Of a stretch of DNA of 53,973 nucleotides, positions 1-53,973 are shown piece by piece. The notes beneath the pieces were generated by a model. The model saw only the letters and a list, made by a program, of their open reading frames with translations, searched no databases and had not been told where the DNA came from. The stretch is from an uncultured Candidatus Saccharibacteria bacterium (GTDB lineage: Bacteria; Patescibacteriota; Saccharimonadia; Saccharimonadales; Saccharimonadaceae): positions 1-53,973 of the forward strand of contig CANENS010000010.1 in the NCBI GenBank assembly GCA_947428935.1. Direction: 5' to 3'. Both the position numbers and the translations under genes were made by a program. The stretch's first letter is position 1. Each line of letters opens with the position of its first letter.

Positions 1-220
1 AGAAGTTCCTCGAGCTTGGCACTGTTGATGGCAAGCTAGGCTTTCCGACCGGCCCCATGAACTGTAATATTGGTCACGAAGGGGCTTGTGTCCAAGCCTA
101 TCAAGGCGGCGTCATTATCTATTCTCCGTCGACCGGTGCTTGGGAGAACTATGGTGAGATTCGCAAGAAGTTCCTCGAGCTTGGCACTGTTGATGGCAAG
201 CTAGGCTTTCCGACCGGCCC
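1..220 (+). repeat. Tandem 165-bp unit of LGFP-coding DNA
   Basis: The 55 bases at 1-55 recur exactly at 166-220, giving a 165-bp period (55 codons). DNA-level identity including third positions points to recent duplication or gene conversion, and the copy number could vary between strains. The array probably continues left of the window. Confidence 0.85.
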
Positions 221-365
221 AGTTAAAAATAGTCAATATATTAGTCACGTCATCTATCAATCATTCGAGAACGGAAATATCTATTATGATACAAAAAACA
301 AATATTCCTACGAGTTGATGACGAAACAGTCTGATGACAACGAAGGTGCAGACACAGAGCGATAA
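1..365 (+). CDS. LGFP-repeat surface protein, C-terminal part (5' end outside window)
   Basis: The reading frame is open from the left edge (first full codon at base 3) and ends at a TAA at 363-365, so only the C-terminus is present. It contains two copies of a 55-residue unit ending in the LGFPTGP motif, typical of LGFP repeats (PF08310), which occur in secreted actinobacterial and Saccharibacteria cell-wall proteins and probably bind the envelope. After the second unit comes a divergent last segment and an acidic tail. Bases 1-55 and 166-220 are identical, so the repeat units were recently homogenised or duplicated. The ATG at 57 is internal to the protein. What lies N-terminal (hydrolase, amidase or mycolyltransferase-like domains are common) cannot be seen here. 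Confidence 0.8.
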   Translation, partial: KFLELGTVDGKLGFPTGPMNCNIGHEGACVQAYQGGVIIYSPSTGAWENYGEIRKKFLELGTVDGKLGFPTGPVKNSQYISHVIYQSFENGNIYYDTKNKYSYELMTKQSDDNEGADTER

Positions 366-371
366 AAAGTA

Positions 372-1308
372 ACGTGTCGTTTATCTAGATCTGCTCAGAG
401 TATTGGCTGCCATTGCTGTTATTGGAGCTCACGTAGCTGCTCAAATTTTGGTGCGAAACCGACGTAAATTCTTTAAAATGGCAAGTCTTCAATATTTATG
501 ACAGAATGACGAGATGGGCGGTTCCAGTCCTCGTCATAATTAGTGGAGCTGTAAAGCTTGGCAAATAATTACAGCTCACAACAAATGCTTAAAAAGATAT
601 ATCAACTTGCAGTAACCTATGTCTTTTAGAGACAGTGCTTTATCTTTTTACTAGCACCTATACAAGAAAAACTAGCGATGGTCTCGAGTATTATTCGGGG
701 TGGTAGCGCAGTTCTATGGTTTATCCCCATGATAATTGGCCTATATCTGTGTCAGCCAATTTTGAATAAGATTGTAGAATCAAAAGAAGCTACAAAATAT
801 TTCTTAACACTATCTCTTGTTTTTTTGGCTACATTCTGCCGAGCGCATTACAGATTGCTTACGACTTTGGTGGTTCGATATTTGGTGAAATATCGAACGC
901 GACCAGTTCGTATTTCGATAATATGTCGAGGGTATGCGTCGTATTTTGTTGGAGGATATTGTCTTCGACATGGTGGCTTCGCTCGCGGCGCAACAGCCTC
1001 AAGCGACTTATATCGTAATTTCACGGTCAATGTTCCAGTAATGAGTGTAGCAGTTTTTATCTTCCTTAAATATCATGAACTACAATTCGTGAAAATCATG
1101 GGAATGATCACGAGAATCGCTCAATACGGTTTCGGTATTTATCTAGTTCATATATTATTTATTACTATTTTGTCTTGGATAGGAATCACGACGCTTTCAT
1201 TTAGTCCAATCTTATCGGTCAATTATCACAATTATCGCGTTTATATTATCGTTGGTTGCTGTGTTTATCATTTCAGAGATATCTATGGTGAGAAAATATC
1301 TGATATGA
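372..1308 (+). pseudogene. Acyltransferase-3 (OafA-like) pseudogene, multiple frameshifts
   Basis: Fragments of an acyltransferase family 3 membrane protein (PF01757) can be read in order but in different frames. They are an N-terminal YLDLLRVLAAIAVIGAH segment near 380, a NIYDRMTRWAVPVLVIISGA segment near 493, an LWFIPMIIGLYL segment near 715, a FGIYLVHILF segment near 1131, and a last hydrophobic helix in yet another frame ending at a TGA at 1306-1308. At least three or four frameshifts and several stops separate them, so no intact product is possible. Intact relatives O-acylate surface polysaccharides, which fits the glycan genes next door. The longest open piece is 678-1334. This is old decay rather than one sequencing error, because the breaks are spread along the whole gene. 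Confidence 0.75.
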
Positions 1309-1324
1309 ACCTTATTGATGCGTG

Positions 1325-1334
1325 GTATAATTAA
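1325..1334 (+). promoter_or_regulatory. -10 box directly upstream of the gene at 1338
   Basis: GTATAATTAA lies a few bases upstream of the ATG at 1338. There is no room for a Shine-Dalgarno site, so the transcript is probably leaderless, as for several other genes here. Confidence 0.5.
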
Positions 1335-1337
1335 GGC

Positions 1338-2684
1338 ATGTCAAAGCAGCAACTAAGACAGCGGTCACAGCAAATTAACCAACTTTCTGGTAAGCGTTTT
1401 TTGATCACACAACCTATAATTCGTAATTTTACTGGTTCAATTGTTGTTGCTCTGGAGCTGGCAGCTTATCTGCAGTCGCAGGGGGCTGAAGTGACGGTTT
1501 ATACTGCATTTTATGATCAACCCGTAAAAACCGCCTTTGAAAATGTTAACATTAAAGTTACATCCTCAAAAGAAGAGCCAAACTTTGCATTGCAAGATTT
1601 TGACTATATATGGGTTCATTCGCAAATTTTACCGTATAGTATTGTGCGCCGACTCAATGAGCTTTCTAAATCATCTACGCGCTTTATTTTCCTGCATATG
1701 TCTCCGCATCATGATCTGGCACCAGATGAGTTTCCTTGGATTTATCAACTAGAAGATAAACTCACTAATCTTCGTCTTGTTATTAGTGAAGAAACAGCTT
1801 CTGCTCAGAACCAATATCTTAATTTTTCACCAACTCTATTTTTCCGTAATCCTGCTCCGGTCGAATTCTGCGAAATAGAACGTGTTCCTAGCAAGACTCT
1901 TAAAAAAGTGCTCGTGGTTACCAATCATCCTCCGGTAGAACTAGATGAGACCATAGCTATCCTTCGCGAGCAACATCCCGAAATCATGATAGAAACGTTC
2001 GGCGAAACCTTTGACTGGCAAAAAGTAATCACTGCCTCCGAGCTTAAAAAATATGACGCAATTATTACTATTGGCAAGACTGTCCAGTATGGACTTGTTG
2101 CTGGTATCCCAGTCTTTGTTTATGATAAGTTCGGTGGTTTTGGCTATTTGAATAAGGGGAATTATGAGGTGGCTAAGCGTCAAAACTTTAGTGGGCGCGG
2201 CGGTAACAAATTGACTGCACGAGAAATCGTTAATCGGCTTATCGATGAATATGTGCCAGCGCGCCAGTTTGCTCTTGACCATCGCCCTGATTTTATTGAT
2301 ACGTATTCAATAGATAACGTTGTTCCTCAAATCATCCAGTCCGTTCCTGAGCGTTGCCGTATAGATTTTTCTTCAGAATATATTAAAGCATTGCTCGCCG
2401 CTCAAAGAATTGCACATGAATTTTTTCAAGCACTTGGCATGTCGCGCAATTTTTACGAACGTGCCAACAGCGACATTGACGCACTCCAAGCTGATATTTC
2501 TGCGCTCCAGGCCAACGTTGCGGAGCACCAGCAGGTTATTAAAGCTCTTGAAAGAGATATTGATTCTTTGCATCATCAATTGCGAAAAGAAGCCGAATCC
2601 AGCCGCGATCTCGATCAAGCTCTTCAGACCATCCGTTCTAAATACCTTTATCGGATTGCTCGCAAGTTAAAATTACTTCCGTAG
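1338..2684 (+). CDS. GT-B-like glycosyltransferase with C-terminal coiled coil
   Basis: A 448-residue soluble protein. The N-terminus (FLITQPIIRNFTGSIVVALELAAYLQSQGAEVTVYT) has the hydrophobic strand, loop and helix pattern of a Rossmann GT-B glycosyltransferase of the GT4 type. The second half carries VLVVTNHPP, the usual start of the C-terminal Rossmann domain, then ITIGKTVQYGLVAGIPVFVYDKFGG, which resembles the donor-site region. Residues about 375-430 are heptad-rich and form a coiled coil, and the tail is basic and could touch the membrane. A glycan-assembly role is inferred from the fold and from the neighbouring GT2 and acyltransferase genes. The sugar and acceptor are unknown. The start follows a -10 box with no ribosome site. 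Confidence 0.65.
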   Translation: MSKQQLRQRSQQINQLSGKRFLITQPIIRNFTGSIVVALELAAYLQSQGAEVTVYTAFYDQPVKTAFENVNIKVTSSKEEPNFALQDFDYIWVHSQILPYSIVRRLNELSKSSTRFIFLHMSPHHDLAPDEFPWIYQLEDKLTNLRLVISEETASAQNQYLNFSPTLFFRNPAPVEFCEIERVPSKTLKKVLVVTNHPPVELDETIAILREQHPEIMIETFGETFDWQKVITASELKKYDAIITIGKTVQYGLVAGIPVFVYDKFGGFGYLNKGNYEVAKRQNFSGRGGNKLTAREIVNRLIDEYVPARQFALDHRPDFIDTYSIDNVVPQIIQSVPERCRIDFSSEYIKALLAAQRIAHEFFQALGMSRNFYERANSDIDALQADISALQANVAEHQQVIKALERDIDSLHHQLRKEAESSRDLDQALQTIRSKYLYRIARKLKLLP

Positions 2685-2720
2685 TAATAATATTTTATTC
2701 AGATATAGTGTGACATAAAT

Positions 2721-2727
2721 GGTATAA
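2721..2727 (+). promoter_or_regulatory. -10 box upstream of the gene at 2748
   Basis: GGTATAATTG lies about 20 nt before the ATG at 2748. The short leader has no GGAGG-type site. The -35 region is weak. Confidence 0.45.
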
Positions 2728-2747
2728 TTGTATTTAATACATAACCT

Positions 2748-4718
2748 ATGAAAGTATTACCTATTTTTATGACTAAACAACAATTGTCTCATAAGTTGCA
2801 ATTTTTACAATCCGCTCAGCAACGATTTTATTTGTTGCTTGCTCATCCTAGTTTCGTTCTCTTCCTCAGATTATGTTTTTCATTTCTTGGTGCGCTCGGT
2901 AGCTTACAACTTCTAAAGTTCGTCTCACAAAGCAACACTGTTTTTATTAATGGATTTATTGCTTGTATTGTTGCCTTTGTTCTATATTTCTTTTATAAAT
3001 CACCTGTCAGTCTTTTGAAGCCTAATCCGTCCTACGCAATTGTCTGTACTATTATTTTTTCCAGCATCCTTATTTTTGGTGGACAGCTTGAATTCTACAA
3101 CGCTATATCCTGGAACTGGCGAACATTTATTAAGATTTCTTTAGTCTGTTTTCTCTTATATCCGGTTTTTGCTCACATTTTGGTAGTTGTCAGCACTATG
3201 CGCCCCCGTCGCTTCGTTTTAAACCCTCATCGCCATACTATCATTGCCTTTTGCTGTATCTTGACTGCCACTCTATTAACTTGGATTTTTATTTTTCCCG
3301 GTATCTATACTTACGACATGGCGAGCCAAAATGAAATCATCACTAATGGTTTTAGTAATGGCCAGTGGCGTAGTGGGCAATGGTCAGCAGCGCATTGGTC
3401 GTTGCTTTATGGGTTGCTGTTTGCTGGTTTTCTTGATGTTGGTAAGGCTGTCTTCGGTAACTATGAGGCCGGCATGGCTTTGGCTATGTTGGCGCAAGCG
3501 CTCTTTATTTGCTACGTTGAATCTCGTATCGTGCTTTTCGCTACCAGGGTTACGAAAAATCGTAAAGTGTATATTGGTAGTATTCTCTTTTTCTGCATGA
3601 TGCCGTTTCTCATCGTCCTCTCTGTTAGTTCTGCCCAAGACGTCTTATTTGCTGGATTATTCGCTTTGCTCTTCTTGAATCTCTTCGAAATGATTATCGA
3701 TCCAGACAACTATTCTAAAACTAGGTTATATTTTTTTAAGATCCCTATCCTAGGTATACTTTTGTGTCTAGTGCGTAATAATGGCGTTTATTGTTTACTC
3801 TTTGCGTTTCTCGTCGTTGTTATTTTTTACCGCAATCCTATTCGCAAGCATAAATATCGTCTCCTTGCATTGCTTAGTATGCCCGTCGTGCTATCATTCA
3901 TTTATAGTGGGCCCATAATAAAATCCTTTCATCTTCAAAGTGATACTTCGATCCAGGAGATTCTCGGCATTCCATCTCAGCAGCTCGCCCGCACCTACAC
4001 CTACGCCCCAGAAAGCCTCTCTTCGGAAGACATGAATGCTTTGCGGACATTTTACGATTTTGATCACGGATTTTTGCTTTATCGCGACTATCCACTAATT
4101 GCCGACTACACAAAAGGTTCGTTGAATAGTAGCTATACAAAAGCTCATTTACTTGATTTTGTCGGTTTGTGGGCTAAACAGGGGATTAAGAATCCTGGCA
4201 AATATATTGAAGCTTTTATGCTTAATTCTCTCGGCTATTGGTACCCATTGAAAGATTATAGGGACCCTCGCCTAAATCTCGACTTTATGAACTACCCTGG
4301 TTTTTCTATGACGAGTGCATTCACTGACCGTGATGCCCATCCGCATATGAAAAAGGTCGAACGCCAGATTATCAACAAGGGAATTGCTCAGCAAATCGAC
4401 TCCATAATTTTCGATAATAAATGGCTGGACATTCCTTTTTATGCCGCCTTTTGTTCTATGGGAACTTACATGCTGTTATTACTTTTTACGATTGGCTACG
4501 CTGTCGCTAGGCGCAGCCGTCAACTCTTCGTTCCTTTGGGGCTGCTACTGGGTTTTTATTTCACCCTGCTTCTTTCTCCTGTGGCTATTTTTCGTTATGG
4601 TTACCCTATAGTCATGCTTGCGCCCGCCCTTATCGCCACACTTTGCCAAATTAATCTTTATTCGGATCGTTGTGTAAACCGTACATATAAAGCTCGAAAA
4701 GCTGCCGGTGCTTCCTAG
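2748..4718 (+). CDS. Multispan membrane protein, DUF6020/GT-C-like
   Basis: A 656-residue integral membrane protein with roughly eleven or twelve hydrophobic segments. Near residues 187-215 it has FPGIYTYDMASQ followed by a W/H-rich loop (SGQWSAAHWSLLYG). An acidic or aromatic motif in the first extracytoplasmic loop is characteristic of DUF6020 and GT-C-type glycosyltransferases. A second conserved-looking patch is LGILLCLVRNNGVY. A long soluble loop (about 395-560) precedes the last three helices. GT-C enzymes use lipid-linked sugars, so a role in surface glycan assembly fits the setting, but this is inference. A second in-frame ATG at 2769 is possible. The 3' end overlaps the convergent GT2 gene by 68 bp. 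Confidence 0.6.
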   Translation: MKVLPIFMTKQQLSHKLQFLQSAQQRFYLLLAHPSFVLFLRLCFSFLGALGSLQLLKFVSQSNTVFINGFIACIVAFVLYFFYKSPVSLLKPNPSYAIVCTIIFSSILIFGGQLEFYNAISWNWRTFIKISLVCFLLYPVFAHILVVVSTMRPRRFVLNPHRHTIIAFCCILTATLLTWIFIFPGIYTYDMASQNEIITNGFSNGQWRSGQWSAAHWSLLYGLLFAGFLDVGKAVFGNYEAGMALAMLAQALFICYVESRIVLFATRVTKNRKVYIGSILFFCMMPFLIVLSVSSAQDVLFAGLFALLFLNLFEMIIDPDNYSKTRLYFFKIPILGILLCLVRNNGVYCLLFAFLVVVIFYRNPIRKHKYRLLALLSMPVVLSFIYSGPIIKSFHLQSDTSIQEILGIPSQQLARTYTYAPESLSSEDMNALRTFYDFDHGFLLYRDYPLIADYTKGSLNSSYTKAHLLDFVGLWAKQGIKNPGKYIEAFMLNSLGYWYPLKDYRDPRLNLDFMNYPGFSMTSAFTDRDAHPHMKKVERQIINKGIAQQIDSIIFDNKWLDIPFYAAFCSMGTYMLLLLFTIGYAVARRSRQLFVPLGLLLGFYFTLLLSPVAIFRYGYPIVMLAPALIATLCQINLYSDRCVNRTYKARKAAGAS

Positions 4719-5598
4719 TAATCGCGTTTAGGATTAAGCTGGCGATAAAAAACAAAATTCCCATGAGCAACATAAAACACGCTACAATCAACGATGGGAA
4801 CTTCGGTACCATACCAGTACTAAAATACTCAGTTAAGACTGGTAGCCCTAGAATCGTTGCAGCTAATAGACAAATTATTGCCAAAATGTTGAAAAAGATT
4901 AGCGGTTTGTATTCGCTGAACAGCGAGACGATCGTCATTAAGACTCTCGCGCCATCGCTATATGTATTAAGTTTCGAACTACTTCCTGCAGGCCGATCCT
5001 TATATTCGGTAGTGAATTCCTTTAAACGGAAATTTTTGTCTACCGCATGGATTGTCATCTCGGTTTCTACTGCAAAGCCTTTTGATAAGACTGGGAATGA
5101 CTTTACAAAATCGCGACTAAAAGCTCGATAGCCTGTCATAATATCTCGCACTTTCGCGCGAAACAGCCAGTTGATTAAAAAACGCACTAGTTCATTTCCG
5201 AAATTATGGAATAAACGTTTGTTTTCTTTTGTATAATTCCCCGACAAACGATCACCAATCACCATATCTGCTTGTTCTTCCAAGATCGGCGCGCAGAGTT
5301 TCTTGGCGTCACTTGCTGAATATGTATCGTCGCCATCCACCATTAGATAGCAATCCGCCTCTATGTCCCGAAACATACTACGAATAACATTGCCTTTGCC
5401 TTGTCGAGTTTCTGACCGCACAATCGCCCCGGCGCTCCTAGCCAATTTTGCACTTTGATCTGTCGAATTATTATCATATACGTATATATCTGCGTCGGGC
5501 AACGATTTTTTAAAATCCTCCACGACGCCAGCGATCGTTTTCTCTTCATTATAGCAAGGAATCAGGACTGCTATTTTCTTATTTAGTTTCTCTTTCAT
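4651..5598 (-). CDS. GT2 glycosyltransferase, DPM1/polyprenol-phosphate type, two C-terminal helices
   Basis: A 315-residue protein starting AVLIPCYNEEKTIAGVV, the family-2 nucleotide-binding start. It has the YDNNSTD and LMVDGDDTY (DXD-type metal site) motifs, then a VRDIMTGYRAFSRDF region typical of dolichyl/polyprenyl-phosphate sugar transferases. Two membrane helices at about residues 233-255 and 268-292 anchor it. It is the last gene of a minus-strand GT2 operon; its ATG overlaps the previous gene by 20 bp, so the two are translationally coupled. It likely moves a sugar from a nucleotide to undecaprenyl phosphate for the GT-C-like neighbour, but substrates are unknown. Its 3' end overlaps the opposing membrane-protein gene by 68 bp. 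Confidence 0.8.
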   Translation of the reverse strand: MKEKLNKKIAVLIPCYNEEKTIAGVVEDFKKSLPDADIYVYDNNSTDQSAKLARSAGAIVRSETRQGKGNVIRSMFRDIEADCYLMVDGDDTYSASDAKKLCAPILEEQADMVIGDRLSGNYTKENKRLFHNFGNELVRFLINWLFRAKVRDIMTGYRAFSRDFVKSFPVLSKGFAVETEMTIHAVDKNFRLKEFTTEYKDRPAGSSSKLNTYSDGARVLMTIVSLFSEYKPLIFFNILAIICLLAATILGLPVLTEYFSTGMVPKFPSLIVACFMLLMGILFFIASLILNAITRKHRQLFELYMYGLHNDPNKD

Positions 5599-6697
5599 CG
5601 TAAGGTCTCTCCAATAACTTCATTGCTTCTGTCTGCATGTCAATGATAAATCTTAAAGCATGGATATTATCGACGGCGGCGCGATACGAGGGCATTAATC
5701 CCATAAGCAGCCGTTTTATTCGTGCTACGGTCAAAAACGAACTGGTAGCCCCAGCGTTTAGTCGTTCAATATTGTTACGTGTTGATATTGCTGCTTTATC
5801 GAAGCTCTTCTGGTGGTCTTCAATGAACTTTTTTGCCTCATCTCGAACCAACTTTATGCGTTTTCGTGTCTTACTATTTCTGATTGCAAAAGCCTCAAAA
5901 TCCTCAAAATACCGCCAAAAGAATGTTTCGTTGCCATCTATCAGATCATTTTGCTCTAAAAAATTATATAACCTAAACGCGATATATAAATGATCGATGG
6001 CATTATCTTCCTTGGCATCGTTTGACCAGGTTTGAGACATAAGGCTATCATCGTGTCGCACATAATTGTATAACTTTTTCTTCAAATAATAGGCTGTTTT
6101 GCTTATGCTCATATATGCAACGCAAAAGTATGCATCCTCAAATCTCAACCCTTCTGGAAAAGTAATCTCGTATTTTTTCAAAATCTCTTTTCGGAAAATC
6201 TTATCAGTGGGCGAGAGGTCGGTATTGAAGATTTTGGCATTACTGAGCAATTGTTTTCCGGCATATTTTAATCTATAGTACTCATTATCACTACTCTTCA
6301 TGTATTGACTTGCGTGATAGATTACGTTTACTTCGCATAGCGCCAGATCAACCTTATTATCTGTAATTGCTTTATACATCTTCTCGCAAGCCTCTGTCGT
6401 GTAATAGTCGTCTCCATCACACAGCATAATGTATGGCGCCGTAGACTTCTTTATGCCTATATTCCTCGCTTGCGAAACTCCACCATTTTCCGCGCGATAA
6501 ATTACTTTTATGCGTTTATCTTTCCTTTCGTATCTTTCCAAGATCTCGCGGCTATTATCAGTAGAGGCATCATCCACGCAGATTATTTCGATGTTCTCTA
6601 AAGTCTGCTTTCTCAATGCGTCCAAGCAGTTTTCGATATACTTGGCGTTATTATATGAGGTGACAATAACGCTGACCAACGGATTATTTTGCTTCAC
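5579..6697 (-). CDS. GT2 (GT-A fold) glycosyltransferase
   Basis: A 372-residue family-2 glycosyltransferase. The N-terminus VSVIVTSYNNAKYIENCLDAL, the IICVDDASTDNS strand and the LCDGDDYY DXD motif define the GT-A nucleotide-sugar site in residues 1-110. GLRFEDAYFC near residue 180 matches the usual FEDxxF acceptor/base motif. The C-terminal 120 residues are helical and basic with no membrane helix. It overlaps the upstream GT2 gene by 14 bp and the downstream one by 20 bp, so all three form one operon. It probably adds a sugar to a surface glycan on the cytoplasmic face; specificity cannot be read from the sequence. Confidence 0.85.
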   Translation of the reverse strand: MKQNNPLVSVIVTSYNNAKYIENCLDALRKQTLENIEIICVDDASTDNSREILERYERKDKRIKVIYRAENGGVSQARNIGIKKSTAPYIMLCDGDDYYTTEACEKMYKAITDNKVDLALCEVNVIYHASQYMKSSDNEYYRLKYAGKQLLSNAKIFNTDLSPTDKIFRKEILKKYEITFPEGLRFEDAYFCVAYMSISKTAYYLKKKLYNYVRHDDSLMSQTWSNDAKEDNAIDHLYIAFRLYNFLEQNDLIDGNETFFWRYFEDFEAFAIRNSKTRKRIKLVRDEAKKFIEDHQKSFDKAAISTRNNIERLNAGATSSFLTVARIKRLLMGLMPSYRAAVDNIHALRFIIDMQTEAMKLLERPYDERETK

Positions 6698-7835
6698 GCT
6701 TCTCCTCTAGCTCCTCTAGGCGTTTTAGTAAAGCGACATTATTATTTTGCACCTCCGCAACTAGACTTGCTATTTCGAGCTGTTTACGATAAACCGGATG
6801 CAGTCTAATCCACGCTTGCCTCGTATTCTCGCGTACTTTTCTTGCACGCTCGCGCAGTTTTTGATTTCTCCTTATTCGACGAATATGAAGCAAGATTTGC
6901 TGCTCCGAGTGATCCAAAATATACTTTAATAAGTTCCGTTGCGGCGCCCCACCGAAATTGTTCAAATCAATTATCCCCTCATTATTATATTGATCGTATT
7001 CCGTTTTAACCTTATGAACAAAGTCCTTTAATAAGTCGGACTTCAGTCGGCACATATTCCAAAAGTATGCCCCAAATTTCGCCACAATGAAAACCTGCGC
7101 GTAATCATCAAACACATCGTTTTCTCGCAAATATCTCTCGATTTCTGCGTATTCGTAGACTACATTCATCACCTTGCCTGGATTGTTCACCGAGGAGGAT
7201 TCATTGTCGATTCGGTAGTGTAAGAAAGCATCATTCGTAAATACTGCTCGGTGCGCCGATACCCAAACTTTAAAATTAAATCCAGTGTCTTGGTATGATG
7301 CTCCTGGAGTTGGCAAAAATTTAATCTTGTGCTTCGATAAAAAATCTCGCCGATAAATCGCCGACCAAATCGCTGGCGCTTCGTAAAATATCCAGATGTT
7401 GCGCTTCGGGTCAATCACTCGTCCGGTATCTTCGGGCCGAACATAAGCATTAAGAGTATCTTTGCCGTTCTTGTTGAAAAAATAATTCGCTCGCACTACT
7501 TCAGCGTCATAAGATTCCGCTAGACCGTATAATCTTTCCATAGCGTCGAGTTCAATGAAGTCATCTGACTCTACAATTGCAATATACTTACCTTTAGCTT
7601 TTGCTAAGCCTTGATTCATGCTATCGCCGTAACCCGAATTTTCTTTATCGATGATCACAATCCGCTCGTCTTTTTTCGCAAAATCTTTAATAATATCGAG
7701 GGAATCGTCTGTCGAGCCATCATTAATACAAATAATTTCAATTTCAGCCAAGGTCTGGTTTACGAGGCTTTCCAGACACTGTTGTAAATACTTCTCAACG
7801 TTATAAATTGGAACCAATACAGAAATCTTTTTCAT
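6684..7835 (-). CDS. GT2 (GT-A fold) glycosyltransferase, first gene of the operon
   Basis: A 383-residue family-2 enzyme closely similar in layout to its downstream neighbour. It has SVLVPIYNVEKYLQQCLESL, IICINDGSTDDS and IVESDDFIE (DXD equivalent) in the first 100 residues, then a PGASYQDTGFN motif near residue 178 in place of FEDxxF. The last 70 residues are a basic helical tail ending in a coiled coil (RLEELEEKREAK). The ATG at 7835 follows a minus-strand TATAAT box after about 10 nt, so it is probably leaderless and marks the operon promoter. The two adjacent GT2 genes likely arose by duplication. Confidence 0.85.
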   Translation of the reverse strand: MKKISVLVPIYNVEKYLQQCLESLVNQTLAEIEIICINDGSTDDSLDIIKDFAKKDERIVIIDKENSGYGDSMNQGLAKAKGKYIAIVESDDFIELDAMERLYGLAESYDAEVVRANYFFNKNGKDTLNAYVRPEDTGRVIDPKRNIWIFYEAPAIWSAIYRRDFLSKHKIKFLPTPGASYQDTGFNFKVWVSAHRAVFTNDAFLHYRIDNESSSVNNPGKVMNVVYEYAEIERYLRENDVFDDYAQVFIVAKFGAYFWNMCRLKSDLLKDFVHKVKTEYDQYNNEGIIDLNNFGGAPQRNLLKYILDHSEQQILLHIRRIRRNQKLRERARKVRENTRQAWIRLHPVYRKQLEIASLVAEVQNNNVALLKRLEELEEKREAK

Positions 7836-8060
7836 AGCATTCCCATTATATCAGAAAAACGCCACAGAGGGAAGCCCCTCCTTACGTATCAGATTGTCAT
7901 AAACATATTCATAGAATTTTCGCTGGCAACCAGGCTCATCGAGTATTGCCAACAGAGTATTTCTTAAAGCCTATTTCTAAATTATTGGAGTAGGCTAAGT
8001 CCCGTTTGCTTAATCAAGACGCCCTGGATCGCGCAAAGCTATTTATGCTATAATATTCAT
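7836..8060. other. Divergent promoter region between the GT2 operon and the sbcB-like gene
   Basis: The 225-bp gap carries a minus-strand TATAAT box at 7846-7851 for the GT2 operon and a plus-strand GCTATAAT box at 8047-8054 for the gene at 8061. Both are within 10 nt of a start codon. The middle has no reading frame or repeat that I recognise. Confidence 0.5.
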
Positions 8061-9701
8061 ATGTCGGCGAGTTTCTTTTTTTATGATTTGGAGACCTCGG
8101 GGTTAAATCCGCAGAAAGATCGGATTATGCAGTTCGCGGGACAGCGCACCAATCTTGATTTTGAATCGATTGGTGAGCCGGTCAATTTGTTGATTGAGCT
8201 ACAGGATGACACGTTGCCGAGCCCCTCGGCCATTATGGTGACTGGGATCACGCCCCAGATGACGAAGACGGACGGAATTCCGGAGCGCGAATTTTGTCGT
8301 TTTGTGGTGGAAGAGATGGCGACACCAGAGACCACGATTATCGGTTATAACTCCGTGCGTTTTGATGATGAATTTATGCGCGCGACTCTATGGCGCAATT
8401 TTCACGATGCTTATGCTTGGCAATGGCGTAATGGCCGCAGCCGCTGGGATTTGCTCGATGTAGTGCGCATGACCCGGGCCTTACGGCCAGAGGGGATTAA
8501 TTGGCCGGTGACGGACGAGGGCCGGGCGACGAATCGGCTAGAATTATTGACGAAGGAAAACGGGATTGAGCATGAGCATGCCCATGATGCGCTAGCCGAT
8601 GTCGTCGCCCTGATCGAGGTTTCCAAGCTGATCAAACAGCACCAGCCGCAATTATTTGACTATTTATACAAAATGCGCCAGAAAAAGCCAATTGGCGAGC
8701 TTGTAAACCTAGCGCGGCCGGCGCCATTCGTCTATGCTTCCGGGCGTTACCCGAGCAAATTCGAAAAAACCACCATTGCCTATCCTCTGGCGCCGGCCGC
8801 CAATCGTAATATCTTGGTCTATGATTTACGTTACAATCTTGATGAATTGCTAGATTTTGAGCAAAATGTTGAGGAGTATCGTCTCGCCGAAGACCAAGAC
8901 GCAAAAGAATTCACGCTCCAAAATGCCGATTTGCCTAAAAATCCAAATAGTAGTAAAGATAAGCATGATACATCGCAAAAAGCAAACCAACCGGATTCCG
9001 CCAAAGAAAAATGTCCAAAATTTGATCATACCAAACTTCCCGATGGAATGCGATCCCTGGCGCAAGCGGGAATTTTGACTGATTACATACTAAAGCGTTT
9101 GTCCGAGGGGAATTATTTTCCGATTGTCAAAAAGATGCAATACAATCGTTGTCCAGCCGTAGCGCCGCTGGGGGTTTTGAGCAAGGCCGACGGTTGGAGT
9201 CGGATTGGCTTTTCCGAGGAAATGTTGCAGAAAAATCTCGAAAGTCTGCGCCATCACCCTGATTTTGCCGCGCGCATGGAACGCCAGATTAAGGGTGGTT
9301 CTGGTTTTTCACCGGGCGACGACCCCGAATCTCAGCTCTATGATGGCGGCTTTTTGGATAGTCAAGACCTCGTTTATATGGAAGCGGTGCGCAACAATGG
9401 CGCTGAAGATCTCGCGGACTTTCATCCGCCCTTTGTTGACGAGCGTTTGCCAGAACTATTACTCCATTATAAAGCAAAAAACTTCCCGAGTAGTCTCACA
9501 AGTGACGAAACTGCCAAATGGGAGCAATATCGTTGCAGGCGTCTGTCCGAACAGGCACCAAAATTTCTAGCCGAATTACAAAAAATCCAGGCTTCGCTCA
9601 CCAAAGGCGAAATCATTAGCGGTCACAAAAATAGCGATTGTGAGTTTTATGCTGGAGAACTAATGCTTTGGTATCAGAGCCTGCTTCCGGGCGACGAATA
9701 G
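8061..9701 (+). CDS. sbcB: Exodeoxyribonuclease I (SbcB-like, DEDDh exonuclease)
   Basis: A 546-residue protein whose first 190 residues are a DEDDh 3'-5' exonuclease. They contain FYDLETSGLNP (first D and E), the ITPQM segment, IGYNSVRFDDEF (second D) and EHAHDALADV (H and last D). TTIIGYNSVRFDDEFMR and the later PLGVLSKADGW and NLESLRHHPDF segments are typical of exonuclease I rather than of the DNA polymerase epsilon subunit. The enzyme degrades single-stranded DNA in repair and recombination. E. coli SbcB has 475 residues; here a hydrophilic insertion at about residues 280-325, rich in K, D, N and S, accounts for much of the excess. It is transcribed alone from a leaderless promoter. Confidence 0.88.
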   Translation: MSASFFFYDLETSGLNPQKDRIMQFAGQRTNLDFESIGEPVNLLIELQDDTLPSPSAIMVTGITPQMTKTDGIPEREFCRFVVEEMATPETTIIGYNSVRFDDEFMRATLWRNFHDAYAWQWRNGRSRWDLLDVVRMTRALRPEGINWPVTDEGRATNRLELLTKENGIEHEHAHDALADVVALIEVSKLIKQHQPQLFDYLYKMRQKKPIGELVNLARPAPFVYASGRYPSKFEKTTIAYPLAPAANRNILVYDLRYNLDELLDFEQNVEEYRLAEDQDAKEFTLQNADLPKNPNSSKDKHDTSQKANQPDSAKEKCPKFDHTKLPDGMRSLAQAGILTDYILKRLSEGNYFPIVKKMQYNRCPAVAPLGVLSKADGWSRIGFSEEMLQKNLESLRHHPDFAARMERQIKGGSGFSPGDDPESQLYDGGFLDSQDLVYMEAVRNNGAEDLADFHPPFVDERLPELLLHYKAKNFPSSLTSDETAKWEQYRCRRLSEQAPKFLAELQKIQASLTKGEIISGHKNSDCEFYAGELMLWYQSLLPGDE

Positions 9702-9786
9702 ATAGCATATTCCCCTATTTTTACCACTAGCGCAATCGGAATGTAAGGTGTTGCAATGGGTATTTGAGTCAAACCTCGTCGCCCTC

Positions 9787-9815
9787 TTGACAAAAAGCGT
9801 AACCTGTGCTAGAAT
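9787..9815 (+). promoter_or_regulatory. Strong sigma-70-type promoter
   Basis: TTGACA at 9787-9792, a 17-nt spacer ending in TGTGC, then TAGAAT at 9810-9815. The spacer resembles that of the repeated promoter element at 26.9, 37.2 and 40.6 kb. The roughly 75-nt leader contains a GC-rich hairpin (AGGGCGC with GCGCTCT, about 9822-9842) followed by a T6 run at about 9855, which could act as an attenuator. Confidence 0.75.
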
Positions 9816-9894
9816 GGAAAAATAGGGCGCTTTGCGGCGCTCTGGTAGCTAGTGGTTTTTTCTGAAAGTGTTATCTGTAAAAGGAGGGGAATTT

Positions 9895-10596
9895 ATGGAA
9901 CATTATTGTTACGATTTTTATGGTGCCAGTGGGAATTTGACTAACACCATGATTTTGGAAGAATTCACGGGCAGATTAGTATGGCGCTTACGCGGTAGTT
10001 CTGAAGCTGGACAACTGAGCAGCGTGATCGACTGTATGGACGCGGTAAATCCGAAGATGGTGGGGGTTAGTAGTGTTGTCCTAGGGCGCAATATGCACTT
10101 GACGATCCACACCCTTAGTGAAGTTAAGGCGGTTTTCGTGGATTACTTTGGCGATCTTTGCCCGAGCGAACGAGCCCTATTGACGCGGATGCTGGAAGAG
10201 TTTTTTGCGCCCAGTGTGACCCACTTCGGCACTATTGAGATGTTCAAGGCAAGGGTTGTTTCGCCGCTAGGAGCTTTTGGGCAGCATGTCTGTTATGGGC
10301 GTGCGGCGATGGACTTGCCAACGGCTCGAGGATTAGTTAACGATATTGTGACCCAAGTCAAGATGATGCCGCTGGGGGCAAGCTTGGAGCTAGTGAATTA
10401 TCCGCACTTCGACGAATACGACCTCTTGCAGCCGATTGCAGAGTCGCACATTGCGGTGCACACGCACGCTGGTAAGTCGCTGATCGATGTTTTCTCCTGT
10501 AAGCCGTTTAGTGCTGAGGCAGTGTCGGAACTAGTGGGATGCACTCCGGTAGCAGAGACTATCCGCGGGCTGGGTATACCGCCAATGCTGCTGTAA
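9895..10596 (+). CDS. S-adenosylmethionine decarboxylase-fold protein, tandem domains
   Basis: An in-frame GTG lies at 9868, but AAAGGAGGGG sits 5 nt before the ATG at 9895, which I take as the start (233 residues). The C-terminal half (about 126-215) reads like a bacterial AdoMet decarboxylase (SpeD/SpeH). It has FGQHVCYG, a middle helix, then AESHIAVHTHAGKSLIDVFSC, with the Glu-Ser self-cleavage pair that makes the pyruvoyl group, the catalytic His and the catalytic Cys. The N-terminal half ends in a similar GRNMHLTIHTLSEVKAVFVDYFG stretch lacking the Glu-Ser pair, so it looks like a degenerate duplicate. The family makes decarboxylated AdoMet for spermidine, but some members have become arginine or ornithine decarboxylases; which applies here is open. 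It is followed after 36 bp by a small co-transcribed gene. Confidence 0.7.
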   Translation: MEHYCYDFYGASGNLTNTMILEEFTGRLVWRLRGSSEAGQLSSVIDCMDAVNPKMVGVSSVVLGRNMHLTIHTLSEVKAVFVDYFGDLCPSERALLTRMLEEFFAPSVTHFGTIEMFKARVVSPLGAFGQHVCYGRAAMDLPTARGLVNDIVTQVKMMPLGASLELVNYPHFDEYDLLQPIAESHIAVHTHAGKSLIDVFSCKPFSAEAVSELVGCTPVAETIRGLGIPPMLL

Positions 10597-10632
10597 TGAC
10601 AGACTGCGTTTGGGCCGAGAGGAGGGATCGTT

Positions 10633-10986
10633 GTGGCTTACTTCAAGAGGCAATTGACAGATCGGGCGTCGTCGCCAGAACTGCGTCAGCTTGGGATTAC
10701 ATGGGTGCATCCAGAAAATCCCAACCGCCAGTATATTCAAAAAATATCTAACTCGGCGATAGAAAATTATGCTTTTCGCGTCATGACCAACGGTCAGCAG
10801 CAAACCAGGAAGGAAAAGCAGGCCTTGATCACGACAGTGGAGGCGGCGGACTGGGTGGTTTTGACGAACGGTCGCGGATTGGCCGTGCTCTATTCGGAGC
10901 TTACGAATATCGAGCTGGGCGTAAAGCTGCGCGGCTGGATGCGTCAGCAAAACATGCAGATCGCGCGCTTTGACTGCCAAGATTAA
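10633..10986 (+). CDS. Small unknown protein co-transcribed with the AdoMetDC-like gene
   Basis: A 117-residue soluble protein starting at GTG, with GAGGAGGG about 8 nt upstream deciding the start. I do not recognise a family. It is basic in the middle, lacks cysteine except near the C-terminus (ARFDCQD), and has alternating strand-like segments (ADWVVLTNGRGLAVLYS). It lies 36 bp after the AdoMetDC-like gene and is followed by an intrinsic terminator, so the two form a bicistronic operon and are probably functionally linked. Confidence 0.65.
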   Translation: MAYFKRQLTDRASSPELRQLGITWVHPENPNRQYIQKISNSAIENYAFRVMTNGQQQTRKEKQALITTVEAADWVVLTNGRGLAVLYSELTNIELGVKLRGWMRQQNMQIARFDCQD

Positions 10987-11012
10987 GGCGCCTAAGCGTC
11001 GAATAAACCCTA

Positions 11013-11043
11013 AACCCTCGCAGGACTGCGGGGGTTGATTTTT
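11013..11043 (+). terminator. Intrinsic terminator
   Basis: AACCCTCGCAG pairs with CTGCGGGGGTT around a two-base loop and is followed by GATTTTT. It closes the AdoMetDC operon just before the uvrA promoter. Confidence 0.8.
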
Positions 11044-11067
11044 ATAAAAACTTACTATATAATATAC

Positions 11068-13950
11068 ATGATGGATGATGGTTATATCAAAATTCGCGGC
11101 GCTAGGCAGCACAACCTGAAGGATCTCGATGTCGATATTCCGCGGGATAAGTTGGTAGTGATCACCGGGCTTTCTGGCTCGGGGAAGTCGAGTTTGGCAT
11201 TCGACACGATTTATGCCGAAGGGCAGCGGCGCTATGTCGAAAGCTTGTCGAGCTATGCGCGCATGTTTTTGGGGGTTATGGATAAGCCGGATGTTGATAG
11301 CATCACGGGGCTAAGTCCAGCAATTTCAATTGACCAGAAATCAACTAGTCGCAATCCTCGCTCGACCGTAGCAACGGTGACGGAGGTCTATGACTATTTA
11401 CGCCTGTTGTTTGCGCGGGTTGGAGTGCCGCATTGTCCGATTTGCCATCGCGAAGTGCATCGCCGCAGCGTCGAGGATATCGTCGAAGAGGTGATGAAAC
11501 TGCCGCTCGGGAGTAAGCTGATGTTGCTGGCGCCGCTCGTGGCACAGAAAAAAGGTAGCTTTCAACATATCCCGGATCAATACCAAGCCAAGGGATTTTC
11601 GCGCGTGCGGGTGGATGGGATTATTTATGCGCTCGATGAGTTTCCGGAACTGAACAAGAATGATCGCCATGACATTGAGATTGTGGTGGATCGGTTCATT
11701 TTGTCGCCAGATTTGTTGAGCCGTATTTCAGGCTCGATTGAGCAGGCGCTCGAGCTCGGACAGGGGATTATTAAGCTCTTGCAGATTCGTGATAATTCCA
11801 CCGCGGTTGAGGGCAAGACGATTGGTGTCGAAAATAGCGATATTTATATATTTTCTCAGCGTTATGCATGTGAGCTGCATCCGGACGAGCTGATTCCGGA
11901 GCTCGAGCCACGCCTGTTTAGCTTTAATGCTCCGCAAGGAGCCTGCCCGACTTGTACGGGTTTGGGGACGCGTATGGAGATTGACCCGAGTTTGGTCTTG
12001 AATCCAAATCTGACCATCGCCGAAGGCGGAATTCGCCCGTTCAACCGGGTAACGCAAGAATCTTGGTGGCTAAAGCGGTTGGAAGCGGTAGGTGAGAAAG
12101 AGGGTTTTTCTTGCCATGTGCCAATTAGCGAGCTTTCCGAGGAGAATATTCAGAAGATTCTCTACGGTACAGGGAAGACGAAGTACAAAGTCGCGGTTGG
12201 CGGGCATGGCAAGTGGGGTGACGGTGCGACTTATGAATCGACCTACGAAGGGGTAATTCCGACGCTAGAGCGGCGTCATCGCGAGACGGAATCGGAGTTC
12301 ATTAAGAAAGATATCGAGCGCTTTATGCGCGTGCACGAATGTCAGACTTGTCACGGAGCGCGCCTGAAACCCGCAGTCTTGGCAGTGACGGTACACGGAC
12401 TCAATATTATGGATATGTGCAATCTTGATGTCGATGCCACGATTGAAGTATTGAAGAATGAGCTCGAGTTTACCGAGCAGGAAAAACTGATTGCCGAGCC
12501 AATTCTGAAGGAGATTCGCGAGCGTGTGCAGTTCATGCAGGATGTTGGTCTAGGCTATCTGGAGCTTGGACGGGCGGCGAATACTCTATCAGGTGGCGAG
12601 GCGCAGCGGATTCGCTTGGCGACCCAAATCGGCTCGGGGCTCCAAGGGGTTCTGTATGTGCTAGACGAGCCATCAATCGGCTTGCATCAACGAGATAATG
12701 ATAAACTAATTGCCACCCTGAAACATCTCCGAGATTTGAAAAACACAGTGCTGGTGGTTGAGCACGACGAGGACACTATGCGTGAGGCGGATTATCTGGT
12801 CGATATTGGGCCGGGCGCCGGCAAAAATGGCGGCCGGCTCGTCGCTGCGGGCACGCCAGCGGAGGTAGCGCAGAATGCCGATTCGATCACCGGGCAGTAT
12901 TTGTCCGGCCGCCGTGAGATCACGGTGCCAAAAAAGCGTCGCAAGCCGAAGAAGGATCAGGAATTAGTAGTGGTTGGCGCCCGGGAAAATAACCTCAAGG
13001 ATATTGACGTGCATTTTCCACTGGGAGTCATGACGGTGGTCTCGGGCGTTTCTGGATCCGGGAAGTCAACCTTGGTCAACAATATCCTTGCGAATGAATT
13101 GCTGGCGCGGTTACACCGCGCCCAGACGGTCGCGGGATTGCACGAGCGTATCGATGGTATCGAACATCTCGACAAGACAATCGTGATTGACCAATCTCCG
13201 ATTGGTCGTACTCCGCGGAGCAATCCCGCGACCTACACTGGAGTGTTTAACCAAATTCGTGAGCTTTTTGCCAAACAGCCCGAAGCGGAACTCCGCGGCT
13301 ATAAAGCCGGCCGTTTCAGCTTTAATGTTAAGGGCGGTCGTTGCGAGAATTGCCAAGGCGACGGCGTAAACAAAATTGAAATGCACTTTTTGCCGGATGT
13401 CTACGTCACTTGTCCGACTTGTCATGGTAAACGCTACAACCGCGAAGCGCTCGAGATCAAATATAAAGGCAAAGATATTTCTGATGTTCTGAATATGACG
13501 ATCGATGAAGCGGTTGAGTTTTTCGAAAATATTCCTGCGGTCTATACAAAGCTCAAAACTTTGCAAGAAGTCGGTCTCGGCTATATTAAACTCGGTCAAC
13601 CTGCTACTACTTTTTCGGGCGGCGAGGCGCAACGAATTAAGCTTGCCACCGAACTCGCCCGTCGTAGCACCGGCAAGACGCTCTACATTCTCGACGAGCC
13701 AACTACTGGCCTCCATACGGATGACGTTAACCGTCTGCTCCAAATTCTTGGCAAATTAGTTGACGGCGGCAATTCCATGATTATCATTGAGCATAATCTA
13801 CATGTGATTAAATCCGCCGACTGGGTGATTGATATGGGTCCCGAAGGTGGCCAAAACGGAGGTCAAGTCTGCGCCCAGGGTACTCCAGAACAACTGGCAA
13901 AAGATTCCAAAACCCCAACTGGCCGTTATCTGAAAGAAATCCTGGGTTAA
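11068..13950 (+). CDS. uvrA: Excinuclease ABC subunit A (UvrA)
   Basis: The damage-recognition ATPase of nucleotide excision repair. It has two ABC modules: an N-terminal Walker [10 protein letters not shown] near residue 31 and a second GVSGSGKST near 670, each with its signature (LSGGEAQR near 505, FSGGEAQR near 845) and Walker B ([20 protein letters not shown]). Zinc-binding pairs CPICH, CPTCTG with CQTCHG, and CENCQG with CPTCHG lie where UvrA zinc modules are expected. The length of 960 residues is normal. An upstream in-frame TTG at 11035 exists, but TATAAT at 11058-11063 lies only 4 nt before the ATG at 11068, so I take a leaderless start there (a second ATG follows at once). UvrC is encoded at 19.7 kb; uvrB is not in the window. 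Confidence 0.97.
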
Positions 13951-14089
13951 AAAGCCAACAACATACAGCAATATCCTTATCGACTGCAGGATCGGCGGCC
14001 GGAATTGTGTAGAAACCTTAAGATAAGTTTAAAAGTTATCAAATTCTACCAGAACTATGCCAAAAATGCCAAAAAAAGGTCATCTTCTA

Positions 14090-14118
14090 TTGACTTTCTT
14101 GACAAAGTATGCTATAAT
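14090..14118 (+). promoter_or_regulatory. Consensus-like promoter
   Basis: TTGACT at 14090-14095, a 17-nt spacer ending in ATGC, TATAAT at 14113-14118. It drives the orphan gene at 14164 through a leader of about 40 nt. Confidence 0.75.
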
Positions 14119-14163
14119 GGAACTATGTACCTTAAAAACGCAGAAAGGGAGGGGAACCAAAGA

Positions 14164-14763
14164 ATGGAAAAATATTCAATTTTTCAGCGTTTAGCCAAGG
14201 CAGGTATCTATGAGCGCCATGTGCGGAGTCTGTATTGTTTGGGATGGGAGAAAGTCCTAAAAGAGGTGGACGGATTGCACGAAAAGAGCATCGTCCTGCT
14301 CGGTCAGAACTATATTGATTGTGTGAATTGGGAACATCAGCGGTATCGCTGGCTTTATGATCTAAGCTTAACAATTTTGGAAGAGAGGCTGACGCTTTGG
14401 TCGCTGCTGCGTGAGCGTGGAGAACAGCGAGTGAGACTGCTTGAGCTCTTTCGGGTGTCGCTAAATGAGGGGCTAGTCGGAATGTTGGAAGAGGTTAACC
14501 AAGACTTGCCGAAGGCATGTCATATTACAAGGAGAGACGCTATGTTTCTCACTGCTTGGAAGCGAGATCGGGCGACGGCGGCGGAACAAGCGCTAGAGGT
14601 TGGCGTCACTATCTCTGAAGTGCCTAAAGTACGGCGGCGAATACTCGATGAAATGCGCCGAAACCTCAGGGATAATTACCTTATTCGCACAACCATGATT
14701 GCTTTGCCACCATATTATTATGGTGACGCGGCATACGATTGGGGATGCAAATATTGGCAATAA
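14164..14763 (+). CDS. Unknown 199-residue protein, possibly DNA-binding
   Basis: I do not recognise this family. GGGAGGGG at 14147-14154 supports the ATG at 14164; an in-frame ATG at 14125, 7 nt after the -10 box, is an alternative leaderless start. The protein is soluble, helical and rich in R, E and L. Residues about 115-165 (ITRRDAMFLTAWKRDRATAAEQALEVGVTISEVPKVRRRILDEM) could form helix-turn-helix-like helices, but that is only an impression. The tail PPYYYGDAAYDWGCKYW is aromatic and unusual. It is monocistronic, with its own promoter and terminator. Confidence 0.65.
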   Translation: MEKYSIFQRLAKAGIYERHVRSLYCLGWEKVLKEVDGLHEKSIVLLGQNYIDCVNWEHQRYRWLYDLSLTILEERLTLWSLLRERGEQRVRLLELFRVSLNEGLVGMLEEVNQDLPKACHITRRDAMFLTAWKRDRATAAEQALEVGVTISEVPKVRRRILDEMRRNLRDNYLIRTTMIALPPYYYGDAAYDWGCKYWQ

Positions 14764-14799
14764 TACTCGCATTTCTGCCGCGAAGCATAATACCATACT

Positions 14800-14830
14800 G
14801 AGCGCGAATTTTCGCGCTCAAACGTTTTTT
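14800..14830 (+). terminator. Intrinsic terminator
   Basis: GAGCGCGAA pairs with TTCGCGCTC and is followed by AAACGTTTTTT. It ends the gene at 14164. Confidence 0.8.
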
Positions 14831-15172
14831 AGACTACAACACGTAATAACATAAGAAGTTTATCAGAAGCTGTTGGGCGGCTGGATTTCAGTTGATAATT
14901 CCAAAATTTAGAATAAGTTTTTTCTAATCTTCCGTAAGGAATCGTGCTTCTAAGAAGAATTATTTTCAAGTTATAATTCCCAAACACTTTCTGTGATTCT
15001 GTAAATGCTATTTTTTGCGCTACTAATTCTGTTTGAGAGTTTATAATTCTAAAAGACACTAATTTTAGCTTTATAATTCTAGAGCTTATTCCATAATTCT
15101 GAGACTAAGCAAACCGTTTTTATCTAGTTTTATAAATATAAAATCTTTAGATTCTGCTTCTGTTTTATTATT
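14831..15172. other. AT-rich intergenic stretch
   Basis: No convincing gene. The sequence contains several ATAATTC(T/C) words at irregular spacing (about 14894, 14977, 15041, 15070, 15092) and no start with a ribosome site. It leads into variable-repeat cassette A. Confidence 0.3.
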
Positions 15173-15372
15173 ACTGTCTATGCTCGAGCAGCGGAGGGGG
15201 AAGCCGTAGTAGCGATAGTGTCCGATGACGGACGAGACAACGTCAGATGCACCAAAGCGGAGACTGTACGCATAACGAAGATCAGAAGAATTAGCCCGGG
15301 ACGACCATCCGTAACCGTTGAGGCCAGAAAACTCCAAACGACCGCTATTGATGGTGATGAACCCGCTGCGAA
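15173..15372 (-). repeat. Orphan variable-repeat cassette A (FISUMP/C-lectin C-terminus)
   Basis: On the minus strand from TTCGCAGCGG (15372-15363) to CCGCTGC (15194-15188), it encodes about 60 residues: LRSG, SGRL, GYGWSSRANSSD, YGFPLRC. It ends in the SSID tail type (TCGAGCATAGACAG). No start codon with a ribosome site and no promoter is apparent, and nothing upstream encodes the rest of a FISUMP domain. Variable codons keep the third base C or T. Confidence 0.8.
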
Positions 15373-15530
15373 GAACTAAAAAAATATGAAAAATGAATTT
15401 GCCGGGAAGCAAGTGATTATAAAAGAACTTATGCCCATATGATTAGAGCGAAGCCAAGATAGACAGAAAGATCGGCAAAAACACTCATAAAAGCTAAAAA
15501 CAAAAAATGCGAATAAATTGGCAAAAAGTC

Positions 15531-15559
15531 TTGACCGCGCAAAAACGCTTGTGTATAAT
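15531..15559 (+). promoter_or_regulatory. Promoter of the surface-protein gene at 15604
   Basis: TTGACC at 15531-15536, a 17-nt spacer, TATAAT at 15554-15559. A leader of about 38 nt carries GAAAGGA about 7 nt before the ATG. Confidence 0.75.
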
Positions 15560-15603
15560 AAGAATCACAAAGGTCATATAACAAAAAACGAAAGGAATAT
15601 TTT

Positions 15604-16212
15604 ATGTCAAAAATGACAAAAACCGTAGCTGCTTTGGGCGTAGTGGCTGGACTCGGTGTTGCGATGCTGCCTGTGGGTGCGTTCGCGGCTCCAGCCGACA
15701 CTGGTGCGGTCTATACCGGTCCGGCTACGCAGAATGTCACTTTTCAAGCGGCAGTTGATGATTATATCCAAATTACCGTGGCGGAAGCCCAAGTAGTAGC
15801 AGCGACTCCCGCCACTACTGCACAAAATGCGACTGGTAGTACGGGGCTCACAATCAAGTCTAATAGCACAAAAGGCTATACCGCTACGATCGCAGCTAAT
15901 ACCGGCGAGGTAAGAAACGAATCTGGTACTATCACCACTAATGGAACTGCTGACATGATCGGCACAAACGCTAATAACAAGATCCCTGGCGGAAAGGCTG
16001 TAACTCCTGGCACGAGCGCTTGGGGATATAAAATTGGCTCACTAACCGACATGGTGCCCGCTGCGACAACTGCGTCAACCTTTGCAGAGAAAACCACTGC
16101 AGCAGATGCGGATGGTGATTCATACACTTTGGAATTCGCAGCATCGGTCGATGCAAAGCAAGCAGCTGATACCTATACTGGTCAGGTTGTTATCACTGCG
16201 ACTGCAAAATAA
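15604..16212 (+). CDS. Secreted surface protein, WxL-like
   Basis: A 202-residue protein with a clear Sec signal peptide: basic N-terminus, hydrophobic core VVAGLGVAMLPV, cleavage after AFA. The mature part is Thr/Ala-rich with no cysteine and beta-rich, ending DTYTGQVVITATAK. This resembles the C-terminal strand of WxL domains, which bind peptidoglycan non-covalently, though the Trp-x-Leu motif itself is missing (there is a SAWGYKIG). The two next genes encode DUF916-like proteins, partners of WxL proteins in Firmicutes, which supports the comparison. It has its own strong promoter and terminator, so it may be an abundant envelope protein. Confidence 0.65.
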   Translation: MSKMTKTVAALGVVAGLGVAMLPVGAFAAPADTGAVYTGPATQNVTFQAAVDDYIQITVAEAQVVAATPATTAQNATGSTGLTIKSNSTKGYTATIAANTGEVRNESGTITTNGTADMIGTNANNKIPGGKAVTPGTSAWGYKIGSLTDMVPAATTASTFAEKTTAADADGDSYTLEFAASVDAKQAADTYTGQVVITATAK

Positions 16213-16231
16213 TTTTTGCAACAAGTCTTCG

Positions 16232-16262
16232 AAATATCACTCCTTCGGGGGTGATATTTTTT
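16232..16262 (+). terminator. Intrinsic terminator
   Basis: AATATCACTCC with a TTCG tetraloop and GGGGTGATATT, followed by a T run. It separates the abundant-looking surface protein from the downstream operon. Confidence 0.85.
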
Positions 16263-16294
16263 GGTCGAAGAAGGATTTTTTCTCTGTAAAATCC

Positions 16295-16323
16295 TTGAGT
16301 TTTTGCAACAACTTCGTTATAAT
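16295..16323 (+). promoter_or_regulatory. Promoter of the DUF916-like operon
   Basis: TTGAGT at 16295-16300, 17 nt, TATAAT at 16318-16323. AAAGGAGG follows just before the ATG at 16348. Confidence 0.6.
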
Positions 16324-16347
16324 GAAAAACAGTAATAAAGGAGGTAA

Positions 16348-17304
16348 ATGAAAATATTGAAGCGTTTTCGTAATTTGTTGGCGACATTTTTGTTAGCTTT
16401 CATATTTGCGATTAGTAATTCTAGCGGCTTTGCCATTGCGGCAGACGAAGCGAAGGCCGACCCGTATAACATGCGTGTTTCTCCGTCAAAAGCCGTAATT
16501 GAGGAAAAATTAGAGCCAGGAAATACTTATCACGGAAAGCTGAAGGTTAGTAACGATGGCACCAAGAAATTTAATTTCCAGGCTACTCCGACTTCCTATG
16601 CGGTTGACGGTGAGAGCTATACCCCGGTTTTCGACAAGGAAAATGATTATAACAAGATTCGTGAGTGGGTGACTTTGTCGCAAACGACCGGCGAGCTGCA
16701 ACCAGGCGAATCAACCGAGATTGAATATACAATCGAGGTCCCGAGTGACGCAAATGGTGGCGGCCAATATGCTGGTATTACCGTCCAGATGGTTCAAGAC
16801 AAGGAAAAAGAAGCCGAGAGCACAGGTTTTGATGTAACTAACCAGATCGGTTTCGTGATTTATGCCGAAGTTGATGGTGAGATCGAAAAGACTGGCTCGA
16901 TTGTCGACAACAAGATCTCTGGTTTCCGCTTTAGTCCGCCAATCAACGCAACCTCAGTAGTGGAGAATACTGGCAACACCCATTTTACTGCCAAATATAT
17001 TTTCAAGGTATTACCGTTCTTTGGCGATGAAGAGCTTTATACGAACGAGGAGAATCCGCAGACTGCGCTGATTCTGCCGGATACGCGCTATATGAATACT
17101 ATGACTTGGGAGGGGACGCCTTCAATCGGGATTTTCCGCGTGCACCAGACCGTGCAGCTAAATGACGAAAATAACACTCAGTCTACGGTGGAAAAGCTTG
17201 TGCTTGTTTGTCCGGCTTGGCTGGTTTTCGTGATTGCCTTGGTGCTCTTCGTGCTGATTTTCTGGATCGTAAGCCGAGTGCGTGGACGTAAGCATAAATC
17301 CTAA
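16348..17304 (+). CDS. DUF916-like cell-surface protein with C-terminal membrane anchor
   Basis: A 318-residue protein with a signal peptide (FLLAFIFAISNSSGFAIAA). Residues about 40-160 match the DUF916 (WxL peptidoglycan-binding) pattern: VSPSKAVIEEKLEPGNTYHGKLKVSNDG, then REWVTL, LQPGESTEIEYTIEVPSDANGGGQYAGI. A second beta domain (about 160-275) contains VVENTGNTHF. One membrane helix (about 288-310) and a basic tail follow. DUF916/DUF3324 proteins in Firmicutes bridge WxL proteins to the wall. AAAGGAGG decides the start. Its paralogue follows after 20 bp in the same operon. Confidence 0.75.
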   Translation: MKILKRFRNLLATFLLAFIFAISNSSGFAIAADEAKADPYNMRVSPSKAVIEEKLEPGNTYHGKLKVSNDGTKKFNFQATPTSYAVDGESYTPVFDKENDYNKIREWVTLSQTTGELQPGESTEIEYTIEVPSDANGGGQYAGITVQMVQDKEKEAESTGFDVTNQIGFVIYAEVDGEIEKTGSIVDNKISGFRFSPPINATSVVENTGNTHFTAKYIFKVLPFFGDEELYTNEENPQTALILPDTRYMNTMTWEGTPSIGIFRVHQTVQLNDENNTQSTVEKLVLVCPAWLVFVIALVLFVLIFWIVSRVRGRKHKS

Positions 17305-17324
17305 AGTGAAGAAGTGGAGGTGAA

Positions 17325-18335
17325 ATGAGAAAAAAATGGTTAAGAATCGTTGCGGCTTTCGGGCTAATGCTGGCTGGGGGGGCGAGCCTCCTCGGCTCTA
17401 GCACCGCGGTTTATGCCGACGAAAATACTCCGTCGACTTGGATTCAGCTCTCGCCGGCTGCTGCCACTGTTACTATGATGGGGGGAGATAGGCTCGAAGG
17501 GAAGCACGAGCGTTGTCCTGCCGGATCAGAATCGGAAGAGGGGGGCTGTCGTGTAGCAGTGAAAAATATCGGAAAAGAGAATTTTAGTTATAAGATTTAT
17601 ACTTCTCCATACGTTGTTTCCGGCTCGGACTATCAGCTCAACTTTTCGGAAGACGCTGCGACTTCGTATACGCAAATCGCACGTTGGATCACCTTTTTGG
17701 ACGATGACGGCAGTTATAAAAAGGAGATCACGAAAAATATTGCGCCAGGAGAGACTCAGGAGATCAACTATCGTATTACGGTTCCAGATGATGTCCCGGG
17801 AGGCGCACAATATGCAGTAATTTGGGCAGAAGTGACCAGTGCTGAGAGCGGGGCTAGCGTCCAGACTGCTCCGCGCACCGGCACGGTGGTTTCTGGCCGC
17901 TCGATTGGCGACACCGTTCAGAGTGCCGAGATTAGCGATTATCAGTTTCAGCGTTTCTCGATTGGTGGCTCTCTGACTGCGCACGCTATGATTAAAAATA
18001 CTGGTAACACTGACTTCGATGCCTATTATACCTATACCGCCAAAACTTTATTTGGGAAAGAAGTGCACGATCCAATCAAGGACACGATTGCAACTTACCC
18101 TGATACAGAATATCCTGTGGATGTAAAGTGGGAAGATGGTTTGCCCTTTTTTGGTTTGCTTCGAGTCCAATTTTCGGTTACAGCCGCTGATCAGGTGATT
18201 GACGAAACTCATTTGGTGCTGATTATGCCAGTTTTTGTGATAATTTTGCTAATTTTGTTGTTGACAGTCATTATTATCTGGATTATAATCATAAACAGAA
18301 AGCGCAAAGAGCGTAAAGCCCGCACTCTAGTATAA
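17325..18335 (+). CDS. DUF916-like cell-surface protein, paralogue of the preceding gene
   Basis: A 336-residue protein with the same plan as its neighbour: signal peptide ending VYADE, a DUF916-like domain (PGETQEINYRITVPDDVPGGAQYAVIWAE), a second beta domain with MIKNTGNTDFDAYY, and a C-terminal helix (VFVIILLILLLTVIIIWIIII) with a lysine/arginine-rich tail. It differs by an early loop with two cysteines (about residues 65-75) that may form a disulfide. GGAGG lies 6 nt before the ATG. The two genes are tandem duplicates and probably form a hetero-assembly on the outer face of the membrane. Confidence 0.75.
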   Translation: MRKKWLRIVAAFGLMLAGGASLLGSSTAVYADENTPSTWIQLSPAAATVTMMGGDRLEGKHERCPAGSESEEGGCRVAVKNIGKENFSYKIYTSPYVVSGSDYQLNFSEDAATSYTQIARWITFLDDDGSYKKEITKNIAPGETQEINYRITVPDDVPGGAQYAVIWAEVTSAESGASVQTAPRTGTVVSGRSIGDTVQSAEISDYQFQRFSIGGSLTAHAMIKNTGNTDFDAYYTYTAKTLFGKEVHDPIKDTIATYPDTEYPVDVKWEDGLPFFGLLRVQFSVTAADQVIDETHLVLIMPVFVIILLILLLTVIIIWIIIINRKRKERKARTLV

Positions 18336-18456
18336 AAAACAAAAATAAAAAGGGTGACGGTTACCATAATATCTTGCTTAAGCAGCTCGGTATTCTGCGA
18401 GATGGTATTCTAGCGCAATCGACATAAAAAGCTAAAACGAAAGAGCGAGTGTGCAT

Positions 18457-19440
18457 ATGAAACAAACACGAAAGCAATTTTTAGGTCTAGCGGGTCTGGC
18501 AGCTGTGATGGCCATGACGACGGCAGCGTTCGTATTGCCATCCACTGAAGTCGCAGCGGAAGACACGGGTAGCGTTAATTTTCGCGTTAGTGTTGGCGAA
18601 ATAACGACTAGCGCAAACTTTTCTAACCCGCAGGACGGTGCAGCCTTGACCGATCCAAATTTGCAAGTTAATATTAACTATAGTGAGGCTAGTCGGCTAC
18701 AATACATCTTGCACTACACCGATGCGAATGGTTCAACTCAAGAAGTGATTGTGCGTGATATCCAAACCGGTACAGTCTCGGGCAGCGACGAGTTCATTCT
18801 CGACCTTAGCCAGTACGGTTATGGTAAGTATAGCCTGACGGTACGTGCTTACAAAGATAATTCGGCCACCGGCGCATATCACGAAGATACCGTAAACTTT
18901 ACTTATGGCGCGATCAATATTCCGCCGGAAGACAACGCAGTTAGTTTTGTCCAGGGTGAAAACCCAGTGATTCGCGCTGAAATCTCAGACAATGTAGATA
19001 AGGTGCAAGTGCAAGTTTACGACAAGAGTGGTAAAGCCATGTTTGTTGATGCTAGTGGTAAAGAAAGCCCGTTGTTAGTTGATCGTGGCCATATTGATCC
19101 TAGTACCGGCCAGCTTTTAGTAGAGCTGCCGTTCATAGAATATGGTATTGCTCCAGGTGATTATACTACGGTGCTCGCAGCCTATGACCGTGATGGCAAA
19201 TTTCTCGACATGGCCACCTACAACTTCAGCTATGTCACGGAATCAGTTGATCCGAATCATTCAGACCAATCAGGTCAACCCGGCACAGTGACACCAAACA
19301 CGCCGAATACTGGCTCAACCAAAGAAGGCCTAACGCTTTCTCGCATTGATTACTTCCTGACCGGCTTGATGGTTTTCGCGGCAGTGTCTGGATTTGCCTG
19401 CTTTATGATTTACCGCCACAAACGAACGTTACGAAAGTAA
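18457..19440 (+). CDS. Sortase-signal-like surface protein
   Basis: A protein of about 327 residues with a signal peptide (LAGLAAVMAMTTAAFVLPSTEVAA), two or three beta-sandwich-like repeats (residues about 45-255, each with an Ala/Tyr-rich last strand) and a Pro/Thr/Asn linker. It ends NTPNTGS, a hydrophobic helix, then RHKRTLRK. That order (xPxTG-like motif, helix, positive tail) is a sortase sorting signal, though TPNTG is not canonical LPXTG. Start choice: GTG at 18451 or ATG at 18457, with no clear ribosome site; I chose the ATG. With the WxL-like and DUF916-like genes upstream it resembles the Firmicutes WxL loci, where an LPXTG protein is also present. Confidence 0.65.
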   Translation: MKQTRKQFLGLAGLAAVMAMTTAAFVLPSTEVAAEDTGSVNFRVSVGEITTSANFSNPQDGAALTDPNLQVNINYSEASRLQYILHYTDANGSTQEVIVRDIQTGTVSGSDEFILDLSQYGYGKYSLTVRAYKDNSATGAYHEDTVNFTYGAINIPPEDNAVSFVQGENPVIRAEISDNVDKVQVQVYDKSGKAMFVDASGKESPLLVDRGHIDPSTGQLLVELPFIEYGIAPGDYTTVLAAYDRDGKFLDMATYNFSYVTESVDPNHSDQSGQPGTVTPNTPNTGSTKEGLTLSRIDYFLTGLMVFAAVSGFACFMIYRHKRTLRK

Positions 19441-19469
19441 ACTTAAGGCCTAAATCCATAAAATCAAAA

Positions 19470-19497
19470 AGGAACTAGTTATGCTAGTTTCTTTTTA
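19470..19497 (+). terminator. Intrinsic terminator
   Basis: GGAACTAG pairs with CTAGTTTC around TTATG, followed by TTTTT. It ends the surface-protein cluster. Confidence 0.75.
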
Positions 19498-19672
19498 ATA
19501 ATCTGCAGTATATTTTGTTTGTCTGGGAGTACGTTTCTCAAATGTCGGAGTACGATTATTTTTTCGACCAAAACCTGCATTTTTCCAGGGGTAAATCAAA
19601 AAATCGTATTTTAGTAAACTTTTGAGAGCTCGGAGTATACCTTTTAAGCTCCGCAGTATGACTATTCGCTCG

Positions 19673-21037
19673 CTATTTCAGCATATTTTTGCGCTTCAAT
19701 AGGGTATGGTAGGTAATGGCAAAACGATGAGCCTCATCGTCGATCCGAGCGATTAATTTCGCAATATGCGAATTTGAGGGAAGTAACAGGACGGAATAGT
19801 CTGCTTCGGGATTTTTGTCTAGATTCTCGTGACCGAGCCCGGAAATTAGTAACTCTGATTTAGTATCAGCGTTTTCTGAGCCGTCTATATCTTTCGGCTT
19901 TTTCGGCACCACAATGCGGACTTGGGCACTGCGTGAGTGGTCACCAGACTTGTCACGCCCGATCACGCTGATATTGTGTGACCAGAGCAAATCTTTGACC
20001 GCATTGACCTGATGAACACCGCCGTCGAGAATCACCAAATCCGGTAAATCCCATTCGTCGTGCTTCAGGCGCCGTTCTAATACTTCACGCAGATTTGCCG
20101 TGTCATCATTTTGTTGGCGCCGCAACTTGAATTTGCGATATTCCGCACGATCAGAGACGCCGTTGATGAACACTACCATGGAACCCACCACATTGGTGCC
20201 GGACTGATGCGAAATATCATAACCCTCAATTCGCCGCGGCGGCTCGGGCAGGCGCAGCATCATTTGTAGGTCAACCAGAGCCTGGTCCGAAGAAATATCC
20301 ATAAATTCTTTATCAGAAAACACAATCTTTTTCTGTAGCTCGCGCAGACCAAAAAGCTGCTTACGGAGCTCTGTTGCCTCCTCAAATCTCTGCTCCTCAG
20401 CCGCTTGTTTCATTTGCTTTTCTAATTGTTTAAGTAATTTATAACGACCGCCCTCAAGATAAAGAATCAGCTTACGCAAATTTTTCTTGTATTCTCGCGG
20501 CGTGGTTTTTTCGATCTCTATCCCGGGCGTCAAGCCTAAATCGGTATTAAGGGTTTTCTTGCCGTCATAAGGCTTATCGTAATACGGAAAAACCTTGCGC
20601 AAAATCCGCACTGCTGTCTCGACTACCTTTTTGCCATAAAACGGCCCGATATAAGTCGCTTTGTCGTCTTGCGGCGTACGCGTGAAACTGACGTAGGGAA
20701 TCTCGGACTTCATGTCAATCCGGATATAAGAAACGGTTTTGTCATCGCGTAGCAGAATATTCCATTTTGGCTTATAACGCTTAATCATCTCGGATTCGAG
20801 AAAAAGCGCATCCATTTCGGTATCCACCACAATCCAGTCCGTATCCGCAATCTCACGCACTAAGGCTTCGGTTTTCGGATCCTTGCGCGTATTGTGAAAA
20901 TATTGGCGTACGCGGTTTTTGAGCACCGCTGCCTTGCCAACGTAAATCACCTCGCCATCAGCGCTTTTGTGAAAATATACCCCCGGCGCCGCCGGCAGCG
21001 TCTTTAACTTCTCCGCTAATTCTTTCGGGATAGGCAT
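19673..21037 (-). CDS. uvrC: Excinuclease ABC subunit C (UvrC), short form
   Basis: The dual-incision nuclease of excision repair. Residues 10-90 are the GIY-YIG nuclease (GVYFHKSADGEVIYVGKA with R and E further on). Residues about 195-235 are the UvrB-binding UVR helices (KQMKQAAEEQRFEEATELRKQL). From about 265 comes the RNase H-like nuclease (IEGYDISHQSGTNVVGSMVVF, DLVILDGGVHQVNAV, DDEAHRFAITYH). The protein stops at 454 residues, just after the RNase H-like core, so it lacks the C-terminal tandem helix-hairpin-helix domain of the usual 600-residue enzyme. The ATG follows a minus-strand TATAAT by about 6 nt (leaderless). Confidence 0.95.
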   Translation of the reverse strand: MPIPKELAEKLKTLPAAPGVYFHKSADGEVIYVGKAAVLKNRVRQYFHNTRKDPKTEALVREIADTDWIVVDTEMDALFLESEMIKRYKPKWNILLRDDKTVSYIRIDMKSEIPYVSFTRTPQDDKATYIGPFYGKKVVETAVRILRKVFPYYDKPYDGKKTLNTDLGLTPGIEIEKTTPREYKKNLRKLILYLEGGRYKLLKQLEKQMKQAAEEQRFEEATELRKQLFGLRELQKKIVFSDKEFMDISSDQALVDLQMMLRLPEPPRRIEGYDISHQSGTNVVGSMVVFINGVSDRAEYRKFKLRRQQNDDTANLREVLERRLKHDEWDLPDLVILDGGVHQVNAVKDLLWSHNISVIGRDKSGDHSRSAQVRIVVPKKPKDIDGSENADTKSELLISGLGHENLDKNPEADYSVLLLPSNSHIAKLIARIDDEAHRFAITYHTLLKRKNMLK

Positions 21038-21094
21038 AATATAATTATAACATATTCTAATTTTTCGATCACAAAGCTGGAGGGATCTTAGTCT

Positions 21095-21817
21095 TTAGAT
21101 GTCAGCTAGAGCCTTGATATCGCGCAGTACTTCTTTTGCTTTGCTGTCTTCGTCGGCGGCACCTTTGAAATTGATAGCGATCTGCTTGCCGCTGCGTAAG
21201 TGGATGAGATATTGATTTTCTGAAAAATCGATTCGCGCAACGTCGCTCACAGAGTAAACTTCTGGCTTATGAAACGGTCGATGTGAGACTAATTGACCGT
21301 CTTGAAAATACAGCCCCCGGGATCTCACATGCCACGCCACGAACGCAATATTGATAGCAACGATTAAAATAATTATGAATATATAGATATAATCTGCCGT
21401 TTCCTCGTCACCAGGATAAAAAGCACGAATAATACCCCTCAGTGCATAAACTAACACTAGACTCAGGATGATAACGGCGATTACGCCTGGAGAAAAAAGT
21501 AGTTGCGAGGATCGCAAGTTGTACTTATGAATAGCGTGGCGTTGGTATGCTGGATCTGTGCGCCTAATCTTGGTTTCGCTTAGCAGTGAATTAGTGGTGA
21601 CGGGGAATTCGGCCACTTCTTGAGTTGCTATTTGTTCACGGGGTTGGTGTGAGTTTTGCGGCAACATTTCTTCAATTATGATATATTCGTCATTTTGCCC
21701 AATTTCTTTGACTTTCCTGATGAAGTCATCCTCGGTTTTTAGAAAACCTCCTTCGGCTGCGTTGGCTTCTGGGTATAAATCTGCCTTATAGTAAGGCTTC
21801 CCGCGCCAGTAAATCAT
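21095..21817 (-). CDS. Unknown two-helix membrane protein
   Basis: A 240-residue protein of no family I recognise. Residues 1-95 are soluble and acidic; two membrane helices follow (about 109-130 and 142-162). The last 75 residues form a beta-rich domain (SRGLYFQDGQLVSHRPFHKPEVYSVSDVARIDFSENQYLIHLRSG) with a PH-like/YdbT-type strand pattern. The start at 21817 lies only 9 bp from a divergent small gene, and no clear promoter is visible, so the true start may be further in. Confidence 0.6.
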   Translation of the reverse strand: MIYWRGKPYYKADLYPEANAAEGGFLKTEDDFIRKVKEIGQNDEYIIIEEMLPQNSHQPREQIATQEVAEFPVTTNSLLSETKIRRTDPAYQRHAIHKYNLRSSQLLFSPGVIAVIILSLVLVYALRGIIRAFYPGDEETADYIYIFIIILIVAINIAFVAWHVRSRGLYFQDGQLVSHRPFHKPEVYSVSDVARIDFSENQYLIHLRSGKQIAINFKGAADEDSKAKEVLRDIKALADI

Positions 21818-21826
21818 TGTGTCCAG

Positions 21827-22012
21827 ATGGCAAAACAGAAGGCTGGCAATGCTCAGGCCGAAGACAACTCGATTCTGTACCTAGTCCTGCAGATTTTTGG
21901 TCTCGGTATCGTCAATTATGCACTGATACAGAATGAGCTGAACGGCATCGTGAAGACGCATTGGGATGCCACGGGGAATATGATGAACGATAATGGCTCA
22001 CAAAACGCCTAA
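21827..22012 (+). CDS. Small one-helix membrane protein (DUF4234/TM2-like end)
   Basis: A 61-residue protein with one hydrophobic segment (ILYLVLQIFGLGIVNYALIQNELN). That wording resembles the last helix of DUF4234/TM2-type proteins, so it may be a minimal or truncated member. It overlaps the next gene by 20 bp, suggesting coupled translation. No ribosome site is evident. Confidence 0.45.
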   Translation: MAKQKAGNAQAEDNSILYLVLQIFGLGIVNYALIQNELNGIVKTHWDATGNMMNDNGSQNA

Positions 22013-22424
22013 AACCCTCCGCAAGCTAGTAGAACTATTTTTGCAACCGCGCAGCATAACCCTCGCCCTGGTGGCGCTGGGTTTTGTTGTGACGGTGGGA
22101 ATTTTAGGGTACAAGATCCCCTGTCCCTTTTATGAGTTAACTGGCTGGCATTGCCCAGGCTGTGGTATATCGAGGCTGTTTTTGGCGTTGTTTGATATTA
22201 ATTTTTACCAAGCCTTTCGTTGGAATCCATTTGTTTTTATTTTGCTACCTTTTGCGATTTTTCTCCTGCTCGATTATGTTTTGAAATACATTGCCGATAG
22301 CCAAAATAGCCTTTACTATAAAATCCCTTCAGGGTTTTGGACTGGGCTGCTAGTTGCAGTCATCGTCTATGGAATTTTACGCAATCTCCCAGCGTTTGCT
22401 TTTCTGGCTCCGACTGCTATCTAA
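21993..22424 (+). CDS. DUF2752 family membrane protein
   Basis: A 143-residue membrane protein with a helix at about 20-40, then CPFYELTGWHCPGCGISRLFLALF, the diagnostic CPGCGxxR motif of DUF2752 (PF10825), and two further helices (about 76-95 and 112-131). The function of DUF2752 is unknown; the cysteines may bind metal or be redox active. It follows the small membrane gene with a 20-bp overlap. Variable-repeat cassette B begins 20 bp after its stop codon. Confidence 0.75.
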   Translation: MAHKTPKTLRKLVELFLQPRSITLALVALGFVVTVGILGYKIPCPFYELTGWHCPGCGISRLFLALFDINFYQAFRWNPFVFILLPFAIFLLLDYVLKYIADSQNSLYYKIPSGFWTGLLVAVIVYGILRNLPAFAFLAPTAI

Positions 22425-22443
22425 AGAGTTTCTTATTGACTAG

Positions 22444-22646
22444 TTCGCAGCGGAGATGTCCATATCGGTCGCGGTCGTTTGTGGCACTCTGGCATCGGCG
22501 GTTACGGATGGTCGTCCCGGGCTACTTCTTCTGATCTTCGTTATGTATACTTCCTTTTCTTCAATGCGTCTGCCGTCACCCCGTCCAACGACGATAACGC
22601 TCGCTGGGTCGCCTTCCCCCTCCGCTGCTCGAGCATAGGCGGTAAC
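22444..22646 (+). repeat. Orphan variable-repeat cassette B (only plus-strand copy)
   Basis: It runs from TTCGCAGCGG (22444) to CCGCTGC (22628) and then TCGAGCATA. It encodes VRSGDVHI, GRGRLW, GIGGYGWSSRATSSD, RWVAFPLRC and the SSI-type tail. It sits 20 bp after the DUF2752 gene, in the opposite orientation to all other copies. No start codon is in frame immediately upstream. Confidence 0.8.
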
Positions 22647-22779
22647 AGCATGTAGAATAGAAGCAGGAGCAGTCCCATAAGAAAAACTCAGTTTACTAGT
22701 TAAATACTGTTCAAAAAATAGGGTACTTTTATACTTACGCTTGAAGACCTATATTCTTCGTGAAACCCATCCTGGAACC

Positions 22780-23193
22780 CTAAGCAATTATAAAATTGAG
22801 TGCAGAATTGACAATGCTCATCAATAAACTACTAAAGGCCATCTGCCAAAAATTCATCTCTACTCCAGGCAAAATCCGGATCGTCAAAGCCACCATAGCG
22901 GTGTTGATAATGATGGTAGAAATTCCCATAGTTAAAATCGCTAGCGGCAACGCAAAAGTTTTGATCAAGGGTTTCACAATCGCATTTAATAATGAAAAGA
23001 CCAATCCCGCCACCACGAAATATATCCAGGCCTGCGAAGTCAAGAGCGGATTGATTAAGTCTAAACATTTGGTGCCAGCCGGACATGGTACGACGGAGGC
23101 AGAGACCTTCCCTAGCCAAAAAACGCACAACCAAAACCCTAAACTCGAAGCTAGAACTCGCAAGAGGAAGCCTAAAAATTGATGTTTCACCAT
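22780..23193 (-). CDS. Phage-holin-4_2 (PF04020)-like membrane protein
   Basis: A 137-residue protein with four hydrophobic helices. The signature VFSLLNAIVKPLIKTFALPLAILTMGI, a helix followed by an NxxxKPxxxxxxLPxxxxTxG motif, is the core of PF04020 (mycobacterial/phage holin superfamily IV), found in many bacteria as a chromosomal envelope protein. A short loop with two cysteines (PCPAGTKC) lies between helices one and two. The start at 23193 follows a minus-strand TATAAT by about 15 nt. No phage genes are near, so lysis is unlikely to be its role. Confidence 0.75.
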   Translation of the reverse strand: MVKHQFLGFLLRVLASSLGFWLCVFWLGKVSASVVPCPAGTKCLDLINPLLTSQAWIYFVVAGLVFSLLNAIVKPLIKTFALPLAILTMGISTIIINTAMVALTIRILPGVEMNFWQMAFSSLLMSIVNSALNFIIA

Positions 23194-23284
23194 AACTTAG
23201 TTTTCATTATACCACATATAACCGAAGTCTTGCCCTAGTGCTGGTGGCAACCTGTAATATTTATGCTTATTCTATATATTATAT

Positions 23285-23479
23285 ACTGTCTAGCTAGGCA
23301 GCGGAGGGGGAAGCCGCGCCAGCGATAGTAGTCGTAGGACGGGTTGACGCCAGACGCACTGAAGCTGAAGCTGTATGCAGAACGAACATCAGAAGAATTA
23401 GCCTTAGGCGACCATCCGAACCCGCCGATGCCAGAGTCCCACAAACGACCGTAATTGATATTGACGTCTCCGCTGCGAA
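23285..23479 (-). repeat. Orphan variable-repeat cassette C
   Basis: Minus strand, TTCGCAGCGG at 23479-23470 to CCGCTGC at 23304-23298. It encodes VRSGDVNINYGRLW, GIGGFGWS, SYDYYRWRGFPLRC and the LARQ tail type. It lies between the divergent promoters of the holin-like gene and the thioredoxin-like gene. An open frame extends upstream to a GTG at 23531, but that overlaps the neighbour's promoter region and has no ribosome site. Confidence 0.8.
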
Positions 23480-23562
23480 CGTTACCTAGATCAGATCTTA
23501 AGTGATTAAAGTTCCGCAAAATTTCTTCCACCGAAGAACCTAAGGTGTGCTATAATCAAACT

Positions 23563-24612
23563 ATGGTTTGTGTTGCGGCGTTTATTGTTTTGAGCTTGGT
23601 GGGTGTCTTTGTAGCGTTTCTCAGTATTTTTAAGCGCGATATCGGCCGCAAATATTGGGCGGTTTTCAAGAAATCTTGGGGTTGCGTTGGTAAGAAAGTA
23701 CGCCTGCAGAAGTGCGAAACGAATTTCAAAGATGATGTGAAGAATTCGTTACTGAGTAAAGTGGTTTTAAAACATCCGAAATGGGTGAAGCCGCTCGGCA
23801 CAGCGATTGAGATCTTTTCGGTAGCGATTGTTTTTATAACGATTTGGTCATTGGTGGAATCAGTAAAGGCGCTGCTAGCGATTTGGGTTTTTGGAACATG
23901 TAATGTTTCGCAACCGGCGAGTTGTGCTTTGGGGGCAGAAGTATGCGGGATTGATGCCGAGGAGCCGAAAAACCCGCTGGAATGGACTGGTCGCTGGTTC
24001 GGCGAATGGGGCGAAATTTTTGCTAATATTCCAGATCGTTTCCACGACTGGCCGGTAGAAGATTATTTGGTCGAGCCCTATTCCTTTGCGCGGCCGTATC
24101 AAGACGGCAAGCCTCTAGCACTAGACATCTTTGACCCTGGCTGTACCGTTTGCATGCAATCGTATAAGAATCAGATCGAGTCCGGATTTTTCGAAAATTA
24201 CAACACGGTACTCATGGTTTACCCGATTGAAACGGGAGCTAACGAGTACAAATTTAATAATTCCGACTTAATTGCGCGCTATATGCATGCGGCGACGTTG
24301 TTGGAAACGAATTATGCACCAGAGATTATTAAGCGGCTTTTTACCGAATCTAATAAGGAAGGCCAGAATTATCAGGCATATATGATGTCGTTGGATCGGG
24401 AGGATGCCGAGAAAGAGTTGCAAAAATGGCTAAAAGACTTTGGCGCCGAGAAGGCTCAGCTTGCCCGAATCAAGGAATTAAGTCAGGGCGAAGAAGTGAC
24501 CGAGATTATGCAAAAAATCAAAGAAACCGTTGAAGAGAAAATTCATGCGAAAGGCATACCAACCTTAATTTATGATGGAAAAAAGCATCATGGACTATAC
24601 AAAGCCGAGTGA
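23563..24612 (+). CDS. Membrane-anchored thioredoxin-fold (DsbA-like) protein
   Basis: About 349 residues. TATAAT at 23551-23556 lies 6 nt before the ATG at 23563, so the start is leaderless (an earlier in-frame start at 23545 would precede the promoter). Residues 1-20 are a membrane helix and about 84-106 a second one. A Cys-containing loop (GTCNVSQPASCALGAEVCG) follows. The thioredoxin domain begins LALDIFDPGCTVCMQSY, with a CxxC active site, and ends GIPTLIYDG with the cis-proline loop. A helical insert lies between. It is probably an extracytoplasmic thiol oxidoreductase or chaperone. Two small envelope genes follow in the same operon. Confidence 0.65.
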   Translation: MVCVAAFIVLSLVGVFVAFLSIFKRDIGRKYWAVFKKSWGCVGKKVRLQKCETNFKDDVKNSLLSKVVLKHPKWVKPLGTAIEIFSVAIVFITIWSLVESVKALLAIWVFGTCNVSQPASCALGAEVCGIDAEEPKNPLEWTGRWFGEWGEIFANIPDRFHDWPVEDYLVEPYSFARPYQDGKPLALDIFDPGCTVCMQSYKNQIESGFFENYNTVLMVYPIETGANEYKFNNSDLIARYMHAATLLETNYAPEIIKRLFTESNKEGQNYQAYMMSLDREDAEKELQKWLKDFGAEKAQLARIKELSQGEEVTEIMQKIKETVEEKIHAKGIPTLIYDGKKHHGLYKAE

Positions 24613-24622
24613 AATATCGCTG

Positions 24623-25147
24623 ATGATCTGCAAAAATATATGCCGACTGACCACGGTTAGTTTTTTGTTAGCTGTAATTTTGGTCCTATCTCTGTTGAGT
24701 TGGCGGCCGGCCGCTGCAATCAGTGGAAAGAAGTACGATACGATTTCACAAAACTGTACAACAATCAAGCAATCTTTGCGCCAGTTGCAAAAAACTGACT
24801 CGCGCACTCGCTCATACCTCGGCACTACCTACGAGACGATCGCTACCAAATTCATCATACCCCTGAACTTGCGCTTAGTAAAAAACGGGCGTCCTGATAC
24901 GGATCTGACCGAAATCCAGTCAGATTTCACTTATTCGCATGGCCAATTTAAAGAAAAATATACCGAATATATGAAGGAGCTCGAGACTTTGATTGGGATG
25001 GAGTGTCAGCGTTACCCCGATGCTTTTTATGGGCAATTGGAGAAAGTGCGGGAGAGCCGGGCTAAATTGCAAAAAACCGTTAATAGTCTCACAAAGTTGA
25101 GCGCTGCGCAAACGGAAGCGGTGGCGACGCTGAGGAGATCGCTATGA
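24623..25147 (+). CDS. Secreted or anchored helical protein, unknown
   Basis: About 174 residues if started at the ATG at 24623, which gives a good signal peptide (SFLLAVILVLSLLSWRPAAA). In-frame ATGs at 24572 and 24590 would add a leader overlapping the previous gene. The mature part is helical and Lys/Gln/Thr-rich with two cysteines and probable coiled coil at about 120-170. I recognise no family. Its stop overlaps the next start by 4 bp (ATGA). Its place between a DsbA-like gene and another anchored gene suggests an envelope role. Confidence 0.6.
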   Translation: MICKNICRLTTVSFLLAVILVLSLLSWRPAAAISGKKYDTISQNCTTIKQSLRQLQKTDSRTRSYLGTTYETIATKFIIPLNLRLVKNGRPDTDLTEIQSDFTYSHGQFKEKYTEYMKELETLIGMECQRYPDAFYGQLEKVRESRAKLQKTVNSLTKLSAAQTEAVATLRRSL

Positions 25148-25527
25148 ATACCTCGCGTGGCGGTCGCAATTTAATATTGATGGGTTTTAGCGCAATTGTG
25201 ATTGCGGCCATTACCACCTCTGTTAGTTTATTGATTTATCGCCTGACTGGCGACATTTACCTCGATCGTTCGCGCCCGGGCTATTTGCCGGATGAGGAGG
25301 AGGCTAGCGAAGAGATCAATGAGACGAATTTTGTCTATCCGGATTCCGGCGAGTTGGATATGCACGAGCTCGACGAGTATTTGCGGCAATATCGTAAGCT
25401 CGACGAACGCCTCAATAAGTTGACTGACCCCTATGGGCCAGGGCCGCTTTCGGATGAATCGCTCGGAATCACTGGTGACCCTAAGCCGCCGGAAGATGAT
25501 GGTGGCGAAGACTCAGAGTCAACATAG
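25144..25527 (+). CDS. Acidic single-pass membrane protein, unknown
   Basis: 127 residues: a short basic N-terminus, one membrane helix (LILMGFSAIVIAAITTSVSLLIY), then a very acidic extracytoplasmic part rich in D, E, P and G. It overlaps the preceding gene by 4 bp (ATGA), a typical translational coupling. No family recognised. murC follows 22 bp later and may be co-transcribed. Confidence 0.6.
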   Translation: MNTSRGGRNLILMGFSAIVIAAITTSVSLLIYRLTGDIYLDRSRPGYLPDEEEASEEINETNFVYPDSGELDMHELDEYLRQYRKLDERLNKLTDPYGPGPLSDESLGITGDPKPPEDDGGEDSEST

Positions 25528-25549
25528 TAGCAAGAAGAGGAGGCGAAAG

Positions 25550-26866
25550 ATGAAGATTTATATTTCTGGTATTTCTGGAACAGGCATGGGGCCGTTAGCT
25601 TTGATGGCGCATGACGCTGGACTGAAGGTTTTTGGCTCGGATTTAGCGGCTGGCGCGGTCACTAATGAGCTGGTACAAAATGGTATTAGCTTAACTCTCG
25701 GTAGTCAAGATGGTGGATTTCTGCGCAGTTGTGTAGAAAAAGACGGGGTGACTTGGTTTGTTCATACTGCGGCCCTGCCACCCAATCACCCCGAGCTCAA
25801 AATGGCGAAAAAGCTCGGCCTAAAAATTTCGAAGCGCGACGAACTGATTAGTTATTTGGTGAAAAAGCTTAAGCTAAAAATGATTGCGGTGGCCGGTACC
25901 CACGGCAAGACTACCACTACGGCTATGATCGTCTGGGGTGCACAGCAGCTAGGCATTCCGGTTTCCTATATTATTGGCACCACTTTACCCTTCGCCGAGG
26001 CAGGAAAGTATGATCCGGATTCTGAATATTTTGTCTACGAAGCGGACGAATTCGATCGTAACTTTTTACATTTTCATCCATGGCTTGCGGTCATCACGAC
26101 CGTCTCGTATGATCATCCCGATATTTATCCGTCAGTCGAGGATTACCAGGCTGCTTTCCTCCAATTTGAAGAGCAGAGCGAAGAAGTTTTGCATGGCGAT
26201 GAGATTGCGGCCGGTCTTAATCTAGCCGGAGAAGCGCGTCGCTATGATGCCACGCTAGCGCTTGATGCGCTTGAACGAATTATGCCGCAGAAGGGTTTGA
26301 CCAAGGTGCTACAGAATAAACATAGACAGATTATCGATGTCTTAAACCGTTTTCCGGGCGTAGGCCGCCGTTTTGAGCAAGTCTCCGAGGGCTACTACTC
26401 CGATTATGCCCACCATCCCGAAGAAGTGAAGGTGACTGTCGAGATCGCGATCGAAGAAGCCGAGCGGCGCGGGCTAAAGGGTGTAGTGGCGATTTATGAA
26501 CCGCACCAGAACACCCGTCAGGCTGAGCTGCTCGACCGCTACCGAGATGCCTTTGTAGGGGTCGAGCAGGTTTATTGGGTGCCGACTTACTTAACTCGCG
26601 AGCCTAAAGACCAAAAAATTCTCAAACCCGCCGATTATATTAATCTCTTGGATAATAAAAAACGCGCCGAGAGCGCTGAATTAGATGACAATCTTGCTGA
26701 AAAGATCAGAAAATGGCATGACAAAGGATATTTGATTCTGCTTATGTCGGCTGGACCGGCCGATGCCTGGATCCGACGTTTGGTTTACGCACCAAACCAA
26801 GAATCTGCCGCTACGCCTATAGTTGCTCCTCTGCGCAACGCCGAAGAGGGGATGGGAGAACGCTAA
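25550..26866 (+). CDS. murC: UDP-N-acetylmuramate-L-alanine ligase (MurC) or close Mur ligase
   Basis: A 438-residue Mur ligase. The start ATG at 25550 has GAGGAGG 7 nt upstream; the frame is open further up but without a ribosome site. IYISGISGTGMGPLALMAHDAG is the UDP-binding Rossmann start of MurC, AVAGTHGKTTTTAMI the ATP site, YEADEFDRNFLHFHP and DHPDIYPS the central metal/ATP region, and FPGVGRRFE with DYAHHPEEV the C-terminal domain. MurC adds L-alanine to UDP-MurNAc in the cytoplasm. The central part after residue 220 is compressed relative to typical MurC, and Mpl (tripeptide recycling) is a possible alternative. The C-terminus extends past the usual end. Confidence 0.85.
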   Translation: MKIYISGISGTGMGPLALMAHDAGLKVFGSDLAAGAVTNELVQNGISLTLGSQDGGFLRSCVEKDGVTWFVHTAALPPNHPELKMAKKLGLKISKRDELISYLVKKLKLKMIAVAGTHGKTTTTAMIVWGAQQLGIPVSYIIGTTLPFAEAGKYDPDSEYFVYEADEFDRNFLHFHPWLAVITTVSYDHPDIYPSVEDYQAAFLQFEEQSEEVLHGDEIAAGLNLAGEARRYDATLALDALERIMPQKGLTKVLQNKHRQIIDVLNRFPGVGRRFEQVSEGYYSDYAHHPEEVKVTVEIAIEEAERRGLKGVVAIYEPHQNTRQAELLDRYRDAFVGVEQVYWVPTYLTREPKDQKILKPADYINLLDNKKRAESAELDDNLAEKIRKWHDKGYLILLMSAGPADAWIRRLVYAPNQESAATPIVAPLRNAEEGMGER

Positions 26867-26880
26867 TTTTGTTGCCAAGA

Positions 26881-26977
26881 TAACTACAGATCTAGCCGAA
26901 ACTAGCAGCTTAACCTCTATATTAGCACAGCTTATGCTTTTTGTCAATATTATTTTTGTGTTTTTCACTTTTTGATC
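26881..26977 (-). promoter_or_regulatory. Repeated promoter element, copy 1
   Basis: One of three near-identical blocks of about 95 bp (others at 37.2 and 40.6 kb). On the minus strand it carries TTGACA (26947-26942), a 17-nt spacer ending in TGTGC, and TAATAT (26924-26919), then a conserved leader with CTAG-TTTCGG-CTAG. It fires toward the 3' end of murC, so no obvious gene is served: an antisense or short RNA is possible. Confidence 0.7.
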
Positions 26978-26980
26978 TGT

Positions 26981-27097
26981 GTGGGGGGTAATAATAGAAG
27001 ACAGTGATATACTGAACAATAGTTATGATAGACATTAAGCTTCCACTCATTAATATACGTTTCTTCTAGTCACTGTCTTCTATTATTACCCCCCCAC
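26981..27097. mobile_element. 117-bp element with 27-bp perfect inverted repeats (MITE-like)
   Basis: 26981-27007 and 27070-27097 are inverted repeats (GTGGGGGGTAATAATAG... ending in ACAGTGA), identical except for one extra base in the right G/C run. The 62-bp centre is AT-rich with no reading frame. The related block at 37.2-37.4 kb lacks it, with the flanking words nearly joined, so it looks like an insertion into block D. There is no transposase, and I could not define a target duplication. Confidence 0.6.
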
Positions 27098-27114
27098 ATC
27101 ACAACCTAAAACTC

Positions 27115-27137
27115 AAGCATAAAAACAATTTATGCTT
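27115..27137. other. Hairpin downstream of cassette D
   Basis: AAGCATAA and TTATGCTT form a perfect 8-bp stem with a 7-nt loop, 15 bp beyond the ACTGTCTA end of cassette D. The same arms flank the VNTR at cassette F. DGR variable repeats often need a hairpin just downstream. Confidence 0.5.
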
Positions 27138-27152
27138 ATTCCATATATTATT

Positions 27153-27350
27153 ACTGTCTAGCTAGGCAGCGGAGGGGGAAGGCGTTCCAGCGACTGTAGT
27201 AGTAGTAGGACGGGTAGACGCCAGACGCATTGAAGTGGAGGTCGTATGCTCGAGTGACATCAGAAGGATAAGTCCGTGACGACCATCCGTAGCCGTTGAC
27301 GCCAGAGCCCCACAAACGACCGCTATCGATATAGACGGCTCCGCTGCGAA
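27153..27350 (-). repeat. Orphan variable-repeat cassette D
   Basis: Minus strand, TTCGCAGCGG (27350-27341) to CCGCTGC (27172-27166) and CTAGCTAGACAGTAA. It encodes VRSGAVYIDSGRLW, GVNGYGWSSR, SYYYYSRWNAFPLRC and the LARQ tail followed by a stop. Four TAC codons in a row in the loop are what AAC codons hit at the first base would give. No upstream gene body exists. Confidence 0.85.
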
Positions 27351-27420
27351 CGTGTTAAAAATGCCTTTAGCTATAACTAAATTCTTCGCAAAGCGGCTTT
27401 TGTGGTAAAATATAGACAGC

Positions 27421-28155
27421 ATGAGCGGAAAACTCTCTAATCATCTTCAGCAGTTGCGGCGGCGTTTTAAGACGGTGCGTACTTGGCAATTGGTTTTAGT
27501 CCTACTGCCCTTGCTGTTTTTTACGGCTACGCTTTTGCGCAACGACCATCTGAAAATGGTTGAGTTGAGGCGTGTAGTTTTGGATGCGGACGCGGCCGAA
27601 GACGACGCTGCGATAGAAGAAAGTTTGACGAAACTGCGCGATTTTACCTTTTCGCACATTGTGGTGAATTTGGCGGAAGAAAATGGCGTACAGAGGTTGA
27701 CTTTCGGCACAGGGCCTTTTTATCTTGAACATCAATATTTGCGAGCGGCAAATGCAGCGATTGTTGCAGCGGAGAGCCAAGTTGCTGACGATAGCAATCC
27801 GAACGGAAATATTTATGCAGCGGTAGGGGCAATTTGCCGTCCACTCGCGATTACAAACGGCTGGAGCTGGAATAGTCAAGGTTATCTCGACTGTTGGACT
27901 TCGGAGTTAGCTAAATATCCGGCCAGTGATGCGCTTTCTTTCGACCTGGCCGCGAACGTCCCCTCGACTGAGCTCTATCGGCATAATTACGTTTCGCCAG
28001 CCTGGGCGCCCACACCGGCCGGTTTTGCGATTTTGGCTTGCATTATTCTGATGGCGGTGATCGTGGTGCGGCTGTTGATATGGTGTATTAGCAATATTGT
28101 TCTGCTTTTTCTGGAACGCAAACCGGCCAACCATCAACGAAAGACTACGAAATAG
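27421..28155 (+). CDS. Unknown two-helix membrane protein
   Basis: 244 residues with an N-terminal helix (about 23-38), an extracytoplasmic domain of about 160 residues and a C-terminal helix (about 198-230) with a basic tail. The external domain contains VGAICRPLAITNGWSWNSQGYLDCW, with two cysteines that could bond. No family recognised. The ATG lies about 10 nt after a TAAAAT box and has no ribosome site (leaderless type). Confidence 0.6.
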   Translation: MSGKLSNHLQQLRRRFKTVRTWQLVLVLLPLLFFTATLLRNDHLKMVELRRVVLDADAAEDDAAIEESLTKLRDFTFSHIVVNLAEENGVQRLTFGTGPFYLEHQYLRAANAAIVAAESQVADDSNPNGNIYAAVGAICRPLAITNGWSWNSQGYLDCWTSELAKYPASDALSFDLAANVPSTELYRHNYVSPAWAPTPAGFAILACIILMAVIVVRLLIWCISNIVLLFLERKPANHQRKTTK

Positions 28156-28345
28156 CAAAAAGCCAAAGCCTAGTAAAACGCCGAATATTCTTTGTCTAGC
28201 AGTGCGTGCGGCAAAAAGCGTAAGGGTAGAGGGCTTGAAATCAAAAGGCGCAAAAACATTGCGCTATCATAGAATGAATAGCGGTTGTCTAGCAATAACA
28301 AAACGCCAGGCTTTCCTAAAGGGCTAATACTATAAAAGTCTCGAA
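28156..28345. other. Intergenic stretch with no recognised gene
   Basis: Contains short GC-rich words (AAAACGCC twice, near 28173 and 28299) but no convincing promoter or coding frame. Confidence 0.3.
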
Positions 28346-28378
28346 ATGAAAAATGGCTAGCTGATCTCAGCTAGCCAT
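28346..28378 (-). terminator. Intrinsic terminator of the gene at 28389
   Basis: A perfect 12-bp stem (ATGGCTAGCTGA with TCAGCTAGCCAT, two-base loop) at 28353-28378, followed on the minus strand by TTTTTCATTT. The adjacent AAGGCATGCCTT is a second palindrome. Confidence 0.8.
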
Positions 28379-28388
28379 AAGGCATGCC

Positions 28389-29084
28389 TTAGAAAGCAAG
28401 CTCCGATAGAGGGTCATAGCGACGGAACTCCATATTTACGACACCATTAGTGTTCGTATTTATGACACGCTGCCCTTTACTAGCGACGCCATGCTCACTA
28501 GTCGAAGCGTAGAAGGCGATTTTGACGCTCGTGCCGTCCAGAGATGCCTCGAGCTCTCCGCCTAAATCCCTGTTCGGGTTTTTATCGCCGTAGACTAGAC
28601 AAAAATCGTCTTTGGCGAGGAAGCTATACTCCGTTTGATAGCAGATGCCGTCGCCGGTTTGCAGCTGGACTACTATGGTTCCATGCTCTTCGGCCTGGAC
28701 CATATCCGGACAATAAATCCGCATGTGATTAATGCTGCCATCCGCAAAAGTCGGTTCCGGCAGACTCAGCTCCAGGACATAGGGCGTATTGCTCCACCAT
28801 CCGTCCTCGCCGCCCGTGTCCTTTAACGGCCTGACTTTTTCGCCCTGGAAATCGTTTCCGAAGCAAGTCAGCTCCGCTCCATTTGACCAAGCAAAATGGT
28901 CGAATGGGTCTTCGGGCGCAGATGCGCTCTCATGTCCCAATTCATTTTCATAGCTTGCTTCGATCTCTTCTGCCCGCAGCTTCCTCTCGGCATTTACCCA
29001 TGCCATAATAATGGCGCAATTGAGAATCATTGCAATAGCCAGAATCACCATTCTCCCGTAACTCAGTTCTTTAACTTTCTTCAT
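28389..29084 (-). CDS. Unknown membrane-anchored extracytoplasmic protein
   Basis: 231 residues with an N-terminal membrane helix (MVILAIAMILNCAIIMAWV) and a beta-rich external domain holding four cysteines (LTCFGND, IYCPDM, GICYQ, DFCLVYG) that could form two disulfides. No known family. The ribosome site GAAAGGGGAAAG sits 1-6 nt before the ATG but can pair with an upstream CCCTTTTT. A strong promoter (29221-29249) and a leader of about 130 nt with hairpins precede it, suggesting post-transcriptional control. Confidence 0.65.
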   Translation of the reverse strand: MKKVKELSYGRMVILAIAMILNCAIIMAWVNAERKLRAEEIEASYENELGHESASAPEDPFDHFAWSNGAELTCFGNDFQGEKVRPLKDTGGEDGWWSNTPYVLELSLPEPTFADGSINHMRIYCPDMVQAEEHGTIVVQLQTGDGICYQTEYSFLAKDDFCLVYGDKNPNRDLGGELEASLDGTSVKIAFYASTSEHGVASKGQRVINTNTNGVVNMEFRRYDPLSELAF

Positions 29085-29249
29085 TTCTTTCCCCTTTCTA
29101 AAAAGGGAACTAAGGCCACCTTTTTAACGTGCGCTATAGTCCCCTCATCTACAGTTTTAGCCCTGGAAGTCTTCAAGACATCCAAAACCCGGTAAGTCTA
29201 GAAACTTACCTTATGCTTTGATTGTAGCACAGATAATCAAAAATGTCAA
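29085..29249 (-). promoter_or_regulatory. Promoter and long structured leader of the gene at 28389
   Basis: Minus strand: TTGACA (29249-29244), 17-nt spacer ending in TGTGC, TACAAT (29226-29221). The leader has a hairpin GGTAAGT/ACTTACC near 29192-29213 and, just before the start, TTCCCTTTTT facing AGAAAGGGGAA, which would hide the ribosome site. Confidence 0.65.
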
Positions 29250-29376
29250 GCATTATCTTTAAAAAACAGCCCATTTCACAACCAAAACCTCTGTAAAATC
29301 AATTTTTTGCAAACTACGAAGCGCGTCTAACCATACGCCCACCCCAGTAAAAACGTATTGCAAAATCCCAAGAAGC

Positions 29377-30804
29377 CTATTTCTTCGCTTCTTTCGGAAA
29401 AAGCGGTTTTCCTGGCGGTAAGATCTGCTCCTTTGCGAAAATTTCCTGAATTTTCTCTGCAGTTTTTGGCAAAAACGGCGCCAGCAGGTCCGCAATCGTC
29501 AAAAGTTGCTCGACCAAGCCGCCCAAAACCTCCTCTAGTCGCTCCGTCTCACCTTTTTTTGCTAATTCCCAGGGTTTCTCGGCGTCGATCGTGCGGTTCG
29601 CCGCGTGTACTAACTTCCAAACATAGTCAAACGCCTTCGTAAACTCGAATTTTTCCATCAGCTCTTGATACTCTGCCGCTAGCTCGATCGCAAAACCGGG
29701 CCGACCAGAGATCTGATTTTTGCGGCAGAGCGTCGCGAGGCGCTGTACGAGATTCCCGAGGTCGTTCGCTAGCTCGTTATTATAGGCATCCTCGAATTTT
29801 TCCCAACTAAAATCGGAGTCCGCGAAAGTATCGATGTGGCGTAGGAAGAAATAGCGGAAAGCTTCTAGCCCGTGTTTATCCAGAACCGCGACCGGATCCA
29901 CCACGTTGCCAATACTCTTGCTCATCTTTTGCCCATCGGCCAAAACATAACCGTGCGTCACTAGTCGTTTCGGCAATGGCAACCCTAACCCCAGTAAGAT
30001 CGCCGGCCAAGTAATGGCATGAAAACGCAAAATATCCTTGCCGATGAACTGGGCCGTCGCCGGCCACCACGCCGCAATATCCTCGTCTGGATAGCCCAAG
30101 ACCGTGATATAATTCGAGAGCGCATCGATCCAAACGTACATTACTTGCTCTGGGTCGCCTGGCACTTCCACACCCCAGCTCAGCTGCTTGCGCGAGCGCG
30201 AAATCGAAATATCCGGCGCATCCTCAAGTAAGCGCAAAGCTTCCTCCCGCCGAAAAACCGGCAAAATCTCCATCTCACCCGACTCAATCTTTGCTCGAAT
30301 CTGATCCTTGAAGTCCTGAATTCGCAGATAATAATTCTTTTCCGCCAATTTCTCATAAGGCTTTTGGTGGTCCGGGCACAGCCCGCCATTTTCATCATAT
30401 TCCTTCTGCGTCACGAAACGCTCGCAGCCTTCGCAGTACCAGCCATCATATTCTGCCGCGTAAATATGCGGTTCTAACCGTTGCCAAATCTCTTGACAAC
30501 GCTTTACGTGCTCCGGATCAGTGGTGCGGATAAAATCAGTATACTGCACATTGAGTTTCTCGACAAAATGCCGAAACCTGTCGGAATTTTCGCGCGCAAA
30601 TTCTTCCACCGTTAGCCCTAAATCTTGCGCCTTGCGAAAAACCTTATTGCCATGCTCGTCCGTCCCGACCTGCAGGCGCACTTCGTCACCACAACCCCGC
30701 CGATAGCGCGCGTAAGTATCCGCCAAGAGGTAATCCATGGCATGGCCAATATGAGGATGACCATTCACATAGGGAATCGCAGTGCAGAGATAAACTTTTG
30801 ACAT
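29377..30804 (-). CDS. metG: Methionine-tRNA ligase (MetG), short form
   Basis: A class I aminoacyl-tRNA synthetase charging tRNA-Met. TAIPYVNGHPHIGHA carries the HIGH motif, ADGQKMSKSIGN the KMSKS loop, VWIDALSNYITVLGY the methionine pocket. A zinc knuckle is formed by YCEGCERFV and LCPDHQKP, and YNNELANDLGNLVQR starts the helical anticodon domain. At 475 residues it ends after that domain, lacking the C-terminal dimerisation/tRNA-binding module. TATAAT overlaps the ATG at 30816; the second ATG at 30804, 9 nt later, gives the usual N-terminus (SKVYLCTAIPY), so I start there. Confidence 0.95.
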   Translation of the reverse strand: MSKVYLCTAIPYVNGHPHIGHAMDYLLADTYARYRRGCGDEVRLQVGTDEHGNKVFRKAQDLGLTVEEFARENSDRFRHFVEKLNVQYTDFIRTTDPEHVKRCQEIWQRLEPHIYAAEYDGWYCEGCERFVTQKEYDENGGLCPDHQKPYEKLAEKNYYLRIQDFKDQIRAKIESGEMEILPVFRREEALRLLEDAPDISISRSRKQLSWGVEVPGDPEQVMYVWIDALSNYITVLGYPDEDIAAWWPATAQFIGKDILRFHAITWPAILLGLGLPLPKRLVTHGYVLADGQKMSKSIGNVVDPVAVLDKHGLEAFRYFFLRHIDTFADSDFSWEKFEDAYNNELANDLGNLVQRLATLCRKNQISGRPGFAIELAAEYQELMEKFEFTKAFDYVWKLVHAANRTIDAEKPWELAKKGETERLEEVLGGLVEQLLTIADLLAPFLPKTAEKIQEIFAKEQILPPGKPLFPKEAKK

Positions 30805-30816
30805 AATTCTTTTCAT

Positions 30817-31000
30817 TATAACACAAAAATCTCCCCTGGGGGATATTCTGTAAAAAATGAAAACATCGATGAAGTATTAGCGTTTTGGCCTATACGTACA
30901 TGCACTTTTAATGGTAATTGTAGTCTAATATAGGGAATGGAACGATGCCTTTGTTTAGTACGGAAAATAAATGATGATTATAGTGATACAACTTTGCTAT
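30817..31000. other. Intergenic stretch with no recognised gene
   Basis: AT-rich. Apart from the metG promoter (TATAAT on the minus strand at 30814-30819) I see no feature until the terminator at 31001. Confidence 0.3.
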
Positions 31001-31024
31001 GAAAAAGCGCCCACGAGGGGCGCG
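31001..31024 (-). terminator. Intrinsic terminator
   Basis: On the minus strand GCGCCC, CTCGT loop, GGGCGC, then TTTTTC. It ends the small membrane gene at 31060-31290. Confidence 0.8.
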
Positions 31025-31059
31025 AAAGGTGCTAACATTACGGTAAGTAGTATTTTGAA

Positions 31060-31290
31060 CTAGCGGCCGCCGCTGAGTATTCGCCACAGTAGCCGTCCTA
31101 CGCTCAGGACGACGTCAATAAAGCCGATTATGGTTACGAAAGCTATAATTTGCGCTATAAAGAACATAGCAAGAACCACCAAGCCGCCAACCGTAGCGAT
31201 AGTTACTCGAACCATTCGCTTGGCAGGTTCGCCTAAGAAAAACGCCACAATACAGGCCAAAATACCAACAGTTATAATCGTTTCAAGCAT
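31060..31290 (-). CDS. Small two-helix membrane protein
   Basis: 76 residues started at the ATG at 31290 (MLETIITVGILACIVAFFLG), with helices at about 4-20 and 31-62 and a basic tail ending LLWRILSGGR. The frame is open upstream but lacks a suitable start. A G8 tract on the coding strand (31303-31296) serves as ribosome site, 5 nt before the ATG. No family recognised. It has its own promoter, a leader of about 100 nt, and a terminator. Confidence 0.6.
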   Translation of the reverse strand: MLETIITVGILACIVAFFLGEPAKRMVRVTIATVGGLVVLAMFFIAQIIAFVTIIGFIDVVLSVGRLLWRILSGGR

Positions 31291-31419
31291 ATACACCCCC
31301 CCCTTTTTTCTCTCGCTTGAACAACAACGACTGGTGGGAAAACTCCCACCCAAACCCAGGGCATACGCCTAACGCACCCCTAGTACTTACATTATAGCAC
31401 ACATCATCAAAAAAATCAA
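31291..31419 (-). promoter_or_regulatory. Promoter and structured leader of the small gene at 31290
   Basis: Minus strand: TTGATT (31419-31414), 17-nt spacer ending in TGTGC, TATAAT (31396-31391). The leader has a strong hairpin GGTGGGA-GTTTT-CCCACC (about 31333-31350) and the G8 ribosome site. Confidence 0.65.
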
Positions 31420-31459
31420 TACCTTTTGTGCTGAACTTACTAAATTTGATCTGCTAATG

Positions 31460-33304
31460 TTATTCTATCATGCAACTGTAGCCGTTCGTCTCATAAGCAC
31501 CTTGGACTGCCGCAAGATTGGTCGAAACTTGATCGCCCTCCACGGAAAGCCCAAAAGTGCTGGCATTCGCCGCATTGATCAGGCTAATATCATTTGCTAT
31601 CGTACTAACTTCAAGCAGATTGTCATTCACGCTATAATTGCGCTCAAAAGGTTCAACCGAGGCAATTTGTTCTAAAAAACTGGAACGGTCGATTTCAATC
31701 TCAGTTTTGGCAATTTCAGCCATTTCGTTCGAACTGTAAGCCAAATTGACCGTCTGACGAATCCCATTCAACCGATCACCGACGTAGTTTGCGCTCATGC
31801 TAGCAGAACCGCTATTGGCTTCATACCAAGCGCTGCGCAGTGTATCGGGGTCGAGCTCGCGCGAGCAACTCAAGGTCTGTACCGATTCGGAAACTTCTCC
31901 GGACGAAACACCTTCGCCTTCGGTGCTTTCAATCGAAGGAGGTACGACCACCACACCCGGCTCCTTATTCGAAGATTGGATGAAAAGCACGATGAAAATC
32001 GCCAAAGCGGTTACTAATAAGCCAATTACCACTAACAGGATAATCACAAGGGCTTTTGGATTCTTAGCCTTGAGTGATTGACTGAGAGAAGCTTGCGGCA
32101 TTTTCTTAGGTAGCTCGGCAGCAGTAGGTGGCAAAGCAGTCGGATCGGTGAAATTACCAACCGGCATAAAAGGCAGCTTGCTCGGATCGCCGGAAGTCTG
32201 TGACGCGACAAAAGCATCGGCCGCCGGCGTGCTCGCTGGGGTGGTGGAAGGGGTCGGAGCAGGTGAAAGACTTGTAGCAGCGGAGCCAATATCGTTGCTC
32301 GCGGACGTACTCATATTGGCATTACTCGGTGCGCCTAGACCCATCGCACCGGCCGAACTTGGCGAAGTTGTTTGAACAGAGCCAAAACTCGGCGTAGTTG
32401 CGGTCGATGAAGCAGCAGTGATGGGAGTCGGATTGGGCGTGGGCGAAGAACCGTTCGACGACCGTGCGCCCGACATGATCGGCATGTTGTTACCAGACTC
32501 GACTACCGGCGTTCGCAAACCGGCGCCATAAACCGCACCCTGGCGGCTGTTGGCCGGCAAAGTGCTTGAGCTGATCGGATCACTAGAGTTAGTAGCGGCC
32601 GCTGGTTTAGTGGCGGTCGAAGCGGTGTCGTCGCTCGGCGGTACGCCAATTGCAAAGCCGCTAGTAGCGTCCGCGGAAGTAGCCCCGTTCGCACCATTCG
32701 TAGCTGAAGGTGGAGTTGGCGTTGTAGCGGTGCTAGCAAAGCCGTTAGCAGCTCCGTAATTTGGCGACGAAGTACTAGCGGAACTGGCGTCATTCTGATT
32801 GCCGTTCAACGCAAATGGTGCTGCAACACTAGCATAGTTGGCGGACGAACCATAAGTTTGATTGCCGGCTGACGCGGCGCCATAAGAATTGTTATGATCA
32901 TTATCCGTATCAAGGTAGGGAGAAGGGGGATCCGGCAAATCTAAGTCAGGCGCATAGCGATCTTCGCTCAGGGGAGGAACTGAAGTCACGCTGCCAATCG
33001 AACCAGGCACAGGCGCTGCCGGCTCCAACGGTTTATTATCGTCCGTTGTGTCGCCCCATCGTCTTTCTGGATCAGTTTCTGCAATCTGATCCAAACCGAT
33101 CGCATTGGATGGCGTACTCGAAGCCAAACCAGCCGCGGTCAGATTATCTTGCGCCGCCGCAAAACTATCCGCCATAGTAGCCCCAGAATCACTATATCCA
33201 TTCAGGCCAGAAAGCCCAGACATATCAATCCCAGACCCGTTGTTCATCCCCGAATAACCGTTTGAATCCATTCCTGAAAACGAATTGTTCCCATCCGAAT
33301 TCAT
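31460..33304 (-). CDS. Long low-complexity protein with one membrane helix and an external domain
   Basis: 614 residues started at the ATG at 33304 with AAAGGGAGG upstream. Residues 1-420 are disordered, rich in S, A, T, P, N and G; the first 50 contain SGMDSNGYSGMNN-type repeats. KNPKALVIILLVVIGLLV starts a single helix (about 427-449). The C-terminal 165 residues are an ordered domain with two cysteines (LSCSREL near its start, YSCMIE at the end) that may bond. No signal peptide is visible, so the positive residues before the helix place the disordered part in the cytoplasm and the ordered domain outside. No family recognised. Confidence 0.7.
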   Translation of the reverse strand: MNSDGNNSFSGMDSNGYSGMNNGSGIDMSGLSGLNGYSDSGATMADSFAAAQDNLTAAGLASSTPSNAIGLDQIAETDPERRWGDTTDDNKPLEPAAPVPGSIGSVTSVPPLSEDRYAPDLDLPDPPSPYLDTDNDHNNSYGAASAGNQTYGSSANYASVAAPFALNGNQNDASSASTSSPNYGAANGFASTATTPTPPSATNGANGATSADATSGFAIGVPPSDDTASTATKPAAATNSSDPISSSTLPANSRQGAVYGAGLRTPVVESGNNMPIMSGARSSNGSSPTPNPTPITAASSTATTPSFGSVQTTSPSSAGAMGLGAPSNANMSTSASNDIGSAATSLSPAPTPSTTPASTPAADAFVASQTSGDPSKLPFMPVGNFTDPTALPPTAAELPKKMPQASLSQSLKAKNPKALVIILLVVIGLLVTALAIFIVLFIQSSNKEPGVVVVPPSIESTEGEGVSSGEVSESVQTLSCSRELDPDTLRSAWYEANSGSASMSANYVGDRLNGIRQTVNLAYSSNEMAEIAKTEIEIDRSSFLEQIASVEPFERNYSVNDNLLEVSTIANDISLINAANASTFGLSVEGDQVSTNLAAVQGAYETNGYSCMIE

Positions 33305-33524
33305 ACAATACCTCCCTTTTTCATTTTTAAAGTTTTGTTTCTACAATGACATTCTCTACTATTTTAACGCCCAAAAAAACTTTTGGCAAGACCGATTTTT
33401 AGACAAATATTTTTTTCAAAGATCAAGTCACATGCGTTAATTATTTTCCAGCAGTAATTCAGCTCGAGATGGTACATCTTTTGAAAAAATACGCAGAAAC
33501 TACTTTTCTTTTATACATTATATG

Positions 33525-33718
33525 TTGTCTAGCTAGGCAGCGGAGGGGGAGGGCGAAGTGACGATGAAACCCACCAGACGGATGAGCAACAATATCAAAA
33601 TATAATTAATATGCAAAATTGACATCGGATGCGTGAGGATTTGATGACCAGCTAAAGCCAACGGAACCAAAATCTCTTAAAGGATTCTTTTCATCAACGC
33701 TAATACGCCCGCTGCGAC
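33525..33718 (-). repeat. Orphan variable-repeat cassette E (degenerate, in-frame stop)
   Basis: Minus strand, CGCAGCGG side at 33717-33709 to CCGCTGC at 33543-33537, LARQ tail. The frame reads RRSGRISVDE, GFSWSSNPHASDV, AY, then TAA, then ALPLRCLARQ. The TAA falls at a variable codon. It is the most diverged copy and cannot be translated through, so at least this copy is silent. Confidence 0.7.
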
Positions 33719-33924
33719 GATAGGGTGACGCAAGACGCTATGCTATACAAAACCATACTCCGCACGTAGTCACAAGCCCAATAAAAACACATTTCAATTA
33801 TTAAGCACTCCTAAACAAAACTAATCACTCTCATACTTGAGATAAGTGTGGATACCTGATGTTAGTGAGCCCAAAAGAAAGGCCGAGTTTTGGATTAGTA
33901 TAGAATTATGTCAGGAAAAATCAT

Positions 33925-34138
33925 AAAAAACCCCGAACTACGCGGGGGATAAAGAACTGTTCTTAGCAAGGATGGGAACGCAATAGCGCTAGGCTCTCTC
34001 GATGAAAATGATTATAATAAACATTCGCAAAAGAATAACTTTAATCAATTACCATCATCCCAGAAATACTACTGCGCCCGCCAACCTAAAACCAAAAAGA
34101 AAACCATGTCATCACGTATCGCCCAACACGTGACAACA
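33925..34138 (-). ncRNA. Candidate structured RNA of about 210 nt with own promoter and terminator
   Basis: Minus strand: TTGGCA (34172-34167), 17 nt, TAGAAT (34149-34144) with a TG extension, then about 210 nt without a credible frame, ending in CCCCG-loop-CGGGG followed by TTTTTT (33947-33925). Inside, CGCAGTAG pairs with CTATTGCG, enclosing GATGA/TCATC, then TGATTA/TAATCA, then a small ATTC/GAAT hairpin: one long rod with internal loops. A separate 5' hairpin uses TCACGT/ACGTGA. The shape recalls 6S RNA, but I see no diagnostic sequence. Confidence 0.55.
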
Positions 34139-34143
34139 AAGCA

Positions 34144-34172
34144 ATTCTATCATGCGTTTTTCGGCTTGCCAA
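34144..34172 (-). promoter_or_regulatory. Promoter of the candidate RNA
   Basis: TTGGCA, 17-nt spacer, TAGAAT preceded by TGA. No start codon with a ribosome site follows. Confidence 0.55.
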
Positions 34173-34440
34173 GCACTTTTTAAACAAAAAATGCACCAAT
34201 TTTTACAGGGGTATTGTTATCATAAAACAAAGATTTTATAGCAAGTGACTAGATAGGCAAAATGTTCCATTTCTCGTTGCTTTTGAGCTTGATAAAAATA
34301 CAAATCAGATCGAAATATATCCTTATAGACATTAAAATACCTCGTCGCATCTGCAACGAGGTTGAGAATAAAAGTGAGCACACTCAGAGGAAAAGCCATA
34401 CTATGCGGCCAGTTACTATCGATCTGAAAGGAGGTAATCA

Positions 34441-34467
34441 ATGAAGAACGCCCAATTGATTATGTGA
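34441..34467 (+). CDS. Possible 8-codon leader peptide with very strong ribosome site
   Basis: AAAGGAGGT sits 5 nt before an ATG opening an 8-codon frame (MKNAQLIM, then TGA). The ribosome site is one of the best in the window, yet no long frame follows. It is either a leader/uORF or the remnant of a deleted gene start. A hairpin CTAACCG/CGGTTAG follows at about 34499-34535. Confidence 0.3.
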   Translation: MKNAQLIM

Positions 34468-34761
34468 TTTTCTTCTGGTGGCTCATAAAGTTACAAGCCC
34501 TAACCGCTACAAGTAGAAAAAAACGGTTAGAACTGTAAACCTTTATACACCACTTCAGCGCGTTCGTCAATGGCTTCTGTGATTTTTGGCTTGATTTTAA
34601 GGTAATTACTGCCTAAAAAGCCCTATTTTTGCATTTTCAGCGTATAAGAATAAGCTTAAAAACTGTTAAAAACCGGAATGAAAGGTAAAAAATCGACGAA
34701 ATTTGGTCTGATTTTCGATTTTGCTATTGCTTTTTACACAAAAGTGTGCTACAATAAAAGT

Positions 34762-34869
34762 ATGGGGGTGCCATTTTGGGGGATTGAATTAACAATAAAG
34801 AAGGATATTTATGACCGTTTTTGGCCTCATAAAAGAGGTGAAGAAAGGTTTTTCGGTGGCTTTCCCTAG
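34762..34869 (+). CDS. Possible small leaderless ORF (35 codons)
   Basis: GTGTGCTACAAT ends about 7 nt before an ATG that opens 35 codons (MGVPFWGIEL ... FFGGFP). The layout copies the leaderless pattern of real genes here, and the same -10 layout recurs 150 bp on before the G5-domain gene. No homology is recognised; it could also be a decayed gene start. Confidence 0.25.
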   Translation: MGVPFWGIELTIKKDIYDRFWPHKRGEERFFGGFP

Positions 34870-34924
34870 GATTAGCAATTTTACTCAAATTATGTGTGAA
34901 AAAACGTGTTACAATAAGAATACG

Positions 34925-35959
34925 ATGATGAGTTTGCATTATCGAATTCAAAAACGAATTCAGAATTTTATCTGTGCGGCGGCGGTGTTACTGATGGGTA
35001 TGTTTTTGTCGTTTAGTTTTTTTGAGCAGGATAATATCGTTTATGCTGAGGATGCTGCGGGTGAAGGCGATGCTCATTTTGTGACGATTTACGACTCCGG
35101 GACCGAAGTAACCGTTAAAACTTCAGCGCGTACAGTGGCCGAAGTTTTAGAGCGGGTCGAAATCTCGGTTGACGACGGCGATATCGTTGAGCCAGCGGCT
35201 GATTCCGAGGTGCTAAATGACAATTATCGCATTAACGTATATCGCGCGCGTCCGGTTTTGGTGATAGACGGCGTGAAGCAGCGCTATCTGATGTCAGCCA
35301 GTTATGATCCGGAGCAGATTGCAGAGGAAGCTGGTTTTACGGTCTATGATGGGGACGAAATCAAGGTAAAAGATAATCAGAATTTCTTGGAGGCAGGCGC
35401 ACTTTCGACTTTTGAGATTGAACGCAAAGGTGGCCGCACTATTACAGTTGAGGAGGCGATCCCCTATAATATTGAGACTAAACCGGATCTCTCGATGGCC
35501 AAAGGCGAAACCAAGCTGGAGCGCGCGGGCGAAGATGGCAAAAAAGTGACGACCTATGTCGTCGAGTTTGAGGACAATATCGAGGTGAAACGCACCTTGG
35601 TGGGGGAGGAAGTAGTGCGCGAGCCGATCTCCGAAATCAACTTGGTCGGAGCGAAGCCTTCGATCTCGCCGGGGCAGGAAGTTTGTGCGGGTTGGGCGCG
35701 CGAAGCTGGTGTGTCTGAGGCGGATCTAGAGGCGGCGATTACCTTGATTTATCATGAATCCGGTTGTCGAGTCGATGCCGCTAATGCTTCCGGGGCGTAT
35801 GGTATTCCGCAGGCTCTGCCAGGTAGCAAAATGGCCTCGGCTGGTGCGGACTGGGAAACTAATCCGGTAACGCAAATCCGCTGGATGGCCAGCTATGTCA
35901 ACCGTTACGGTGGTTGGCAGGGAGCCATGGCTTGGTGGTGGGAGCATCACTGGTATTAA
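34925..35959 (+). CDS. G5/DUF348 domain protein with C-terminal transglycosylase-like domain (Rpf-like)
   Basis: 344 residues. GTTACAAT lies about 8 nt before the ATG at 34925, so I choose this leaderless start over the in-frame ATG at 34811. A signal anchor (AAAVLLMGMFLSFSFF) leads to a DUF348-like domain (TIYDSGTEVTVKTSARTVAEVLERVEI, repeated as VLVIDGVKQRYLMSASYDPEQIAEEAGF), then a G5 domain (EEAIPYNIETKPDLSMAKGETKLERAGEDG). The end (LIYHESGCRVDAANASGAYGIPQALPGSKMASAG) is lysozyme-like with the catalytic Glu in HESG. Such proteins cut peptidoglycan at the cell surface, as in resuscitation-promoting factors and YabE. rsmA follows 36 bp later. Confidence 0.85.
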   Translation: MMSLHYRIQKRIQNFICAAAVLLMGMFLSFSFFEQDNIVYAEDAAGEGDAHFVTIYDSGTEVTVKTSARTVAEVLERVEISVDDGDIVEPAADSEVLNDNYRINVYRARPVLVIDGVKQRYLMSASYDPEQIAEEAGFTVYDGDEIKVKDNQNFLEAGALSTFEIERKGGRTITVEEAIPYNIETKPDLSMAKGETKLERAGEDGKKVTTYVVEFEDNIEVKRTLVGEEVVREPISEINLVGAKPSISPGQEVCAGWAREAGVSEADLEAAITLIYHESGCRVDAANASGAYGIPQALPGSKMASAGADWETNPVTQIRWMASYVNRYGGWQGAMAWWWEHHWY

Positions 35960-35995
35960 ATTAAAATTTTCGATTCTTGAACAAAACGGGCAGCT

Positions 35996-37165
35996 ATGAA
36001 AAATAATAAAGCATTAGGGCAGCATTGGCTGAAGAATCGTTTTATTTTGGACGAAATTGCTGGCTTAGCAGCTTTTGGGGTACCGATGGAAACAGTTTGT
36101 CTAGAGATTGGGCCCGGTCTTGGCACCTTGACTTCTAGCTTGCTACGGAGATTTTCGCAAGTAATTGCGATCGAGTATGACCAGAAATTAGCTCAAAATT
36201 TGCCAAAATCATTCCCGGGTAAGGATTTGACTGTGATTCATGCCGATGTACTATCTTTAAATATTGGCGAAATTGGCGGATACGCCGAGTTAAGCTCGGA
36301 GGTGGTGAAAAGCGGCGGGGAAGAATACCGCGAAAAAAAGCTCGAGCATAAAACTAACGATCAAACACATGATCAATCTCTCGTAAATGCTCAAACTGCA
36401 AGTAGTCAGACTTTCGGAGGACAATTTGGTGACGTTGTGGCCGAGCATAATGGTTCGCGCAATGACCATTACACCACTCTGGATGAACGAGCGACTAAGG
36501 AACAGCTATTGCAAGGCAACCATTCTGTTGTTGGTCGCGTGAATGCCCTCTCTGAGCAGGCCGCCAAAAACGAAACGTCACCGGAGTCATTAGAACATTC
36601 AGGCTCGTCGTCATCGTTAGACTTGCCGCTCGAATTATCTTTGTCAAAATCATTATCAAGCGCGTCAAAGCATGAGGGTAAGGGGGTCGCGGTGCGACCG
36701 TATGTGGTGGCTGGGAATATCCCGTATTATATCACTTCGCCGATTTTGCGATTGGCGCTTGGCGCTGATCCTCAGCCCGCCCGCATTGTGCTTTTGATAC
36801 AGAAAGAAGTGGCCGAGCGGGTGGGTGCGGGGGCGGGACGAAATTCGCTATTGTCGCTCTTTGTGCAAAATTTAGCGCAGGTAGAATTAGGGCCGGTAGT
36901 TCCGGCCGTTGAATTCGTCCCGCCCCCGAAAGTTGATAGCCAAATTATCATCTTGACTCCGCGCCCGCGCCCTATCGTCTCGGAACAGATAATGGCGCTG
37001 GCCAAAATCGGTTTTTCTAATCCACGCAAGAAACTAGCTAGCAATTTGGCTAGCACTGGACGCTCTAAAGAAGAATGGCGGCTCAAATTGAATAAGCTAA
37101 ATCTTAACCCCGATGCGCGGGCGCAAGATCTATCACTCGAAGATTGGCGAAATCTCGCAATTTAG
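35996..37165 (+). CDS. rsmA: 16S rRNA dimethyladenosine transferase RsmA (KsgA) with large insertion
   Basis: A SAM-dependent enzyme that dimethylates two adjacent adenines near the 3' end of 16S rRNA. ALGQHWLKNRFILDEI is the typical N-terminus, LEIGPGLGTLTSSLL the SAM site, IEYDQKL the acidic loop, VVAGNIPYYITSPIL the catalytic NxPY motif, and VPPPKVDSQIIIL a conserved later segment. At 389 residues it is about 120 longer than usual. The excess is a hydrophilic stretch (about residues 95-232), rich in S, E, N, Q and H, placed between HADVL and VVAGNIPYY. Both flanks are intact and in frame, so this is a real insertion and not a frameshift. Confidence 0.92.
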   Translation: MKNNKALGQHWLKNRFILDEIAGLAAFGVPMETVCLEIGPGLGTLTSSLLRRFSQVIAIEYDQKLAQNLPKSFPGKDLTVIHADVLSLNIGEIGGYAELSSEVVKSGGEEYREKKLEHKTNDQTHDQSLVNAQTASSQTFGGQFGDVVAEHNGSRNDHYTTLDERATKEQLLQGNHSVVGRVNALSEQAAKNETSPESLEHSGSSSSLDLPLELSLSKSLSSASKHEGKGVAVRPYVVAGNIPYYITSPILRLALGADPQPARIVLLIQKEVAERVGAGAGRNSLLSLFVQNLAQVELGPVVPAVEFVPPPKVDSQIIILTPRPRPIVSEQIMALAKIGFSNPRKKLASNLASTGRSKEEWRLKLNKLNLNPDARAQDLSLEDWRNLAI

Positions 37166-37210
37166 TTCATAATGAATAGGTTAGCTATGTAGACTCTTGA
37201 CAGGGGATAC

Positions 37211-37308
37211 CACTACAGATCTAGCCGAAACTAGCAGCTTAACCTCTATATTAGCACAGCTTATGCTTATTGTCAATATTATTTTTTGCGTTTTACTTTT
37301 TCATCACA
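37211..37308 (-). promoter_or_regulatory. Repeated promoter element, copy 2
   Basis: Same block as 26881-26977: TTGACA-like ATTGACA (37276-37271 core), 17 nt, TAATAT (37253-37248) on the minus strand, followed by the conserved CTAG-TTTCGG-CTAG leader. It fires toward the 3' end of rsmA. Confidence 0.7.
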
Positions 37309-37332
37309 ACCTAAAACTCAAGCATAAAAAAC

Positions 37333-37388
37333 AATTTATCAATTTATCAATTTATCAATTTATCAATTTATCAATTTATCAATTTATG
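37333..37388. repeat. 8-bp tandem repeat (VNTR) inside a hairpin loop
   Basis: AATTTATC six times in perfect tandem, then AATTTATG. The related block at 27.1 kb has a single unit. The array lies between the arms AAGCATAA and TTATGCTT, so it lengthens the loop of the hairpin downstream of cassette F. The copy number is likely to vary by replication slippage. Confidence 0.9.
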
Positions 37389-37406
37389 CTTATCCCATAT
37401 ATTATT

Positions 37407-37597
37407 ACTGTCTATGCTCGAGCAGCGGAGAGGGAAGGCGTTATGTTTGCCATAGCCCCAAGAGGACGCAACTGTTGTATCAACGATATGCAAACGATAC
37501 GCTACGCCAATATCCCTACTTCTGGATGACCATAGGTAGCCACCATTTCCTACTCCCCACATCGCTCCGTCTCCAATATCGATGTACCCGCTGCGAA
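37407..37597 (-). repeat. Orphan variable-repeat cassette F
   Basis: Minus strand, TTCGCAGCGG (37597-37588) to CCGCTGC (37428-37422), tail type SSIDSNN (TCGAGCATAGACAGTAAT). It encodes LRSGYIDIGDG, GGYLWSSRS, AYRLHI and NAFPLRC. It is about two codons shorter and more diverged than A-D, G and H. It is the paralogous block of D, sharing the downstream hairpin and promoter element. Confidence 0.75.
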
Positions 37598-37722
37598 GCG
37601 TCTTTGGTAATTTGGCATAAGAATTATGACCATTTTAACCATTTAAAATGCGTAAAAGGCTTGGGAAAAGAGGGAAAGTATGATAAAATTAAGGCAGTTA
37701 AAGAGTGAGAGTTGTTGTTGCT

Positions 37723-38586
37723 ATGTCGAAAAAGAATAAGCATGTGAAAAATAGCCCAGCTAATCATGTCTCCGGTGACAAGTCATCTGTCGAGGCCGCG
37801 AATCAGGATAAGCTTTGTCAAAAAACGCAGTCGGACTTCGTCGAGAGTAAGGATATTATTGCTGACTATAATGGATATGATTACAAGAAGATCTTCTGGG
37901 AGGATGGCGGCCGTGAGTATGAGGATGCAGCCGATCGCATGGCGGTGCGTCGGCTTTTGCCGCCTGCGGTTGAAGATTTTGTGGACATCGCGGGTGGATA
38001 CGGGCGCTTGGCCGATGAATATTTGCCTCGCTCACAGCGCGCTACAGTTTTCGATTATTCGCAGAGCGAGCTCGACCAAGCGAAGGAGATTTATCATGGT
38101 CGCCTTTTGACCAAGCAGGGTGATATCTATGATCTCCCATTTGCCGATAATAGCTTCGATGCACTGATTATGGTACGCGCTACGCATCATTTCTCCGATA
38201 TGCAGAAGGTTTCGGACGGACTCTATCGCATTTTGAAACCGGGTGGCGTAGCGGTGGTAGAAGTGGCGAATAAGAAGACCTTGCCGAAGATGGTGCGATA
38301 TTTGACGAAGAAGTCAGATGTGAATCCTTTTGATAAGGAACCGTCGTCACTCAAGGATTTGAACCAAAATGGTTTTTATAATTATCATCCTAAATACATT
38401 GAAGAAGTGTTTCGCAAGTCTGGCTTTAAGATTGAAAAAGTGCTTTCGGTTTCTAACTTCCGCAGTGCGAAACTGAAGAAAACTTTCGGTACCAAAAACC
38501 TGGTGCGGCTTGAAAAAGCGGCGCAAAAAGCTCTGGCGCCGGTGCGTTTCGCCCCCTCGATTTACTACCGCTTAGTAAAAGAATAA
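37723..38586 (+). CDS. Class I SAM-dependent methyltransferase (Methyltransf_11 type)
   Basis: About 287 residues. The start is the ATG at 37723 or the in-frame GTG at 37705; a GATAAAAT box ends near 37688. After a basic, lysine-rich N-terminal 60 residues, FVDIAGGYGRLADEYL is motif I, ATVFDYSQSELDQAK motif II, GDIYDLPFADNSFDALIMVRATHHF motif III/IV and RILKPGGVAVVEVANK post-motif. It looks like a small-molecule or lipid methylase of the UbiE/UbiG kind; the substrate is unknown. It may be co-expressed with the two-component system downstream, which nevertheless has its own -10 box. Confidence 0.8.
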   Translation: MSKKNKHVKNSPANHVSGDKSSVEAANQDKLCQKTQSDFVESKDIIADYNGYDYKKIFWEDGGREYEDAADRMAVRRLLPPAVEDFVDIAGGYGRLADEYLPRSQRATVFDYSQSELDQAKEIYHGRLLTKQGDIYDLPFADNSFDALIMVRATHHFSDMQKVSDGLYRILKPGGVAVVEVANKKTLPKMVRYLTKKSDVNPFDKEPSSLKDLNQNGFYNYHPKYIEEVFRKSGFKIEKVLSVSNFRSAKLKKTFGTKNLVRLEKAAQKALAPVRFAPSIYYRLVKE

Positions 38587-38637
38587 TTAGAGGATAATTC
38601 CAAGGTTGCTTTAAACATTGGTTTGTATAATAAAACT

Positions 38638-39300
38638 ATGCGAATATTGTACGTTGAGGATGAAAAATATTTAGCCGACGCCGTGGTGCATTTGTTGAAG
38701 AAATCTGATATTGCGGTTGATTGGGTTGCAGATGGTGAGGCGGGGCTTGAGCTAGCTTTGAAGCCAAATTATGATTGTTTAGTGCTAGACATCATGCTGC
38801 CAAAGTTGTCTGGTTTAGAGATTTTACAAGCGGTGCGGCGGCGAGGAATTACTACGCCAGTGATTATGCTTTCAGCACTGGCAGAAGTGGACGATAAAGT
38901 ACATGCCCTGGAAGCTGGCGCTGATGATTACCTGGCGAAACCGTTTAAGGTTACGGAATTGGCGGCGCGTCTGAAGGCTCTGCAACGTCGTCCACCTCTA
39001 CGTTCGGCGCACGTGGTAAAATATGCTGATTTAGAATACAATGTTGACGATCATACGCTTAACCAATTGCCATTAACAGCAAAGGAGGCTGAGCTGGCGG
39101 AAATTTTGCTGCGTTATCCAGAGCAAGTGCAGTCGAAAGAGCAGCTTTTGGCGCGAGTGTGGGGGAATGAAGCCAATGTAAACGACAATTATGTAGAAGT
39201 CTATGTCAGCTATCTGCGCAAAAAGTTGAAGGAGCTTCACTCGAGCGTTCGTATTAAAACGATCCGAAATTTGGGGTATAAGCTAACTTCGAAGGCGTAA
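38638..39300 (+). CDS. OmpR/PhoB-type response regulator
   Basis: 220 residues. TATAAT at 38625-38630 lies 7 nt before the ATG at 38638 (leaderless). The receiver domain has MRILYVEDEKYLADAV with the acidic pair, CLVLDIMLPKLSGLEIL with the phospho-accepting Asp near residue 51, VIMLSAL and DDYLAKPF with the conserved Lys near 101. The C-terminal winged helix (LTAKEAELAEILLRYPEQVQSKEQLLARVWG, then VYVSYLRKKL, IRNLGYKL) binds DNA. Its kinase follows after 3 bp. The DNA targets are not evident. Confidence 0.93.
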   Translation: MRILYVEDEKYLADAVVHLLKKSDIAVDWVADGEAGLELALKPNYDCLVLDIMLPKLSGLEILQAVRRRGITTPVIMLSALAEVDDKVHALEAGADDYLAKPFKVTELAARLKALQRRPPLRSAHVVKYADLEYNVDDHTLNQLPLTAKEAELAEILLRYPEQVQSKEQLLARVWGNEANVNDNYVEVYVSYLRKKLKELHSSVRIKTIRNLGYKLTSKA

Positions 39301-39303
39301 AAT

Positions 39304-40317
39304 ATGTTAATTCACAAAGGCCGTAGTCGTATTTTTCAAAAACTACGCAATCGTTTGATTCTGATTAATTTGGCGGTGACTACGGCGGTGTTATTTTTGG
39401 CCTTTTCTCTGATCTACATGGTCGCGCGAGATGCTTCCTTGCGTCGGCCGATGAATCTAGAAACCGAATATGACTATACTTCTTCGGTCTCAGTAATTAT
39501 TTATAAAAGAGTCCAAGTGGATCGTCGAGCCGCACTCAATTCTTTACTTTCTTCCTTAATCATAACTGGGGTTTTTGTCGAAATGGGAGTGGCGATTTTG
39601 TCATACTTTTTGGCCGAAATTGCGATTCGGCCAGTACGCGACGCTTATGAGAATCAAAAAACCTTCATCGCTAATGCTAGCCACGAAATTAAAACTCCGC
39701 TCGCTGCTATTAGTGCTAATTTAGAAGCGGCTGATATTAAAGGTAACCGTTTTATCGACAACGTTGAAAAAGAGGTGCGTGCGATTACCGAACTTAATCA
39801 TCAGCTTCTGACATTGACGCGAGCAGATAATATGATCAAGCAAAACATATCAGAGGAGACAGTCAATATCAAGGGGCTGGTAGAAGAGGTTTTGTCGGCG
39901 TTTGAGCCTCAGCTCAAACGCCGACATGTCAGCACCACTTTTTCCGTACGACTTCGTCAGGAAAAAGTGGTGCTGGCCAAAGCCGATTTTCTGCAAATTA
40001 TTACTATATTGATAGACAATGCTGTAAAATATTGTAACAAAAAGATCCAAATAACGCTCGAGCCCCGTAAGTTTACTATCACCAATGATGGTGCCATTAT
40101 CAAGCCCTCAGATCTGCCTCATATTTTTGATCGTTTTTATCAAGCCGACAAAAGCTCGGAAGGCGTTGGCCTTGGGTTGGCTATTGCGAAGAAGCTAGCT
40201 GATCGCGAAAATTGGCAACTAAATGCTCGCTCTGACCAAGAAACAACCACTTTCGAGCTTGGTTTTTCGACCGGACGCAATCCCAACGAAAGGTGCACTC
40301 CTGATGAAAAAGTTTAA
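39304..40317 (+). CDS. Membrane sensor histidine kinase
   Basis: 337 residues. Two helices (about 18-42 and 82-103) enclose a short external loop of about 40 residues, too small for a classical ligand domain, so it may sense the membrane or a partner. The HisKA box is FIANASHEIKTPLAAI with the phospho-His; the ATPase has the N box ILIDNAVKYC, a DLPHIFDRFYQADK segment and the G box GVGLGLAIAKKLA. The order regulator then kinase, separated by 3 bp, marks one operon. Confidence 0.92.
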   Translation: MLIHKGRSRIFQKLRNRLILINLAVTTAVLFLAFSLIYMVARDASLRRPMNLETEYDYTSSVSVIIYKRVQVDRRAALNSLLSSLIITGVFVEMGVAILSYFLAEIAIRPVRDAYENQKTFIANASHEIKTPLAAISANLEAADIKGNRFIDNVEKEVRAITELNHQLLTLTRADNMIKQNISEETVNIKGLVEEVLSAFEPQLKRRHVSTTFSVRLRQEKVVLAKADFLQIITILIDNAVKYCNKKIQITLEPRKFTITNDGAIIKPSDLPHIFDRFYQADKSSEGVGLGLAIAKKLADRENWQLNARSDQETTTFELGFSTGRNPNERCTPDEKV

Positions 40318-40530
40318 TTATCTTAATGGTAATTCGGAAAGTCTCGACACTTATAGATATATAGAATGACGATTTGACTAATCAAAACTAAACTTTGGTA
40401 TGGGGAATTAATGTTTACGAGGCTTGTGAACCTGTGCATCGCGTATAAGTTCAAACATAGAATTTCAGAGGCCAAATCGCCATTTTTTTTGGTAATGAGC
40501 AAATTTTTATTTATGAATTTACCCTCACCG
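40318..40530. other. Intergenic stretch with no recognised gene
   Basis: AT-rich with no good start or ribosome site. The minus-strand frame at 40323-40682 crosses the repeated promoter element and looks accidental. Confidence 0.3.
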
Positions 40531-40629
40531 CAGATCAAAAAGTAAAAAACACAAAAATAATATTGACAAAAAGCATAAGCTGTGCTAATATAGAGGTTAA
40601 GCTGCTTGCGACGGCTAGATCTGTAGTTA
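40531..40629 (+). promoter_or_regulatory. Repeated promoter element, copy 3
   Basis: Plus-strand copy of the block at 26.9 and 37.2 kb: TTGACA 40563-40568, 17 nt ending TGTGC, TAATAT 40586-40591. The leader differs (GCTTGCGACGGC in place of GCTAGTTTCGGC). A second TATAAT at 40627-40632 follows. It is not next to a cassette. Confidence 0.7.
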
Positions 40630-40636
40630 TAATAAT

Positions 40637-40870
40637 ATGCTCCATCGTGATACATTTTATTTAAGCGTAAGCAGTCCACCATATCTTTCTTTTAGAAATC
40701 CAGAAAAGCTGTCGTTGGACTTACCTCCTAGGCGCCGGCCGTCACCTCGTATAGAAATAAATAGAGCTCATTTCTATAGCTTGATTTTTTTCATTGCTCG
40801 TGCGAAAGCAATGCGTAGAAAACTTTTCTCTGGTCATTCCGGCGCTTTGTGGCGGAAACGATTTGACTAA
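40637..40870 (+). CDS. Doubtful small basic ORF downstream of promoter element copy 3
   Basis: 77 codons, Arg/Pro/Ser-rich (PPRRRPSPRIEINRAHFYSLIFFIARAKAMRRKLF). A TATAAT box ends 4 nt before the ATG, which fits the leaderless habit of this genome, but the composition is odd and I recognise no family. It could be a decayed gene or a chance frame behind a mobile promoter. Confidence 0.25.
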   Translation: MLHRDTFYLSVSSPPYLSFRNPEKLSLDLPPRRRPSPRIEINRAHFYSLIFFIARAKAMRRKLFSGHSGALWRKRFD

Positions 40871-40940
40871 GCATTGACTAAGTGCAACCAAGCCCGTTTC
40901 TATTAAACTGATTTTCTCTAAAAATACATTCGAGCTGAGC

Positions 40941-42218
40941 CTATTTTTCTTTATAGTTGATTAGCCAACGATAATAAATGTAGATATAAGTGGTAGCAAA
41001 CATAAAGACGAAGCAAGTCGAAGCTAGTAAGAAAAATGGTACGATCGGCCAACCATTGAAGAAGCTCCAGGTGCTCTTAAGCCACATATCAATTAAAATA
41101 ACCGGTAGTATGATAATAACGTACACTAGAGCTATCACGAAAAACATATAAATTACGCGAATCACTAGCTTCGTGCGCCGGCCAGAAATCACATCGGAAG
41201 CTGCGCTTATAGCCTTGCCTGGGTACATCCCAGGGGAAGTTACCGCCACTAAGGCAATGATCGAGCTGCAAAGTAAGTAAACTGACAGTAATATCATGAT
41301 AGCGCTAAAAGTAAAGAAAAGTAGCGCGTAGAAAGGAGTAGATAGAAAGTCGGTCAAAACCGCAGCAGAGTATGCAATCACCACAATCATAATCGGTATG
41401 ATTTGGATTGCTATAACGATAAAAACGGTCAAAGTAGCGAAGAGCGGACCCATCGCATTGTATAATCCATCGCGCAGACGCGGTCGTTCGCCCGCCATGA
41501 AGTGGCGTAGTAGAAAGATTACCACTAGCCACATAATTAGAAATAGCATCAACATAAAGACAAACTCAGTGTCGTCCATGCCGTTATCTAGACCACCGGT
41601 CGTAACCATAGAGATTAATAAAATTCCGGCCTTGGCAAAATTCCCAATTTTGCCGGCAGCGAGATTCTCGGTTCCTTCGTCCAGTGTGCTTTTCGCCTGA
41701 TCGTAGACTTCTTCGCCCAGGAGTCCAACCGCTACCATATATAGAATCACCATTAAGCCCAAAAAGGGTAAGAATGTACGCCAATACTTGAAAAACATCT
41801 GAAAAGCCAGCACCGCATGCTGCAAAAGCCCCGGCGTTTCAAACGAACGGCGATAATCCTCGGCGTATGAGCGCTTAAAGGATTTATGAGGCCGAAAATG
41901 TTTTGCTCGCTCAGTATGGAATCGTGCTTTTTTTTCCTTGAAGAAGGTTTTGACTCTTACGAAATGGCGCTTTTTTACGACTCGAGGCGTGCTAGACTTG
42001 CCAGGCACCGACGAATCGATCGCCCGTGCCGTCTTTGACACCTTACCGTCGATCACGAGCATGTTGCCAGGCACCGACGAATCGACCGCCCGTGCCGTCC
42101 GTTTTCGCTCCTTCGCTCGCTGGCTCGCGGCTTGATTTGATGGTCGCGTTTGCATCTTCGGTTTGCCATTTGCTCGCGATGGAGTATTTTTCTGAGGTCT
42201 AGAAGATTTTTTTGCCAT
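40941..42218 (-). CDS. Six-helix membrane protein with basic, repeat-containing N-terminus
   Basis: 425 residues. The first 130 are highly basic and probably cytoplasmic or RNA/DNA-binding, and contain a duplicated motif TARAVDSSVPGN / TARAIDSSVPGK; the two coding stretches (about 42000-42035 and 42065-42100) are nearly identical direct repeats. About six membrane helices follow (from about 150 on), the last five packed like a DUF975/glycerophosphodiesterase-type membrane domain. No family is assigned with confidence. The ATG overlaps the end of htpX by 20 bp, so it is the third gene of the lemA-htpX operon and may take part in membrane-protein quality control. Confidence 0.65.
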   Translation of the reverse strand: MAKKSSRPQKNTPSRANGKPKMQTRPSNQAASQRAKERKRTARAVDSSVPGNMLVIDGKVSKTARAIDSSVPGKSSTPRVVKKRHFVRVKTFFKEKKARFHTERAKHFRPHKSFKRSYAEDYRRSFETPGLLQHAVLAFQMFFKYWRTFLPFLGLMVILYMVAVGLLGEEVYDQAKSTLDEGTENLAAGKIGNFAKAGILLISMVTTGGLDNGMDDTEFVFMLMLFLIMWLVVIFLLRHFMAGERPRLRDGLYNAMGPLFATLTVFIVIAIQIIPIMIVVIAYSAAVLTDFLSTPFYALLFFTFSAIMILLSVYLLCSSIIALVAVTSPGMYPGKAISAASDVISGRRTKLVIRVIYMFFVIALVYVIIILPVILIDMWLKSTWSFFNGWPIVPFFLLASTCFVFMFATTYIYIYYRWLINYKEK

Positions 42219-43104
42219 GCTCGAGCCTCTCTATGCGTTTTTCGATCGGAGGATGGGTACTGAACAAGTTATTCCAAAAGCCTTTTTTCAGAGGGTTATT
42301 AATATAAAGTGCCTCAGTTGCGGCGTTCTGGCGGCGCATAGGGCGAGCATGAGTATCGAGTTTTTTTAGTGCTGAAATCATTCCTTCTGGATAGCGTGTC
42401 ATATGAACAGCGGATGAGTCGGCCAAATATTCGCGTTCCCGTGAGACTGCCAACTGGGCGATCGAGGCAGCTATCGGTGCCAGAATTGAAACCAATAGTA
42501 CTACGATTAATCCAACCAAGCTGCGATCTTCGTCATCATGATCATTTGTTAGCCAAATCATACGTAGACCAAGATCAGATATGAAACCCACGACGCACAC
42601 CAAGCCAAAAGCAATCATGGAAATACGAATGTCGTAATTCTTGACGTGTGATAATTCGTGTGCCATCACAGCGGTCAACTCTTTATTATCCATAATGTCG
42701 AGCAATCCAGTAGTCGCGGCCACCACGGCGTGCTTCGGATCACGCCCAGTCGCAAAAGCATTCGGTGCTGCATCGTCGATAATGTAAACCTTTGGCATAG
42801 GCAAACCGGTGGAAATAGTTAAATTCTCTACCACATTCCAAAGCCTTGGATTGTCGCGCTTGGTGATCTGCTTTGCTCCGGTCATAGCGACCGCTAGCGA
42901 ACTGGCCGCGAAATACTGAATTACCGCATAAAGTGTGGCAGCCAGCAAAACCCAAGTTGTGATCATCCAATCATTAAAGAAATAAGCAAAGGCCACGCCT
43001 ATCGCCGTAATAAAAAGCACAAACCCAACCATGATGAAAACGGTGTGGCGCTTGTTTGCTGCGATTTGCTTATACATTTCTGGAAAACTTACCTTTGCCG
43101 ACAA
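42199..43104 (-). CDS. htpX: HtpX-like membrane zinc metalloprotease
   Basis: 301 residues of the M48 family. Two N-terminal helices (about 22-43 and 47-68), then the protease domain with IIDDAAPNAFATGRDP, VMAHELSHVKNYD (HExxH zinc motif) and SREREYLADSSAV (the third zinc ligand, Glu). Two more helices lie in between. HtpX degrades damaged membrane proteins under envelope stress. lemA is 18 bp upstream, an association seen across bacteria, including Saccharibacteria. The downstream gene overlaps by 20 bp. Confidence 0.93.
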   Translation of the reverse strand: MSAKVSFPEMYKQIAANKRHTVFIMVGFVLFITAIGVAFAYFFNDWMITTWVLLAATLYAVIQYFAASSLAVAMTGAKQITKRDNPRLWNVVENLTISTGLPMPKVYIIDDAAPNAFATGRDPKHAVVAATTGLLDIMDNKELTAVMAHELSHVKNYDIRISMIAFGLVCVVGFISDLGLRMIWLTNDHDDEDRSLVGLIVVLLVSILAPIAASIAQLAVSREREYLADSSAVHMTRYPEGMISALKKLDTHARPMRRQNAATEALYINNPLKKGFWNNLFSTHPPIEKRIERLEHGKKIF

Positions 43105-43122
43105 CCAACGGATTCTAATTCT

Positions 43123-43698
43123 CTAGAACTTTACCTCTGGAGCTTGTTCAATCTTGGCCTTTTCATTCTCGGCTACTTCGAAATAGTCGCGCCTGCCGAA
43201 GTGGACAAATAAATTATTGACTATATTGGAAGGGAAAGTGGCAATCTTAGTGTTTAATTCTCTAGCGCCGGCATTATAAAAACGACGAGCCGCCTGAATT
43301 TTGTCCTCTACATCCTGCAATTGCAACTGTAATTGCTGAAAATTGCTATTGGCTTTCAATTCCGGATAAGCTTCTGCAATTGCAAAAATCCGCGAAAGCG
43401 CACCATCTAGACTTTTTTCCGCCTCAGCGGTATCTTTAACCCCTTTCGCGCCCATCACGGCTGAACGCGCCTTAGTTACATCGTCAAAAACTTCCTTCTC
43501 GTGTTTGGCGTATCCCCTCACGGTCTCAACCACATTAGGAATCAAATCTGCTCGATATTTGAGCTGCACGGTTATATCCGACCAAGCTTCATTAACGCGC
43601 TCATTGAGGCGCACTAGGGCATTATACGACCCCAAAATCGCCGCGATGATTATCATTACGATTACCAGCACTATTGCTAAAATCATCCATCCACTCAT
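43123..43698 (-). CDS. lemA: LemA family protein
   Basis: 191 residues with one N-terminal helix (MILAIVLVIVMIIIAAILG) then the LemA helical domain: YNALVRLNERVNEAWSDITVQLKYRADLIPNVVETVRGYAKHE, AYPELKANSNFQQLQLQLQDVEDKI and FYNAGARELNTKIATFPSNIV are family signatures. The function is not firmly known; it is membrane associated, faces outward and is usually paired with HtpX. Start decided by GAAAGGAAG about 8 nt upstream. First gene of the lemA-htpX operon, with TATAAT-like boxes on the minus strand near 43753-43768. Confidence 0.93.
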   Translation of the reverse strand: MSGWMILAIVLVIVMIIIAAILGSYNALVRLNERVNEAWSDITVQLKYRADLIPNVVETVRGYAKHEKEVFDDVTKARSAVMGAKGVKDTAEAEKSLDGALSRIFAIAEAYPELKANSNFQQLQLQLQDVEDKIQAARRFYNAGARELNTKIATFPSNIVNNLFVHFGRRDYFEVAENEKAKIEQAPEVKF

Positions 43699-43942
43699 TG
43701 ATAACTACTTCCTTTCGGCGCTCAAACCCGAACGCTCCATATCAAATATTTTATAATACACATTATAACTATCTCGCACGGTTTTGGCTAGTCTGTTTTT
43801 TGGCATGACTAGTTATTTTTACTTGCTTTTGCATACGTAATCACCCTTAAGTTCTCATTTTCTGTAGAGCATTAGGAGCCAACTAACACCACTCCTCCGC
43901 TCAAACATTGATGAATGCTAGACAAATACTATATCATAACCA

Positions 43943-44016
43943 TGGAGGCACCGACCGGAATTGAACCGGTGTACGCGGTTTTGCAGACCGCTGCGTCACC
44001 ACTCCGCCACAGTGCC
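43943..44016 (-). tRNA. tRNA-Cys (GCA)
   Basis: Minus-strand cloverleaf: acceptor GGCACTG, anticodon loop CTGCAAA with GCA, T-arm GGTTCAATTCC, encoded CCA. Length 74 nt with CCA. Confidence 0.95.
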
Positions 44017-44090
44017 ACGTCCTCATTCATTGTACCACGGATTAACTAGAATATGCTCAAAATCAAAGAATAAACTAGGCCTATCTTTCC

Positions 44091-44119
44091 ATTATAGCAT
44101 ACATTACCTAAAAAGTCAA
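44091..44119 (-). promoter_or_regulatory. Promoter of tRNA-Cys
   Basis: TTGACT (44119-44114), 17-nt spacer ending in ATGC, TATAAT (44096-44091) on the minus strand, about 75 nt upstream of the tRNA. Confidence 0.75.
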
Positions 44120-44397
44120 TAGAAAAATGACATTTTCCGGCTCTTTCGACAAAATTCGGGTAAAATCTGAATAATTTTAAAGTTTATTTTAAGGCTTCTC
44201 AACTCCTGCAGTACTGGACATTTGACATATTTTCTATGAAATTAGACTATAAACTATGTTAAAAAGCAAAAAAGATACATCAACATAAAGCAATAAAGTT
44301 AGCAATTGAAAAAACATAGAGAAAAAAATAGTATTTGTATGATGCTTATGTTTATATCTGATAAAAATATATATTTTTGTATTAAAGTACTTGTCAA
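44120..44397. other. AT-rich intergenic stretch
   Basis: No gene recognised between the tRNA-Cys promoter and the promoter TTGTCA (about 44393) - 17 nt - TAAGAT that serves the gene at 44447. Confidence 0.35.
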
Positions 44398-44446
44398 AAA
44401 TCCGCAAGCATGGTAAGATTGGGATATATTAACCTAGGGAAAGTCA

Positions 44447-45175
44447 ATGACAGAAGAAAAAAGTTCGGAGTTAAACATTTATGACGCACCATCGGCCTTG
44501 ACAGTTTTTGCGCTGTGTCTTTTTCCGCCATTGGGGTTGGCGATTATTCGTTTCGGCTATAAAGAGTGGCATAAGGCATCTTGGGTGCGCGCAATTGCTG
44601 CTACTTGGGTGGTACTCTTGGGCTTTGCGATTGCGGGAGGGCGCTTCTCGATTGAACAGATCCGTGCTTTGGAGTCACGTAAAGTTAGCTCGGCCAACAC
44701 CTCATCCCTTGAGTTTACTCAGCGCGATGACGGCGCTGGCGACTACCAGTCTAGTGCCTCTATGGGTGAAGCGGAAGGCGAAGACAACACATCCGGAGAT
44801 GATGATATGGACGCCGGTTCTGCGGCGGAGTCTGGATCTGGGAACGCCAGTTCAACATCGTTGCGTAGTCAGCGTTCTAGCGGCTCAACTCCATCCTTGA
44901 CTTATACTCCGGCTCCCAGTGGAGAGCAAAACCAACCTTCCAGTAATAAAAACCCAAGTAGCCCACAATCTCCAAAAGATCCTTTTTGGCAAGACGAGCC
45001 TAATAAGACCGACCCGGCGCCACGGCCAGAAAAACCAGGAGGTAATGAGCCAGACGGAGAAAATCCTGATCCAGATCCAGAGAATCCTGGTGGCGGAGAC
45101 GATGGGTCCGGGGGAGGGGACAAAGATCCTGATCCGGAACCAAACCCGGATACTCCTGATGCTGAAAACGCTTAG
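44447..45175 (+). CDS. Two-helix membrane protein with long acidic/proline low-complexity tail
   Basis: 242 residues: a short N-terminus, two helices (about 16-36 and 47-66) with a tryptophan-containing loop (GYKEWHKASWVRA), then 170 residues of low-complexity sequence, first S/D/E/G-rich, then P/D/E/N/G-rich with DPDPENPGG-type repeats. The tail is probably on one face as a flexible, highly acidic brush. No catalytic motif. A promoter (TTGTCA, 17 nt, TAAGAT) ends about 26 nt upstream, and AGGGAAAG is the probable ribosome site. Confidence 0.7.
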   Translation: MTEEKSSELNIYDAPSALTVFALCLFPPLGLAIIRFGYKEWHKASWVRAIAATWVVLLGFAIAGGRFSIEQIRALESRKVSSANTSSLEFTQRDDGAGDYQSSASMGEAEGEDNTSGDDDMDAGSAAESGSGNASSTSLRSQRSSGSTPSLTYTPAPSGEQNQPSSNKNPSSPQSPKDPFWQDEPNKTDPAPRPEKPGGNEPDGENPDPDPENPGGGDDGSGGGDKDPDPEPNPDTPDAENA

Positions 45176-45563
45176 CTAAATCGTAGGCTAGCCAGTAGTC
45201 GGAAGACGGGCGATGAAAATCTATGCAACCACTTGTTTGATCTTTACTTTGGTCAGGGCGTAAAAATAAAGGGCGTTATAAGCATTACTTTTGATTTTAA
45301 AATCAGGACATCGGCTTTAGGGATTCTGAGGACAAACAATGTCAGCTGTTCTGCTCTCGAGGTAGTTTATTCTGAGCACTAACTTCGATTGCAATATAAA
45401 AATGCAGTGCTTAAAGAATAGGCGGGTATATCAAACCTTATTTATGATCTGCGATACCACCCATGGTGGTAGCTCAAATGATATTTTCTTCTCCGCGGCG
45501 AATAATTACATAGCAGAACTCAATTCCCGATACTATGTTGTGAAAAAAACAACGAGTTGAGTC
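45176..45563. other. Intergenic stretch with one perfect palindrome
   Basis: No gene recognised. TACCACC-CAT-GGTGGTA at about 45451-45467 is a strong palindrome without a T run; it could be an operator or a weak terminator for the gene ending at 45175. Confidence 0.35.
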
Positions 45564-45592
45564 TTGACTTGGGCGTAAAAGGTCTATATTAT
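45564..45592 (+). promoter_or_regulatory. Promoter of candidate ncRNA
   Basis: TTGACT 45564-45569, 17-nt spacer, TATTAT 45587-45592. Confidence 0.65.
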
Positions 45593-45599
45593 AAATATA

Positions 45600-45766
45600 A
45601 GCTGATACGCTTCACAGGGGTTCCACTGATGTTAAGTGGAGTGTGGAGACGAAACAAGACAAAAACAGCGGATTAAAACAAAAAATTATTGTGCCCCGAG
45701 GGTGGGCGCGCATCAGCGGGCAAAAACCAACCCCCAACAACCTTCTTCGTCGAGGGTTGGTTTTTA
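45600..45766 (+). ncRNA. Candidate structured RNA of about 165 nt with terminator
   Basis: Promoter at 45564-45592, then no coding frame with a ribosome site, then a strong terminator (AACCAACCC ... GGGTTGGTT, TTTTT; 45722-45766). The ends of the body pair over 110 nt: GCTGAT (45601) with ATCAGC (45712), then CGC/GCG, CAC/GTG and GGGG/CCCC, forming a long closing stem. Inside is a hairpin CCACT-GATGTTA-AGTGG and an A-rich single strand. I cannot match it to tmRNA, SRP RNA, RNase P or a known riboswitch, and no gene follows closely. Confidence 0.6.
45722..45766 (+). terminator. Intrinsic terminator of the candidate RNA
   Basis: AACCAACCC and GGGTTGGTT stem, followed by TTTTTATATT. Confidence 0.8.
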
Positions 45767-46131
45767 TATTACCTTAAAATATTATAACCCTTATGTAGAT
45801 AGTACAGGACTGTAGTTTTTATCCTATTTATACATGAGGCAGTGGGGTTTATTTTTTATTAAACTACCCATGTTTTTGCAGCTATCTCTACACTTTTTTG
45901 CGTCACAGGTGACTTTTTATCAGAAACAGAATAGGAATCTGTCGTACGAGCTTGGATTCAGACGCCAAAGATTTTACACCTCGTTTTTATCGGTGTTACT
46001 TCTAATTGCTGACTTATGATCTATTCAGCATAAAACTAAAACAAACAGGTGTTCGCACGAGAAGGTAAAAAAATCAGTTTATAATGCAAAGATAAACAAG
46101 GCTTTTACTTACATTTCAAAAAGATAATTTT
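45767..46131. other. Intergenic stretch with no recognised gene
   Basis: A 61-codon frame at 45834-46019 has no ribosome site or family resemblance. Otherwise AT-rich sequence up to the trmD promoter. Confidence 0.3.
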
Positions 46132-46152
46132 TTGTGGTATAATAATGGTGTC

Positions 46153-46938
46153 ATGTCACAACCGTTGATTAAATTCACGATTATTACGCTTTTTCCAGAA
46201 GCTTTGCGGCCCTATCTCGATAGTTCGATGATGTTTAAAGCTCAACAGCGCCAGATTATCGAGGTACAGTATGTCAATTTGCGTGATTTTGGACTTGGTC
46301 CGCACCGCTCAGTTGACGATACTCCTTATGGTGGTGGTGATGGTATGCTTTTGCGTCCGGAGCCTGTGTTTGCTGCAGTGGAGAAAGTTAAATCGGAAAA
46401 TCCCGGAGCGGAAGTTTTTATTCCTACACCTGTTGGGGAGATTTGGACCCAAGCCTTGGCGCGCCAATTCGCCGGCTTAGCAGGTCGAAGTGGGCTAGAG
46501 GGCGCAGAAGTCCCTTCTAAGACCCATGTGCCACTATACCCAGATCTGCTCCAAAATCGCGCAGAGAAGGCGCCAGGGGTACTACAGCGCAATTATGTTA
46601 TAATATGCCCTCATTACGAAGGTTATGACGAGCGAATTTTGACAATCGTGGATCATCAAATTTCCCTTGGAAATTACGTCCTAACCGGCGGTGAACTCCC
46701 AGCTTTAGTTGTTATTGACTCGATTACACGGCTTTTGCCCGGTGTATTAGGAGGAGAAAACTCTGCTTTGATCGAAAGCTTTTCCGAAGGCGATAATCTG
46801 GAGTACCCACAGTATACTAAGCCGGCTGTTTTTCGTGGTGTGGCGGTCCCAGAAGTGCTATTGTCGGGGCATCACGCAAAAATTGAACAATGGCGCCAAG
46901 AGCATACCAGGCGTCGGCGAGATAATTCACAAATTTAA
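46153..46938 (+). CDS. trmD: tRNA (guanine-N1)-methyltransferase TrmD
   Basis: 261 residues. GGTATAAT (46136-46143) precedes the ATG at 46153 by 9 nt; the ATG at 46132 lies before that box. TrmD methylates G37 next to the anticodon, using SAM bound in a knot. Seen: FTIITLFPEALRPYLDSSMM, VDDTPYGGGDGMLLRPEPV, IICPHYEGYDERIL (normally CGRYEGxDxR), ISLGNYVLTGGELPALVVIDSITRLLPGVLG and a C-terminal HHAKIEQWRQEHTRRRR. Between LARQFA and YVIICPHYEG lies an extra segment of about 35 residues, not usual for TrmD. No ribosomal genes (rpsP, rimM, rplS), the usual neighbours, are adjacent. Confidence 0.93.
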   Translation: MSQPLIKFTIITLFPEALRPYLDSSMMFKAQQRQIIEVQYVNLRDFGLGPHRSVDDTPYGGGDGMLLRPEPVFAAVEKVKSENPGAEVFIPTPVGEIWTQALARQFAGLAGRSGLEGAEVPSKTHVPLYPDLLQNRAEKAPGVLQRNYVIICPHYEGYDERILTIVDHQISLGNYVLTGGELPALVVIDSITRLLPGVLGGENSALIESFSEGDNLEYPQYTKPAVFRGVAVPEVLLSGHHAKIEQWRQEHTRRRRDNSQI

Positions 46939-47241
46939 AATTGTCTTGAGGCGTATCTAAGCAAAAGCATGAATATTGATTAAGAATTACTAAACATAAG
47001 GTCTTCATTGTGTCACCGATTATTGGGCAAAACTTTTCATTAAAACTTTTCATTAAAACTTTGTTCAATATTCTAATCTTTACGAAGATCCTAAGACTGA
47101 AGCCTAGTCCAGCAAAATTCCACAAACGGAAGATAGAGGTTATTTTATGCTGTTTTTAGCCGTCAGCTCGAAACACAAACCTGGGAGCACAACTATAGGC
47201 TATACCCCCAGGTCGAGTAAAACAGCTGTCCGATTATTCAA
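46939..47241. other. Convergent intergenic region with direct repeats and a large hairpin
   Basis: A 14-bp unit (AAAACTTTTCATTA) repeats about 2.5 times near 47030-47063. ACCTGGG and CCCAGGT at about 47185-47213 form a hairpin with an inner TATAG/CTATA stem, likely the end of the minus-strand pilin transcript. No gene is seen. Confidence 0.4.
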
Positions 47242-47706
47242 TCAAGAAGGCGTGGTCGTTTGCGACTTAAACACATTCGTCAACACAAAGTTCACAATCG
47301 CAAAGGCTAGTAATGCTACGATTAATCCTACTAAACCAAAGATGATCATATTCTTCGCTCTGGCTGTCTTTGCTGTATCGCCTTGTGAAGTGGCGAAGCT
47401 AATCCCGCCCAGTATCATCACTGCTACCGCTACAAAGCCCACTAAACCTACAATCACGTTCAGTACCGTATTTAAGGTTTTCATCATATCTTTGTTCGCA
47501 AAAATACCAGTCTGAGTAAGTCCTTGCCCACCTTTCCCGCTGGCATCAGACTGACAATCTTCGTAGCCTTTTCCAGTGCTTGTTTCGGGCGGCCGCCCAT
47601 CTGGACAAATAATGGTCTCTGCATGTGCTGGCGAAATCATCGTTACCATCCCCATACTTATTATCGTCAATACTGCCATTACGGCACTAGTAATAATTTT
47701 TCTCAT
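47242..47706 (-). CDS. T4SS-pilin-like (TrbC/VirB2-type) secreted protein
   Basis: About 154 residues. The signal peptide (AVMAVLTIISMGMVTMISPAHA) is followed by a Gly/Asp/Thr-rich segment with two cysteines (IICPDGR, YEDCQSD). Two helices follow (about 83-104 and 121-145) separated by a basic loop (SQGDTAKTARAKN). This layout is that of VirB2/TrbC pilins and of the T4SS_pilin family (PF18895) frequent in CPR genomes. Two ATGs (47709, 47706) follow GGAGG at once; the second gives a slightly better spacing. It stands alone, with no other secretion genes nearby, so a true T4SS role is unproven. Confidence 0.7.
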   Translation of the reverse strand: MRKIITSAVMAVLTIISMGMVTMISPAHAETIICPDGRPPETSTGKGYEDCQSDASGKGGQGLTQTGIFANKDMMKTLNTVLNVIVGLVGFVAVAVMILGGISFATSQGDTAKTARAKNMIIFGLVGLIVALLAFAIVNFVLTNVFKSQTTTPS

Positions 47707-47709
47707 CAT

Positions 47710-48035
47710 CCTCCTTAATTATTACCAGTATAATGTAGTTTTTATAAAATGTCTAGCTTCTGCGTGTAGTTGTCTTTTATTCCGATAAACATAGTCAAGA
47801 AGGAAAAAGTTCCCATCCTTCTGCAGACTCAGACATAAGCACAAATATTCACTATACTTATATCTGAATATCTGAGTGCCTAAATGTAGACATTTTGAGC
47901 ATTCTCTTCTTTCGACTATGTTTGTAATGATGTGTATTATACATATGGAAGTGGTTTTTACATATGCTTCGTAAAAGAAGGATATTCGATACGGAAAATA
48001 TTGAAAACACTTATAGTTTTTTATCATGCATTATC
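47710..48035. other. Intergenic stretch, weak minus-strand frame only
   Basis: A 101-codon minus-strand frame (47722-48027) is rich in I, Y, C and K, has no ribosome site and no family resemblance, so I do not call it a gene. Confidence 0.3.
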
Positions 48036-48230
48036 GCTGTCTAACTAGGCAGCGGAGGGGGAAGCCGTACCAGCGATTGCCGTAGTAGCTGGACGGGTAG
48101 ACGCCAGACGCATCGAAGCGGAGGCCGTATGCATCACGAACATCAGCAATAGCCCGGGACGACCATCCGTCGCCGACGACGCCAGAATACCCTAAACGGC
48201 CGTTATTGATATTGATCAACCCGCTGCGAA
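48036..48230 (-). repeat. Orphan variable-repeat cassette G
   Basis: Minus strand, TTCGCAGCGG (48230-48221) to CCGCTGC (48055-48049), tail LVRQ (CTAGTTAGACAG). It encodes IRSGLININNGRL, GVVGDGWSSRA, SSYYGNRWYGFPLRC. It lies between the pilin gene and tRNA-Glu. An open frame reaches upstream to 48318 without a promoter or ribosome site. Confidence 0.85.
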
Positions 48231-48445
48231 TCCTATACTTGTCAATACTTTTTTGCGAATTCTGCGACAAGCCGGCCAAGATTATTAAGCGATTTATTAT
48301 ATTCTGACCAATTAACAATCTTTTTAGTGGTATAATGTTTTTTGAGCAGCGTTTCTGTCTGTTTTGTTATTCATACTATAAGTAAGCATAACACTACTCT
48401 TTTTATTCGGGGATTATACGACAAGACCTTCAGGATAAGAAAGTA

Positions 48446-48474
48446 TTGACGAAGAACAAGATTTTTGATAAAAT
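48446..48474 (+). promoter_or_regulatory. Promoter of tRNA-Glu
   Basis: TTGACG 48446-48451, 17 nt, TAAAAT 48469-48474; the tRNA starts 11 nt later. Confidence 0.75.
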
Positions 48475-48484
48475 CAAGGTGGCT

Positions 48485-48559
48485 GGCCTCTTAGTATAAC
48501 GGTTAGTACTCCGGGTTTTCATCCCGGCAACGCGGGTTCGATTCCCGCAGAGGTCACCA
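48485..48559 (+). tRNA. tRNA-Glu (TTC)
   Basis: Acceptor GGCCTCT pairs with AGAGGTC, anticodon stem CCGGG/CCCGG with loop TTTTCAT (TTC), T-arm GGGTTCGATTCCC, encoded CCA. Length 75 nt with CCA. Confidence 0.95.
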
Positions 48560-48571
48560 TAAGGGAATTTT

Positions 48572-48593
48572 GTGCGTCTTTGGACGCTTTTTT
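48572..48593 (+). terminator. Terminator of tRNA-Glu
   Basis: GCGTC-TTT-GGACGC followed by TTTTTT. Confidence 0.75.
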
Positions 48594-49048
48594 GGTGCTT
48601 CTATATCTGTAAAACGGGCTAATTTTCGGGATGTGAGTCTTTTGTCTACATTTACAGACCCTATGCTAGTAACATCAGTAGTTTAATCTACTAATTCAGC
48701 GCTGCCATCTATTTTTTTGTTGAGTCTAGCGCGTTAGTCCAACTTTAAGAATCGATTGACGGTCAAATTTGGGGCATGAAACTCTACTTTTGTGCTGAAC
48801 CCCAGTTTATTATTGCTCAGAGGGTAAGAGGGGGTGTCACATAAATATATTGACCATTAGACAAAAATGGACAAGCGGGGTATGTTGTATTTAATAATTA
48901 ATTCAAAACAACAGGCTGTAAAGGTAGGGATGTGCAGTCGATAAAGTAATTAAAAATCTATGAGGTCAATCCGCGTGGAGATCGAAAAGCTAGGCTGTGA
49001 AATACCTTCTCAGGTTATTCGCTCTCATACTCAAAATTGAAGACCAAA
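48594..49048. other. Intergenic stretch with no recognised gene
   Basis: About 450 bp without an open frame of note, without repeats shared with the rest of the window, and without clear promoter pairs. Confidence 0.35.
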
Positions 49049-49079
49049 AAAGGCCTTCCAGAGCCTGAAAAACCTTTTA

Positions 49080-49156
49080 TGGTGCGGGCGAAGAGACTCT
49101 AACTCTCGACCTCTTCCTTGGCAAGGAAGCGCTCTAAACAACTGAGCTACGCCCGC
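49080..49156 (-). tRNA. tRNA-Gly (GCC)
   Basis: Minus strand: acceptor GCGGGCG/CGCCCGC, anticodon loop TTGCCAA (GCC), T-arm AGAGTTAGAGTCTCT, encoded CCA. Promoter TTGACA (49203-49198), 17 nt of GC-rich spacer, TAGCAT (49179-49174). A weak terminator (AGGC/GCCT plus T6) lies at about 49048-49068. Confidence 0.93.
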
Positions 49157-49173
49157 ATAAATAAATATATCCT

Positions 49174-49203
49174 CATGCTAGCATGCGCGCGCGCTGCTGT
49201 CAA
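49174..49203 (-). promoter_or_regulatory. Promoter of tRNA-Gly
   Basis: TTGACA, 17-18 nt containing an alternating GC run (GCGCGCGC), TAGCAT, about 20 nt upstream of the tRNA. Confidence 0.65.
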
Positions 49204-49330
49204 GCGGAAAAATCGATGGGTCAGATCGATGAACGCCCCGTCCTAGCAGTAATCAATCTTAATCCATAAAATTCCTTAATGTTAATGATCCTTGAGTTAT
49301 TGCCGGGGAATGCTGAATCTCTCCTATATT

Positions 49331-49525
49331 ACTGTCTAGCTAGGCAGCGGAGGGAGAAGCCGTACCAGCGATTGATGCCGTTGGACGGGTGGACGCTAGA
49401 CGCATTGAAGCCGAGGCCGTATGCATAATAGATATCAGACGAATTGCTGCGCGACGACCACCCGTAACCGTCGATACCAGAGCTCCTCAAACGACCGTTA
49501 TCGATATAGACGCTCCCGCTGCGAA
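49331..49525 (-). repeat. Orphan variable-repeat cassette H
   Basis: Minus strand, TTCGCAGCGG (49525-49516) to CCGCTGC (49350-49344), tail LARQ then a TAA stop. It encodes VRSGSVYIDNGRL, GIDGYGWSSRSNSSD, AYGLGFNASS, NRWYGFSLRC. It keeps many AAC/AAT codons and reads close to the family consensus. It lies between tRNA-Gly and the stomatin-like gene. Confidence 0.85.
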
Positions 49526-49868
49526 CGCACAAGGAAGCGAGAAAGATAAAAAGTTCTTTTCTATCTTACGAGCTGACGCAGTGCGTAATACGAAAACATA
49601 AAAGACTAGGAGATGAGAGAAAAGAAAGTAAACTTTCTTTTCCGCATAGACGATTGTTTTTCTATATTTTTCTTTCAGAAAATCTAGAACGAAGAAGTGG
49701 GTGCAAGACGGCAGATGTTTTGCACTGCAGTAAAGATGTGCTACATCTGGCGAAATAATGATGTGTAGCCACTCTACCACGCCAACATTAACTCGGCAAA
49801 ATCCTATTGTCACATATTCTTCGGCATGATAAGATGAAGAAAATGTTAAGAGTCGTATGGAGTAGCCT
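49526..49868. other. Intergenic stretch upstream of the stomatin-like gene
   Basis: No gene is convincing. Short plus- and minus-strand frames lack ribosome sites. A possible box GATAAGAT near 49830 precedes the gene at 49869. Confidence 0.3.
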
Positions 49869-50606
49869 ATGTCGGTAGCCGTGGTAGTGGTGGTATTATT
49901 GTTTTTGTTAATCGTAATCCCGGGAATTAGGATCATCAATCAATACGAGCGTGGTGTTGTCTTGCGCCTTGGTAAATATTCTCGGACTTTGCAGCCGGGA
50001 TTTCGGGTGATTATTCCTTATCTTGATCGGATGTTGAAGGTGGACATTCGAACTAACCCGATGGACATACCTAAGCAAGAAGTTATTACGAAAGACAATG
50101 TGACCGTTAATGTTGATGCGGTGGTTTATGCACGAGTGATTGATGCTCAGAAGGCCGTGCTTGAGACTACAAATTATACTTACGCTACCAGCACCTTTGC
50201 GCAAACTGCATTACGGGATGTAACCGGTAACTTTGATTTGGATGAGCTATTGTCGAAGCGCGATGAAATTTCGACCCAGATTAAGGAGATTGTCGATGCG
50301 CAAACGGACAAATGGGGAATTGACATCGAGAGCGTTAAGCTGCAGAATATTGAGTTGCCGTCCGATATGAAACGAGCAATGGCAAAGCAGGCTGAAGCTG
50401 AACGTGAGCGGCGCGCAGCAATTATTTCAGCGGAGGGTGAAAAGAGCGCAGCAGCGGCGGTTGCGGAGGCAGCACATTTACTAGCTCAAACTCCGGGTGG
50501 GATCAATATCCGTACTCTACAAACTTTGGAAAAAATTAGCTCTGATCCGTCGCAAAAAACTGTTGTTTTGCTCCCTACTGATTTGACCGATAGGCGTACT
50601 TCTTGA
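49869..50606 (+). CDS. Stomatin/prohibitin (SPFH, band 7) slipin-like protein
   Basis: 245 residues. An N-terminal hydrophobic hairpin (VAVVVVVLLFLLIVIPG) leads into the SPFH domain: INQYERGVVLRLGKYSRTLQPGFRVIIPYLDRMLKVDIRTNPMDIP, ITKDNVTVNVDAVVYARV and LRDVTGNFDLDELLSKRDEI are close to slipin signatures. The last part is a coiled coil (KQAEAERERRAAIISAEGEKSAAAAVAEAAHLLA). Slipins form membrane microdomain scaffolds and are often paired with an NfeD protease; none is adjacent here. It is monocistronic, followed by a hairpin TTGGAACT/AGTTCCAA near 50696-50723. Confidence 0.9.
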   Translation: MSVAVVVVVLLFLLIVIPGIRIINQYERGVVLRLGKYSRTLQPGFRVIIPYLDRMLKVDIRTNPMDIPKQEVITKDNVTVNVDAVVYARVIDAQKAVLETTNYTYATSTFAQTALRDVTGNFDLDELLSKRDEISTQIKEIVDAQTDKWGIDIESVKLQNIELPSDMKRAMAKQAEAERERRAAIISAEGEKSAAAAVAEAAHLLAQTPGGINIRTLQTLEKISSDPSQKTVVLLPTDLTDRRTS

Positions 50607-50790
50607 TCTACACTTTTCAATAGTAGCCGTAGTATTAACCGGCGTCTGTTTGGGCATACAGTTGTGCATTGCAGTCATTGCTTGTGAAAAACACCTTGGA
50701 ACTTATCTAGTGAGTTCCAAACCTCTCTCAATCATACTGTTAGGGCTAATAAGTCAAACAACTGCCTGGGCCAAATGAAAAATATCTGAC

Positions 50791-50819
50791 TTGACAATAA
50801 GGCTCTAGTGCGTTAAACT
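50791..50819 (+). promoter_or_regulatory. Promoter of tRNA-Val
   Basis: TTGACA 50791-50796, 17 nt, TAAACT 50814-50819; the mature tRNA begins about 65 nt later. Confidence 0.65.
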
Positions 50820-50883
50820 AAAAATAGTCAAAAATTCCTTTCGGAAGATTTGATAAGGTTCAGGCTTTGGTGCCTTGCCGCAA

Positions 50884-50960
50884 GGGCGGTTAGCTCAGTT
50901 GGCTAGAGCGCGTCTTTGACGTAGACGAGGTCAGAGGTTCGAATCCTCTATCGCCCACCA
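50884..50960 (+). tRNA. tRNA-Val (GAC)
   Basis: Acceptor GGGCGGT/ATCGCCC (one G-T pair), anticodon stem CGTCT/AGACG with loop TTGACGT (GAC), T-arm AGAGGTTCGAATCCTCT, encoded CCA. Length 77 nt. Confidence 0.93.
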
Positions 50961-50972
50961 CAGAGGTTTTGG

Positions 50973-51000
50973 AAATAGACACCGTGAGGTGTCTATTTTG
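50973..51000 (+). terminator. First terminator after tRNA-Val
   Basis: AATAGACACC-GTGA-GGTGTCTATTTT, a 10-bp perfect stem. Confidence 0.85.
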
Positions 51001-51005
51001 GTATT

Positions 51006-51032
51006 ACAGGTTTCGCAAGAAGCCTGTTTTTT
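51006..51032 (+). terminator. Second terminator after tRNA-Val
   Basis: ACAGG and CCTGT arms followed by TTTTTT, in tandem with the first. Confidence 0.6.
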
Positions 51033-51111
51033 GATTTTATCGGAGCTTTCAGATTGTCGTCTCGAAGCTCCGTAGAGTTAACAAACGACTACAGTAAAAC
51101 TACAGAGTAAC

Positions 51112-51169
51112 TGACCATTGGTCATTTTTTAGATAAAACCAGAAGTAGAATTACTGACTATTGGTCAGT
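51112..51169. promoter_or_regulatory. Pair of palindromic operator-like sites (TetR type)
   Basis: TGACCATTGGTCA at 51112-51124 and ACTGACTATTGGTCAGT at 51153-51169 are near-identical palindromes, 43 bp centre to centre (about four helical turns). They resemble TetR/AcrR operators. No TetR gene is in the window, and the nearest plus-strand gene starts 270 bp away. Confidence 0.5.
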
Positions 51170-51405
51170 TTTATAAAAGTTATAAAATAAAGATCAAAAA
51201 AACACTCTACCTTCAAACCACAAAGTTTGTGATAATTTTCGAACCATCGCAAAGTTCTACACATAGGTTCTGGCAAGCGCACTAGTACTAGGAAGACGAA
51301 CTTAGCCGAGCTACCCCCGATAGTTCTCAAGGCGCATCTAGCTTTGCTACCCAATCTTGCCGTGATTGGCTTTTGAGCGCAAAGGTCTTATCTTATTGGT
51401 CGAAC
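51170..51405. other. Intergenic stretch with no recognised gene
   Basis: AT-rich then mixed. The minus-strand frame at 51151-51354 runs into an operator-like site and has no ribosome site. Confidence 0.3.
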
Positions 51406-51439
51406 GTGCTATAATTAGGCTATAAGAATAGGAGGTATC

Positions 51440-51862
51440 ATGCCAGAAGATCTAGAGGCGACGTTGGAAAAGTTAATCGTAAAACGGAATCTTTGCTATT
51501 TGGGTTCGGTTGATCAGGAGGGTTTTCCCGAGACGCGTGCTATGCTGAGCCCACGCGCCCGCCAGGGCTTGAAGGAATTTTATTTAACCACGAACACTTC
51601 ATCGCCCAAAGTGAAGAATTTTCGCACCAATAGCAAAGCCTGTCTCTATTTTATGGATCCGGAATTTTACCGCGGCCTGCTTTTTAAAGGTACGATCGAG
51701 GTGCTCGAGGATCAGTCCTCTAAAGATCTAATTTGGCAAAATTCCGATTTTATTTTCTATGCTGATGGCAAAACTGATTCGGATTATTGCGTTTTGAAAT
51801 TCACTGCGCAGAAGGCAACTTTTTACCACGATTTCAAGAGCGATCACTTCGAGATTAATTAA
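51440..51862 (+). CDS. Pyridoxamine-phosphate-oxidase-like (general stress protein 26 type) flavin protein
   Basis: 140 residues forming one split-barrel domain. LEKLIVKRNLCYLGSVDQEGFPETRAMLSP is the usual opening strand pair, EFYLTTNTSSPKVKNFRTNSKACLYFMDP the flavin phosphate region, and YRGLLFKGTIEVLED the next strands. Small members bind FMN or F420 and many act as stress-related oxidoreductases; the cofactor here is not evident. A GCTATAAT box and GGAGG precede the ATG at 51440. Monocistronic. Confidence 0.82.
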   Translation: MPEDLEATLEKLIVKRNLCYLGSVDQEGFPETRAMLSPRARQGLKEFYLTTNTSSPKVKNFRTNSKACLYFMDPEFYRGLLFKGTIEVLEDQSSKDLIWQNSDFIFYADGKTDSDYCVLKFTAQKATFYHDFKSDHFEIN

Positions 51863-51907
51863 TATTGTTTTCAGCTCTGTTGTGTTTCTATTACGATAGC
51901 GAGGTAA

Positions 51908-52699
51908 TCACTCTAAGTCGATTCCTCGATTCAATATTTTGGCATTCGCAAAACCTAGACCAATAATCACCAAAAGGTAAAACATATTACCCAGAAAAAA
52001 GAATGTTTTGAGTGCGCCAAGCGAACCTTCTTTATTGCCGTTAAAAATACTCATAACCGCCGGGTTAAAAAGTGCAACCAGAAAAGCCAGAGCCACGAAT
52101 ACAGCTTGCAAAGCGAAGAAGGCGATTGCGCCGTAAATCACCGCGCGGAGAACTTGGGTATTTTGAGCGCGTTGACCGAGAATAATGCCAAAAAATCCGA
52201 TTTCGATCACACAGAATACTTCCAACAAAATCGAGCTAACGAGAATGAAACATACGCCAGCGCTCGAAGTCTCGAGCATGATTGAAAAATCGTCCAATAA
52301 ACTCCAGATTTGGCTAAAATTCTCGAGTGGTCCGTAAATTATAATAATCGCCACTACCAGAAGTAAAAAACTGCTCAAGATCGTGATTATGGCCGTCAAG
52401 AACTTAGCGGTATAGATTACGCTCTTGGTGAGCGGTAAGGTGTTGGTCAGATATCCCTGGTCGCCATAAAGATTATTACGGAAATAAGTCCAGCAACGCA
52501 CTATATTGTTTGTTAAGGCTGCAATCGCGCAACCGAGCCCGATTCCGCCTAGTACTGATCCCAAAACTATATCCAAAAAACTATTTTCAAACAAACAACA
52601 AGCCCTAGCCACGATCGCAACCAAAAGCGCGATCAGATAAAGTGGCAATAAAAATTTATATAAGTGTCTCAAATCGTACTTTAAGACCTGCTTAAACAT
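51908..52699 (-). CDS. ABC transporter permease-like membrane protein
   Basis: About 263 residues with six to seven helices. AAGGAGA about 8 nt upstream favours the ATG at 52699 (MFKQVLKYDLRHL); the frame opens 30 nt earlier. It has the ABC-2-type look: amphipathic N-terminus, GYLTNTLPLTKSVIYTAKFL loop as in YtrC/YtrD-type permeases. It overlaps the ATPase gene by 8 bp and is the last gene of a GntR-ATPase-permease operon, probably exporting or flipping a membrane-active compound. Confidence 0.8.
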   Translation of the reverse strand: MFKQVLKYDLRHLYKFLLPLYLIALLVAIVARACCLFENSFLDIVLGSVLGGIGLGCAIAALTNNIVRCWTYFRNNLYGDQGYLTNTLPLTKSVIYTAKFLTAIITILSSFLLLVVAIIIIYGPLENFSQIWSLLDDFSIMLETSSAGVCFILVSSILLEVFCVIEIGFFGIILGQRAQNTQVLRAVIYGAIAFFALQAVFVALAFLVALFNPAVMSIFNGNKEGSLGALKTFFFLGNMFYLLVIIGLGFANAKILNRGIDLE

Positions 52700-53390
52700 T
52701 TTTAAATCTCCTTCTAAATATTTCATCAATTGACGCGTCCTCTTTTTTACGCAGCTCGTCCGCTTCGTTCGCGAGCACGATTTTACCCTTGTCGAGAAAA
52801 ATTACTTCATCCAAAATTCGCTCGATGTCGCTGATCAAATGGGTCGAAATTAACATACTGGCTTTCGGATTGAAATTCGCCAAAAACGTATCCAGGATAT
52901 AATCGCGCGTTGCGGGATCGACTCCGCCCAGCGGTTCGTCCAGGATATAGAGCTCGGCTTCACGGCTCATGACCAGCGCCAGTTGCAACTTTTCTTGCAT
53001 GCCCTTACTCATATTGACGACTTTGAGTTCCGGAGTTAATTCTAGTTTTTTGATCAATTCCTCGGCTTTTTTGCGATTAAAGTCTTCATAGAATGTCTCA
53101 AAAAACCGCAAAACTTCTTCTACCCGCATAGTTCTATCAAGATAAGTCCGCTCTGGCAAGTAGGAAACAATTTTCTTTGTTTCGACGCCAATCTCTAAGC
53201 CCTTGATATGTACCGTGCCGCTGGTCGGAGTCAACAAACCGTTTAATAGTTTGATTAAAGTAGTTTTGCCGGCCCCGTTACGCCCGAGCAGTCCGACGAT
53301 TTTCCCGCGCGGAATCGTCAGGTTAATTCCGGAGAGAGCGGCTTTTAATCCGTAGTTCTTCCCGAGATTTTTACATTCCACTAGTTTCAC
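52692..53390 (-). CDS. ABC transporter ATP-binding protein (YtrB/BcrA-like)
   Basis: 232 residues: Walker A GLLGRNGAGKTTL near residue 33, Q loop, signature NMSKGMQEKLQLALV (degenerate, MSKGM for LSGGQ, as in YtrB-type ATPases), Walker B AELYILDEPLGGVDP, switch STHLISDIE. Domain length is normal. ATGA overlap with the GntR gene and 8-bp overlap with the permease show a coupled operon. The GntR-ABC-permease set resembles the ytr operon of Firmicutes, linked to cell-envelope-active antibiotic stress. Confidence 0.92.
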   Translation of the reverse strand: MKLVECKNLGKNYGLKAALSGINLTIPRGKIVGLLGRNGAGKTTLIKLLNGLLTPTSGTVHIKGLEIGVETKKIVSYLPERTYLDRTMRVEEVLRFFETFYEDFNRKKAEELIKKLELTPELKVVNMSKGMQEKLQLALVMSREAELYILDEPLGGVDPATRDYILDTFLANFNPKASMLISTHLISDIERILDEVIFLDKGKIVLANEADELRKKEDASIDEIFRRRFKNV

Positions 53391-53752
53391 CTAGCATCCT
53401 CCTTTTGGTTAATAAATTTAATAACATCAGCCGCTTCAAATCCCAGCTGGCGCATTTTTTCGAAATAAGCTTGTGCAAATTCCTGGGCAAAAATTTGACG
53501 ACGATCTTCAATCAGTTTACTATCTCTAGTCACAAACTTGCCATTAGTGCGTTCAGTAAAAATCAACCTTTGCTCTTCCAGTTCCGCCAGCACTTTCTGC
53601 ATCGTATTCGGGTTCACCTTGGCCTGCACCGCAAAATCGCGCACTGATGGCAAACGCGTTCCCGGCGCCAATTTTCCGGAAACGATCTGGAGTTCTAGTT
53701 GCTCGGCCAGCTGCAAGTAGATCGGCTCCTTATTATTGAATCGAAACTCGAT
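53387..53752 (-). CDS. GntR-family regulator, YtrA subfamily (noncanonical start)
   Basis: The frame codes for EFRFNNKEPIYLQLAEQLELQIVSGKLAPGTRLPSVRDFAVQAKVNPNTMQKVLAELE, a full YtrA-type winged helix, then a helical dimerisation tail. The first ordinary start (TTG at 53716) would delete the conserved EF...PIYLQ opening. AAGGAG lies 4 nt before an ATC codon at 53752-53750 (7 nt after it GAG-TTT begins the conserved part), so translation may begin at ATC, or at GTT one codon earlier. YtrA proteins repress their own ABC operon. A repeat AGTACAATAGTAC (53785-53797) overlaps the -10 box. Confidence 0.8.
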   Translation of the reverse strand: MEFRFNNKEPIYLQLAEQLELQIVSGKLAPGTRLPSVRDFAVQAKVNPNTMQKVLAELEEQRLIFTERTNGKFVTRDSKLIEDRRQIFAQEFAQAYFEKMRQLGFEAADVIKFINQKEDAR

Positions 53753-53784
53753 AACACTCCTTTCTCGTATTGTATTATTAAACT

Positions 53785-53819
53785 AGTACAATAGTACACC
53801 CGCACTTTTGTTATGTCAA
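53785..53819 (-). promoter_or_regulatory. Promoter and probable operator of the GntR-ABC operon
   Basis: Minus strand: TTGACA (53819-53814), 17 nt, TACTAT (53796-53791). The AGTACAATAGTAC repeat (53785-53797) covers the -10 box, as expected for autorepression by the GntR protein. A second box TACAAT lies at 53774-53769. Confidence 0.55.
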
Positions 53820-53973
53820 GAAAATTTCTTGGACTTTTTAAAACCATCCATATGCCAACTTGGAAAATCATGATGTTTTTCCGCGTAAGTCTAATAACTA
53901 ATCCTTCTGTTTCTATGTATTATTATTATCTTGCGTTAGACGCTAGACTATTCTTCTAATCACGCGTCCACAC
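53820..53973. other. Right edge, no feature seen
   Basis: AT-rich sequence without a clear frame or promoter up to the window end. Confidence 0.3.

Follow-up and report, generated by a model that had tools for sequence, protein, structure and literature searches.

The closest described systems are BPP-1-type DGRs, with FISUMP or C-type-lectin targets and including CPR DGRs, and silent-cassette systems of the msp2/p44, vls and pilS type. A BPP-1-type DGR has a reverse transcriptase and an accessory ORF, an AAC-rich template-like copy, adenine-specific changes, an IMH that differs from IMH* and a variable repeat at the C-terminus of its target. In a silent-cassette system, one or a few complete expressed genes stand beside numerous silent partial copies, and the variable segment of such a gene is identical to a differently flanked silent copy. 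In Anaplasma phagocytophilum, ~100 silent 'functional pseudogenes' of msp2/p44 feed one expression site, and the RecF pathway exchanges the cassettes by gene conversion (PMC11946796). Among the DGRs with multiple variable repeats collected by MetaCSST, one template serves many repeats; the most repetitive example, located inside a single giant adhesin gene, has few A-to-N changes (PMC6642488). The DGRs of Thiohalocapsa PB-PSB1, which possibly act in trans, have remote targets without their own reverse transcriptase or template; these targets are genes, and a silent archive is absent there (PMC10907252). Surveys point out that fragmented data cause remote DGR targets to be overlooked (PMC8144416). 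Our searches of open-access papers, an incomplete collection, covered DGRs together with Saccharibacteria, silent cassettes or antigenic variation and found no account of a system that combines a DGR with a silent archive.

We compare these systems with the genome of an uncultured Candidatus Saccharibacteria bacterium (GCA_947428935.1; 1.10 Mb in 27 contigs) and, within it, with the window, a 53,973-nucleotide stretch of one contig that was analysed as a whole. The BPP-1-type traits named above recur in this genome, the accessory ORF in the form of a candidate. Unlike BPP-1-type DGRs, it has ~140 variable repeats, nearly all of them outside genes, it shares whole cassettes with the expression locus without mutagenesis, and no foldable stem-loop was found after the IMH. 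The traits of the silent-cassette systems recur as well; it resembles msp2/p44 in particular by its many silent copies, its single main expression site, the apparent replacement of entire cassettes and the mosaic silent copies, all read here from assemblies, whereas its cassettes are only ~183 bp long, have ~14 bp of left homology and would be renewed by a reverse transcriptase. The multi-repeat DGRs of MetaCSST resemble it in the ratio of one template to many repeats, but its repeats are dispersed, intergenic and adenine-mutated; the remote targets of Thiohalocapsa likewise have a counterpart here. We propose, with a probability of about 0.8, a two-layer diversification in which a DGR and an archive of silent cassettes would be joined by an exchange of cassettes with one expression locus. 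Two ways of diversifying a protein, each known until now only on its own, appear to be united in this tiny bacterium.

The window contains eight ~183-bp cassettes that run from GCAGCGG to CCGCTGC and continue into tails of two types. All eight are orphans, a word that we use, like 'silent', for a cassette that no gene precedes, as judged from its sequence. Cassette A (15188-15372, with its tail 15167..15372, minus strand) has a TCGAGCATAGACAGTAATAAT tail and no upstream ORF; a partial copy of it, 97% identical, lies at C2:2-140 beside an unrelated left flank. Tails of the CTAGCTAG type follow cassettes C (23298-23480, tail from 23277), D (27166-27351, tail from 27145), E (33537-33718, tail from 33516) and H (49344-49526, tail from 49323), all on the minus strand. 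The right flank of D is common to several other orphans, E is diverged and contains one internal stop, and H is a mosaic with C2:96636-96815. TCGAG-type tails follow cassette B (22443-22628, with its tail to 22650, plus strand) and the diverged cassette F (37422-37597, tail from 37401, minus strand), while cassette G (48049-48231, tail from 48028, minus strand) ends in a CTAGTTAG tail. The right flank of cassette A (14846-15165) has a 100% identical duplicate of ~320 bp at C3:48-367, the start of that contig, where an AGCAGA repeat precedes it in place of the cassette tail. Also beside cassette A, 15604-19440 contains several consecutive ORFs whose products appear to have signal peptides and membrane anchors, a putative surface-protein operon.

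The same sequences recur throughout the genome. The motif CTTCCCCCTCCGCTGC with at most three mismatches matches the window 11 times (0.17 expected), and CCCCCTCCGCTGC with at most one mismatch has 139 genome-wide matches, compared to 2 for the reversed control. Three unselected contigs (C1, C4 and the window; 282.5 kb) carry 14-15 cassettes per 100 kb, and 37 of their 39 cassettes are intergenic even though ORFs occupy 80% of the DNA there. A phage origin of the cassettes was dropped, as a phage collection contained no match to them.

A preliminary description of the window held that the cassettes are bounded by 7-bp inverted repeats and end in two alternative palindromic tails, and that two tails imply at least two sources or templates. 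Its account of the ends is accurate for this genome. Across 103 near-complete cassettes, GCAGCGG is exact in 97, CCGCTGC in 89 and both in 83; the tails comprise 66 of the CTAGCTAG type, 20 of the TCGAG type, 2 of a third type and a remainder that is variant or broken; and the two main types affect the reading frame as claimed (LRC-LARQ-stop versus LRC-SSIDS... without a stop). Ends that vary freely, which the description itself named as its refutation, were not seen among the copies of this genome. When 100 complete copies are compared, the left edge is (T)TCGCAGCGGG, with almost no information from two bases upstream, and the right edge is CTTCCCCCTCCGCTGC plus the tail, with similarity that fades over ~24 nt; some subsets of copies have longer right flanks in common or form tandem arrays. 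The unrelated left flanks of these 100 copies rule out that orphans are remnants of decayed genes.

The roles assigned to these ends are not supported. The inverted repeat, checked there for conservation beyond coding need, is exact only in the analysed genome and in G040, and is mismatched in G043 (GTAGCGG/CCGTTGT), G024 (GTAGCGG/CCGCTGT), G137 (GTAGTGG/CCGCTGC) and G013 (CGTGGCGG/CCGGTGC). These four genomes keep the starting residues RSG or RGG and the final residues LRC, IRC or VRC by means of other codons; the inverted repeat reads as a coincidence of coding. The relatives have no palindrome in common, and seven tails folded no better than their shuffled versions, and no stem-loop just 3′ of the IMH was found in them. 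Tail type is independent of the cassette body: nearest neighbours agree in tail in 56 of 87 cases, compared to 52.6 +/- 5.2 after shuffling (p = 0.30), near-identical bodies are found with different tails, and both tail types have an equal adenine bias against one and the same template copy. Given this independence and equal bias, tail type appears to go with the target site and not with the source or with two templates. A mobile cassette bounded by inverted repeats, hairpin tails and separate sources for the two tails were all dropped for these reasons.

A further suggestion, that the GC-rich 3′ end resembles the IMH of DGR variable repeats, was borne out, as a reverse transcriptase, a template-like copy and adenine-specific substitutions were all found. 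The reverse transcriptase is an intact ORF (C2:96885-98027, minus strand) containing YVDD and IGNLTSQ. It escaped a genome-wide search with the Pfam RVT_1 model, and the conclusion drawn from that search, that there is no reverse transcriptase and so no DGR, was overturned when a protein query from a relative found the ORF (70% identity, E = 8.5e-195). Its best match among solved structures is 8ub7_A (E = 1.7e-22), which we take to be the DGR enzyme of Bordetella phage BPP-1, and its named relatives belong to uncultured Candidatus Saccharibacteria and to Candidatus Nanosyncoccus alces. A candidate accessory ORF of 351 aa adjoins it upstream (region C2:96.9-99.1 kb), and ORFs of 338-358 aa lie directly upstream of the reverse transcriptase in this genome (G000), G043 and G013. 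The accessory ORF matched no family in Pfam and PHROGs (searched for G043) or in NCBIfam (searched for G000).

Nearly every variable codon of the template-like copy (C3:7334-7513) is AAC, as expected for a DGR template repeat, and its tail is a different one. At base 169, inside the GC-rich 3′ end, it has T, versus C in 59 of the 62 aligned cassettes listed, a difference that parallels the one between IMH* and IMH. The sequence GGTGCCGATCTT follows template copies in G043, G137, G040 and G024 and is missing after this one; a search of the analysed genome for a template copy of the GGTGCCGATCTT type yielded only one unrelated coding site. Since the copy is both remote from the reverse transcriptase and without GGTGCCGATCTT, it may be a relic or just one template among others. 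The stem-loop is known from BPP-1 but is not strictly required even in that system (PMC12875486), and we do not treat it as a defining trait of DGRs. The surroundings of the template-like copy (region L040:1446-16456) are type IV pilus genes, named by eye from their translations as prepilin and PilB/PilT/PilC-like, and a hairpin resembling an intrinsic terminator follows the copy.

Differences between cassettes and the template copy are concentrated at adenines. In the 27 copies with at least 80% identity to it, 521 of 1214 A (43%) differ, compared to 297 of 3643 non-A (8%; p = 2e-151), and the copies nearest to it are changed at 15-24 of 45 adenines and at only 5-6 of 135 other bases. Similar values were obtained for G043 (47% of A versus 8% of non-A, p ~1e-51) and for G013, where the changes in three cassettes relative to the template copy fall on 13, 13 and 16 of its 50 A, and on 0 of its 128 non-A (p ~1e-21). 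When one template copy of G040 was compared with two other template-type copies of that genome, the adenine bias was not significant. Judged by these substitution patterns, the cassettes are variable repeats of a DGR. Direct insertion of template cDNA as the origin of the orphans was ruled out; their VR-type tail and C169 differ from the template copy.

Only one of the 103 near-complete cassettes continues a long ORF, and the median upstream open frame is 10.5 codons. This cassette forms the C-terminus of a 578-codon FISUMP protein (C2:77865-79598) encoded downstream of infB, a gene identified from sequence as IF-2; the FISUMP gene adjoins infB also in G043 and G040. The FISUMP assignment rests on NCBIfam TIGR02145, which scored above its cut-off, and the AlphaFold model of the protein is poor (pLDDT 46). 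The orphans have nevertheless retained open frames. Using a simple null model that takes the template copy as ancestor and places random bases at the same changed positions, stops were expected in 48 of 86 orphans and observed in 2; for diverged orphans, they were expected in 35 of 40 and observed in 1. In addition, 83 of 87 cassette lengths are multiples of 3. Retention of an open frame outside any gene indicates that cassettes pass through an expressed gene. Some longer silent copies (L166, L034, L164, L165 and L156) contain, besides the cassette, ~140-165 bp from the constant region of the expression gene and begin at a common point, GGCAACTRCCTACC.

We now turn to the sequences that the putative expression locus and the orphans have in common. 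The gene-borne cassette (C2:79411-79584) is identical to the orphan C4:11269-11442 over ~200 bp; the identity ends 4 bp to the left and 21 bp to the right of the cassette, the flanks beyond are unrelated, and the cassette itself shares only 50% identity with the template copy. The homologous gene of G024 (620 aa) carries a cassette that equals an orphan on C19 over 212 bp, from TTCGTCCGTAGCGG into the tail. As the shared copies are identical at adenines too, the exchange step is not a mutagenic reverse transcription. At C11:27.9-28.2 kb, flanks identical to those of the expression locus (~141 bp on the left, 315 bp on the right) surround another cassette, one that matches the orphan C2:30781-30960, and at C26:6859 another cassette is followed by 127 bp of the locus's right flank; from their arrangement, both resemble earlier states of the expression locus that have been stored. 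There are also mosaics among orphans, in which bodies can be common to different tails. Conserved sequence around the cassettes extends for ~14 bp on the left and ~35 bp on the right, and the left-hand homology would be short for a RecA-type conversion. No dedicated recombinase for cassette exchange was identified. Exact sharing by itself gives no direction of exchange.

The relatives have the same anatomy, each with its own cassette family and template copies. Template copies adjoin the reverse transcriptase in G043, G137 and G013, and were also found in G040. There are 12 GGTGCCGATCTT sites in G040 and 5 in G024, preceded by a template-type repeat in the copies that were read. Many template-type repeats occur in these two genomes (L168-L179), some with adenines already lost, which suggests that the templates themselves may diversify. 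G030 has 47 cassette-family matches, and neither the Pfam model nor the protein query found a reverse transcriptase in it. An N-terminal search of G104 returned 23 matches to the FISUMP target protein, an observation that suggests a multigene arrangement there and not a single expression site. The close relatives are MAGs, all assemblies are fragmented, and the nearest relative, at ~79% DNA identity, is too distant for a base-level comparison of empty sites.

Could a DGR with very many remote targets account for these data by itself, with the orphans as useless by-products of duplication and the archive unused? Multi-target DGRs are known (PMC6642488; PMC10907252, with targets possibly in trans), and orphan differences that are confined to adenines are what such a system would produce. 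It does not account for identical cassettes, dissimilar to the template, at the expression locus and in an orphan of two species, for open frames in orphans that diverge by as much as 50% from the template copy or for the mosaic bodies, and we consider it unlikely. Dispersed intergenic copies with a sharp left edge and a variable right edge, as seen here, would also fit a mobile element (MITE-like or rolling-circle) that spreads selfishly and happens to take the gene's 3′ end from one intergenic site to another; yet no terminal inverted repeat is conserved across species, the tails do not fold, the cassettes keep their reading frame and the template-to-copy changes are adenine-specific. We regard such an element as highly improbable.

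Assembly artefacts or strain mixing might also place one cassette at two sites, and fragmentation lends this some plausibility, several contigs ending at or just before cassettes. The gene-borne and orphan copies of the analysed genome are, however, both internal to their contigs, and the ~14 bp shared at the left edge is shorter than the usual assembly k-mers; together with the agreement of two species, this short edge makes an artefact a slightly poorer explanation still than a selfish element. Least probable of all is the model of the preliminary description, with two templates and with cassettes that are delimited by 7-bp inverted repeats and palindromic tails. It is true of the sequence of this genome, and the inverted repeat is also present in G040, but the relatives, the unfoldable tails and the independence of tail and body contradict it.

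In the two-layer system that we favour, the reverse transcriptase and the accessory ORF would copy the AAC-rich template repeat at C3:7334-7513, and the adenine-mutagenised cDNA would be written into variable repeats that end in the GC-rich IMH CTTCCCCCTCCGCTGC. The ~140 promoterless cassettes of ~183 bp between genes would constitute the second layer, an archive. Whole cassettes would be swapped without mutation between this archive and the locus of the secreted FISUMP surface protein, and the cell would display stored variants while the DGR makes new ones. Exchange would proceed from silent to expressed in switching and from expressed to silent in archiving; direct retrohoming into orphans, the participation of recombination enzymes and a function at the cell surface are likewise presumed. 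With appreciably less confidence than in the two layers themselves, we lean towards a stronger version, in which the DGR would continuously mutate the genome-wide silent library and any cassette could be installed unchanged into the one expressed surface protein. The making of variants would then be separated from their display, and an ultra-small episymbiont lineage would possess a memory of them that can be inherited. The DGR could instead act solely at the expression locus, with the orphans as archived copies.

DGRs are thought to overwrite their variable repeat in place, and a good variant is consequently lost at the next event. With a silent archive that draws its novelty from an error-prone reverse transcriptase, cells could test variants, retain them and bring them back, in the way that pathogens evading immunity do through gene conversion. 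An archive would explain why a reduced Saccharibacteria genome spends ~2.6% of its DNA on intergenic repeats (139 x ~205 bp of 1.10 Mb). It would also open a testable route to the question of how episymbionts might adjust when the surfaces of their hosts change.
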